This document shows positions 1 to 42,000 of a stretch of DNA of 42,000 bases, one piece after another. The DNA lies in the IMG/VR virus record IMGVR_UViG_3300045110_000142, positions 1 through 42,000 of that record. One strand, written 5' to 3'. Numbering within the stretch: the first letter of the stretch is position 1; every line of letters begins with the position of its first letter. Both the position numbers and the translations under genes were made by a program. The stretch comes from a virus. A model generated the notes under the pieces. The model was not told the DNA's origin and did not search any database. It was given only the letters and a program-made list of their open reading frames with translations.

Positions 1-127
1 CATGCAGTGTGGCTAAACGCACCGAGGTCTCGGCAACCCGAATGAGAAGCGCACCCTCTTCGTCGTTGCCCCTGGCAAGCTGCCGCATTTTCTTTTCGAA
101 GGCGCGCGCAACATCACACGCCTCGTC
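1..127. repeat. Left copy of 127-bp terminal direct repeat
   Basis: Bases 1-127 are identical to 41874-42000. Both copies lie inside the same reading frame, and joining them rebuilds that frame exactly. The repeat is therefore best read as the overlap of a circular or circularly permuted assembly. 127 equals a common assembler k-mer size, which supports an assembly overlap over a packaging repeat. However, the window stops at a round 42,000 bases, so the repeat could continue beyond what is shown. Confidence 0.9.
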
Positions 128-2191
128 GTTAGCCCACGGCACGCGATGTTCAAGTTTGGAAACATCAGCATCAAGAGAAAAAACGGATCTTTTTTCTTCT
201 ATGTTTCCGTCTTCCTTTGTGAAAAACGGCACAAGACTATGAAGTCCTTCAATCAATTCTTGCCACACACGCAACTTCTCTTCACTGACCTCGCACGATT
301 CCTCTGCCGCTGGGCCGGCTTGGCAAATCAGGAAACGATTGAGAAAACCATCATGAATGCTGCCTGAACCGAGCGCCTCATAAAACGCTCGCGGTGTCGA
401 AGTCCCAAGTATCGTGAGTGAGGGCCACGACAGGCTAATTGTGGGCGGATCATTCGAGCCCTTGACCTTTGCCCTTCGCGTCGTCGAGAACGGCGCGCTC
501 GCTTGGTAACGGCTCCACATTTCCAGTAGGAATGCTTTCATGGAAGCTTCCCAAGAATTCGCCTTTCGCGACAGCATACGAGCCAAAAGCGATGGCCCAA
601 TTTCATCAACTATGCCCAGGCAGCATGGATGGTCGACCATCATTTGCTCCCATGACCCCACGGAAAATGATTTCGCCGTCACGGCAAGCCGGGGCTGGCC
701 TGCCGCCGTAAGCAATGTATGCGGTGCCGCCAGCGGCCAGTCCTTGCCAACGCCGGTCTCGGCCAGCATGAGGATGTAAAGATTGAGGGCTGATCCGGTC
801 GGACTGTAGAGATGCCGCCCGCAAATCGTGGATAGGGTGGCGGTCGCCGCCCCCACGGCAAGCGCCCGGTTGGGGTAGCGCGCTGTCTTTTCAATCCAAT
901 CCGCCATCGCACCGATAAGACCATCTGGATGCGTCCAATCGCCGGTCGGCAAGTCGTGGATGCTAGGCGGCGGCTCGCTAGGTGGCTCGCCCCCCCCCTC
1001 ATTCCCACACTCTTCCCACTCTTCCCCCTCATTTCCCCCCTTTTCCCCCTCATCTCCCCCCGCAGGAGAAAATTCACGTGAAACTTTGCTTTTTCTCCTG
1101 GCTGAGTTTGCCTTGATTGCCTCAACGTCAACAATTTCGTCCAGGCTATGGTCGTAGGGGGTATCGTCCTCCGGGCCGGTGATTGCTGGCGCCTTGGTCG
1201 CACCGTCACGCAATGCCCGCGCAATCGTGCCACGCGCCCCGAGGACGCGATCACGCGGGCTGATGCCCCAGGATAAGGCGGCGGCCTGCAAACGCGCTAG
1301 CGCCTCGCTGTGCTCGATGATGCCCCCCGCCACCATGCGTCCAGCCCGGAAAGCAATCTGGTTGGCCTGATTGTTGCGCTCGCCCTCATAGGCCGCGGCT
1401 AGGTCACTCTCCATGCCCTCTAGGGCGGCTGCGCCCCATGCGTCGGTTCGCGCCGTTGGGGGAGTTTGCGGTAATTTAGGGGTATTTGCGGGAGTTTGCG
1501 GGAATTTGAGGGTATTTGCGGACGTTTGCGAGGTATCTGGAGGTTGGTTTGCGGGGTTTGCGGGGTTTGCGGGGTTTGCGGGGTTTGTTTTCGGTGGTGC
1601 ACGATCAATGCGCAGAAGTTCGACCGCCCAGGCAGGAAGAGGCGGCGCGTCCGCCGGGTTGCCATGGCCGATATAGCGGCCATCGTCATCGCCGAAGATC
1701 GCCCCGGGGGCGATCACATAGCCGCCATCGCCCCGGATATCGATCGGCACCTCATGCCGGGGCGGTAGGTTGCCGCGGCCGTTGCCGAATCCCTCCGTGT
1801 TGCCGAAAAATATGTGCCTACCGCCAGAGGGCGTCTCCGACCACGGCGCGCTAGCGAGAACCGGATCGTCACCGCCAGTAATTGCCGCACAATGAGCACG
1901 TAACCAGCCGTAGCTATCGACTTCGCCGAGCCGCTTGCTGACGTCGCAATCGAACGCAATCAACCCGCTTTTGCCAAGGTCGATCGCCGGCACGGCATCC
2001 GGCCACGCTTTCCACCAACGATGGATTACCTCAAGATCGGTGGTCGACTGCACGCGCCATAGGATACCCGGACAGGGTTCCTTGCGCCGGTCACCTTTGC
2101 CACGGCACGGAAAAACGTAAATGCACTGACTCGCCAGCGTCAGCGCTAGCTCCAAATTATCGTTCTGATGTTGCGACGGGAGTAACATCAT
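1..2191 (-). CDS. PrimPol-DUF3987 replication protein, N-terminal 730 codons (continues at 41873 leftward)
   Basis: Fusion of a bifunctional primase/polymerase domain (PF09250 type) with a DUF3987-type helicase-like ATPase; it probably primes and unwinds at phage replication. Translation from ATG 2191 shows HRWWKAWPDA, a metal-binding D81-C-D83, TPSGGRH (120-126) and DIRGDGGYVIAPGA (151-164), all PrimPol hallmarks. A repetitive Asn-Pro-Ala/Gln-Thr-Pro linker and a second Gly/Glu-rich linker follow. The ATPase then shows Walker A AETGVGKDW (477-485) and Walker B GIVDEIG (D529, E530). The frame stays open through a 9-base G run at 990-998. It is cut by the window edge; joined to 41518-41873 it gives 848 residues. 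GGAGA precedes the start, and the upstream gene's TGA ends 1 base before this ATG. Family calls come from motifs only. Confidence 0.9.
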   Translation of the reverse strand, partial: MMLLPSQHQNDNLELALTLASQCIYVFPCRGKGDRRKEPCPGILWRVQSTTDLEVIHRWWKAWPDAVPAIDLGKSGLIAFDCDVSKRLGEVDSYGWLRAHCAAITGGDDPVLASAPWSETPSGGRHIFFGNTEGFGNGRGNLPPRHEVPIDIRGDGGYVIAPGAIFGDDDGRYIGHGNPADAPPLPAWAVELLRIDRAPPKTNPANPANPANPANQPPDTSQTSANTLKFPQTPANTPKLPQTPPTARTDAWGAAALEGMESDLAAAYEGERNNQANQIAFRAGRMVAGGIIEHSEALARLQAAALSWGISPRDRVLGARGTIARALRDGATKAPAITGPEDDTPYDHSLDEIVDVEAIKANSARRKSKVSREFSPAGGDEGEKGGNEGEEWEECGNEGGGEPPSEPPPSIHDLPTGDWTHPDGLIGAMADWIEKTARYPNRALAVGAATATLSTICGRHLYSPTGSALNLYILMLAETGVGKDWPLAAPHTLLTAAGQPRLAVTAKSFSVGSWEQMMVDHPCCLGIVDEIGPSLLARMLSRKANSWEASMKAFLLEMWSRYQASAPFSTTRRAKVKGSNDPPTISLSWPSLTILGTSTPRAFYEALGSGSIHDGFLNRFLICQAGPAAEESCEVSEEKLRVWQELIEGLHSLVPFFTKEDGNIEEKRSVFSLDADVSKLEHRVPWANDEACDVARAFEKKMRQLARGNDEEGALLIRVAETSVRLATLH
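1459..1590. repeat. 9-bp tandem and degenerate repeats in the PrimPol linker
   Basis: Four perfect tandem copies of TTTGCGGGG occupy 1548-1583. Degenerate relatives (TTTGCGGGA, TTTGAGGGT, TTTGCGGAC) extend back to about 1459. On the coding (minus) strand they encode repeated Asn-Pro-Ala and Gln-Thr-Pro units. These form a flexible linker between the primase-polymerase domain and the central helical/ATPase part. Confidence 0.8.
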
Positions 2192-2192
2192 A

Positions 2193-2543
2193 TCACTTCT
2201 CCTTTTCCGTTTCCGGTTGTGCACCCTTCATCGTGTCTCGCATCGTCTCAGCAAAACTTTCAATCACCCAACCGACAAACAGCGTGATCTCCTCACGCGG
2301 TATCGTGACATCATCCGGTCTGCCGTCTTTTAGTTCGGCAGCAATCTTTGCGATTGCCGCTTGCTCAAGCGCATCAAACCTTGTTGCCGACATATCGATT
2401 GCCTCCCTCGCTATGTCCGCGCCGCAGTCGGCGCAGAACCATCCTAGAGCCTCTCGCGGGCCGGGACCGGAGCTGACAGCAGCACCATCGGCGCGCCGCG
2501 AACAAACAAAACACGATTGATCATTGCCGACACGGTTGCGCAT
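2193..2543 (-). CDS. Small Cys-rich protein, possibly DUF6511-like
   Basis: 116 residues. The N-terminal 40 residues hold C-x2-C (CFVC) and C-x2-C (CADC), a probable treble-clef or ribbon zinc site. A helical C-terminal half of about 60 residues follows. The arrangement (Cys pairs, then the sequence IPREEITLFVGWVIESFAET) resembles small phage proteins grouped as DUF6511, but I recognise it only by pattern. It sits between the helicase gene (its TGA ends 1 base upstream of this ATG) and PrimPol (2-base gap), so it is translated within the replication operon. A replication accessory role is inferred from position only. Confidence 0.75.
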   Translation of the reverse strand: MRNRVGNDQSCFVCSRRADGAAVSSGPGPREALGWFCADCGADIAREAIDMSATRFDALEQAAIAKIAAELKDGRPDDVTIPREEITLFVGWVIESFAETMRDTMKGAQPETEKEK

Positions 2544-2544
2544 G

Positions 2545-4197
2545 TCACGACATCACTTTCTCAAAACGTCGATCGAGGATCTTGAAAAAGCGCCCATCAG
2601 GCCGCACGCGGATCTCGCACGGCTTGAGTAAGAGTCCCTCATTTGCGAGCCGCACTAGCTCGTAGATGTCACGTGCCTTTTCGTATCCCGGCAGCATGTT
2701 CATTGCCAGCCATGTAATTGCCTTGCCGTGCGGATAGGTACCAGGAGGATGCATCGGGCAGATCCACTCAGAGTAGGAGGAAAAACGTCCGGACTGATAA
2801 TCGACGCGCATTGTCGGAGTGGTATTCCTGTCACCGCCTTTATAGTGCACGCTGGCATGGACGGACGTCACCTCCACCCATTGTGGCAGGTTGGACGAGT
2901 AGCCGTCAGAGACAATTTCGGCTTCTTCGTCCGCCTTAGCCTCATGCATGAGGCGCGCTTTCGGCGTGACTTCTTCTGCCACTAGCGGCTTTGGTTTCGG
3001 AAACTCATGCCCACAGTCGGGACATTTTTCTGTTTTTTCCGGGACGATCGAATGGCAATCCGGACACTCCATCACGTCAACATGATGCACGAGATCGGAG
3101 CGTATCGTATCGATCGGACCATGACGCCGCGTGTTGCCGGCAAAGTCCAACACCAGACAGTCTTGCTTGCCGGGAGCATTGCGCAGGCCGCGGCCGACCT
3201 GCTGTAGCCAGAGCCCTGCGGACTGCGTCGGGCGCAAGCCGGCAATTAGGTCGACCTCGCAGACGTTGAAGCCGGTGCCGAGCACCATGACCGAGCAAAG
3301 CGCCTGCGTCTCGCCACGCCGGAACTCATCGATGATGCGATCACGGTCGCCTTTCGGCGTAATACCAAAAACTTTGTCAGCTTTGACACCAATGCGTTGC
3401 AGCTCCTCGCACACATGCGTGCCGTGAGCAACAGTGATGCAAAACACCAGCCACGATCGGCGGTTAAAGCCAGCGCCGCATATCTCTAAACATGCGGAGC
3501 GAGTGATATTCTCCTTGTCAATCGCCTCCTCTAGTTCTGAGGTGATGTACTCGCCGCCACGCATGTGCACGCCAGAAACATCGAGTTTTTGTTTGGTTGA
3601 TTTAGTGACCAGCTTGCAAAGATAACCCTGCTCGATCAGGTCACGCACGTTAGCCTCATAGACCACGTCGTCGAATATTTTGCCGTCGCCTTTGTTGAGC
3701 TGCCCGGTATCAAGCCGGAACGCTGTTGCGGTTAGGCCGGCAATGCGCATATCCGGCGTGCGCGCCTGCTGCTCGTCGAAAAATTTGCGGTACATGGTGT
3801 CGTCGTCGTGCGACACCAGGTGCGCCTCATCGATCAACAAAAGATCGAACTCACCCACGGTCAGCGGACGCTTCCAGACGCTTTGTATGCCCATAAACAG
3901 GATGCGTTCTGCAACATCGCGCCGGCCCATGCCGGCCGAATAGATGCCAGCGGGAGCCTCTGGCCACAGCGCCAGCAATTCGCGATAGTTCTGGTCGATC
4001 AACTCGCGCACATGCGTGATCATGCCGATACGCATGGTAGGAAAGTCGCGCAATAGCTCCTGGCAGATGGCGGCGATCACTAGGCTCTTGCCGCTGCCGG
4101 TCGGCAACACGATCAGGCCATTGCCGCCGTTGAGACCCCAATATTTGGTAAGCGCGTCGATCGCCTCACGTTGATAGTCCCTGAGTTGGAAACCCAT
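2545..4197 (-). CDS. SF2 DEAD/DEAH-box helicase, RadD-like
   Basis: 550 residues. Motifs in order: Q-like FQLRDYQ at the N-terminus, Walker A PTGSGKS (32-38), DEAH box (123-126), motif III LTATAFR, and motif VI QQVGRGLRN. A zinc ribbon follows (CPDCHSIVPEKTEKCPDC). The C-terminal part contains SEWICPMHPPG and GKAITWL, reminiscent of the tail of RadD/YejH-type helicases. It probably remodels forks or recombination intermediates in the phage replication module. Met at 4197 is chosen because GGAG lies 8 bases upstream; an in-frame ATG at 4215 has no clear ribosome site. The first 32 bases overlap the end of the exonuclease gene, indicating coupled translation. Confidence 0.9.
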   Translation of the reverse strand: MGFQLRDYQREAIDALTKYWGLNGGNGLIVLPTGSGKSLVIAAICQELLRDFPTMRIGMITHVRELIDQNYRELLALWPEAPAGIYSAGMGRRDVAERILFMGIQSVWKRPLTVGEFDLLLIDEAHLVSHDDDTMYRKFFDEQQARTPDMRIAGLTATAFRLDTGQLNKGDGKIFDDVVYEANVRDLIEQGYLCKLVTKSTKQKLDVSGVHMRGGEYITSELEEAIDKENITRSACLEICGAGFNRRSWLVFCITVAHGTHVCEELQRIGVKADKVFGITPKGDRDRIIDEFRRGETQALCSVMVLGTGFNVCEVDLIAGLRPTQSAGLWLQQVGRGLRNAPGKQDCLVLDFAGNTRRHGPIDTIRSDLVHHVDVMECPDCHSIVPEKTEKCPDCGHEFPKPKPLVAEEVTPKARLMHEAKADEEAEIVSDGYSSNLPQWVEVTSVHASVHYKGGDRNTTPTMRVDYQSGRFSSYSEWICPMHPPGTYPHGKAITWLAMNMLPGYEKARDIYELVRLANEGLLLKPCEIRVRPDGRFFKILDRRFEKVMS

Positions 4198-5245
4198 CGA
4201 TCCACTCCTCTCCATCTATTTTCAGCACGTAAGTCACGGTCGCCACCGTCGGCATATCAGCGTCATCAACGTCAGTAGTGGCATCGGTCTGCTCGCCAGG
4301 AACAAGACTCGGCAGGTAGAGATGCCGATGACAGCCAGCCTCTTGCTCTTTTCGCGTTAGGGATTTGTTGAAACGCCCACAATGCCACGTGCCGCTATTA
4401 TCGCTATCTCCGCCATCAATCAGCGGTGTCGCATGCAGGCAGGTGCGGCAATTACGGTACGCAAACACGTTCTCATGGCAGATGCCTTTGAAAGCGCACC
4501 AGCCGCAGATGTAGGCCTCACGCGCGTCTGGATCTGAATGCAGTTTAGTCGGTGCGGTCGACGCCTCGATGATGCGCCGCGCTCTTATCATCAAATTTTC
4601 AGCGTAAGTTTTATCGAAACGCACCCTTTCGGTGTAAATCGAATCGTCGTTTTTATTGACCGCAACATAAAGCGCACGCTCGATTTTGGCGTGCAGCATG
4701 TAGAGCTGCATTTGCGCGTAGTGCCCCGGCTTGGATTTTTTCACGCCGCTCTTGAACAACGAAGCGTAGGATTTCTCGTTGTGGGTTTTGACCTCGAGCA
4801 CGTGAGGTGATTTTGGCGCCTCGATCACGCCGCTGTTGATGATGCCGTCCATGTGCGCACGGAAATGCCCGCCAAGCGCAACCATAACGGCCTGCTCGCC
4901 AGTGACGTCCATGCCGATCGCGCGCAGGTTTTCGATGACACGCTTTTCCTCACGGTGTCCGGTTTCGAAAAGGCGCAATTTGCGTCCGGAAAAATCCTCA
5001 CTGGCAGCTGCCCAGCGAAATCCGTACCAGAGCGCGCGATCGCATTCATGACCAAGCACAGACGGCCCGAGATAGCCCCGCGGCGGTGTTGCCCTTGCTT
5101 GGTCTTCATAATGTTTGTAGATCGCCGCTGTCGTTGTGTGCTTGTCTTCTGGAATCAGCACCATAGGTCGATCCTCCACCCGCAGAGACAGCTCTGCATC
5201 ATTGAAAAAAACAGCCCGCCAAGGCGCGGGCTGCAAGTTGCTCAT
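4166..5245 (-). CDS. Cas4-like PD-(D/E)XK exonuclease with probable 4Fe-4S site
   Basis: 359 residues. The nuclease core reads as GHREE (97-100), HMDG with D133, EVK (E151, K153) and Q178-x3-Y182, the order seen in Cas4/AddB/RecB-family nucleases. C68 together with C247-x2-C250-x5-C256 fits the four-cysteine Fe-S cluster of Cas4-type enzymes. A further Cys/His cluster (CRTC...WHC...GCHRH, about 266-311) may bind zinc. It probably resects DNA ends to supply single strands for the Sak4-like annealing system encoded just upstream. It starts 5 bases after the DUF669 stop and overlaps the helicase gene. Whether it is a 5' or 3' exonuclease cannot be read from sequence. Confidence 0.88.
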   Translation of the reverse strand: MSNLQPAPWRAVFFNDAELSLRVEDRPMVLIPEDKHTTTAAIYKHYEDQARATPPRGYLGPSVLGHECDRALWYGFRWAAASEDFSGRKLRLFETGHREEKRVIENLRAIGMDVTGEQAVMVALGGHFRAHMDGIINSGVIEAPKSPHVLEVKTHNEKSYASLFKSGVKKSKPGHYAQMQLYMLHAKIERALYVAVNKNDDSIYTERVRFDKTYAENLMIRARRIIEASTAPTKLHSDPDAREAYICGWCAFKGICHENVFAYRNCRTCLHATPLIDGGDSDNSGTWHCGRFNKSLTRKEQEAGCHRHLYLPSLVPGEQTDATTDVDDADMPTVATVTYVLKIDGEEWIDGFPTQGLST

Positions 5246-5250
5246 CGATC

Positions 5251-5922
5251 CTAAAATGGTATTTCGTCGTTAGGATCGAGCCGCTGCGGCGGCGCCTGCC
5301 GCGGCTGCGCCCACGGCCTGGCAGTGTTATTACGCACGGCGGGTGCTGCCGCAGGAGGTGCTGCCTGCCGTTGCGGAGCAGGAGCAGGAGCAGGAGCTGC
5401 AGGAGCAGCGGCTGCTTGCGGCGGCGCTGCCTGCCGTACCGGCGCAGATCTAGCCGGCTGCCGTGCCGATGCAGGTCTAGCCTGTTGCCGCGGCGGCGGC
5501 GCTGCGGGAGTATTTGGCGGCGCAGTTTCGAGTTTGGCGTAGCGCACCTGATTTTGCGGCGGATAGAAACCGTTTTTGTCTTTACGGACGCCCACCTGTA
5601 TGTGGAACGGCTTGAAATGCAGCTCCTCGCTGTCGCTCACATGTACAAGATCGAGAAGCCGGCAAAGACTAGCGAGAGAGCGCTTGGCTATTTCCTGCGT
5701 TTTTTCATTGACGTTCTCGATATTCAGCTGATCCCATAATTTGCGATTGGCGTAGGGACCATCTAACACCTCGAATGTGAGTTTAAGAAAATACCCAGTC
5801 CCGGCCTTGGTCGGCACCATGGCGCTTTCGATGATTTGTACATGGTAGATGCCTGCGGGTAGCAGATCGAAGTTGCGATCATCCGGCGGAACGTCAGAAG
5901 CATCAAAGTTGAGTTGTACCAT
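5251..5922 (-). CDS. DUF669-type ssDNA-binding protein with SSB-like C-terminal tip
   Basis: 223 residues in three parts. Residues 1-130 form a compact domain (LPAGIYHVQIIESAMVPTK, YFLKLTFEVLDGPYANRKLW) typical of DUF669 proteins that accompany Sak4 recombinases. Residues 135-215 are a disordered Ala/Pro/Gln/Arg-rich linker. The last residues are NDEIPF. Bacterial SSB proteins end in DDDIPF, the tip that recruits repair and replication partners, so this layout (domain, disordered linker, acidic IPF tip) copies SSB. It lies 4 bases downstream of the ATPase gene and 5 upstream of the exonuclease gene. Assignment as the phage SSB is inference, but the layout is clear. Confidence 0.85.
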   Translation of the reverse strand: MVQLNFDASDVPPDDRNFDLLPAGIYHVQIIESAMVPTKAGTGYFLKLTFEVLDGPYANRKLWDQLNIENVNEKTQEIAKRSLASLCRLLDLVHVSDSEELHFKPFHIQVGVRKDKNGFYPPQNQVRYAKLETAPPNTPAAPPPRQQARPASARQPARSAPVRQAAPPQAAAAPAAPAPAPAPQRQAAPPAAAPAVRNNTARPWAQPRQAPPQRLDPNDEIPF

Positions 5923-5926
5923 AGGA

Positions 5927-6766
5927 TTAACCTTTCGCTTGCTGTTGAGGTTTGGTTTTAAGTTGAGTGACTTGCTCTTGTGGTGCGGGCATATCGAGCG
6001 GCGGCTGTGCTGGGAAATACTGCGCTAAGGCGCGGTATCCTTTGCCGCGTTCAAATAGGAGTTTATCTGGCACGTGGTATCTGTTTTTAGCGACAAATGC
6101 CGGCCGCGGCGCAGCATAGAGCCAGCGATTGCCACCACCGTCGGCGCGGGCGCGGTTCCCCTTCTTCCCCTTACCGCCGTCTTCCTGCTTGATCGTGACG
6201 TCCTGATTGAGGAACAAGATAGCGTCCATCTCGTCCTGGAAGATCCCGATCGCGCGTTTGTGCAGTTTGATGTCAAAACGCGAATAGCTCTGCGTCATCG
6301 GATCTTCCACAGTGACAATCGTGGAGTGTGCAACAAAGATCACGTTCATGCCGCGATCGCGGCGTAAGCCATTCGTATATTCCAACAACTCGCGCCAGTA
6401 GACGTCAGCTGTGACGTAGCCCTTGCCAAATCCGGGTGTTTCGATGTTTGCCCATGCATTGTCGAGGCAGACCTGTGCCCACACCATCGGCTCAAGCCGG
6501 TCGATCGAATCGATGACAACGGTCTTGTAGTCGTGATCATGATCGTAGAGCGACCGGACCGCATCCATGACCTGCTCGTAGTCGTGGATATACCCAAACG
6601 TCGTAAGTTCGACGTCCCCCGGCGTGCCGTCCTCGACCTGGATGAAAACCGGGTCAGGCCACTCGGCGGCGAGTGTGGTTTTCCCCATCCCCGGCGGGCC
6701 GTAGATCAAAACGCGAGGCGGCAATGATGCCGTCGTGCGCCGCAAGTCGGCGACTGAAAGTGCCAT
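5927..6766 (-). CDS. Sak4-like RecA-fold ATPase (AAA_24 phage nucleotide-binding protein)
   Basis: 279 residues. Walker A is GPPGMGKT (23-30) and Walker B TVVIDSID (82-89). A sensor-like region FVAHST follows, and the core ends near residue 235. This single RecA-like core without an N-terminal DNA-binding domain is typical of Sak4 single-strand annealing/strand-exchange proteins, and its DUF669 and exonuclease neighbours match known Sak4 cassettes. GAGGA precedes ATG 6766. The C-terminal 40 residues are Pro/Gln-rich and probably disordered. A generic AAA ATPase is the alternative; the context makes the recombinase role more likely. Confidence 0.85.
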   Translation of the reverse strand: MALSVADLRRTTASLPPRVLIYGPPGMGKTTLAAEWPDPVFIQVEDGTPGDVELTTFGYIHDYEQVMDAVRSLYDHDHDYKTVVIDSIDRLEPMVWAQVCLDNAWANIETPGFGKGYVTADVYWRELLEYTNGLRRDRGMNVIFVAHSTIVTVEDPMTQSYSRFDIKLHKRAIGIFQDEMDAILFLNQDVTIKQEDGGKGKKGNRARADGGGNRWLYAAPRPAFVAKNRYHVPDKLLFERGKGYRALAQYFPAQPPLDMPAPQEQVTQLKTKPQQQAKG

Positions 6767-6871
6767 TGTTGTGTCCTCATGTGTCAGGAGCCCTAAATTT
6801 TCATTTCATGACGCCGCTTGGGCTCGAACGCGGCGCAGGCCGGGTGAGCTTGGCATGCTGTTGCCTCTTAG

Positions 6872-7183
6872 TCAACGGAAGCTAGGCTTACTGCTGCGGC
6901 GGCGAGATGCAATGTACCAGCGCCGCCACTCGTCGGCGCGAATAACCACGTCAGTATCAAGCAATAGGTCGTTGATCTGCCAGATATGCACACGGATAGT
7001 GTCTGGGCGTCGTTGTTTAGGGCCGCGATAGATTTCTCTTTCCAGTTCGCGGGCCGAGATCCCATGTTCGCTGGAAGCTTTAATTAGATCAAAAATTCTT
7101 GCCTTTAGCGGCGTTAGCCGCACGCCGGCACGCATGTGCATCAGCGGCTGATGACAGTGCTGGCAAAAGGTTACAGCCATCAT
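6872..7183 (-). CDS. Zinc-finger plus winged-helix DNA-binding protein
   Basis: 103 residues from ATG 7183, which overlaps the upstream stop as TGATG. A CQHC pair near the N-terminus is followed by a segment resembling the OmpR/PhoB C-terminal winged helix (LTPLKARIFDLI, then ISARELEREIY, then TIRVHIWQINDLL and a terminal W-Y hairpin). It is probably a transcription factor; no receiver domain is present. A 105-base gap with no evident gene separates it from the ATPase gene. Its target is unknown. Confidence 0.75.
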   Translation of the reverse strand: MMAVTFCQHCHQPLMHMRAGVRLTPLKARIFDLIKASSEHGISARELEREIYRGPKQRRPDTIRVHIWQINDLLLDTDVVIRADEWRRWYIASRRRSSKPSFR

Positions 7184-7557
7184 CAACCGGTTTTTCCGCG
7201 TAACAGCCCCCACCCTTCCAAGGTGTCGAGCGCATCGTCGAGATTGTCGACATATTCGGCATAGCCGCCGGCTTCAGCGATTGCCGCCAGGAAAGCAAGC
7301 TGTTCTGGCGTGGGTTTCTGTCCTGGCGCCTTCAGCTCCAGCGCGTAAAATTTTCCCTGATGCAAGAACACCAGATCGCTAACGCCGGCACGCACGCCCA
7401 GGCTGGCCATAATTGCGCCCTGGGCGCGACCGCCATAGTAGGCGCCCTGCGGAGAATGCCAGTACATCAATCCCAATACCGCGCGTTGCCGCAAATGCAT
7501 CACTAACGGACGATGAATAAGATCTTGCTCAACATGTTTAACGGCAGTGATTTTCAT
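7183..7557 (-). CDS. VRR-NUC family nuclease
   Basis: 124 residues, the whole of a minimal VRR-NUC domain. GVSD (D61), ELK (E74, K76) and Q86 form the PD-(D/E)XK active site, and the N-terminal HLRQR helix and YYGGR loop are present. Stand-alone phage VRR-NUC proteins are thought to act as structure-specific endonucleases or Holliday-junction resolvases; here it would process recombination intermediates. Its ATG (7557-7555) overlaps the regulator stop as ATGA, so the two are translationally coupled. Confidence 0.9.
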   Translation of the reverse strand: MKITAVKHVEQDLIHRPLVMHLRQRAVLGLMYWHSPQGAYYGGRAQGAIMASLGVRAGVSDLVFLHQGKFYALELKAPGQKPTPEQLAFLAAIAEAGGYAEYVDNLDDALDTLEGWGLLRGKTG

Positions 7558-7775
7558 TTACTATTCCGCCATAGTGAATCAAGGTCTGGCCGAAGCGTAG
7601 CCACGCTTAAGCCGGTGCGTTTGACGACAACACGCAAAAGTTTAATCCCCACAAGCCGCTCGCCAGTTTCGATGCGACTGACGCAGGATCGCGTCACGCC
7701 AAGTAGACGGCTGAGATCTGCCTTAGTCAGCGGCGGAATGTGTTCTTTGCGATAACGGGTGAATGGATGCTGCAT
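7554..7775 (-). CDS. Cro/C1-type HTH transcription regulator, probably leaderless
   Basis: 73 residues from ATG 7775. The helix-turn-helix spans about residues 17-38 (TKADLSRLLGVTRSCVSRIE), and a Cro/YdaS-like GLSVATLRPDL follows. No ribosome binding site precedes ATG 7775. A -35/-10 pair (TTGTCA, 17 bp, TATGTT) would start transcription at about 7777, so the mRNA is probably leaderless, like the repressor-maintenance transcript of lambda. A TTG start at 7802 is open in frame but would lie upstream of the predicted start point. It heads the replication operon. It is the obvious candidate to bind GTTGCC-N5-GGCAAC at 7841-7857 and 40136-40152. It is too short to hold a cleavable C-terminal domain. 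Confidence 0.8.
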   Translation of the reverse strand: MQHPFTRYRKEHIPPLTKADLSRLLGVTRSCVSRIETGERLVGIKLLRVVVKRTGLSVATLRPDLDSLWRNSK

Positions 7776-7784
7776 GGGGATAGG

Positions 7785-7813
7785 AACATAGATTGCCGCC
7801 AAGCAGTTGACAA
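7785..7813 (-). promoter_or_regulatory. Promoter of the regulator/replication operon
   Basis: On the minus strand TTGTCA (7813-7808) is followed after exactly 17 bp by TATGTT (7790-7785). The predicted start is about 7777, two bases from the regulator ATG. The -35 overlaps the -35 of the divergent plus-strand promoter base for base, so the two may compete for polymerase. Confidence 0.6.
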
Positions 7814-7835
7814 GATGGCATCAGCGGCGTTTAGT
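7807..7835 (+). promoter_or_regulatory. Promoter of the rightward accessory operon
   Basis: A consensus TTGACA (7807-7812), a 17-bp spacer and TTTAGT (7830-7835, 4 of 6 matches). The predicted start lies near 7842, inside the palindromic operator. This argues against using the ATG at 7850 and for ATG 7877 as the first start codon. Confidence 0.65.
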
Positions 7836-7840
7836 TACCA

Positions 7841-7857
7841 GTTGCCAGCATGGCAAC
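7841..7857. promoter_or_regulatory. Operator GTTGCC-N5-GGCAAC, copy 1
   Basis: A perfect palindrome, extended by one more pair to AGTTGCCA-GCA-TGGCAACT (7840-7858). It covers the start point of the plus-strand promoter and lies about 28 bp upstream of the regulator promoter's -35. The same 12 specific bases with the same 5-bp spacing recur at 40136-40152, in the same place relative to a similar promoter. Binding here would block the plus promoter and could leave or stimulate the minus one. Confidence 0.75.
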
Positions 7858-7876
7858 TAAATTTGTGGATACGACC

Positions 7877-8197
7877 ATGACAACGGACGAAGATAAGACC
7901 ACGCGCATTCTTCTGGATTTAGGGGCTCATTTTTCCGAGCGTCTCACACAAGTCATTACTGATTACGGAGACCGGTTGGAGGAGGTTGGGCTATGCGCCC
8001 AACGTGTCGATGCCAAAATCACTTCTGCCCTGATTCTCGTGGCCGCCAGTGCGGTCGCCCGCATATCCTCCGTCCCACCGCAAGAGGCCGGCGCTGTGTT
8101 TGCGGCGGCTATAAATGACTGGCGATCGAAAAGTGAGCACCCAGCGCATCTGGATAAAATTGTAACAAAAATAGTGAAACACAGGAAAAAGCAGTGA
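7877..8197 (+). CDS. Hypothetical protein, first gene of the accessory operon
   Basis: 106 residues from ATG 7877 (MTTDEDKTTR). Not recognised. It is predicted mostly helical, with an Ala/Val-rich central stretch (LILVAASAVARISS) and a basic C-terminus (KIVKHRKKQ). ATG 7850 is in frame but sits inside the operator only about 8 bases from the predicted transcription start and has no ribosome site. Its stop overlaps the next gene's GTG start (GTGA). Confidence 0.65.
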   Translation: MTTDEDKTTRILLDLGAHFSERLTQVITDYGDRLEEVGLCAQRVDAKITSALILVAASAVARISSVPPQEAGAVFAAAINDWRSKSEHPAHLDKIVTKIVKHRKKQ

Positions 8198-8808
8198 CTG
8201 CCGCCAGCAATATGACCAATCAAGAACTAATCGAATATATCGGCAAGCTGTCACATCGCGAGCGCGAACGCAGATACTTGTTGCGGGCGCTGCTGTCGAC
8301 GATGCCGTGTCCACACTGCGGCAGCCCCATCGATTATTTCAGCGTCATCGGCATCAACATCAATGACCTGGACCCGGACGGAAAACTCCCTACCGAAGGC
8401 CGCTGCCCCGACTGTAGTGGAGATATCCGCTACACCGTGCGTTTCACCGGAAAATTATGGGAATGGCGCAAGAACGGTCCGACGCCGGAGCTGCCATCCG
8501 GAAAAGAGAGCGACACTGTGCGTTTTGATTTTCTAAGAAGGACACAAGAGGACGATACAATGAAAACGACAGCGACAGCGACAACGAAGAAAGCAGCGAG
8601 GGATCTAGTGCGTGAAGCTGATCTCTTGATTATCGAATCGATGATCGACCGTTACGGCATTGACAGCGTGCTGATGGGCGTTTCCAGCATCTGCGGGGCC
8701 AAGGCGGAGCACATCTCGCATGCTTGGCAGGACGCACATCTCGCCAAACGCTGGGCCGAGCTAGAAGGCGCGCTTGGCGTGCTCGTACCGAAGGCGGTGG
8801 GACTATGA
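8194..8808 (+). CDS. Hypothetical protein with zinc ribbon
   Basis: 204 residues from GTG 8194 (AGGA 7 bases upstream, overlapping the previous stop as GTGA); ATG 8212 is an alternative. The N-terminal half carries CPHC and, about 35 residues later, CPDC, a four-cysteine zinc ribbon. The C-terminal half (from about 8561, an internal ATG preceded by GAGGA) is helical and resembles an independent small domain (MKTTATATTKKAARDLV onward). The internal start could give a second, shorter product. Function unknown. Confidence 0.7.
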   Translation: MTAASNMTNQELIEYIGKLSHRERERRYLLRALLSTMPCPHCGSPIDYFSVIGININDLDPDGKLPTEGRCPDCSGDIRYTVRFTGKLWEWRKNGPTPELPSGKESDTVRFDFLRRTQEDDTMKTTATATTKKAARDLVREADLLIIESMIDRYGIDSVLMGVSSICGAKAEHISHAWQDAHLAKRWAELEGALGVLVPKAVGL

Positions 8809-9317
8809 TCACCTGTCAGGCAAACAAGGGAACCTCCACGGAATACTGGTCCTGGCGCATCATCGATGGCAAAACATGCTGGTATCCAGGCCGTCACAAG
8901 CTAGAAAAATCACAACTCACCTGGAGTAAAACAGCAGCAGTCGAGATAGTCGGGGAACGGAAATACTACTCGCGTGAGGAACTGCAAGCCGCCGCGGTCG
9001 TGCAGCAACCTATTCAGGAGGCGCAACTCACCAACGATCCGCAACCGCAGGATCTGACACCGCAGCAACGCATCAATGAGGCCTTTGCCGTGCTTGGCAT
9101 GCCGCGGCCTGTTCGCCCGGTGCTGTACGATAACATCGGCCGCGAACTTGCCACCGGCAAGGTCGTTGCAATCACTGTCATTCCAGAACCGATAGTGCCG
9201 CCAGTGCCGTCAGCATTGCCGTTGCACAGCTTCGCAGAACTGCCGATTATCATGATTGCGTTTGCATTCAGCTATGCCGGATGGCGCGCCATCAACCGAG
9301 GTGGATACATACAATGA
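8805..9317 (+). CDS. Hypothetical protein with C-terminal hydrophobic segment
   Basis: 170 residues from ATG 8805, overlapping the previous stop as ATGA. The first 60 residues contain WSWRIIDGKTCWYPG, a Trp/Cys motif I associate with small secreted or surface proteins of Bradyrhizobium-type bacteria and their phages. The middle is Gln/Pro-rich and disordered. The end has a hydrophobic stretch (PIIMIAFAFSYAGW) followed by Arg, possibly one membrane span. No signal peptide. Function unknown; the motif is one reason for suggesting a rhizobial host. Confidence 0.7.
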   Translation: MITCQANKGTSTEYWSWRIIDGKTCWYPGRHKLEKSQLTWSKTAAVEIVGERKYYSREELQAAAVVQQPIQEAQLTNDPQPQDLTPQQRINEAFAVLGMPRPVRPVLYDNIGRELATGKVVAITVIPEPIVPPVPSALPLHSFAELPIIMIAFAFSYAGWRAINRGGYIQ

Positions 9318-9517
9318 GCGAGATCGAAAATCCGCGACTGATGGAACATCTCGGCGATGGCCTTTGCGTTGATTACGACGGCGAACAAATCAGATTGTTC
9401 ACACCACGAGAGGAGGGCATCCACGAAGTGTATATGAACCGGAACGTGCTAGGCTCGTTCCTGGACTACCTTATCACCATCGGACTGCAAACCCCTAAAC
9501 ATGAGGACTGCAAATGA
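9314..9517 (+). CDS. Small acidic hypothetical protein
   Basis: 67 residues from ATG 9314, overlapping the previous stop (ATGA) and itself overlapping the next ATG (9514). It contains CVDYDGEQIRLFTPRE and a helical end. No family recognised. The tight overlaps on both sides support a real gene translated as part of the operon. Confidence 0.65.
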   Translation: MSEIENPRLMEHLGDGLCVDYDGEQIRLFTPREEGIHEVYMNRNVLGSFLDYLITIGLQTPKHEDCK

Positions 9518-10203
9518 GGAAGCTTTTGCTAGCAAGTGTATTCGCGGCCCTGGCCACTCCTGCCTTGGCCGACACGTTCCAGGCTGACTCGTTCAGCCAG
9601 CCGAATGGGTTTCAAGACCTCACCATCACCCTTGGCGCCCTGACCGAAACCGTGCGTGTGGGCGAGATCAACCTGCACCAGAACAATCCCACCGCCGATC
9701 TGTTAGTCTGGTGCTTGGATGTGAACGATTTGTTAACTGTACCCTACACGTTCCAACTGCATCAACTCGGCGCTGGGCAGACCTTTCCCGGACTTCCTGC
9801 CGGCGGCTTTGATGGCGGGCAGCTACGGCAGATTGCCAGCCTGATGCTGCGCGGCCTGACGCTTGGCGGTCTTGACGCCAACCAGGACGACGCGGCAACG
9901 CAGCTCGCCATCTGGCGCGTGGAGTATGGCGCAGCGATCGTGTTCGCTAATCTGCCCACCGCGCTGCTCAACCGCATGAACCTCGAACTAGCCGACAGCG
10001 CACCTGGGGGTTCGATCGATTGCCCGACTTGCACGCTTACCGTGCTGACTGACGCAGTCGCGGCGCCCAATCAGGCGCTTGGGTTCGCAGTCAATGCCGT
10101 CCCCGGACCTATTGCAGGTGCCGGATTGCCTGGACTGATCGCCGCATGCTTTGGCCTGCTCGGCCTACAGTGGAGGCGCCGGCGCCGTAAACTGCTAGGC
10201 TGA
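9514..10203 (+). CDS. Secreted protein with PEP-CTERM-like sorting tail
   Basis: 229 residues. The N-terminus is a signal peptide (MRKLLLASVFAALATPALA, cleavage before DTFQ). The C-terminal 34 residues (from 196) are tripartite: VPGPIAGAGLPGL, a hydrophobic span, then five arginines and a lysine. This matches the PEP-CTERM/VPxPA class of sorting signals handled by exosortase. The middle has WCLDVND and ATQLAIWRVEYG, phrases typical of such proteins in alphaproteobacteria. It probably reaches the host envelope. It closes the plus-strand operon and is unusual cargo for a phage, so likely a lysogenic-conversion or host-surface gene acquired from a bacterium. The processing enzyme must come from the host. 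Confidence 0.85.
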   Translation: MRKLLLASVFAALATPALADTFQADSFSQPNGFQDLTITLGALTETVRVGEINLHQNNPTADLLVWCLDVNDLLTVPYTFQLHQLGAGQTFPGLPAGGFDGGQLRQIASLMLRGLTLGGLDANQDDAATQLAIWRVEYGAAIVFANLPTALLNRMNLELADSAPGGSIDCPTCTLTVLTDAVAAPNQALGFAVNAVPGPIAGAGLPGLIAACFGLLGLQWRRRRRKLLG

Positions 10204-10330
10204 TAATGTTCATCGGAATCACCCCCCTGTGCTGCATCGACGAGGAGATCGACGACGTCGACCTCCTCGAAACCATCAGACATAAGCAGGTCATCGGTGG
10301 CGAGACATTAGGATCTGTGCAGGGTGGTGG

Positions 10331-10378
10331 AAAAAGAGTGACGGCAGCGAAGGGGACTAATCTAAGCTGCCGCCACTC
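10331..10378 (-). terminator. Rho-independent terminator of the late operon
   Basis: Read on the minus strand: GAGTGGCGGCAG (10378-10367), a 19-base loop, then CTGCCGTCACTC (10347-10336), followed at once by TTTTT (10335-10331). The 12-bp stem has one G.U-type mismatch. It lies 43 bases past the endolysin stop, at the end of the roughly 30-kb leftward operon. In the plus direction there is no T run, so it is probably one-way. Confidence 0.75.
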
Positions 10379-10420
10379 CCTCCCGGCGGGCGCTCACCCA
10401 GAGGACGCGCCGGAATCAAA

Positions 10421-11995
10421 TTACGATTCATCGATGATAACATTCTCGCCGTTGATAGAAATCGAGACATTAACGCCCTCGGATATGGTTAGCGCCACGC
10501 CGACGACCGGCAAGTGTGGCAGGTCAGGTGGCATCGGTGGCGTCGGATCTATTGTCCCAGCCATGATCACTTGCTGAACTTGCCTGAACATGATGTCCGC
10601 TTCTTCCGTAACAGCGGCCTCATGACGGTTTATAGGCCCCCAGTGCTGCCGCAAATTACGCAGACCGATGGCCGTCATGAGCGCGGCAAATGCTGGGGAA
10701 TATTTTGCCAGCCATTGATATCTTGCGCCGGCGCCATGACCATAGTTTTTTAGGTCGGCACTTATCAACGGATCGGCCGATCCATCATTAAATTCATAGA
10801 GAAAGCCATTTGGGTCGCCCCAGTACACCTCAAACAATTCCGGAATGTTGTCATTGCACGAGTTGATATTCCACGAGGTTTGAAACAATCCAGCCTCGCA
10901 GGTCATGGCGTCAGTATTGCTAGCGCTTTGATCCCTGCCGCACCAGTGATTTCCTGCCGATTCACGCATGCCCAATCCTAGCAGCAGACAAAAAAGATGT
11001 CGCAGCGTGTCCAGCCCTGCTATCGAGTTGTCCATGTCCATGTCGGAAAAGATATCAGCGTACCAATCAAGAGCGTCATTGCTGGAGTTTTTGCCAGTTG
11101 CCGCCTTGCTCATTTCCAGCGCGGCAAGATCGCTTATCTTGAGAAGGGAAACAGCCAGCCCAAACGTCAGCGCCATGCCGGTGATGTAGCCGATCGGCGC
11201 AACGCCGCGGCCTGACCAATAATATCGTGCAATGGTGCTACGTTCGGCAATAGCAATGATTTTATCTTTCGTTTTTGTCTGTAGGCCGTCAGTGCCTGCT
11301 TTAACCCTAGCATCCAATCGGTCAAGCGCCGCCCACGTCGACTGACCAACGACGCCGTCAGCGTTAAGTCCGACTGCGGTCTGGTAGCCCTGCACGCCGG
11401 CTTTCGTCACTGGCCCGAAATCACCATCATCGTTCAACCCGAGTATGGACTGCACCTCCATCACGTCGGCCCCCTCGTCGCCCTCCGCTAGCTCGCGCCT
11501 TGGCATCTCGCCGCCGTCCTTAGGCCAGTACAGTCCGACAACGCCATTGATCGGATAAGACGACTCGTTAACCATGTCGCTCTGATTGCCACCGAGACAG
11601 ATGTAGTTAGATCCCTCCGTGCGCTCGTACAGCGTCACGTGGCCGCCGCCGGATCGCGTCATCACCACGACGCAGCCAGGAACCGGATCATCGATTGGCT
11701 GATACTGATCGTCCCCTGACCACGCCAGCGCCCAGAGGAATTTTTCGGTATCGGTCTCGCCAAACGGCGGCCTGATGCCGGCCATAGCCATGGCGTAGGC
11801 GCAAGCTAGACCGCACCACGCAGTCGAGTCTGCAATGTACTGATCGCAATACGATTCCATGTCTCCAAAAACATCCACGATCTTCCGTGCCATCTCTAGA
11901 ATTTTTGGATTGTTAGCTTCCCCCGGCGCCTCTGTGAGCCCAGTGATCCCGCGCATGACGGCTAGCCATGGAGGAACGGTGGTAGTCTTGCTCAT
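10421..11995 (-). CDS. Modular endolysin: CHAP/NlpC-like peptidase, PG-binding, lysozyme-like domains
   Basis: 524 residues from ATG 11995 (AGGGGA 6 bases upstream; a longer in-frame GTG at 12076 is less likely). Residues 1-165: TIGR02594/CHAP-like cysteine peptidase with C61 in TAWCG and H119 in GGGHV. Residues about 173-230: peptidoglycan-binding domain (GDEGADVMEVQSILGL, DGDFGP, DGVVG). Residues about 300-490: lysozyme/transglycosylase-like region with a possible catalytic Glu in GLGMRESAG and a Cys-rich GLFQTSWNINSC. It degrades host cell wall at lysis. Last gene of the late operon, next to holin-like genes. Two catalytic domains plus a binding domain in one chain is large for a podovirus lysin. 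Confidence 0.82.
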   Translation of the reverse strand: MSKTTTVPPWLAVMRGITGLTEAPGEANNPKILEMARKIVDVFGDMESYCDQYIADSTAWCGLACAYAMAMAGIRPPFGETDTEKFLWALAWSGDDQYQPIDDPVPGCVVVMTRSGGGHVTLYERTEGSNYICLGGNQSDMVNESSYPINGVVGLYWPKDGGEMPRRELAEGDEGADVMEVQSILGLNDDGDFGPVTKAGVQGYQTAVGLNADGVVGQSTWAALDRLDARVKAGTDGLQTKTKDKIIAIAERSTIARYYWSGRGVAPIGYITGMALTFGLAVSLLKISDLAALEMSKAATGKNSSNDALDWYADIFSDMDMDNSIAGLDTLRHLFCLLLGLGMRESAGNHWCGRDQSASNTDAMTCEAGLFQTSWNINSCNDNIPELFEVYWGDPNGFLYEFNDGSADPLISADLKNYGHGAGARYQWLAKYSPAFAALMTAIGLRNLRQHWGPINRHEAAVTEEADIMFRQVQQVIMAGTIDPTPPMPPDLPHLPVVGVALTISEGVNVSISINGENVIIDES

Positions 11996-12008
11996 TGCTA
12001 GTCCCCTT

Positions 12009-12209
12009 CTATTTTCCGGTAAGACACTTATCGAGAAGATCATGCACCGCAGCCGTATTGCGTGCCTGCCGCTCACCGATCTCTGTCATCGACAAATAGA
12101 AAAATCCAAGAATCGCCAGATTCATGATCACGAGCGCCAGCGACAGCGGTTGCTCGCGCATGATATCAAAAAAACTCCCGGTCGCCTTGCCTAGATTATC
12201 GACCGGCAC
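12009..12209 (-). CDS. Holin-like single-span membrane protein
   Basis: 66 residues from GTG 12209, or 50 from the internal ATG (MREQPLSLALVI), which has GGGAG 12 bases upstream and may be the true start. One membrane span (LSLALVIMNLAILGFFYL) is followed by a charged tail ending DKCLTGK. Position directly before the endolysin gene and topology suggest a holin or spanin partner. No family name can be fixed from sequence. Confidence 0.7.
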   Translation of the reverse strand: MPVDNLGKATGSFFDIMREQPLSLALVIMNLAILGFFYLSMTEIGERQARNTAAVHDLLDKCLTGK

Positions 12210-12218
12210 GACACGGCT

Positions 12219-12380
12219 CTAGTGAAACACTTTACCGAGACCGCCAAGCAGCTCGCTGGCAATCCAGAACGCCACCGCGGCCCAGCCAAGGTGAAAGCGG
12301 CCGGCTGTCGTCATCACAGTAGCAGCGATGACGGCGAATACGAACGCGAACACCAATAGGATCAATCCGATGTTTTGCAT
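12219..12380 (-). CDS. Small two-span membrane protein, possible holin
   Basis: 53 residues (ATG 12380, TAG 12219). It translates to MQNIGLILLVFAFVFAVIAA, then a short polar turn (TTAGRFHLGW), then AAVAFWIASELLGGLG. Two hydrophobic segments separated by a short loop give a holin-like hairpin. It forms a lysis cassette with the next two genes. I recall similar tiny proteins in rhizobial phages, but that is memory only. Confidence 0.65.
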   Translation of the reverse strand: MQNIGLILLVFAFVFAVIAATVMTTAGRFHLGWAAVAFWIASELLGGLGKVFH

Positions 12381-12389
12381 GGTGTTTCC

Positions 12390-12686
12390 CTACAGTAATT
12401 TGTTGACTGCGTTTTCGACTGCGCCCTGCAACGCAGCGTCAGTGATCGCAGCACCCGGAGCATCCTGCACCGCGACGTCGTTGACTACGGTGTTAATCAC
12501 CATGTTGACTGACGACTCTGATGCGATCATCGTTGTTCGCGCCCACTTGTAGCGCGTCGAATGTGCCGGCGTATCGGTCGGCTCATCAGTGATGTAGACG
12601 GCAAAGTGAACGCACGCGACCGAAACCCTGCCGCGAAACACTTGGTCCTTGGTCAGCGCGTTAGTTTCCTCGTAGGTCATCGCCAT
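12390..12686 (-). CDS. Hypothetical phage protein between fibre and lysis genes
   Basis: 98 residues; GGAG lies 10 bases before ATG 12686. It contains FRGRVSVACVHFAVYI and a C-terminal Val/Ala/Asn-rich helix (AALQGAVENAVNKLL). Not recognised. Its position immediately after the tail fibre gene could fit a fibre-assembly or lysis accessory role, but nothing in the sequence decides this. Confidence 0.7.
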   Translation of the reverse strand: MAMTYEETNALTKDQVFRGRVSVACVHFAVYITDEPTDTPAHSTRYKWARTTMIASESSVNMVINTVVNDVAVQDAPGAAITDAALQGAVENAVNKLL

Positions 12687-12709
12687 AGGATTTCAGCTCC
12701 CTGTTGCCT

Positions 12710-14236
12710 CTATGCTGCCTCCAGCGCCTCGATACGCGCCTTAAGTTCCTTGCATGCATTCACCAGCGCGTAAATCAGCGCACCGGTATCGAGTGTACGC
12801 ATGTCATCCACCGGGATGCCATCAACAAACCCGTCGATTTGCGACACCATTTCCGGCATTACACCTTCCACTTCCTGCGCTACCAATCCAATGTATACAC
12901 GACCATCCGGCACGTGACCGCCATGCGGCGATGCGTCGGCACCGTCGAACGTGTAGCTAACCGGCCGTAGCTGCGTAATATCAGCAAGGCCTTTGGTGTA
13001 GTCGCCGAGCACAGTTTTGGTGCGCGCATCGCTGCTGTCCCACCAAGGGCCACCGCCGGGTTTGTACGGCTGCGCGCCTCCTGTACTCTCAAAGTAAAAA
13101 CTGCCGTTTACATCAAAATAGGCTCGCCGAGCTGCGCCGGTTCTAAACCCAAGCAAATGCGAGGTGTAGGAACCAACGAAGGTGCCGCCAGCATCGGCGC
13201 CAGAATACATGGAACGTGTGCCATCAGACAGTTCAGTGTAAGCAGCACTACCAACCACTGACAGTCCGCCGCTACTAAATATGGTAGAAACAGCCGGATC
13301 ACCGACAATAACACGGCCACCTGCCTGCACTGTTACGCGCACGGCATTGTTTGTTCGCAGAGCAAATTGAGTGGCTGGGTAAGAACCGATAAAACTTCCA
13401 CCGACATCTGCACCGATCACCGTCGATGCAGTGCCATTGGTCACCTCGATATAGCCATGGCTACTATCGCGAACAGACAGCGCCGCGATGCTGAACACTC
13501 TATTGACTGTCAGGTCACCCATGTTGATGTAACCAGTGGGATCAACATTTATGTGGCTGACATTATTCGTACGGATGTTAAAGTTGGAGTTAGCACCAAT
13601 GGACCCGCCAGTAGTGTCAGAACCGATCAAAGTTGCATTTATGCCTGTCGTCAATTCGATGTAGGCGCCGCTGTTTTTGGCGACCGTGAGTTGACCGGTA
13701 CCGTAAACCGGCGTGACCGCAGGCGCCGGATTGATAATCAAATTCCCAGTCATGGTATCGCCGGCCTTGGCCACAAAAGAACCCTGACCGTCGAGCATCC
13801 AGGCTCCCCACACGCCGGCTATTTTCTGCCGTACGTATTTCAGGCCGGGAGTGGTGGTACCGCTTTGATCACGCGCTTCAACTGTCACATTCAAGTTGAG
13901 CTGCGGCGTGGCGATCGGATCGCCAACATAGGCAATACCGGTGAATGCATGCCCAGTAACCGGAGCACCGCTAGCCGCGGTCGTCGCTGAGAATGATCCA
14001 GGTATCCACACTTGCGTGTCAAAATTAGTGACAGCCTGATTAGCCTTTTCGGCGGAAATGCCAACTAACGCTGTATCAGGTGAGGTGCCGCCAGTGCCGC
14101 CAGAAGCAACAGGCCGCGGCTGATTGAGATCGAACTCAATATCGTGATTGGTGCCGTTATATTTGGCGCTCTCGATCGTCGTGTTGGGCACGACATCGGG
14201 AAATGGCAACGAATAATTACCGCCAGTGCGTGGCAT
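12710..14236 (-). CDS. Tail fibre/spike with C-terminal S74 intramolecular chaperone
   Basis: 508 residues from ATG 14236 (GAGG upstream). The N-terminus (MPRTGGNYSLPFPDVVPNTT) is a probable virion-attachment segment. A repetitive beta-rich shaft (GAYIELTTG, GYIEVTNGT, AAYTELSDGT repeats) follows. Near residue 400 is SSDARTK, the Ser and Lys of the self-cleaving endosialidase/S74 chaperone, and then VYIGLVAQEVEGVMPEMV and a terminal coiled coil (KELKARIEALEA). The chaperone trimerises the fibre and is then cut off before the Ser. This is the likely host-recognition protein. Confidence 0.88.
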   Translation of the reverse strand: MPRTGGNYSLPFPDVVPNTTIESAKYNGTNHDIEFDLNQPRPVASGGTGGTSPDTALVGISAEKANQAVTNFDTQVWIPGSFSATTAASGAPVTGHAFTGIAYVGDPIATPQLNLNVTVEARDQSGTTTPGLKYVRQKIAGVWGAWMLDGQGSFVAKAGDTMTGNLIINPAPAVTPVYGTGQLTVAKNSGAYIELTTGINATLIGSDTTGGSIGANSNFNIRTNNVSHINVDPTGYINMGDLTVNRVFSIAALSVRDSSHGYIEVTNGTASTVIGADVGGSFIGSYPATQFALRTNNAVRVTVQAGGRVIVGDPAVSTIFSSGGLSVVGSAAYTELSDGTRSMYSGADAGGTFVGSYTSHLLGFRTGAARRAYFDVNGSFYFESTGGAQPYKPGGGPWWDSSDARTKTVLGDYTKGLADITQLRPVSYTFDGADASPHGGHVPDGRVYIGLVAQEVEGVMPEMVSQIDGFVDGIPVDDMRTLDTGALIYALVNACKELKARIEALEAA

Positions 14237-14237
14237 G

Positions 14238-16220
14238 TTAGTAACCCTCTTCCACTTGCGGCTTTGGCACCATGCCGGCAACACCGCCACGGTAGCCGCC
14301 TTGCATGATAGTCCTCGCCAGCCTCGCGCTGACATCCCTCGACGGTTGTATTGCAAGCAATTCTCTGGCGTTTCTGGCAACATCACGCGGATTTGTGGCG
14401 GCTAGATATTGCGCAATACGATCGCGATTAGCGGCGGCTTGCGCCTTGAATATCTGATCCTTTGCCCAACCAAGTCCTCGCGATGTTAAACCGGCAATGG
14501 ACGCATCGAGCGGCAACCGCCCGCTTGCGGCATCAAGAGCCTTCTGTGATGCCAATGTCGTCGCCGTCTTCGATCCTTGAACAATCTGCTGATAGCTTTC
14601 CCGTGCAGTGCGTTCATTGCGCAATACTGCCGCTATTTGATCTGCTGGCCCCTGGCCAAACATGGTCACCAGTTTTTGCGAATTATAATCTTGCGGAGTG
14701 GCAAGCACGCGCTCCAGCGCGGCAAGATCGTCTCTGTTAGTACCGAGAACACGAGCAAGTGCTGCCCGCGCCGCAGTTCGCATATAGAGCGGCTCTTGCG
14801 TTGTTGCATTCGCACCCTTGGGCACAGATGCTTCGGCTAGCCTATCAGCGAAATCGGTTGGCGTGACGCCTTCGGGATTGTGAAAAATACGCGACCCAGC
14901 GCTGTCTGGGTTGAGAGCATCGTAACGCGCACCTAGTTCAGCACGTCGAGAATCAAGCTGACGGATGCCCGGAACCTTCGCCTGCAACTCAGCAGTCGAT
15001 TGCCGGTCAGCTTCATTAAGCAATCTGCGCGTGTTGTCTTGAAGGGTGCCGCCGGGTGTTGCTTGATCTTTCCTTAACAGCGCATTGATGTCAGAGCGCA
15101 CGGCACCAAGCTTGCGTGGGTTCGGGTCGAGTATGCCTGGATTTCCCTCAATATCTAAATCCGCGCGGATTCGTTTAAGTTCTGTCCGTGCCTCCCCAGT
15201 GCTGTTAATGATTTCGGTGTCGAGCCAGTTCGCAAGCGGCTTTGTATCGACGCGAGTAGCTTGATTGTATGCAGCATTATATAAAGGGGACAGCTTGTCT
15301 ATTTCCGGTTGAATGGCATCCCGCTGAATACGCAAAAGCGATGGTGGTTCAGGGCCAAAAATCCGGTTGGTGCTTCCAGAAACATATTGCGGTGACGACA
15401 GATTACGTGCCGTTAGGTTGTTGATAAGACTGACCTGCCCTTGCCCGACAGGATCAAGTACAGCACCTCGCCCAGTGCCGAGCAGTGCCGGCCCAGCGTC
15501 TGGCAGCATGGCCCGCTCACCACGAGTGCCCGCCGCAATCTCGGCAAGCCCAGGAGCATCTGCGCGCCCAGCCTCGGCGAGCCTCGGTGGAATATATTGC
15601 CCGCTTGGTGCTCTTTGTGTTGCCAGCCCGCGCCAAGCGCCCTCAGTAACGGCACCCGGAATCGGCGTCAGGATACCAAACGGCGCGCCCCACGCCGCCG
15701 CCTCGCCGGCATTGGCAATGTAATCGCTGGGGTTGCCGGTATAAGTATTGCCTGCGGCTTGCGCTCCGGCCAAGGCGCCGGTATCGAACATATTGCCAAG
15801 TCCAGTGCCAACGCGCCCCCAGCGGCTAGCGAGATACGGAACGGACGAAACTCCGGCTCGCGCCAAGCCGGCACCGCCAGCGAGACTGACACCGACATCT
15901 GCACCAGTCGCCGCCAACGGACTGCGTTCGCGCGCTTGAGCTTCCTTGTCTGCCATCGCTTTGACAGCAGTGCTGTAGTCCGGTGCGTTGCCAAGAAGAA
16001 CATCGCCCGCGCCAACGGCGCGGTTGTACATTCCGAATGTGCCAGTGTTCGCGCCAGCGCGCATGGCATCGCGAACCGTCTGCCCATAATATTGCGCGTT
16101 TGTTTCCCCAGGCGGCAGCACTAATTGATTATCGGCATTAACATCAACGACAGCCTCGCCTTGCCCAGGACCGAGCGAGATGATGGGATGGTTTCTCCAA
16201 TCGTCGCCTTCATTTGCCAT
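14238..16220 (-). CDS. Internal virion (ejection-type) protein
   Basis: 660 residues from ATG 16220, which overlaps the upstream stop (TGATG). The N-terminal third is Gly/Ala-rich with amphipathic stretches (VGVSLAGGAGLARAG). The rest is long and helical, with many Arg/Glu pairs (LKRIRADL, DNTRRLLNEADRQST). It lacks enzyme motifs. Size, composition and position between internal protein and fibre genes resemble podovirus ejection proteins that pass through the tail with the DNA. It is similar in style to the 824-residue protein at 32865-35339. Confidence 0.7.
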   Translation of the reverse strand: MANEGDDWRNHPIISLGPGQGEAVVDVNADNQLVLPPGETNAQYYGQTVRDAMRAGANTGTFGMYNRAVGAGDVLLGNAPDYSTAVKAMADKEAQARERSPLAATGADVGVSLAGGAGLARAGVSSVPYLASRWGRVGTGLGNMFDTGALAGAQAAGNTYTGNPSDYIANAGEAAAWGAPFGILTPIPGAVTEGAWRGLATQRAPSGQYIPPRLAEAGRADAPGLAEIAAGTRGERAMLPDAGPALLGTGRGAVLDPVGQGQVSLINNLTARNLSSPQYVSGSTNRIFGPEPPSLLRIQRDAIQPEIDKLSPLYNAAYNQATRVDTKPLANWLDTEIINSTGEARTELKRIRADLDIEGNPGILDPNPRKLGAVRSDINALLRKDQATPGGTLQDNTRRLLNEADRQSTAELQAKVPGIRQLDSRRAELGARYDALNPDSAGSRIFHNPEGVTPTDFADRLAEASVPKGANATTQEPLYMRTAARAALARVLGTNRDDLAALERVLATPQDYNSQKLVTMFGQGPADQIAAVLRNERTARESYQQIVQGSKTATTLASQKALDAASGRLPLDASIAGLTSRGLGWAKDQIFKAQAAANRDRIAQYLAATNPRDVARNARELLAIQPSRDVSARLARTIMQGGYRGGVAGMVPKPQVEEGY

Positions 16221-18490
16221 CACTTCACCCGAATGCGTTCGACCGGCACCTGTCGCGGCGTGCCGTCAGGAGCTATATATCTTCTCCCCGGACCCAGCTC
16301 GTTGATCTTGTCGGTGCTCAATCCACGCACGATCGGTTGCTTGGCACCGTAGTCAAAATTCTCTTGTTCGAGCATGGTGCGGGCATCGGCGGGAAGCATG
16401 TAGCGCACAGATTTGATCATAGTTTCGGCGCGTTGCATCTTGTCCGCCAAGTCGCGATCGGTGTCGCCATATGTCGGCATGAAGGGCGCGAGCGTGCGCT
16501 GCATTTCCTTCTCGCCGTATGACGCGCCGGATAGATAGGTCATCAACTCAGTACCAAAGTTCATGAATGAATTTTTGGCGGTGCGGTACTCATCTGACAC
16601 GAGCTTGTTGCTGACAAACGGCACGTTTGCCATCAGCTTGTCGTCTTTGAAGTAGGTCAGTGCTTTGCCGTTATTCAATTCCCGCAAGCGGCGTATTTCA
16701 GGTCCAGCGCGATCGGCAAAGACCTTGGCTTTGCCCTCCATTTCGCTGATGGGCTCTTCTTTCGGTGGCGGCGCGCCGGGGGCGAGTTGATATCCAGTGT
16801 CAGGTTGCTGGCCCGCGACACCACCACCAGGAATTTGCGTACCCGGCGGCAGATATGGCTGGCGTTGATAGACGGTGCCTCTGAGTTCTGTCTTGACCGG
16901 ACCAAAAATTTTCTGCTGGCTTTCGAGAATGTCCAGGTTGGCTTTCACCCTAGCCTGCTCGCGCGGAATGCCGGCCTCGTAATATTTTTTCTCCAGATCA
17001 GCTCTGACGTTTTCGACTCCATGCAAATCGACCGCTTGCTTGATGGCGCGCGTTGGCGCTTCCATCTGGAATTTATCCCAGGCGTCAGCCTTTCGCGTCC
17101 ATTCGTCATGCGCCTTTTCCATTTGCGCCTGTTGCAGGGCGCGAAAGTGCTCGCCGCGTGCATATTCGTCGGCCGCATGCTTCTGCAAGGAGGGATCGAC
17201 CGAGGGATTGTTCATGATCTTCGCCCAGTACCGCATGGCGTCGGAGGGCGGCACGATGCCAGACGGCGGCTCTGGCCCCGGATGCGTCATGACCTCTGGG
17301 ATCGGCAACGGGAGCGGCCGTTGCGACGGCAGGAGGTCGGGCGCCTTCTGGATAGCCGTCGGATCGGGCCCAGCAGGCCCCAGGATGCGTTGCGTCGGCA
17401 CCGGGCGTGCTTGGGCAGCCCCCGCTGCCCCCGGCGCGCCCTGCGGGCTCTGGAAGCCTCGGAGAGGGCCTCCCAACGCCTCCGGCGAGAACATTGACGG
17501 CGGCGCCGGCTGAATGTCGCTGGTAATCACCGGATTGCGCGGCGGGGCGTTCTGCGCTGTAGCGCCAGCAAGCAGATTGGGTGGGGCAGCATCAGTCATG
17601 GTACCCCCGTCCATGCCGCCTCCAGGGGCAAGGGATGCGAGCCTAATGGGGCGATTACCCGGGCTAGCGCCAGGAATAGCCGTCCCATTGCCCTCCGGGC
17701 CACCCAGGCTGTCCGATCTGGCCAGTGGCCCAGGCTGGGGGCCGACCATTCCCCCAGCCGCCAGCGTAGGGTCCATTGGCGGCCCTCCGCTGATCGCATT
17801 CATTATGGACGCATAAGGAACGGTCGCAGGCCCCATGAGAGCGCGAGTAATCCCGTTCCGTCCTGGCGGCCGCGGCGGCCGCGCCGCTATAGAATTTGGA
17901 TCAAACGCATCCGGTGGGAGATCGCCGGTCTGCTGCGGGACGCTGGCAGCTCCCGGCGCGATGAATGGCGAGCGAGCAGCAAGTTCCTCCTCCGTCGCTG
18001 GCCGAATCGGGACTTCGCTGTAGTTACCGCCCCTGGTAAGGTCGAGGGTGACGTCAGTTTTATCGGGAGCCGCGCTGGTTGTCGTGTCAGGTGAAGTGTC
18101 GGGTGTTGTGTCGGGTGTTGTGTCGGGTGACGTGTCGGGTGTGTAGGTAGTGCTAGCTTCCGGGCGCAGAACCCGACTTCCTGGCACCGGCGGCGTATTT
18201 GGGATGTTTGTGTCTGCCGGCGCGCCGGCAGCGATCTCGCCGCGCCTTTTCATATACTCAAGACGCGCGGCGGCAATACGATCGCGCGCTAGTTTCTGTT
18301 CATAGCCTTCGCGAAGATTTTCTGATGCTGAAAAAATACCCTCGCCGACGTTTTTTGGGTAAGCACGCTCCTTACCTTTGTCCTGGAGCTGCGCAAGTTT
18401 TAGTTCGTTGAGGTAATCATCATAGCCACCAGCGCCCCAGAAGGCGGCTGATCCAGGATCACCCTGTTCGAAATAACCTTTGCCTGCCAT
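16220..18490 (-). CDS. Large Pro-rich internal virion protein
   Basis: 756 residues. A short helical N-terminus (LNELKLAQLQDKGKERAYP) leads into a long disordered Pro/Gly/Thr region (about 90-420) that includes tandem Pro-Asp-Thr-Thr repeats. A helical C-terminal part from about 430 contains KAHDEWTRKADAWDKF and FADRAGPEIRRLRELN. No catalytic motif is seen. Position suggests an ejection/internal core protein. The tetrapeptide repeat is visible in DNA at about 18080-18140. Confidence 0.65.
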   Translation of the reverse strand: MAGKGYFEQGDPGSAAFWGAGGYDDYLNELKLAQLQDKGKERAYPKNVGEGIFSASENLREGYEQKLARDRIAAARLEYMKRRGEIAAGAPADTNIPNTPPVPGSRVLRPEASTTYTPDTSPDTTPDTTPDTSPDTTTSAAPDKTDVTLDLTRGGNYSEVPIRPATEEELAARSPFIAPGAASVPQQTGDLPPDAFDPNSIAARPPRPPGRNGITRALMGPATVPYASIMNAISGGPPMDPTLAAGGMVGPQPGPLARSDSLGGPEGNGTAIPGASPGNRPIRLASLAPGGGMDGGTMTDAAPPNLLAGATAQNAPPRNPVITSDIQPAPPSMFSPEALGGPLRGFQSPQGAPGAAGAAQARPVPTQRILGPAGPDPTAIQKAPDLLPSQRPLPLPIPEVMTHPGPEPPSGIVPPSDAMRYWAKIMNNPSVDPSLQKHAADEYARGEHFRALQQAQMEKAHDEWTRKADAWDKFQMEAPTRAIKQAVDLHGVENVRADLEKKYYEAGIPREQARVKANLDILESQQKIFGPVKTELRGTVYQRQPYLPPGTQIPGGGVAGQQPDTGYQLAPGAPPPKEEPISEMEGKAKVFADRAGPEIRRLRELNNGKALTYFKDDKLMANVPFVSNKLVSDEYRTAKNSFMNFGTELMTYLSGASYGEKEMQRTLAPFMPTYGDTDRDLADKMQRAETMIKSVRYMLPADARTMLEQENFDYGAKQPIVRGLSTDKINELGPGRRYIAPDGTPRQVPVERIRVK

Positions 18491-18505
18491 GTCACGCCGC
18501 CCTTT

Positions 18506-20134
18506 TCACGTCGCCCTTGCATTTAGAATTGAGCCCATCACCCGCGATGGATTGATATGTTTAACACCTCGAATCGTGCGCACCGCTTCTGGATCTACTT
18601 TCTCAACATCCTGCGCCATTGGGCCGATATGCTGGGTCGAACTTGGATCATCCTTGTAGGAGTAGGAATAAATCGGAAGCTTTTTGATTTCGTCGCTGTC
18701 GGCATCAGCGATACTATCACTGACTAGGGGTTGCTTGGTCGCAGCAAATACAGTGCCAAGGCGGTGAATGTCTTTTTTCACACGCACGTCGGAGGCGAGA
18801 TAGCCGCGTCCGATATTCCCCGCCGCGCCGAGAATGCCACCAAGCAATGACTGCGAATTTTGATTTTGCTGCTGATAATTCTGAAAATTCTGCGCAAAAT
18901 TCTGGTTGATCAATCCAGCGATGTCAGTCGTTGGAATTTGATTCTGCGGCGTATTGAGAAAGTTAGGTTGCTGTATCTGTGACCCTGACAGCAATGCGCT
19001 GATTTCATTGATCGGCTGATTGCGCCTAGCGTATTGCTCTTGCAGAGCCTGCTGCCGCAGCTGGTTCTGGTCGGCAAATCGTTGTTGTGAAAATTGCCCA
19101 GCTTGCGCTAACCCTGCATTGTAGAACTGCTCGCGCAAAGCGTTCTGCGAAAATTCCTGTGCTTGCGCTTGATTTTGGAACTGCCCACGATTCAATGCCT
19201 GTTGAAAAGACTGTTGTTGCGCGTCATTGGCAAACTGCCCACGGCCGAGCGCCTGCTGATAAGCTTGCTGCTGCGCAGTGTTGAAAAATTGCCCACGGCC
19301 GAGCGCCTGCTGATACTCCTGCTGTTGTGCCGCGTTCTGGAAGCCGGCGCGCTGCGCCGCCATTTCCATCATGCGTTGCTGTTCCTGGCCGGCAGTCTGC
19401 GTTACTGCCAAACGCGCATCGTTTGCTTGCCGCGCATACTGATCCATCGCCGCCTGATAAGCGGGGCTGCCATAGCTGATGCCTTGATCGGCAAGCTGCT
19501 GCTCGACGTGTTGCTGTTCGAGTTGTAGTTGCGGATTCAGCCGGCCATAGAGCGACTGCTCGACCCGCGCGCGATCGGACGAAAAATCGTCCGATGGACC
19601 ATAACTTTCAGTGACGCCGGCGTTGGTTGGGGAGAAACCATATTGCACAGCATTGGTTGGATCAAAACTGGATCTTATGTCGGCGTTGGTATCATTTATG
19701 TAACCCTGTAAGCCGACGTTGCCGCTATAGATCGCCGTGTGCGGAAATCCGGAAACCCCCTCTGGCACCTGCCCATAAGCCGGCGCACCGGACAGATCGA
19801 ATGGAGCGCCGAGGATATCGCTGAGTCGACCGCTTTGCGTGGATGAAAGATTAGCGAGATTGTATTTAGCCTGCTCGCTCTGATCTTGAATGGATTGCTC
19901 TTGCGGATTTAGTTGCTGGGTCGCGGTGAACCTTGGGATACTATAAATTTGCCCCGTAGACGGATCACTAAATTGATAAGTGTCAGTCGGATTGTATTGC
20001 AATGACCCGAGTGGCGTAATCTGATTAGTGTTATTGAGAAACGCATTGGCGACCGCCGTAGACACATTACTTGATGTCTGCGCGCCCGCAGTGGCGGTCG
20101 GGTTTGGAGGCGTCGGCGCAGAACCTTTGGACAT
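18506..20134 (-). CDS. Virion protein with 18-residue Gln-rich repeats and S74-like end
   Basis: 542 residues (AGAGGTGG before ATG). The N-terminal 130 residues are polar with TPLGSLQYNPTDTY. Residues about 215-450 are Gln/Asn/Phe-rich, including near-exact 18-residue repeats of the form YQQALGRGQFxNxAQQQ. From 448, SDVRVKKDIHRLG...GPMAQDVEKVDP matches the S74 intramolecular chaperone, with Ser at the expected cleavage point. It is therefore a second auto-chaperoned, probably trimeric structural protein, perhaps a tail appendage or core component. It starts 9 bases after the Pro/Gly-rich gene's stop. Confidence 0.78.
   Translation of the reverse strand: MSKGSAPTPPNPTATAGAQTSSNVSTAVANAFLNNTNQITPLGSLQYNPTDTYQFSDPSTGQIYSIPRFTATQQLNPQEQSIQDQSEQAKYNLANLSSTQSGRLSDILGAPFDLSGAPAYGQVPEGVSGFPHTAIYSGNVGLQGYINDTNADIRSSFDPTNAVQYGFSPTNAGVTESYGPSDDFSSDRARVEQSLYGRLNPQLQLEQQHVEQQLADQGISYGSPAYQAAMDQYARQANDARLAVTQTAGQEQQRMMEMAAQRAGFQNAAQQQEYQQALGRGQFFNTAQQQAYQQALGRGQFANDAQQQSFQQALNRGQFQNQAQAQEFSQNALREQFYNAGLAQAGQFSQQRFADQNQLRQQALQEQYARRNQPINEISALLSGSQIQQPNFLNTPQNQIPTTDIAGLINQNFAQNFQNYQQQNQNSQSLLGGILGAAGNIGRGYLASDVRVKKDIHRLGTVFAATKQPLVSDSIADADSDEIKKLPIYSYSYKDDPSSTQHIGPMAQDVEKVDPEAVRTIRGVKHINPSRVMGSILNARAT
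19164..19350. repeat. 54-bp tandem repeats coding 18-residue units
   Basis: TGCCCACGGCCGAGCGCC and its continuation (25 bases) are identical at 19236-19260 and 19290-19314, a 54-bp period. Diverged copies flank them on both sides. They encode the YQQALGRGQF repeats of the 542-residue virion protein. Such repeats can expand or contract by recombination. Confidence 0.8.
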
Positions 20135-20143
20135 GGTCCACCT

Positions 20144-20578
20144 CTAGTAAGGACGCGGCGGCTGACCAGGAGGCTGGCCGGGGAGCCCGCCGATCTGCGG
20201 CATGCCAAGCCCTGGCGCCATGCCCTGCGGGAGCTGACCGGGTGCGGTCATGCCGAGAGCTGACATACCGCCAATCCCTGCCGTGCCCATCCCTGGCGGC
20301 TGCATGCCGCCACCTGGTAATTGCGAGCTGCCTCCCATTGAATTGCCAATCGGTGGCGTGGCACCCATCATCGGTGGAGGTGGAGCGCCACCGCCACCGG
20401 TCTGATTGGCCATGATCGCCTGTGTGATGTCGTTGCGGGTGCCACCAACATTGTCACCAGCTGGACCCGGATAGCCCTGCCCCGACGAGCCGCCGGTCTG
20501 CCCAGCACCCATCTGCGCCATTGGATTCGTGGGCGGCTGATCGGGCAGCGGCTGCTGCCCGTAATATTGCTGTGCCAT
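20144..20578 (-). CDS. Pro/Gly/Met-rich low-complexity virion-module protein
   Basis: 144 residues from ATG 20578, which shares its A with the upstream TAA (TAATG). Almost entirely Gly, Pro, Met and Gln with no predicted fold apart from a short NDITQAIMANQ helix. An Ile-Thr-Gln-Ala-Ile-Met helix also opens the low-complexity protein at 21095-22348 (LLTQAIMQQ), which hints at a shared docking peptide. Function unknown. Confidence 0.6.
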   Translation of the reverse strand: MAQQYYGQQPLPDQPPTNPMAQMGAGQTGGSSGQGYPGPAGDNVGGTRNDITQAIMANQTGGGGAPPPPMMGATPPIGNSMGGSSQLPGGGMQPPGMGTAGIGGMSALGMTAPGQLPQGMAPGLGMPQIGGLPGQPPGQPPRPY

Positions 20579-21078
20579 TACGCTGCCTTCTCTTGTTGCT
20601 GTTGATCCATTTGCTGTTGCCCGCGTAACAGCCGCTTGGTGATTTTGTGCGCCCGCCATTTGTCATCAGTAAGCCGGCAGATCGCACCGTCTTTCTCGCG
20701 GCCAAACATACGCGGAAATTCTGTGAGTTCGTAGCCAAGCCGCAGCAGTTGATGCAGTAACCTTTCATTGTCACGCGCCACTCGCATGATCACCATTTGG
20801 CATTTGCATAGACCAAAAGGATAGCTGTGCATGACGAGTAGTGTCCTGCGTGTGGCCCACTGCACACCGGGAAGCGCTGCGCCTGATATCTCCATAAGAC
20901 CCGCTAGCGGGTCGAACTGATGATAAACGAGGCCAGCGACCAGTTCGTCGCGACCGCCGATCGTCTCCGTGATGCCGATGGCGCTGCAACGGCCAAAGCC
21001 ACCAAGCGCGCGCACATGAGGTATCATCTGCGCGACGAAGTTAGCGACTAGCTCGCTCTGGTCGTACACGTACTTCAT
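20578..21078 (-). CDS. GNAT-like acetyltransferase-fold phage protein
   Basis: 166 residues. The arrangement (helix, ELVAGLVYHQFD strand, GAALPGVQWATRRTLLVM, then MVIMRVARDNERLLHQLLRLGYELTEFPRMFG) follows the GNAT fold, where the final 'N..LL..LGY' is typical. The substrate-binding region is weak and no clear Q/RxxGxG/A motif is visible. Podovirus structural modules often carry such a protein, possibly structural only. The C-terminus is Gln/Met-rich. Confidence 0.6.
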   Translation of the reverse strand: MKYVYDQSELVANFVAQMIPHVRALGGFGRCSAIGITETIGGRDELVAGLVYHQFDPLAGLMEISGAALPGVQWATRRTLLVMHSYPFGLCKCQMVIMRVARDNERLLHQLLRLGYELTEFPRMFGREKDGAICRLTDDKWRAHKITKRLLRGQQQMDQQQQEKAA

Positions 21079-21094
21079 TGCGTGTTATCTCATC

Positions 21095-22348
21095 TCAATC
21101 ATCATCATCGTCATCGTCGTCGTCGTCATCGTCATCGTCGTCGTCGTCATCGTCATCGTCGTCGTCATCGCCAAACTCATCGTCCATTTCCTCAGCGATG
21201 CCGCCTGGGCCGTAGCCGGCTTCCTCTGGCCCGTAGCCGCCATGACCACCCGCTCCGCCAAGTCCACCAGGAGCCTCGGCAAAGGCGCCAAGAGCATCAG
21301 GACTTAAGCTGGCATAAACATCCTCAAAAGTTTGGCCTGGAGGTGCCCCTCCGGGTGGAACATCACCCTGCTCTGGATTGCCATGACCACCAGTTGTGAA
21401 ATCCTCTTCAGGGGGTGGACCAGAATATTCTGCATCTGGATCGTATGGTCCTTGATCTCCGCCTGGAGGTCCGCCTGAAGTACCACCGCCAGCGGCTCCT
21501 GAACCACTACCGCCGCCTCCGGCGCCGCCGCCTCCTGAACCACCACCGCCAGCACCGCCGCCGCCGCCGCCGCCGCCACCGCCACCGCCGGCACCGCCAC
21601 CACCACCGCCGTCGCCGGTGCCTCCTCCAGGATCAAAACTAATGGGATTAGGGCCAAGCATCTCCTCGATGGTCGTCGGTGGCGGCGCGGGAACTCTACC
21701 GGGAATGCCAGTAGGCGAAAATCGACTATTGAACCCGCCAGAGCCAGGACCAGTGAAAGCGCCGGCACCGCCTCGACCAGTACCAGTGACGCTATTACCT
21801 TGCGCACCAAACCCCCCTGCTCGACCGGTTGGCGCAAAAAAGTCAGTTCGGCCAAACAATGAGCCGCGCCCTGGCGCCGGCTGCGCCCCTGCGCCGATAC
21901 CACTTTGCAAGGCCTGCTCCAGCGCTTCAGTGTCAACAATAGGTCCAGATGGCTGTGCAGGAGTAAAAGGAGCAAAAGGTGGCACAGGGCCCAATAGGTT
22001 TGGCGGGATGTTAGCGAACGGTACCGGCGGCTGCTGCTCCATCGGCGGCGGCGGCGGCGGTTCGCCTCGCGGTGCGACCGGCGGTTCGCCTCGCGGTGCT
22101 ACCGGCGGTTCGCCTCGCGGTGCTACCGGCGGTTCGCCTCGCGGTGCGACCGGTTGGTCAACCGGCGGTGCGGAAGTCGGACCAGACGGTGCAACGCCTG
22201 TCGTATCAATTCCAGAAATAGATGGATCATCAAGCGATGCACCCTGGTTGATGATCGGCGGCACATTAGGATCACTATAGCCATAGCGCATGCCGGGCGC
22301 TCGCTGCTGCATTATCGCCTGCGTAAGCAAATCACGTAATCCAGCCAT
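21095..22348 (-). CDS. Low-complexity virion protein: repeats, poly-Gly, 24-Asp tail
   Basis: 417 residues (GGAG before ATG). In order: a short helix (MAGLRDLLTQAIMQQ); four 8-residue VAPRGEPP-type repeats; a Pro/Phe/Gly-rich segment with GPGSGGFNSRFSPTG; a Gly-rich run with only Ala, Ser and Asp interruptions; and a C-terminus of 24 consecutive Asp codons (21169-21098). It lies among structural genes upstream of the GNAT-like gene. The acidic tail could mimic DNA or bind basic proteins or metal ions; that is speculation. Length is likely variable between relatives. Confidence 0.75.
   Translation of the reverse strand: MAGLRDLLTQAIMQQRAPGMRYGYSDPNVPPIINQGASLDDPSISGIDTTGVAPSGPTSAPPVDQPVAPRGEPPVAPRGEPPVAPRGEPPVAPRGEPPPPPPMEQQPPVPFANIPPNLLGPVPPFAPFTPAQPSGPIVDTEALEQALQSGIGAGAQPAPGRGSLFGRTDFFAPTGRAGGFGAQGNSVTGTGRGGAGAFTGPGSGGFNSRFSPTGIPGRVPAPPPTTIEEMLGPNPISFDPGGGTGDGGGGGGAGGGGGGGGGGGGAGGGGSGGGGAGGGGSGSGAAGGGTSGGPPGGDQGPYDPDAEYSGPPPEEDFTTGGHGNPEQGDVPPGGAPPGQTFEDVYASLSPDALGAFAEAPGGLGGAGGHGGYGPEEAGYGPGGIAEEMDDEFGDDDDDDDDDDDDDDDDDDDDDDDD
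22059..22154. repeat. Four tandem 24-bp repeats
   Basis: Units start at 22059, 22083, 22107 and 22131 (GGTTCGCCTCGCGGTGC then T/GA/ACCGG), near identical. They encode the Val-Ala-Pro-Arg-Gly-Glu-Pro-Pro repeats of the poly-Asp-tailed virion protein. Confidence 0.9.
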
Positions 22349-22359
22349 GGAAAAACTCC

Positions 22360-24387
22360 CTAGACGTTCACGCCCGCAGGCTCATAGGTGGCGCTGACTG
22401 CAATGAGTTCGACGACAGGAGCAGCTTGCTGCCACACACTGACTTGCACGATCGGCGCGTGCGAATATCCAGTCTTGCCGATGCTAATCCACATTGTGTC
22501 CCGCACGGGTGGAATGGCGAGCGAAGCTTGATCCCAGCGCGCAGCATCCCAGAGGCCTTGATCCCAAACCTCGAGGATACCAGGATCTGGCCCTGGCGGA
22601 GGCGGCATCGGCACAACGATTCTATAGTTGACCGTCGCCGCCAATTGCGGCTTGAACGGCTGCCCAGCCTGCGAGCGGAATACCGCCCGCGCCTGATGCC
22701 AGACGTTAATGTTCGCCTGCGGACCGAATGTCTCCCAGCCAGCAACTAACGTGGCCACGTAAAGCTTCGCGCTCATCGAATTGCGCGCTGAGTCCCAAGT
22801 ATCATCCTTACCGGTGCGCTCGGCTTGGATAATGAATCCATCCTGCGTGCCGAAAAATAAATCCGCACGCATGCGAATAAAACACGTCGCATCCCATCCG
22901 AGATACCTGCACCACGCGATGGTGGCATTATTGACGACAAGACAATGTCGTGAGCCAGGAACGTCACCGGGCGTGGTGACAAACATAGCACCAAACTCGT
23001 CCCACTTTTTGATCGTCCATGACCATGCGCGCTTGGCGTTGACCTCATCGCGCCAGAGCTTCTTGATCGAGCGTGTGAGCATCGCTAGTTCGAGCTGTCC
23101 AGCGTCCTTGGTGATAGCCTGCGACAGCGGGATGATCCCATCCACGGTCAGCATCAAAAAATCACCGCCGACTTGAATGTGCGCATTCATGCCGAGCGGC
23201 GCGGAGAGCTGATAACGGCCTTGTTGTTTCCAGTTAGCGGGATCACTCGGATTAGTACCTGTGAAGATGATCACTTCGCCCTGGTCGGTAACGAATAAGC
23301 ATTTCTCATCGATGCCGTCGCCGGCATCGAGCGACCACGTCGCGCCATAAAGCAAACGTCCGCCTTTGGTGGCGGCGCCAGCTAGCGGAATTAGCGACAG
23401 CACACCGCCGACCGCGTTCGGCGCCAGATACCAAGCGTTCATCGACGCGGCTTCAATAAAAAACAAACGATTGCGATACTTCCAGACGTAAACGAGATTC
23501 CGGCCATTGACGACGTTGCTTCCGATCGGACCAGTGATCCACGAGGTGCCGTCAGGTGCTGCTGCCGTTGTCCAATATGTCGGATTGGCAGTGCGAGCCG
23601 CCGCGAACGTGCCGCTTACCGGGGAGGTGTGATCGGTGGAGTTTTTCCAGTAGGTATTGTCAGTCGTATCCAGTGCGGTGGCGCCGACCACATAGTGAAA
23701 ATTGTTCGCCCATGCAATCGTACCAGTAGGGTCAAGTACCTGCCACGTCGAGCCGTTGTAGCGGAGTGGTGGGTCGCCCGCATCATTGCAGACAACCATC
23801 CAGTTGGTTCCAGTAGGGGAAGCTGCCGCGTTTGCCAGTTGGGATGATACGTAATTCCCTGAAGCCTGACCACTTTTGACGAGAACGGGGGTGGAGGTTG
23901 TGACGTCATAGAGTTTTGTTGCCTGTGCCGCGAACATTCGCGCCGTGTTGCCGGCAGCATATTCGAAGGCCGAGATTACCGGAAGCCGCGCCGCCCCCCA
24001 TGCCGAAGCGGTCCAGTAGGTAGGGTGAGCGGCACGATCGGCAGCGAACGTGCCGCTCCCTGCGCTGGTATGGTTGGCTGAACATAACCAGCGCGAGGCG
24101 TCGGTTGGATCATAGATAATATTCCCAGTGACGTAGGCGTGCGTGGTCGTCCACGCCGGATAGTCGAGTGCATACAGATCACAGTAGCGCACCGTGCCGC
24201 CGCGCAGCTTGACACCGCGCATAGTTGACACCCAGTTGTCCTGCACGTTGGACGAGCCGGATGTCATGTACGCTTCATTTTCGTACTGATTGATGCCGCG
24301 CGTTGGTGCCGGAAACGTCAACTGACGCAGGTTTTGCGCGAACTGCTGCGGCACCGGCACGCGACGGAATGCTTGAAATTGAGCCAT
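22360..24387 (-). CDS. Tail tube/DNA-stabilisation protein
   Basis: 675 residues, beta-rich. The start, FPAPTRGINQYENEAYM, resembles podovirus tail tubular B / packaged-DNA stabilisation proteins, which often open with 'P..GI'. Two carbohydrate-binding-like insertions (THAYVTGNIIYDP...W and FHYVVGATALD...YWKNS, each followed by a PTYWT) look like duplicated small modules. Position directly after the adaptor gene supports a tail-nozzle role, sealing the portal and contacting the fibre. Confidence 0.78.
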   Translation of the reverse strand: MAQFQAFRRVPVPQQFAQNLRQLTFPAPTRGINQYENEAYMTSGSSNVQDNWVSTMRGVKLRGGTVRYCDLYALDYPAWTTTHAYVTGNIIYDPTDASRWLCSANHTSAGSGTFAADRAAHPTYWTASAWGAARLPVISAFEYAAGNTARMFAAQATKLYDVTTSTPVLVKSGQASGNYVSSQLANAAASPTGTNWMVVCNDAGDPPLRYNGSTWQVLDPTGTIAWANNFHYVVGATALDTTDNTYWKNSTDHTSPVSGTFAAARTANPTYWTTAAAPDGTSWITGPIGSNVVNGRNLVYVWKYRNRLFFIEAASMNAWYLAPNAVGGVLSLIPLAGAATKGGRLLYGATWSLDAGDGIDEKCLFVTDQGEVIIFTGTNPSDPANWKQQGRYQLSAPLGMNAHIQVGGDFLMLTVDGIIPLSQAITKDAGQLELAMLTRSIKKLWRDEVNAKRAWSWTIKKWDEFGAMFVTTPGDVPGSRHCLVVNNATIAWCRYLGWDATCFIRMRADLFFGTQDGFIIQAERTGKDDTWDSARNSMSAKLYVATLVAGWETFGPQANINVWHQARAVFRSQAGQPFKPQLAATVNYRIVVPMPPPPGPDPGILEVWDQGLWDAARWDQASLAIPPVRDTMWISIGKTGYSHAPIVQVSVWQQAAPVVELIAVSATYEPAGVNV

Positions 24388-24402
24388 GATGTCAGGGCCT
24401 CA

Positions 24403-25158
24403 TCATGGCGTTGGCACCGGCCAGAACGGATAGGCGACGTTAGCCGCAGCCGAAATCGGCAGGCGATCGAGGATGATCGGCGCCGGCGCGTCCGCTCCCA
24501 TGGCGTTAGCCATAGCATTCTCATAGCTCCCCATGTCTTCGGCATAGGGAGAGCCTTTTCCAGCTTTCCAGCGCCAGACCATGCCCAAGCGAAAGACGCG
24601 CTCGGGCAAGAGAAACGTATCGCCATCAGCCGCGAATCGATCACCAAAGCCGCCGGCCGCCAGGGCGATGGAGTTTTTGCTCAGATACGCAAATCTAGCC
24701 GTGATAGCCGGCGCCTTAGAGGTCGCCGCGCCCATGATCGGCTGAATGTGGATGGCGCCGCCGTAGATCGTCCACTCACCGCGGCCGTCCACGTAATTTG
24801 CCGCGCGCCGTTGCATCCACTCGTCGGTATCGGGAAAAAAGCGCATCGGCTGAATAGTCGAGCTGGACCGCCACAGATTGCCAGCCTTCAACAATCTCCG
24901 ATAATCAGCCGGCAGCGGAAACGCCTCGGTGCCAACCCATACGCCGCTGCTATTGATGACGCCGTCGCCTGTGAGCACAACCGTCTTAATCAACGTCTTC
25001 CAATCACGTGTGTCAGCAGTGATGCTATCGACGGTCTCATTGGCCAGCGCTAGCATCTCGAACATGGTGCGGTCGGTCGCCGTCGCACCGACGACCGCCG
25101 TAGGACTGTCAACACCAACGCACGCGCACACGTCACGCACGACTGACAGAAGGGTCAT
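24403..25158 (-). CDS. Head-tail adaptor protein
   Basis: 251 residues. The N-terminal helices (VRDVCACVGVDSPTAVVGA, MFEMLALANETVDSI) and the later RRLLKAGNLWRSSSTIQPMRF, RWKAGKGSPYAEDMGSYENAM follow the pattern of podovirus adaptor/tail-accessory proteins (P22 gp4 / T7 gp11 role) that bind beneath the portal. It sits between the capsid block and the tube gene, as expected. Confidence 0.75.
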   Translation of the reverse strand: MTLLSVVRDVCACVGVDSPTAVVGATATDRTMFEMLALANETVDSITADTRDWKTLIKTVVLTGDGVINSSGVWVGTEAFPLPADYRRLLKAGNLWRSSSTIQPMRFFPDTDEWMQRRAANYVDGRGEWTIYGGAIHIQPIMGAATSKAPAITARFAYLSKNSIALAAGGFGDRFAADGDTFLLPERVFRLGMVWRWKAGKGSPYAEDMGSYENAMANAMGADAPAPIILDRLPISAAANVAYPFWPVPTP

Positions 25159-25167
25159 GTTCGCGTC

Positions 25168-25959
25168 CTATGCTGCGGGCTGTTGCCTTGGTTTCATTTC
25201 TATGGCCATCCGCAATAGCGTCTTGCGCGCCGGGTTGCCGACAGGACGTGCTCCAGTCGTCGCACCGATGTAATCCTTGAGCTGCGTGTCGCTCATGGCG
25301 TCAAGCATGGCGTTGCCGGATGTCTCCGGTTCATCTGGACCATGAAGTTCACGCTCGTGATTGTTTTTCGCAGCGGCCGCGACCTCTGCGACACGGCGCG
25401 CCAATGCGGCATTGTCGTCGGCGAGAACCTGATTTTTTGCTCTCTCGGCCTCAAGTTCTGCCTGCAATTGCATAGACGGCGCGACGTTGGTGCGAGCGTT
25501 TTCCAAATATTCTATCGCCTTGTTTTTCAGATCACGGCCATACGGTCCTAAGTTTTTCAGCTCCTGGCCGTCGATCGCCGCCAAGGCCTCGATAGTGTAG
25601 ACGTTGAGAGCTTTCAGCTCCGCGCGCTTGCCGGCCATGATGAATGGGACGTATTCCAGCGGCGTGCCTTCTTTCGTCTGTTCCTGATGCGACTTGAATT
25701 GCAGATACTGCTTGTTGAAGCGTTCAGCGTAGGTGCGGCCCTTCTGCGCGCCGCTGTAGGGGTCAATCACCCAATCGCAAAACGCGGTAGCCGGCTGCGT
25801 CGTGTAGTCTCGCGAACCGGCGGCGCGGATATCCACCACCTCACGCTCGTCGAAGATCGGCCGGCCGGCCTGGGCGCTCTTTGCCGGATTGTAGTTGCTA
25901 GCATCGTTGCGGAACGTCGCTACCAACGACGCATCTGGATCACGCGGATCTACTGCCAT
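25168..25959 (-). CDS. Capsid-module protein with coiled coil
   Basis: 263 residues; GGAGAAGG lies before ATG 25959. The N-terminus is polar (RPIFDEREVVDIRAAGSRD). The middle holds two helix-hairpin-like stretches (ALNVYTIEALAAIDGQELKN and GPYGRDLKNKAIEYLENAR). A coiled coil (LQAELEAERAKNQVLADDN) comes next, and a SAP/HeH-like end (MSDTQLKDYIGATTGARPVG). No enzyme motif. Its place between major capsid and adaptor suggests a virion protein. The preceding 99-bp gap (25960-26058) holds two short inverted repeats but no convincing terminator. Confidence 0.65.
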   Translation of the reverse strand: MAVDPRDPDASLVATFRNDASNYNPAKSAQAGRPIFDEREVVDIRAAGSRDYTTQPATAFCDWVIDPYSGAQKGRTYAERFNKQYLQFKSHQEQTKEGTPLEYVPFIMAGKRAELKALNVYTIEALAAIDGQELKNLGPYGRDLKNKAIEYLENARTNVAPSMQLQAELEAERAKNQVLADDNAALARRVAEVAAAAKNNHERELHGPDEPETSGNAMLDAMSDTQLKDYIGATTGARPVGNPARKTLLRMAIEMKPRQQPAA

Positions 25960-26058
25960 TTAGTCCTTCTCCTCTTTTGGTTTTGTCGTGAGAGACGCCA
26001 GGCGCAGCGCCTCCCACGCAATCCAAGACACCGGGGCCAGACGAGGTGTCTCGAATAC

Positions 26059-27081
26059 TTAAGCTGCCGGGTTTGAATCAATGAATCGCCAGTTGAATAG
26101 AGGATTAACCTGGGTCACCTCCCCCATCCAGCCAATGAACTGAGCGATGGCGTCCTTATCGATTGGCATCTGGCCTTCACCGTCAAACAACTTGTCGAAG
26201 TTCCTATTCGGATGATAGCGAACGCGGAACGTGTCCGTGTTCAGACCGAATGTCGTGTTTGCCGGCATGTTGGAACCGATGCCGCCGTCGAGCACGATCT
26301 CAGCACGCTTGCCGCCGCCGATATATTCCAACGCAGAGAAACCAAGTTTACCGAGCGAGGTTTCGTTCTGCTGACGTTGAATCGCGATCGTCGCCGCATC
26401 ATAGGCCGCGTAATGCTCCGGGCTCATGATCAGCAAGTCGGCATAGTCACGGCCGCGCGAACGGTTAGTCATGATCGCATTGAGAAACGGACGAATAGTC
26501 GTGGCATTGACCTGTGTACCGATGGCGGTCGCAAACGTCTGCGCGTCGAAGGTAGACGTGCGCCAGATCACTGCCGAGCCGCGGTCGATACCACCATATA
26601 CGCCGCTGTTGGTGACGATGGGGACCGCGGTTGCCAGTCCGGTGATTTGCTTTCCGCCGTTAGCCGTTCCATCAGAGTAGATGCCGGCGTCCATGGTGTC
26701 CTCAAGCGATCTCTCGGCCGCACTAATGTACTGGTCGAAGACATCAAGTAGCTGCGCCTCGCCTTCATTGTTCAAGATCTCCTGCATGCTGAGAATGACC
26801 GGAACAACGCACATTTTGGGCTCGAAATAGGCGTCATTGAATAGGTCAATTGCCGGATTCAATAGAGTATCGAATCCAGAATACCACTGCGCGTTCTGCT
26901 TGCCGATTTGCAGTGTCTGGCGAATCCGCGGTCCGGAATAGGTCTGCCAGCCGCCTTTGCGCTTCGTGACAGCAAGTAGCGCGTTATTGTTGCTAACGAG
27001 ATCCTGATAGTCGGAGGAGCGATCCTCTAAACTCATCGAGAGGATCTGCTGATATTGGGCATTAGCGGTGACATTAGGCAT
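26059..27081 (-). CDS. Major capsid protein
   Basis: 340 residues from ATG 27081 (GGAG 9 bases upstream; the longer in-frame start at 27096 lacks a site). Features of an HK97-fold coat protein: an N-terminal arm, E-loop-like KGGWQTYSGPRIRQTLQIGKQ, a spine region FNDAYFEPKMCVVPVILSMQE, and a C-terminal domain with RSRGRDYADLLIMSPEHY and FRVRYHPNRNFDKLFDGE. It follows the scaffold gene in the usual podovirus order, and no other gene here fits the coat protein. A cleaved prohead protease domain is absent. Confidence 0.85.
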   Translation of the reverse strand: MPNVTANAQYQQILSMSLEDRSSDYQDLVSNNNALLAVTKRKGGWQTYSGPRIRQTLQIGKQNAQWYSGFDTLLNPAIDLFNDAYFEPKMCVVPVILSMQEILNNEGEAQLLDVFDQYISAAERSLEDTMDAGIYSDGTANGGKQITGLATAVPIVTNSGVYGGIDRGSAVIWRTSTFDAQTFATAIGTQVNATTIRPFLNAIMTNRSRGRDYADLLIMSPEHYAAYDAATIAIQRQQNETSLGKLGFSALEYIGGGKRAEIVLDGGIGSNMPANTTFGLNTDTFRVRYHPNRNFDKLFDGEGQMPIDKDAIAQFIGWMGEVTQVNPLFNWRFIDSNPAA

Positions 27082-27142
27082 GACGGCGTGCTCCATGTGC
27101 CGCGCCCTGCGGCACGGAGCCTCGCAGTGACGTGGCTAATTG

Positions 27143-28510
27143 TTACAAGGAACCACTCACCTGCCTGATATTGCGGGCGATGATTCCGCGAAGATTGTCC
27201 GGTCGCTGGCCGCTCCACCGTCCATTGCTCATCGAGCCGGAATCGGGCGCGCCATGGATCGAACGATCAGATCTGCTTGCTGATCGATTCCGGGTCTGAG
27301 CCGGTGCGTTGCGGGTCTGAGCCGCTTGCGTGACGGGCTGACTTCCTGCGGGGCGCAGGAGTTCGGCTCGCCGGTAAGCCTCTTTCAAGTTAAAGCCAAG
27401 CTTCAACTCGCGTTCTATCAGATCCCCAAGTTCGTCGAGGCGTGGGTGGGATTCGGCGAACCGATCGACCCCCCTGCGCGTGCGGGCGAACTCCTGACGA
27501 TATTGCATATACTGCAATTGCTGCGCAAGAGCGGCATTGTGTTGCTGGAGTTGCTGTATTTGCTGCGCGAGAGCGCTTTGCTCGTTGCGCATCTGCAATG
27601 TCTGATGCCCCTCCGGCGTTGTGTTAAGCACATGATAGGCGATATCGCGAAGGCCGATGCGTTGCCCTTGCGGCGTGCGCAAATTCAGATTGTGAACGAT
27701 AACATCGAGCCCGCCGATGGGATCGGTGCGCAGCTTGTTTTCCATAGTGGTGTAGTTATCGAGCGCACGCTGTAGGGTAGTGCCGTGCTGCTGCGCCATC
27801 TGATGATAGTGACGCACCGTGTTGTGCAGCTCCAGTTCGGCTCGCGTCTGCGTAAAGGCGCGCTGGAAATCATGACCCATGCGGTAGACCGAGGCACGCA
27901 CGCTTTCCGGTGCCGCGCCCCACTCGGCGCGGGCGCGCTGATCCCAGCGCTTCGGCGCGTTCCGGTAGGGCGCGTTCTCAGGCAGCCGGATCTTTTGTGT
28001 AGGTGGTGCAGCCTGGGTGCCGGATTGGGTGGGCCTCCACCCAGGCTGCGACCCCCGCCGCGCCTCCGTCGCAGAGGTCGCATTGGGGGTATTGGTGCGG
28101 GAGGCAAAATGTCCGTGCTCGCCGCGCTCACGCGCCGTGCCGCCACTAGTGCCACCACTGCCGCTGGCTTGGTCATCAGTGGGGCGCTTGCGCAGGTTGA
28201 TCGGTTCGCGCCGCATCGGCTCTGGCGGCTGATTGTGGCCCATGCCGGCTTTTGCCGGCCCTGGTTCAATCTTCCTGTCATTGGCGGCGAAAGCCTTGCG
28301 GATGCTCTCGCGCGCCGCCTCGCGGCGGGATACCGGGTGGTACTCGCTGCCTTTGAGGTCACCAACCGACTTGGGCGGTGCCTGCGAGCCGATCGGCGAC
28401 GGCACATTGACCGGGTTCGGATTGACCGGAACTTCAGTTCGTGACGGTGCAGCCGGAGCTGGAGCGGACGGCGCCGATGCTGGCGCAGATGGCGTGCCGG
28501 TGTCTGACAT
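27143..28510 (-). CDS. Scaffolding protein
   Basis: 455 residues. The N-terminal 190 residues are disordered and Pro/Ala/Thr-rich, with AGMGHNQPPEP, a phrase frequent in alphaproteobacterial phage scaffolds. The central and C-terminal parts are helical coiled coil (LQMRNEQSALAQQIQQLQQ, AALAQQLQYMQYRQEFART). The end is basic (RNRSASRSDRSIHG, IIARNIRQ), as scaffolds use to contact the coat. It lies immediately upstream of the major capsid gene. Confidence 0.8.
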   Translation of the reverse strand: MSDTGTPSAPASAPSAPAPAAPSRTEVPVNPNPVNVPSPIGSQAPPKSVGDLKGSEYHPVSRREAARESIRKAFAANDRKIEPGPAKAGMGHNQPPEPMRREPINLRKRPTDDQASGSGGTSGGTARERGEHGHFASRTNTPNATSATEARRGSQPGWRPTQSGTQAAPPTQKIRLPENAPYRNAPKRWDQRARAEWGAAPESVRASVYRMGHDFQRAFTQTRAELELHNTVRHYHQMAQQHGTTLQRALDNYTTMENKLRTDPIGGLDVIVHNLNLRTPQGQRIGLRDIAYHVLNTTPEGHQTLQMRNEQSALAQQIQQLQQHNAALAQQLQYMQYRQEFARTRRGVDRFAESHPRLDELGDLIERELKLGFNLKEAYRRAELLRPAGSQPVTQAAQTRNAPAQTRNRSASRSDRSIHGAPDSGSMSNGRWSGQRPDNLRGIIARNIRQVSGSL

Positions 28511-28648
28511 GGTGGTGCATACCTTGCGTTGTCTCTTGCGCGGCCACTAAGCCGCCGGCATGATGCCGCCGCTGTTGAGGTCTTGCGTACAGCACCCCCC
28601 GCTGCAGCCGTTAACGCACACCGGCTGCGGCGGGACCGCCTTTTGTTC

Positions 28649-28831
28649 TTATCCTTTCGCCCTGTTGAAGGCACGCTTGATTGCACCCTTGCGTGCCTTC
28701 TCCTGGTCGGCGCGATAAAACTCCCGCCCTACCGACTGCGGGATGCCGACCTTGGCCGCAAACGCCTTATCGTGCGCAACCGCTGCCATCAGGCGCTTTT
28801 GTTTCGGACTGGTACTTGGCATGATGATCAC
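28649..28831 (-). CDS. Small basic conserved phage protein
   Basis: 60 residues from ATG 28831 (overlaps the previous stop as ATGA) or 57 from ATG 28822, which gives MPSTSPKQKRLMAAVAHDK, a start typical of a widespread small phage protein family. GIPQSVGREFYRAD follows. Basic and helical; function unknown. The 138-bp stretch to the scaffold gene holds no ATG-started gene. Confidence 0.65.
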   Translation of the reverse strand: MIIMPSTSPKQKRLMAAVAHDKAFAAKVGIPQSVGREFYRADQEKARKGAIKRAFNRAKG

Positions 28832-29181
28832 CCGACCGGACGAGGCCGCCGGCCTTGTTTATATTCCGCAATAGCTTTCTCAAGGGTTCGCCGCCGCTGG
28901 ACCTTAGTTTCTCGCTTAAGCGTCTCACGGGTTTTAGGCTTTTGCTTTTCATTGCCGACCTCGATCAATCCGAGCGCACGGCCAATGGCGCGAAATTTTG
29001 CCTTCGATGTGTAGAACTTCCCGTCCACTTGTTCCGTCTCCGGCATCTCATCCGAAATCACGTATGGACACGGCAGCTCAGACCTTGCCGGCGGGGGCTG
29101 CGGCCGCAACAACCGAAACCTCCCCGGTTCCACCTCCACCAACTCCACACGCGAGATATTCTCTGATGGCGTATTTGGCAT
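28828..29181 (-). CDS. Small conserved capsid-module protein
   Basis: 117 residues. It contains VDGKFYTSKAKFRAIGRALGLIEVGNEK, here cited as the FYTSKAKFRAIGRA core seen in many phage proteins beside scaffold genes, and a basic C-terminus. Its first 104 bases overlap the HD-like gene in another frame. Function unknown; possibly a DNA- or scaffold-binding assembly factor. Confidence 0.7.
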   Translation of the reverse strand: MPNTPSENISRVELVEVEPGRFRLLRPQPPPARSELPCPYVISDEMPETEQVDGKFYTSKAKFRAIGRALGLIEVGNEKQKPKTRETLKRETKVQRRRTLEKAIAEYKQGRRPRPVG

Positions 29182-29626
29182 CGTCGCTGATGTCCGTGTC
29201 CAGAAGCTTTCGCAGCCATTTGCTTTTCGAGCCTTGCTCGATCAAGTTAGCCGCCTCGATCTCACGCAGTTCGCGCAGCATTTTATCAGAAGCATAAAAC
29301 AAAGAGTTTTTTCCTTCCACGATCTCCTCCGGCCGATCGAGCACGCAGAACAGATAGACCAACCGCTCCGCATCGACTCCAATCAGATTCTTGATAATGT
29401 CTCTGTCGTAGATCGACATTGCCGCACGCACGAACCTCGCCGTGCCATAAATGCTGTGAAACAATCCGGCATCGCAGACACGATCGTCAGCACCCCACTT
29501 GCGCAGCAGGTCGTGCGTGCCGACGAGATGATCATAGAGCGTGCGCTTGCTGTGGCGTATTTCCTTCGTCCGCGCCTGCCCGATCAGGAAGTTCTTGTAA
29601 TGCTCCGGGATCATCTGATTTCTCAT
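29078..29626 (-). CDS. HD-like protein (DUF6817 type)
   Basis: 182 residues from ATG 29626 (an internal ATG at 29614 is possible). H25 (RHSKRTL), H33 (YDHLVGTHDLL), H38-D39 and H57 (GLFHSIYGT) form a metal-binding pattern typical of DUF6817, a family related to HD-domain enzymes. It directly follows and overlaps by 95 bases a 2OG-Fe(II) oxygenase gene, so the two are coupled. In bacteria some 2OG oxygenases work with HD-type diiron oxygenases (PhnY/PhnZ). Whether this pair acts on a small molecule, nucleotide or protein is unknown. The Gly/Ala/Val-rich tail after about residue 160 overlaps the next gene. Confidence 0.75.
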   Translation of the reverse strand: MRNQMIPEHYKNFLIGQARTKEIRHSKRTLYDHLVGTHDLLRKWGADDRVCDAGLFHSIYGTARFVRAAMSIYDRDIIKNLIGVDAERLVYLFCVLDRPEEIVEGKNSLFYASDKMLRELREIEAANLIEQGSKSKWLRKLLDTDISDDAKYAIREYLACGVGGGGTGEVSVVAAAAPAGKV

Positions 29627-30185
29627 CCACGTTCGTCTTAAACGACAGCGTAACACGCAGCACTGGGCAAGTGCGTGACACGCCGCGCGCCAGATGCGGC
29701 ATGTTCCCTGGAAATACCACAAGCCGGTTCGGCTTGGGATAGATCGAGACGATGATGTCGTCGCGCTCCTCATTAAATAGCACCGTCTCGCCAGCCCAAT
29801 TCGGCTCCCATCTTGCATGCGGGTAATAAACCGCCGTCCAGTCGTTCTTGTCGGTATGCAGCGTGCCGTCACTGCCATAGGCCTGAGCGTTGGCGTAGCA
29901 ACGATAAAGCGTATGGCCTTGCATCACTGTGGCGGCTAGATGCCGCCACAGCGCGTGGATCGTCGCCGAGTTTGACCGCAATTCCTCGTCGCACGGATAG
30001 GGCTCAGGCCGCTCACCACCCTTTTTCTTGCGGATGTAGCCGGCGAAATGCTTATGCCAGAAGGCGTAAGCATCACTCTTGCTATTGGACTTCCAACCAA
30101 AACGCCAACCGCGGCCGCGCAGATGCTTGTCGATCGAGGCGCGCCAGTTGTCGTCGAGGAAGTCATCTAGAATCACGCTGGCCAT
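29532..30185 (-). CDS. 2OG-Fe(II) oxygenase
   Basis: 217 residues. The facial triad is H110-x-D112 (TLHTDKN) and H164 (GNMPHLARG), with the 2-oxoglutarate-binding arginine at R177 (LRVTLSF). The beta-helix core (YYPHARWEPNWAGETVLFN, RLVVFPGN) fits PF13640-type enzymes. The fold ends near residue 183, and the last 30 residues lie in the overlap with the HD-like gene. Virion-module placement between Ig-like/SPRY genes and the scaffold gene suggests hydroxylation of a phage or host product; the substrate is unknown. Confidence 0.85.
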   Translation of the reverse strand: MASVILDDFLDDNWRASIDKHLRGRGWRFGWKSNSKSDAYAFWHKHFAGYIRKKKGGERPEPYPCDEELRSNSATIHALWRHLAATVMQGHTLYRCYANAQAYGSDGTLHTDKNDWTAVYYPHARWEPNWAGETVLFNEERDDIIVSIYPKPNRLVVFPGNMPHLARGVSRTCPVLRVTLSFKTNVDEKSDDPGALQELPDRAGADEGNTPQQAHAL

Positions 30186-30952
30186 CCTGGAGTAAATCCT
30201 GACGGCACGGCACCCAGAAAAGCAGAAGCACCCAAATTAAAGGTCACTGCGTTATTGGCCAGACCGCTCCCACCACCAAACGTCGCGAACGGCACCATCG
30301 CCCCCGCCGGAACGGCAAGACCGCCGACGTTCGTCACAGGACTATAGGTCGCATTGTTGTTCCAGTTGCCAGCCGGTGCCTGCCGAAACCAGATACGCCG
30401 ATTATCGAGATCGGCCGCAACACATATTGTCTGCCCTTGCGACCACGCGCCGCCAAGAGACGCAAGTATCACACTCCCGTTGGAATAGACGTTATCTCCC
30501 CTGTAAGCGACATCTCCAGTCGTCCCCCCGCTTCCCATGTTCGTATAGGTTGAAGCCGTCGTGCCTATGCCGATACCGAAATTTGCCCCACCAACGACAG
30601 TTGTCCATCGCACCTCAAAATAATACTTGCCGGTTGATTTTCCCGACGATGCGGCAACATGCGCGCCCTGATCCGGCGAGGTCGTTCCAGTGTTGGTGGC
30701 AACCAGATTGCCGCCAGACAGCGTGACGGCGGTAACGGTCGCCGGGTCCAATGTCGCATAGACGACAGGAGCCACCACGCCGATGGTGTCGTACACCACC
30801 GGCATTCCAGGCTTACCGCCGGTCACCTTAGTGACGGCAACGCCACGACCGTTCGTGGCTTCGGTCACCGGCAGGCCGGACGTTGGCGCAACGGATGTGA
30901 CGTCTACCACGGCCAAGCCGCCGGCCGCGACGGTAACGACAGGCAGACCCAT
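30173..30952 (-). CDS. SPRY-like virion decoration protein
   Basis: 259 residues from ATG 30952 (AAGGAG 5 bases upstream; GTG 30958 is too close to that site). The N-terminal 80 residues are Val/Thr/Gly-rich repeats (GLPVVTVAAGGLAVVDV, GLPVTEATN). From about 90 a SPRY/B30.2-like domain is visible (GKYYFEVRWTTVVGGANFGIGI, GDVAYRGDN, QTICVAADLDNRRIWFR). Such domains bind proteins or sugars; on phages they are probably surface decorations. Its end overlaps the oxygenase gene by 13 bases. Confidence 0.72.
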   Translation of the reverse strand: MGLPVVTVAAGGLAVVDVTSVAPTSGLPVTEATNGRGVAVTKVTGGKPGMPVVYDTIGVVAPVVYATLDPATVTAVTLSGGNLVATNTGTTSPDQGAHVAASSGKSTGKYYFEVRWTTVVGGANFGIGIGTTASTYTNMGSGGTTGDVAYRGDNVYSNGSVILASLGGAWSQGQTICVAADLDNRRIWFRQAPAGNWNNNATYSPVTNVGGLAVPAGAMVPFATFGGGSGLANNAVTFNLGASAFLGAVPSGFTPGWPA

Positions 30953-30954
30953 AT

Positions 30955-31410
30955 TCACTCCTTCTTGCGCTTGACCTTGCGAGCCTTAACCTTGCGAGTT
31001 TTGACTTTTCGCTTTTCGATTTCTTTTGCAATCGCCGCGCGCTTGAATTTTGCCACAAGCGTCTTGAGTTGATTCACTTCACGCCGCGTGATTTGCTCAC
31101 GCTCCGCAAGCGTCTTGAGCTGACTCACTTCACGTCGCGTGACTTGCTCGCGCTCCGTGATGTCCTTCAAATGCCGCTTGAACTCAAAAGAATCGCTCAG
31201 GGCCCTGGCAGTGTCATGAGCGATTTTTTCTACCTGCGAGGAAATGCTTTCTAGGGCACTCCCCGCTTCGAGCAGAGCATCTGCAGCCTGATCGAGTATT
31301 GGTCTGACCGATGACAGGCTCAGGCTGCGTTGCGGCATACGCCTGCGGCGTTCCTCACCCTCATCCCATTCGTCTACATTTACATTTCCATTGCTGCCGA
31401 TGGTCATCAT
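30955..31410 (-). CDS. Coiled-coil protein with duplicated segment and Lys/Arg tail
   Basis: 151 residues. The N-terminus is acidic (NVDEWDEGEERRRR). A helical stretch contains two near-identical 16-residue units (EREQVTRREVSQLKTL and EREQITRREVNQLKTL), and the last 25 residues are almost all Lys/Arg/Val (RKVKARKVKRKKE). It is probably a virion component that binds DNA or the acidic inner capsid. The stop precedes the next ATG by 2 bases. Confidence 0.65.
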   Translation of the reverse strand: MMTIGSNGNVNVDEWDEGEERRRRMPQRSLSLSSVRPILDQAADALLEAGSALESISSQVEKIAHDTARALSDSFEFKRHLKDITEREQVTRREVSQLKTLAEREQITRREVNQLKTLVAKFKRAAIAKEIEKRKVKTRKVKARKVKRKKE

Positions 31411-31430
31411 CTAGTCCCCTCTTTTCCTTC

Positions 31431-32057
31431 CTACCTCCTGCTGCGTGTAGCCGGCGCGTTGAACGTAAAATTTACAATGTTTGATTCAACGCTACCGTTG
31501 CGCACCGAACACTGCACCACAGCCTCGGTCTGCCACAATGAAGGCTTGACGCCGGTCGTGAGCGTGGCGTCTTCCTCCAATGTCGTCGGCTCGTCGTGGC
31601 CGGCGAAGTGAATCACGCTCGCATCAGTGAAGCCAAGGCCGCCGACCGTGAGCGTGAAATCATCGTCTGTGATCAGGCAATTCTCTGGATCAATAAGCGT
31701 GATCACTGGAGGCGTCTCGGATGCCGTGCCGCCGCCGTTACCCTCGTCGAGAAGCGGTGGCGCGTGCGATCCAGGCTCATTGATCGAATCCAGATGCCCG
31801 ACCGGCATTGGTTCGATCTCACGAGGTTTCTTCGCCAGGAACGTTTCATGCTCCTGCGGGCCGCGCTCCAGCGCCGCCTTCACTTGATTGTCGGCATCAC
31901 GCTGACGCTCTTCCTCTCGCTCGCGCTCATGCGCTGCCTCCACTTTGTAATCGTAGTCGCGCTGTGCTTGGCGTTGCTCACGCTTGCGATCGAGCGCCTC
32001 TTCCTCTGCGGCCTCACGCCTGCCTGCCTCACGCACGCTCTCATGTTTCGTTGTCAT
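31431..32057 (-). CDS. Charged-helix plus IPT/TIG Ig-like protein
   Basis: 208 residues from ATG 32057, which overlaps the upstream stop (ATGA). The first 90 residues form a long, highly charged single helix (REAAEEEALDRKREQRQAQ). The last 85 have the beta pattern of an IPT/TIG Ig-like domain (PPVITLIDPENCLITDDDFTLTVGG and so on; key residues P-x-I and G-x-G-F). It is probably a capsid-bound, outward-facing protein, and is coupled to a second Ig-like gene. Confidence 0.72.
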   Translation of the reverse strand: MTTKHESVREAGRREAAEEEALDRKREQRQAQRDYDYKVEAAHEREREEERQRDADNQVKAALERGPQEHETFLAKKPREIEPMPVGHLDSINEPGSHAPPLLDEGNGGGTASETPPVITLIDPENCLITDDDFTLTVGGLGFTDASVIHFAGHDEPTTLEEDATLTTGVKPSLWQTEAVVQCSVRNGSVESNIVNFTFNAPATRSRR

Positions 32058-32854
32058 GTGAATGTCCAGCTCTGTGATGCGGTGACGACTGCGCCGCCGG
32101 TAATGACTACCACCGGCAAGCTGCCCGCCGTGGCCTTCTTCGGTGCCGAGCACGAGATCGTCGTGCTTGAGGTGAACGTCGTCGGGTAGTTGATACCGTT
32201 GACGTTCATCACGCTCTGCCTGGTAAAGCCGGTTCCCGTCGCTGTGCACGTGGCATTGCCGGCGCCTGACGCGCCGCCCGCGGACACTGACGTCAGCGTC
32301 GGATTGACCGCGGGCGATAGTGAACTCGCGTGTGTGGAGTTTGGTGAGTTTGCCACACCGGTGAAGTTCCCCAAACACGACACCGTCACCAGCTGCCCTG
32401 CCGGCGAGGGATTTGGAACACTTGCCGTCACCACCACTTCGGTGCCGGCGCCCTCGGCCGCGACCGAGCTGCTCGCCGGGACGGCGCCGCCCATATTGGG
32501 CGAAGGCGGCGTGAGGCCACCGATGCCAGGATAGGTGTTCTCGGTGCCACCGGACGTAGCGCCCGTGCCGCTGGCTAGCGCCGCCACGTTAGCCGCAAAC
32601 GCCGTCATGCTGCCGGCGGTGCCGTCATCGAAATAAGGCGGCGGGTTCGGATTGACGCCATAAGGTGCCTGCGGCCGGCCGTCGCCGATCAAGGTGCTGC
32701 CGTTGGTGCCCGACGCTAATGCCGTAAGGTTGAACGGGTTGGCGTAATGCGTCTTAGTGAAGTTCGGCGGATTCGGCGGCGATGCGCCCGTCGAAGCAAA
32801 ATTAGTCGGCGGACTGGGGTTGGGTGGCGTGACGGTCAGCGCGCTCTGGGCCAT
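32054..32854 (-). CDS. IPT/TIG Ig-like virion protein
   Basis: 266 residues from ATG 32854. The N-terminal 120 residues are Pro/Asn/Gly-rich and partly repetitive (NPSPPTNF, SPPNPPNF, TALASGTNG, AALASGTGA). Two Ig-like units follow, the second resembling IPT/TIG (PTLTSVSAGGASGAGNATC, then GTGFTRQSVMNVNG). Such domains decorate capsids and may bind polysaccharide on host or particle surfaces. It directly precedes the other Ig-like gene. Confidence 0.72.
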   Translation of the reverse strand: MAQSALTVTPPNPSPPTNFASTGASPPNPPNFTKTHYANPFNLTALASGTNGSTLIGDGRPQAPYGVNPNPPPYFDDGTAGSMTAFAANVAALASGTGATSGGTENTYPGIGGLTPPSPNMGGAVPASSSVAAEGAGTEVVVTASVPNPSPAGQLVTVSCLGNFTGVANSPNSTHASSLSPAVNPTLTSVSAGGASGAGNATCTATGTGFTRQSVMNVNGINYPTTFTSSTTISCSAPKKATAGSLPVVVITGGAVVTASQSWTFT

Positions 32855-32864
32855 GTTGCGTCTC

Positions 32865-35339
32865 CTACTGTTGATAGTCGTCCTGGCGGGCAAGCTCGCC
32901 CATTTTGGCAGCGCCGGCAACGCCGGCCAATGGGATCAATCCACGCGACCACCAATTAAGCGCCGTTTCATTGGGAACGCTAGCCGCGCGGGCGGTGGCC
33001 TCGATCTGATCATTAAGCAGATGCGGAATAGTTTTCGGCGGGGAACGCAGGTTTGTCAGGTCACCAAGCGAAAACCATCCGCCAGACTGAACCTCGGCGG
33101 GGGCAATACCGAGCTGTTGCGCGGCCCGGTAAGTCGGCTCCGTAATCGGTAAATATTCCGCCTGCCGGAACGCCTTGGCGACCGTGCGTCCATCCAACGT
33201 ATCCTTAATGCCGCCGGGCGGGACTGCCTGCAATCCCTTACTGCGATAGAGGTCGTAAGCTGCCGCATTCGTGAACCATCCAGGTGGCAACTCTCCGGGG
33301 TAAAGCATATCCAGATAGTGTAATCCGCCACGGATGACGTGAGTGTCACCAGTGACATCTAGCAAATTACCGGCCCAGTTCTCTCGAAAGGTTGTCGGCT
33401 TGGGATTGACTAATGGATTTTCCGTACCGTGAGCAAAAGCATTGGCAAGATCAACATGCATTCCCATCATGGAATAACCGGGCTCGTTGCCCTCGACATC
33501 GAACCGTGCTCGCGTCATAGGATTTCCGCGAGCGCGCTCGTACATGAGAAAACTTGCGTTGCGCAAATTCGGCGGCGTTTTCGTCCTTGGCGACGTTGCC
33601 GCGCCCTGGCCTGCCCAATCACGCATGAACTGCACGGGGCCCTGCGGTGCCTCACCATACCGTTCAAGTCCGCGAATTACCGGACCAGTCGAATAGAATT
33701 TTAACAAAGGACTTTGTGCTTGCACCAACGGTTGCAACCGCTCTGCCATCAAGCTGCCAATCGCATCTGCGTTCTCAATGAATGGTGCCACACGTCCGGT
33801 GCCCGGTAGCTTTTCTCCAGGCAATGGCCCAGGAAGCCGGCCTTTGATTGAAACCTGCGGCACGAGCTGAGAGGTCTCGTTGTAAGCTTCCGGCGTAGTC
33901 TTGAAGATCGGACGTTCCGCGGTGGGCCACGGGTTATGCCCAAAGCCCCGCGCCGCTGCCTTTATCGCGTTAATATCCTCAGCCGTCGGCATCTGACGCG
34001 GCAAGATCGCAGGCGCCGCCACACCCTCCTCACCGCCGGCTTTCAGCAACACCGGACCCTTTCGCGCCGCAGCCTGCGTGAACGGCGGTTGCGGTCCTGG
34101 CTGCACCTGTCCAGTCGCCACGTCATAGCCACGCTGCAAGATCGCGTCTTCCGTCCCGATCGGCAGCGGCGCTGTCCGGATTGGTCTGCCAGACCGCCCA
34201 CGCACGATCGCATCACGCAAAATAGCCTGCTGATCGGCGATGTCTCCCATCCTACCTGATTGAGCCTGCGGCCTGCGCAAAACATCAGACAGCATGGCAG
34301 CGCCACGCTGCTCTCCTGTGATCTGGTTGGCAGCCTCCGGCGTCAACCGCGTGCCGGTGCCCATGCGCTCGAGCATGTTGTTGGCGATATGCGCAAAGGC
34401 CTGCTGCTCGCTCATGCCGGTTGCTTGCGCCAATTGCTGCGCGCCGCCCCATAACGGCTCGCTCTGCAGCAGCTCGTCTGGCGTCATTCGCTTGGCGTAG
34501 TTCTGCCAAATCCTATCCATGAATGACGTCGGCGGCGGCAACAACGACTTGGTGTAGTCCTGCGAGGCCTTCTCGGCGCCGGTTTTCAGGGTATTGAAAG
34601 CATCTTCCGTACTGCGGGGCACAGGAGCTGATTGCTCATAGGCACCTCCTGCGTTTTCATAGCGATCCGTCGCCGCCAAATCACCAATTTTTGGGCGCGT
34701 TGCAAAACGCGCCAGCGCAATAGCGCGCTCTGCCGCAGCGGGACCAAGTGACCCAGCAAAACGTGCGGCGTTTTCATAACCAGTTCCCGCAGCCGCTTCG
34801 GCCCCAGCCTCGCCACCAACGCCGGAAAGCACATTGAACCCAGCCTTGAACGGAATACTCCCAGGCCCTACCCAATTGATCGGGTTAGCTCCCATCTCAA
34901 ACACACTGTGGCCATAGCGGCCGAGCCGCGTCTGCGGCTGATACAGGCTCTCACTGGCCGCACGGATGCTGCGATCGGTATCGGCCGATGTCGGGAGGCC
35001 TGTTTGCTCCGCAAACAAATCACGCTGCGGATCGAATGCAATCGGCCCAGGTGACAAGCCGGCCTGTGAAATGAAATTACCTAAACCCGACACGACAGCA
35101 GAAGGGATGGACCTGATAACATCAGCAGCAGGATTCACTCCCTCACCGCGTCTGGCTAACTGCAACGCTCGCTGCGAACGCTGCCGCTCTGTCATGATGG
35201 GCGTATCCGGTCCCGTTGTAACCTCGGGAAATTGCGCTGCCAGCGATCCCATCGGATATGCCGGCGCTTCGTCGTTCACACGCGCCAGCGCGCCCATCAT
35301 CCAGTCTGGATATTCCGAGTAATCATCACGCTCGGCCAT
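32865..35339 (-). CDS. Large internal virion protein (824 residues)
   Basis: 824 residues; GAGG precedes ATG 35339. An acidic N-terminus (MAERDDYSEYPDWMMGALAR) leads into Ala/Gly-rich amphipathic helices (GGEAGAEAAAGTGYENAARFAG). Long helical and Pro-rich segments follow (LLQSEPLWGGAQQLAQATGM, PEYNETSQL-type regions). No catalytic motif is evident. Position just after the portal block and the composition resemble podovirus internal/ejection proteins. The later part (about 560-800) has conserved-looking phrases such as GLERYGEAPQGPVQFM that do not match anything I know. Confidence 0.65.
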   Translation of the reverse strand: MAERDDYSEYPDWMMGALARVNDEAPAYPMGSLAAQFPEVTTGPDTPIMTERQRSQRALQLARRGEGVNPAADVIRSIPSAVVSGLGNFISQAGLSPGPIAFDPQRDLFAEQTGLPTSADTDRSIRAASESLYQPQTRLGRYGHSVFEMGANPINWVGPGSIPFKAGFNVLSGVGGEAGAEAAAGTGYENAARFAGSLGPAAAERAIALARFATRPKIGDLAATDRYENAGGAYEQSAPVPRSTEDAFNTLKTGAEKASQDYTKSLLPPPTSFMDRIWQNYAKRMTPDELLQSEPLWGGAQQLAQATGMSEQQAFAHIANNMLERMGTGTRLTPEAANQITGEQRGAAMLSDVLRRPQAQSGRMGDIADQQAILRDAIVRGRSGRPIRTAPLPIGTEDAILQRGYDVATGQVQPGPQPPFTQAAARKGPVLLKAGGEEGVAAPAILPRQMPTAEDINAIKAAARGFGHNPWPTAERPIFKTTPEAYNETSQLVPQVSIKGRLPGPLPGEKLPGTGRVAPFIENADAIGSLMAERLQPLVQAQSPLLKFYSTGPVIRGLERYGEAPQGPVQFMRDWAGQGAATSPRTKTPPNLRNASFLMYERARGNPMTRARFDVEGNEPGYSMMGMHVDLANAFAHGTENPLVNPKPTTFRENWAGNLLDVTGDTHVIRGGLHYLDMLYPGELPPGWFTNAAAYDLYRSKGLQAVPPGGIKDTLDGRTVAKAFRQAEYLPITEPTYRAAQQLGIAPAEVQSGGWFSLGDLTNLRSPPKTIPHLLNDQIEATARAASVPNETALNWWSRGLIPLAGVAGAAKMGELARQDDYQQ

Positions 35340-35359
35340 GACGCTTCACCTCACCAACA

Positions 35360-35446
35360 TCACCCAAACAGCGCGAGCAACGCAATAATCAAAACAGCGA
35401 AGATCAACCCGCCGATCAGCGCCACCCGCATGTCAAGCGTTGTCAT
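35360..35446 (-). CDS. 28-residue single-span membrane peptide
   Basis: ATG 35446 overlaps the upstream stop exactly (ATGA, 35446-35443). It encodes MTTLDMRVALIGG followed by FAVLIIALLALFG; a short polar N-terminus and one membrane span reach the stop at 35360. The tight overlap and clear hydrophobicity support translation. It could be an accessory holin, a virion-membrane peptide or a host-membrane modulator. Confidence 0.5.
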   Translation of the reverse strand: MTTLDMRVALIGGLIFAVLIIALLALFG

Positions 35447-35712
35447 GAAGTCCCCTTCTCCTTCAATGGAAAAAGTCGCAAAATATCCTCGCGATTGACC
35501 ACGATACCAAGGCGCTTTGGTATTTTTTCGGTGCGTCCCATGTGCTCCCAGAGCGAGCGACACTGTTTGTGGTTCAAATAATTGGTTTTCATAGCACTGT
35601 CCGGAAGTTCCCAACCGGTCTGCATTGCCGCATTGAGCAAATTATCAAACTCGCGGCCGTCATCAGTAATCAATTTCGTCCGCAAGTTAGGTATCCAATT
35701 GAAATTGATCAT
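35443..35712 (-). CDS. Hypothetical protein downstream of the portal
   Basis: 89 residues from ATG 35712 (AAAGGGG upstream). The start MINFNWIPNLRTKLITDDGR and the middle LNHKQCRSLWEHMGRT are not recognised. Mixed alpha/beta, no signal or membrane segment. It lies 13 bases after the portal stop and is coupled to the tiny membrane peptide gene. Confidence 0.65.
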   Translation of the reverse strand: MINFNWIPNLRTKLITDDGREFDNLLNAAMQTGWELPDSAMKTNYLNHKQCRSLWEHMGRTEKIPKRLGIVVNREDILRLFPLKEKGTS

Positions 35713-35725
35713 GACCACCCCTTTC

Positions 35726-38113
35726 TCACGGCACGAAACCACCACGAGGCGGCTGTTGCTGTTGCCGCATCTGCGCTGCCGCGGCGCGCTCGCTCTGCCG
35801 CGCCTGCATGTCGCTTTCCTTCATCCGCTGCGCATGTTCAGCCATCTGCATTTTCTGCGTATTGGCCTGCATGTCCATCTGCTTGCCGAGCATGTCTGCC
35901 TGATGCGATTCGCGTTCGGCCATAGCCTTTTGGTTAGTCATCTGCGTTTTGGCAGCATCGTCTGCTGCCTTACCTTGCAGCTTGGCGACCTCGATCTCCC
36001 GCTTGAGCGACAGTTCCATCTTCTTGTGCTGGTCGTCCATCATCAGCTTTTGCTGCGCTAGCATCGTGTCAGCTTTATCTTTGTCTGCTTGCCGGTTTTG
36101 CTTGAGCTGCTCGATCTGCAGCGCTGTCTTATTGGTCGCCGTCGTCGGGTCATCGCCCTTGCCCTGCGTGCCACGTGCTTTGATCTGTTCCGAGTAATCG
36201 TCAATCGAGCCGTCAAGCTCGCGCCCAGCGCGGAACGGCGCAGTGGAAAACTTCAGGATATTAGCGCAGAGGTCCGCACTAGCAGGATCTGCCGCAAGCA
36301 GCTGCCCAAGTTCCGGTAGAAGACCGCCAAGCACCTGCACAAACTCGGTGCGCGCTTTCTTTTCGAGGTTCTCGCTAGCGATAATAGTGGAGTCTGTCTC
36401 GATATCGAGGATGAAAGACCTCGCGCGGTTGTCACGCAGGAACTTCAGCACGTCCTCGATCGTGGGCTTCTCATTGAGTTGCGTAATGACAGCCTGGCCT
36501 TGCTGCACGAGCTGCTGCATTTGTTGCTGCAAATGCTGTAGCGCCTGCTGATTGTCTCCATTTTGGCTGCCGCCGTTCATACCGCCCTGCTGGCCGGGTT
36601 GCATGCCGGGTTGCTGGCCGCCTTGCTGATTCTGCCGCTGCGCCAACGCCGCTTGCTGCTGTAGCTGCCCGAGCTGCTGCTGCAACTGCGCCTGCGCGTT
36701 CATGATCGACTGCTGTTTCATCCGATTGGTCGGCAGCTGCGTCTGCGACATGCTGATGATGGTTTTATCATCGAATTTTTCGCAAATGATCTCGGCGATG
36801 ATGCACACGATGTCCCGCGCCACGCGCACTAGTTCATATTGCTTGTCACGGGTGCGGATCGAGCCATATTCGGTTTTTAATTCCTGCGCGCCGAGCGTCT
36901 CCCGCGCGTCGGTGGCACCACGCATAATGTCACTTAGTCCCATGATCTGATAAATGTCATCGATCATCTGCTTGCGCGTTTCGATCAACGTGGTGACCGT
37001 CTGCGCAATCATATCGATCGGCAACCAGACCAAAACCTCCTTGGAGCCGCCAAACGCCGCCCAATTACTTATTGGAATCAAAATACGCCCTGGCGACTTG
37101 ATCTTGATCGCAGCCTCGATGGCGTCGGCAAGCTCTCCACCTCCAGATGGATAAAATCCCTTCACCTCCAGCGCGTCACCTAGAGCGTGGATTTTCCCAG
37201 TGAGCAGGTTCACCTCTTCGAGCTGATCCTTGTATTGCATCATGTCCGGTACTGGCACCAGCGAACCGCGTTGCAGCGTGCCGTAGGCGGGTTTTGGACA
37301 AGGAAAAAAATTCTGCAGGTCTAGATGCGGATCGTCTTCGTCGAGGATCTTTTCAGCTCCTTTTGCCACCCAGACGACACGACGCTCGCCTCTGTGCCAG
37401 ATCTCCCAGAACTTTGCGCGCTCACGATCGTCAGCGCCACCGACTGATTTAGCGTCCTTATCGACGGCATACTCTGCGTCCTGGTAGGCGTCACCTGAAC
37501 TATTGTAAAAACGCTCTCTCGCCTCCCGGCGAGTCATGTAGCTCGCTGCGGCAACCCAGCTCACCTCAGACCAGGAGCGTGAGATGCTATGCAGAAAATC
37601 ACGTCTGTGTTTGTAATCTATACACACTCGCTCCGTAGCATAATACGATCCTGAGTTTGCTTTCTTGCTTTCGTACCTGCACCACGGCACGCCGCGGCCG
37701 ATCAGCGCTAGGTCATCGCGTACTTGCAGCATCAGGTCGTTGATGTAGGCAAGATCGAACGAGACTTGCGCGCAGCGCTCCACGATCTCGGACGCCTGCT
37801 GATAGATCGGGCGGCGGTCCTTGAATTTGGGCACGACTACCGGCACGGGAGCCTTGGCGTAGATCGATGGCTTGAGCACCTCGCAATTGGCCCAGAACAT
37901 CTGGAACTCTTTTTCGCGAGCGCGATTGCTCAAGCGATCCAGCGAGGCATACATTTTGTCGATGTTGTCGCAACGGTCATTCCATTTCTCAAATGCCTTC
38001 TCGCTCTCCTCCAGCAAATTCAGCCAAGCTTTCGAGCTGCGCGGCTCCAATGCCGGATCATAATCGAGGTCATCGACGCGAATGTCGTCGTTGTTTGGTG
38101 CGTCGTCAGCCAT
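35726..38113 (-). CDS. Portal protein
   Basis: 795 residues, the size of P22-type portals. The N-terminal helical stem has WNDRCDNIDKMYASLD and FWANCEVLKPSIYAKAPVP. A wing domain follows, then VRDDLALIGRGVPWCRYE. The C-terminal region contains IEDVLKFLRDNRARSFILDIETDSTI-type phrases and a long Gln-rich coiled coil (QQLGQLQQQAALAQRQ, MQMAEHAQRMKESDMQARQ), ending in a probable barrel. It forms the dodecameric DNA channel at one capsid vertex. It overlaps the small upstream gene by 8 bases. Confidence 0.88.
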   Translation of the reverse strand: MADDAPNNDDIRVDDLDYDPALEPRSSKAWLNLLEESEKAFEKWNDRCDNIDKMYASLDRLSNRAREKEFQMFWANCEVLKPSIYAKAPVPVVVPKFKDRRPIYQQASEIVERCAQVSFDLAYINDLMLQVRDDLALIGRGVPWCRYESKKANSGSYYATERVCIDYKHRRDFLHSISRSWSEVSWVAAASYMTRREARERFYNSSGDAYQDAEYAVDKDAKSVGGADDRERAKFWEIWHRGERRVVWVAKGAEKILDEDDPHLDLQNFFPCPKPAYGTLQRGSLVPVPDMMQYKDQLEEVNLLTGKIHALGDALEVKGFYPSGGGELADAIEAAIKIKSPGRILIPISNWAAFGGSKEVLVWLPIDMIAQTVTTLIETRKQMIDDIYQIMGLSDIMRGATDARETLGAQELKTEYGSIRTRDKQYELVRVARDIVCIIAEIICEKFDDKTIISMSQTQLPTNRMKQQSIMNAQAQLQQQLGQLQQQAALAQRQNQQGGQQPGMQPGQQGGMNGGSQNGDNQQALQHLQQQMQQLVQQGQAVITQLNEKPTIEDVLKFLRDNRARSFILDIETDSTIIASENLEKKARTEFVQVLGGLLPELGQLLAADPASADLCANILKFSTAPFRAGRELDGSIDDYSEQIKARGTQGKGDDPTTATNKTALQIEQLKQNRQADKDKADTMLAQQKLMMDDQHKKMELSLKREIEVAKLQGKAADDAAKTQMTNQKAMAERESHQADMLGKQMDMQANTQKMQMAEHAQRMKESDMQARQSERAAAAQMRQQQQPPRGGFVP

Positions 38114-38339
38114 CGTGGCTCACTCCTTTGTCAGCCAACTCTTTCGCAGCCATAGCAATCGCCGCACACACGTCGGTTACTGACATTCCCTTGCCGATCG
38201 CCCACAAGAGAGCCTGCTGCGCTCCGTACAGCATCAGACCAAGCTCGCAGTCGTCGGCATTCCTTGCACGCTGGTAGGCGGCGCGCACCGCCTCCAGTTC
38301 GAACTTCACGACTACTTCGCTTTTCATAACGCTAATCAT
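38106..38339 (-). CDS. Small helical protein between terminase and portal
   Basis: 77 residues from ATG 38339 (overlaps the terminase stop as ATGA) or 73 from ATG 38327. All-helical: KFELEAVRAAYQRARNADDC, then ALLWAIGKGMSVTDVCAAIAM. Not recognised. Its tight coupling to both terminase and portal genes suggests a packaging or assembly role, by position only. Confidence 0.65.
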   Translation of the reverse strand: MISVMKSEVVVKFELEAVRAAYQRARNADDCELGLMLYGAQQALLWAIGKGMSVTDVCAAIAMAAKELADKGVSHDG

Positions 38340-39703
38340 AACACAATTCCTCTGCCGCGATCCTCAGGCGGTGGCGGAATATGCCAGCCATCCTGCTTGG
38401 GGATTTTAACTTCACGCAGCGGCGCCGGCTTGTAATTGAGCGCAAGGTAGCGGAATGCATCCGCTGGATGGCTCGTCCAGTCGTGAACCTCAGAGGCGCG
38501 ATACGCTTTTTTCTCGTCGTCCCATTCGCGACGATACATTTCCAGCGCCGCAAGGCCAGCCTCTTCGCAACGCGGGTGAAATACACACAGCGGCAATAGC
38601 CGGCGAACCGCGTTGATGCCATCCTGCTTGGACGCATCACGGCCGAGCACTGGATTTAGCCCGAGGCGTATCATGGTCTCGACTCTCGTTCTGCCAGTGC
38701 CAAGCTCCCGCACCTTGGCATCGTGTGGCACGATGTCCACACCGTGCTCCCAGCCGTACTTGGTGTGGACCTCATCGATCATGTCGCGCCACGTCTCAAG
38801 ACTTGCGCCTGACATACTCAGGCAATGCAGTAGATACACCTGCGAGCCGATCGAAACGTGAAACCAGACCGCAGTGTCGTCGCGCATGCCGAGATCCCAC
38901 GCGCGATTAACGCGCTGGCCGGGGAGTGCACGAGCTAAGTCAGTGACACGGCCCTCGTGACGGACTGCGGCCATCTCGGCGGTGTAGAAAGCCCCGATCG
39001 TGGCGGCATTCCAGCTACACTCATATTCCTGCGAGAAATGCGCATCGCCTTGGTCCTTGCCGTATAGGTGACGATATTCACTTTGCGCCACGTCGAGCTG
39101 CGCGTCGGAGAGCACGTGTGTATCATGGACGGTCTTGATCTCGGCAAACCAGCCTTCTGTTTGCGTTGCGTGATCAAACATTGTCTTGCAGTGATTACGA
39201 CCGCGTGGCGTGGAAATGAAAAGCGACCAGCCATCGTTTTCTTCGAGCATCGGCCGGCAGTATGCCCAGGCGCTTGGGTTGGATAAAGCAAACTCCGACC
39301 AGACGATGCCGGCCGGGGACGAACCGACGATGGCATCGTAGCGATCGCTGCCGATGAGTTGCCATGTTGAACCGTTGACGAAGCGCAGCATCATCTGATC
39401 GTCGATCGTGTGCGTGCGCATGTGCAGCGGAAATGCCTCATCGATGCGACGCACGCCGGTGTGCGGGTTGACTGCATTCCAAATTGATTTGCGTGCTTGC
39501 TGATACTCAGGAAGAGCGTGCCAGTAATTTCCTGGCCGCTGCATGGCTGCGACCGCAGCGAAATGTAGCGCGACTTCGTCTTTGCCGGCGCGGCGATGCC
39601 ACACCGCGATCGCGCGTTTGCCACCTGATAACAGATAATTCCAGAGGTTTATTTGATGGTTTCGCGCCATCCATCCGTTGTTAGGTAAGCTGATGGCGAG
39701 CAT
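38336..39703 (-). CDS. terL: Terminase large subunit
   Basis: 455 residues. The ATPase half has a Walker A variant WHRRAGKD (35-42), Walker B GIVWSEF (132-138) and the coupling motif ISTPRG (163-168). The C-terminal RNase-H-like nuclease half contains AWDLGMRDD, VDIVPHDA and the terminal HDWTSHPADAFRYLALN, as in Terminase_6-type enzymes. It translocates DNA into the prohead and cuts it. The circularly permuted assembly would agree with headful cutting, though that is not proved. It follows the small-subunit gene by 14 bases. Confidence 0.93.
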   Translation of the reverse strand: MLAISLPNNGWMARNHQINLWNYLLSGGKRAIAVWHRRAGKDEVALHFAAVAAMQRPGNYWHALPEYQQARKSIWNAVNPHTGVRRIDEAFPLHMRTHTIDDQMMLRFVNGSTWQLIGSDRYDAIVGSSPAGIVWSEFALSNPSAWAYCRPMLEENDGWSLFISTPRGRNHCKTMFDHATQTEGWFAEIKTVHDTHVLSDAQLDVAQSEYRHLYGKDQGDAHFSQEYECSWNAATIGAFYTAEMAAVRHEGRVTDLARALPGQRVNRAWDLGMRDDTAVWFHVSIGSQVYLLHCLSMSGASLETWRDMIDEVHTKYGWEHGVDIVPHDAKVRELGTGRTRVETMIRLGLNPVLGRDASKQDGINAVRRLLPLCVFHPRCEEAGLAALEMYRREWDDEKKAYRASEVHDWTSHPADAFRYLALNYKPAPLREVKIPKQDGWHIPPPPEDRGRGIVL

Positions 39704-39717
39704 GGGCGCGCATCATT

Positions 39718-40011
39718 TCATTTTTTCTTCGCGGCTTCTTTTTCCATCGCGAGCCGTTCCGCCATCAGATCGCGGATGACAATTTGGATTGCGTTGTCGC
39801 CCTCGTCGCCACCGATAACCTTTTGCACCTGAGCTGATTTTCCCCACCCTCTGTCCAGGAGTAGATCAGCCGCGTGCAATCGGACCTCTTCTTTTTTGCC
39901 GTTAACACAGAGACCGCAAATGGTTTGCAGCGCCACCTCGGTATGAGCACGCGCGAGCGACTCTAGGTGGATGATTTCTTTTGACGAATATCGTTTAGCT
40001 TTTTTAGCCAT
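39718..40011 (-). CDS. Small terminase-like protein
   Basis: 97 residues; AAGGA precedes ATG 40011. LARAHTEVALQTICGLCVNG, LHAADLLLDRGWGKSAQ and a charged C-terminus (LAMEKEAAKKK) are phrases common in proteins directly upstream of large terminases. It probably recognises DNA for packaging. First gene of the late leftward operon. Confidence 0.75.
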   Translation of the reverse strand: MAKKAKRYSSKEIIHLESLARAHTEVALQTICGLCVNGKKEEVRLHAADLLLDRGWGKSAQVQKVIGGDEGDNAIQIVIRDLMAERLAMEKEAAKKK

Positions 40012-40082
40012 TTACGTCCTTGGTGCCCCTGCCTAAACCTATCGTCTACCACGAAAAAACTGGTTCCAAAAATTATTCACCA

Positions 40083-40122
40083 TGACCTTCAAGGCGGTTA
40101 TTGACACCAGTGACCTTCAAGG
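40083..40122. promoter_or_regulatory. Two direct repeats TGACCTTCAAGG
   Basis: Exact 12-bp copies at 40083-40094 and 40111-40122, 28 bp apart. The core CCTTCAAGG is itself a near-perfect palindrome with a central C. The second copy fills most of the spacer of the plus-strand promoter at 40101-40129, a classic repressor position. It differs from the GTTGCC operator next to it, so a second regulator (perhaps the winged-helix protein at 6872-7183) may act here. Confidence 0.6.
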
Positions 40123-40129
40123 GTATATG
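40101..40129 (+). promoter_or_regulatory. Promoter of the 40180-40866 gene pair
   Basis: Consensus TTGACA (40101-40106), a 17-bp spacer and TATATG (40124-40129). The predicted start lies near 40136, at the first base of the palindromic operator. The design matches the promoter at 7807-7835 almost base for base in spacing. Confidence 0.65.
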
Positions 40130-40151
40130 ACCACTGTTGCCAACGAGGCAA
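40122..40151 (-). promoter_or_regulatory. Candidate promoter of the late operon
   Basis: On the minus strand TTGCCT (40151-40146), 18 bp, then TATACC (40127-40122), each with 4 of 6 consensus matches. The -35 lies inside the operator at 40136-40152 and the -10 overlaps the plus-strand -10, so the operator would control both directions. Weak by sequence; position is its main support. Confidence 0.35.
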
Positions 40152-40152
40152 C
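40136..40152. promoter_or_regulatory. Operator GTTGCC-N5-GGCAAC, copy 2
   Basis: GTTGCC-AACGA-GGCAAC, identical in both half-sites and spacing to the site at 7841-7857, with a different centre. It begins 35 bases after the first base of TTGACA, against 34 at the other promoter. The common architecture points to one DNA-binding protein controlling both plus-strand operons. Confidence 0.75.
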
Positions 40153-40179
40153 ACGACCAGCAAACGAAAGGGGACTACC

Positions 40180-40530
40180 ATGCAAACCGATAGCCAGCCG
40201 CTCGTGCCGTGGATTGTGATGACCTCCAGCGCCAAAATGCCGTCCAGCGTCAAGAGCGCTTATAGGAATGTAGCCCTAGTGAGGTTAACTGAGGAGTACC
40301 GGCTTGCCGGGTTGCGGCCATCGATGATTTCAACCAGGGCGCGAGGTGTTGTGGAGGTTCGCCATCTCGGCAAGCATTTTGTCGGCCGCACACCGAGGGG
40401 TGCCTACCAGATAGCGCTCGCCGGGGCTCAGGAGATCGCTGATAACCTAAACGCCGCTGAGGCTACCCGACTAGCCCTCGATGGTCAAAACTTACCAGAA
40501 GCCGTTAAAATCCACCCCACACACATATAA
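40180..40530 (+). CDS. Hypothetical protein, first gene of the operator-controlled pair
   Basis: 116 residues; AAAGGGG lies before ATG 40180. Mostly polar with SVKSAYRNVALVRLTEEYRL and RARGVVEVRHLGKHFVGRTP, then a helical end (AQEIADNLNAAEATRLALDG). No family recognised. Divergent from the late operon. Confidence 0.7.
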   Translation: MQTDSQPLVPWIVMTSSAKMPSSVKSAYRNVALVRLTEEYRLAGLRPSMISTRARGVVEVRHLGKHFVGRTPRGAYQIALAGAQEIADNLNAAEATRLALDGQNLPEAVKIHPTHI

Positions 40531-40542
40531 GGAACTTTTATC

Positions 40543-40866
40543 ATGAATAAGACCGCACCAGTTGTTGCCATAAAGACAACGAATAATCTCGCACCTATGA
40601 TCGATACTCTGGGTGACGTGCGCGCACGCATCGCTGAGTTGGAAAAAAAGGAGACTGAACTCAAAAACGCGATGAAAGAGCTAGAACCCGGCGCGTATGA
40701 GGGTGAACGCTATCGGCTAACAGTCACGCTCGCCGACCGGGAAAAGCTAGACATGGAGGCGGTGAGGGAGAAGTTGAGCGCACAGTTTTTGCGGGCGCAC
40801 ACCACCGTCTTCCCGGTGCGCACATTGCGCACCGTGGGTGTAGCCAGGCCGGTGGAGGAGGCATAA
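40543..40866 (+). CDS. Conserved phage coiled-coil protein
   Basis: 107 residues; AAGGAAC lies before ATG 40543. A heptad-rich helix (LGDVRARIAELEKKETELKNA) is followed by EGERYRLTVTLADREKLDMEAVREKLSAQF, cited here through its core RLTVTLADREKLDMEAVRE. This phrase recurs in small proteins of many proteobacterial phages. Function unknown. It is followed by a strong terminator. Confidence 0.75.
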   Translation: MNKTAPVVAIKTTNNLAPMIDTLGDVRARIAELEKKETELKNAMKELEPGAYEGERYRLTVTLADREKLDMEAVREKLSAQFLRAHTTVFPVRTLRTVGVARPVEEA

Positions 40867-40899
40867 GCTCCGGCCTGCTTGAAGATTGAGCTAACTCAA

Positions 40900-40932
40900 C
40901 CCCCGTCACCGGCATGGTGGCGGGGGATTTTT
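40900..40932 (+). terminator. Rho-independent terminator
   Basis: CCCCCGTCACC (40900-40910), loop GGCAT, GGTGGCGGGGG (40916-40926), then A and TTTTT (40928-40932). An 11-bp stem with one G.U pair. It ends the plus-strand pair 40180-40866. The convergent small gene at 40939-41154 ends 7 bases beyond the T run. Confidence 0.9.
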
Positions 40933-40938
40933 AGTGGT

Positions 40939-41154
40939 TTACTTGCCTATCCAGCGATAACAAACCTCACCAGAGGCATCGATTTTGGTTTCTATCTGGC
41001 CAGTCCTGACCATGTCAGCTAACACTTTTTCGGTCAGTGCATGCCGGCGGGCGCGAGCGATCGCCATGTGCCTTTCAAATTCAGCCTTCAGTTTTGGGTT
41101 TTTGTTTATTTGATCAAGAGCTTCGCGCCGTTGCGCGGGAGTCAATTCGGGCAT
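40939..41154 (-). CDS. Small helical hypothetical protein
   Basis: 71 residues with a strong ribosome site (GGAGG, 5 bases before ATG 41154). The N-terminal half is helical (LTPAQRREALDQINKNPKLK). The second half looks like a small winged-helix ending (TEKVLADMVRTGQIETKID). The last residues are YRWIGK; the PrimPol-DUF3987 protein upstream ends YTWIGK. It is the last minus-strand gene after the origin-like block. Role unknown. Confidence 0.7.
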   Translation of the reverse strand: MPELTPAQRREALDQINKNPKLKAEFERHMAIARARRHALTEKVLADMVRTGQIETKIDASGEVCYRWIGK

Positions 41155-41187
41155 GGTGGCCTCCTGTCAAGGTTGCTGTGCCAAGTA

Positions 41188-41216
41188 GCGGGCTGGTGAG
41201 GCATTCACCGGCCCGC
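41188..41216. other. Strong stem-loop upstream of the 71-residue gene
   Basis: GCGGGCTGGTGA (41188-41199), loop GGCAT, TCACCGGCCCGC (41205-41216): 12 pairs with one G.U. No T run on either side, so not a simple terminator. It shares its GGCAT loop and flanking GGTG/CACC pairs with the terminator at 40900. It may shape the 5' leader of the 40939-41154 mRNA. The rest of 41217-41344 holds short CCCGTC repeats (41272-41300) and no gene. Confidence 0.55.
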
Positions 41217-41344
41217 TGCGCATTTGTAACCGGCTGGCAACGGCATGCAAAGTGGCGACTAAAAAAAACACCCGTCACACCCGTCCCGACCCGTCCCCTG
41301 GGTTAAATAGATTTGGTGATTTTAGGGGTGATTTTCAAAGTTAC

Positions 41345-41517
41345 GGGACAGGTGGGACAGGTGCTATTGATGATAAATATATATATATATATCATATACT
41401 TACGTCTATAGCACCTGTCCCGGACACGTGGGTCACCTGTCCTGTTTTTTTTGCCGTTTTTCACCCCGCCTATAGCACCTGTCCGGGACACGTGGGGCAC
41501 TGTTTTTTGCCGTTTTT
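41345..41517. other. Origin-like block: iterons, AT tract, duplication
   Basis: No gene fits here. Five copies of GGACAGGTG/CACCTGTCC are present: two direct at 41346-41354 and 41355-41363, three inverted at 41412-41420, 41434-41442 and 41476-41484. A 14-bp inverted repeat GGGACAGGTGCTAT / ATAGCACCTGTCCC (41354-41367, 41408-41421) brackets a 40-base AT-rich stretch containing an alternating TA run. The unit starting TATAGCACCTGTCC (26 bases) at 41407 recurs at 41471 with one change, followed in both by a T run and GCCGTTTTT. Iterons beside a melting-prone tract next to the primase gene suggest a replication origin. Confidence 0.6.
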
Positions 41518-42000
41518 TCACTTCCCGATCCACGTATAAAACCGGACGAGTGGCCCCCCCTTCCCCTTCGGCTTGGAAGGCCTGACATCGACATGTATTT
41601 GGTCTGCTATCTCCAATGAAATGAGCCCCTCGTTCACCTCCTTGACCTTCCAGTTGTGCTTGAGGCCACGATATATTTCCCGTCTTGACACCTCACCCTT
41701 GCTATACATCACCCGCTTGAGCGCCTTGGATAGCGCCTGCGTGTCACTGTCGGCCATGTACAGACCGGCACCTTCAACCATGCTTTGAGCTGACTTGACC
41801 GCCCACGCCTGCCCCCAGACCAGATCCTCTTCGTCAACGACGGCGTTCCACCGCACACCGGCACGCCCCACGGCATGCAGTGTGGCTAAACGCACCGAGG
41901 TCTCGGCAACCCGAATGAGAAGCGCACCCTCTTCGTCGTTGCCCCTGGCAAGCTGCCGCATTTTCTTTTCGAAGGCGCGCGCAACATCACACGCCTCGTC
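41518..42000 (-). CDS. PrimPol-DUF3987 replication protein, C-terminal part (continues from position 1)
   Basis: The frame is open from the window edge to TGA at 41520-41518; 41873-41518 supplies the last codons of the protein that begins at 2191, and 41874-42000 repeats 1-127. The C-terminal 120 residues hold helices (ALLIRVAETSVRLATLHAV, AQSMVEGAGLYMAD) and a winged-helix-like end (SRREIYRGLKHNWKVKEVNEG), as expected after a DUF3987 ATPase core, possibly for DNA binding. 2191 plus 356 bases is 849 codons including the stop, so joining keeps the frame. Confidence 0.88.
   Translation of the reverse strand, partial: DEACDVARAFEKKMRQLARGNDEEGALLIRVAETSVRLATLHAVGRAGVRWNAVVDEEDLVWGQAWAVKSAQSMVEGAGLYMADSDTQALSKALKRVMYSKGEVSRREIYRGLKHNWKVKEVNEGLISLEIADQIHVDVRPSKPKGKGGPLVRFYTWIGK
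41874..42000. repeat. Right copy of 127-bp terminal direct repeat
   Basis: Identical to 1-127 and in the same reading frame of the same gene. It marks the point where the linear window closes into a 41,873-bp circle or permuted genome. Confidence 0.9.

Follow-up and report, generated by a model that had tools for sequence, protein, structure and literature searches.

A predicted replication origin of pri-rep-ori layout directly downstream of the PrimPol-DUF3987 gene in a tailed phage genome

A compact block of short repeats around a TA-rich tract, situated at positions 41344–41517 directly 3' of a PrimPol-DUF3987 gene, is in all probability a phage replication origin of the pri-rep-ori layout, and the PrimPol-DUF3987 protein is most likely its initiator. 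The origin role had been proposed in the initial annotation of this DNA, and it is supported by comparison: the succession of iterons, AT tract and further iterons recurs 3' of the PrimPol stop in a considerable share of distant relatives, where the repeats themselves are unrelated in sequence, and origins of the same layout from PICIs have been shown to work (PMC6092414). The layout is already known from PICIs; what appears to be new is its presence in an ordinary tailed phage whose probable initiator is of the PrimPol-DUF3987 type.

The window, i.e., the whole stretch of DNA that was analysed, comprises 42,000 nucleotides. Its first and last 127 bases (positions 1–127 and 41874–42000) are identical, and the ends therefore join to give a circular genome of 41,873 bp. 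It encodes a portal, a major head protein and terminase, as is characteristic of a tailed phage, and the presence of these genes ruled out the idea that the element is a PICI, a satellite devoid of most virion genes. The PrimPol gene (859 aa, minus strand) crosses the junction of the circle, has its stop at 41518, adjoining the repeat cluster, and is part of a replication module, the same set of genes that accompanies PrimPol in the Pseudoalteromonas phages H40/1 and C7. PADLOC gave no match. The genes and ends that matter for the analysis are as follows.

41518–41873, minus strand: 3' part of the PrimPol-DUF3987 gene, including the C-terminal winged helix
1–2224, minus strand: 5' part of the PrimPol-DUF3987 gene, with the Prim-Pol domain, a Pro/Ala-rich linker and the MCM-like AAA+ domain
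2545–6766, minus strand: replication module of SF2 helicase, Cas4-like exonuclease, DUF669 ssDNA-binding protein and Sak4-like annealing protein
40939–41154, minus strand: 71-aa ORF, the next gene past the block in the direction of PrimPol
41874–42000, unstranded: terminal direct repeat, copy of 1–127, by end identity

The PrimPol stop and the 71-aa ORF, which are co-directional, are separated by 363 non-coding bases, and the block begins immediately past the stop, in the position initially described. Its elements are listed below.

41344–41517, unstranded: core of the predicted replication origin, an AT-rich tract between iterons of both orientations
41346–41354 and 41355–41363, plus strand: two GGACAGGTG iterons arranged head to tail (period 9 bp), to the left of the TA tract (exact matches)
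41412–41420, minus strand: GGACAGGTG iteron (exact match)
41434–41442, minus strand: GGACAGGTG iteron (exact match)
41476–41484, minus strand: GGACAGGTG iteron (exact match)
41422–41430, plus strand: copy with one mismatch, GGACACGTG
41486–41494, plus strand: copy with one mismatch, GGACACGTG
41412–41430, unstranded: first composite dyad, the inverted iteron CACCTGTCC beside GGACACGTG
41476–41494, unstranded: second composite dyad, CACCTGTCC-G-GGACACGTG, within the 34-bp duplication
41403–41436 and 41467–41500, unstranded: direct duplication of 34 bp, 91% identical, with a spacing of 64 bp
41370–41395, unstranded: TA-rich palindromic tract, the predicted melting site, with a 14-nt inverted repeat (41370–41383 / 41382–41395)
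41354–41370 and 41405–41421, unstranded: 17-nt inverted repeat (94%) around the whole TA tract

Thus, the five iteron-like copies in both orientations that the initial annotation had noticed were located exactly (five exact GGACAGGTG between 41344 and 41517, two on the plus and three on the minus strand), and the 14-bp inverted repeat and the duplication spaced by 64 bp were likewise recovered. The longer inverted repeat of 17 nt, which gives the region 41354–41421 a strong potential to form a hairpin or cruciform, had been overlooked.

The block departs clearly from chance. Its 174 bp hold one 9-mer in five exact copies, against a maximum of 2 across 4,000 Markov sequences, and at least four exact copies within such a length were found at only three other places of the whole circle, at 1.4–1.7 kb, about 18.0 kb and about 22.0 kb. 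The other place with five exact copies (~1400–1700) lies inside the PrimPol gene, and the repeats there encode a Pro/Ala/Asn-rich linker (NPANPANPAN, QTPANTP) that is modelled with low confidence; the places at ~18.0 and ~22.0 kb, each with four exact copies in 174 bp, are found inside long minus-strand ORFs. The TA run of 16 bp is the longest in the genome, the next being of 7 bp, and the 36-bp stretch of the block that holds the TA tract exceeds every other in the circle in AT content. No RNA family was matched in Rfam, and no intrinsic terminator was found at the block; one was placed at 40900–40926. The consensus DnaA box TTATNCACA is absent from the whole circle, which sets the block apart from DnaA-dependent iteron plasmid origins. 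Cumulative GC skew on the closed circle, which had been put forward as a check of the origin, turned out to be uninformative: by the difference between the arms, 41.4 kb takes only rank 141 of 419 and does not stand out. The best point is at 7.7 kb, where the genes change direction, so the skew probably reflects transcription.

The domain structure of the PrimPol protein is consistent with the role of an initiator. It combines a Prim-Pol domain (PF09250, E 1.9e-20) carrying the DxD motif with a helicase carrying Walker motifs, and the catalytic residues D92, D94, K494, D540 and E541 are invariant in 26/26 aligned sequences. The Pfam DUF3987 score of 25.4 bits is just under the gathering cut-off of 27, and a PHROG primase family matches over the region with an E value of 1.9e-46. 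A part of 741 residues was modelled at an overall pLDDT of 68; its PrimPol domain is modelled well, and the linker that joins it to the AAA+ domain has low confidence. The best structural match of the N-terminal PrimPol domain, and the closest solved structure to it by fold, is ORF904 of pRN1, an archaeal plasmid, the comparison covering this fold; the AAA+ domain model matches mostly MCM helicases. The C-terminal 160 residues are modelled as a winged helix (pLDDT 92); its PDB matches, which cover a part of the model, are weak (best E 0.005, none below 0.001) and include transcription factors as well as origin-bound Orc1/Cdc6. The same set of domains, namely Prim-Pol, a candidate helicase/DUF3987 and a predicted C-terminal winged helix, was described for PrimPol-PV1 proteins of the PrimQH and All3500 families, and it was suggested that their winged helix recognizes origins (PMC5862659). 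The passages on these proteins contain no description of an origin; the present analysis adds a candidate site, with relatives.

The origin role is backed by comparison with other loci. No close relative of PrimPol was found in IMG/VR by peptide pattern, and neither a single-protein scan with PrimPol nor two DNA-pattern scans gave a close relative. The PrimPol relatives in the phage collection are distant (<30% identity among the matches listed), and a contig with a neighbouring helicase that is 77% identical (L015) stops short of the primase. Thus, no close relative that includes the primase region was found. Since the PrimPol alignment is too divergent to scan with, loci were gathered via the Cas4-like neighbour, and the PrimPol genes were then located with a profile. 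A detector of repeated words showed that, in many loci, arrays of unrelated sequence begin no more than ~100 bp from the PrimPol stop. On reading, these loci have a TA-rich tract with repeats to its left and right, mostly 100–250 bp past the stop, and the repeats are often head-to-tail pairs with a period of 7–10 bp. Position and layout are thus kept in many distant relatives, whereas the repeat sequences differ.

For counting, the best 10-mer with no more than one mismatch, on either strand, was taken in the 400 bp past the PrimPol stop. The first set comprised 34 PrimPol loci dereplicated at 60% identity, including the window; the threshold of five copies was picked after inspection of this set and held fixed for the second one. 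At least five copies were found in 12/34 PrimPol loci versus 40/2,334 windows elsewhere in these loci (p 1e-12) and versus 7/467 ends of other long ORFs; without the window, 11/33 loci reach five copies (p 2e-11). In the second set, consisting of loci from bacterial genomes, the proportion was 4/14 against 20/1,210 (p 1e-4), and three of the ten loci less than 60% identical to the first set reach five copies. The 400 bp past the stop also contain the AT maximum of the whole locus in 15/34 and 7/14 loci, where about 1 and 0.3 would be expected by chance. This argument counts for less than the repeats, since DNA between genes tends to be AT-rich. Roughly two in three loci of the first set fall below the threshold. 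The 10-mer detector overlooks short repeats, as in L021, which is among the closest relatives and scored three, although GGGAAAG-like repeats surround a TA tract there; L021 and L050 are both sub-threshold loci in which AT tracts and shorter repeats are visible on reading. In L017 and L037, no such repeats or AT tract were seen on reading after the PrimPol stop. In L017, seven copies of AGTGTCACG at 8496–8640, ~960 bp past the PrimPol stop, may represent a displaced origin.

In PICIs, primase and initiator genes, which are sometimes fused, are followed by the origin, in which an AT-rich region is placed between two sets of iterons, and rep plus ori supported plasmid replication (PMC6092414). 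The window is similar in that its block is directly 3' of the primase/initiator gene, its iteron sets flank an AT-rich tract, and its PrimPol combines primase with helicase. However, the likeness to the pri-rep-ori of SaPIs and Gram-negative PICIs is one of layout: the window is a complete tailed phage, and its helicase part resembles DUF3987 and is predicted to fold like MCM. Streptococcus thermophilus phage Sfi21 also has an origin beside its primase gene. No paper on the origins of phage PrimPol-DUF3987 proteins was found in a literature search that covered a minority of subscription journals. Within this search, the initial remark that the origins of these systems are little described held for full phages, the PICI layout apart.

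Binding of the iterons, melting of the TA tract and the start of replication at the block are predicted. The C-terminal winged helix of PrimPol would bind the GGACAGGTG iterons that flank the TA tract, and the MCM-like AAA+ part would assemble as a ring at the block, melt the tract and unwind the DNA. The N-terminal PrimPol domain would then make the first primers. The SSB, annealing protein and helicase of the phage would come next, and the host or another polymerase would do most of the synthesis. A broader generalization is offered tentatively, as a possibility on which we would not yet rely: one phage protein may recognize, melt, unwind and prime a short origin that keeps its position past the gene, while the repeat and the winged helix change together quickly, giving a lineage-private origin code. 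Comparison of winged-helix similarity with iteron similarity gave a Mantel p of 0.10, with few pairs of intermediate similarity and no winged helices in the range of 60–85%.

This lack of clear tracking between winged helix and iterons would also fit an origin whose iterons are bound by the product of the 71-aa ORF or by a host factor, which recruits the PrimPol-helicase. The ORF directly follows the block, and its last 29 aa show a weak likeness to the C-terminal wing of PrimPol (hhalign probability 20%). At the same time, the 71-aa protein has no family match, the genome contains no consensus DnaA box, and PrimPol itself is predicted to have a DNA-binding winged helix, so that we consider such a separate binder improbable. 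As an observation by itself, the 71-aa ORF ends in YRWIGK, which resembles the end of PrimPol, YTWIGK. The block is situated in a gap between co-directional genes, and repeated operators exist in phages; its repeats might accordingly serve a transcription regulator of the downstream small genes. However, a promoter scan gave one weak site, no more than in shuffles, and distant phages, too, have an AT maximum with repeat sets on either side just 3' of their primase gene, which makes operators very unlikely. Equally slight are the chances of a site of single-strand initiation or priming, packaging or recombination instead of a double-strand origin, as might be proposed from the very stable strand fold (5.4 sd below dinucleotide shuffles, z −5.4, as DNA), for the relatives share two iteron sets around an AT tract and not one hairpin, and the terminase genes (38.3–40.0 kb) are away from the block.

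The origin bound by PrimPol-DUF3987 itself, which we prefer, provides a large group of phage systems, whose DUF3987 helicase domain is still labelled as being of 'unknown function', with a located origin that can be tested, and ties full phages to an origin layout known from their satellites. The rule that repeats surround an AT tract just past the primase stop predicts origins in many phages, and origin specificity becomes accessible to experiments in which winged helices and repeats are swapped on laboratory plasmids.

Repeat arrays after helicase genes of the DUF5906/VapE/D5 type were also considered. As in the window, GGACAGGTGGGACAGGTG is found within ~330 bp past the stop of such a helicase in L144, L149, L151, L153, L155, L156 and L163. 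These viral contigs differ from the window in the helicase family and in having longer tandem arrays of 9-mers, (GGTGGGACA)n. The word occurs after such helicases in 7/21 cases versus 2/20 for a reversed-word control, a weak and non-significant excess (p 0.08), and the idea that GGACAGGTG is shared with DUF5906 elements by descent was dropped, because the control also finds arrays after helicases. Unrelated tandem 9-mers past D5/DUF5906-type helicase genes, at 3103–3120 in L172 and at 14131–14148 in L169, are likely further origins. Elsewhere in the window, positions 9514–10203 (plus strand) encode a protein of 229 aa with a signal peptide, for which a family search gave no match of weight; by eye, its end is PEP-CTERM-like (PGPIAGAGLPGL...WRRRRRK), which is unusual in a phage.
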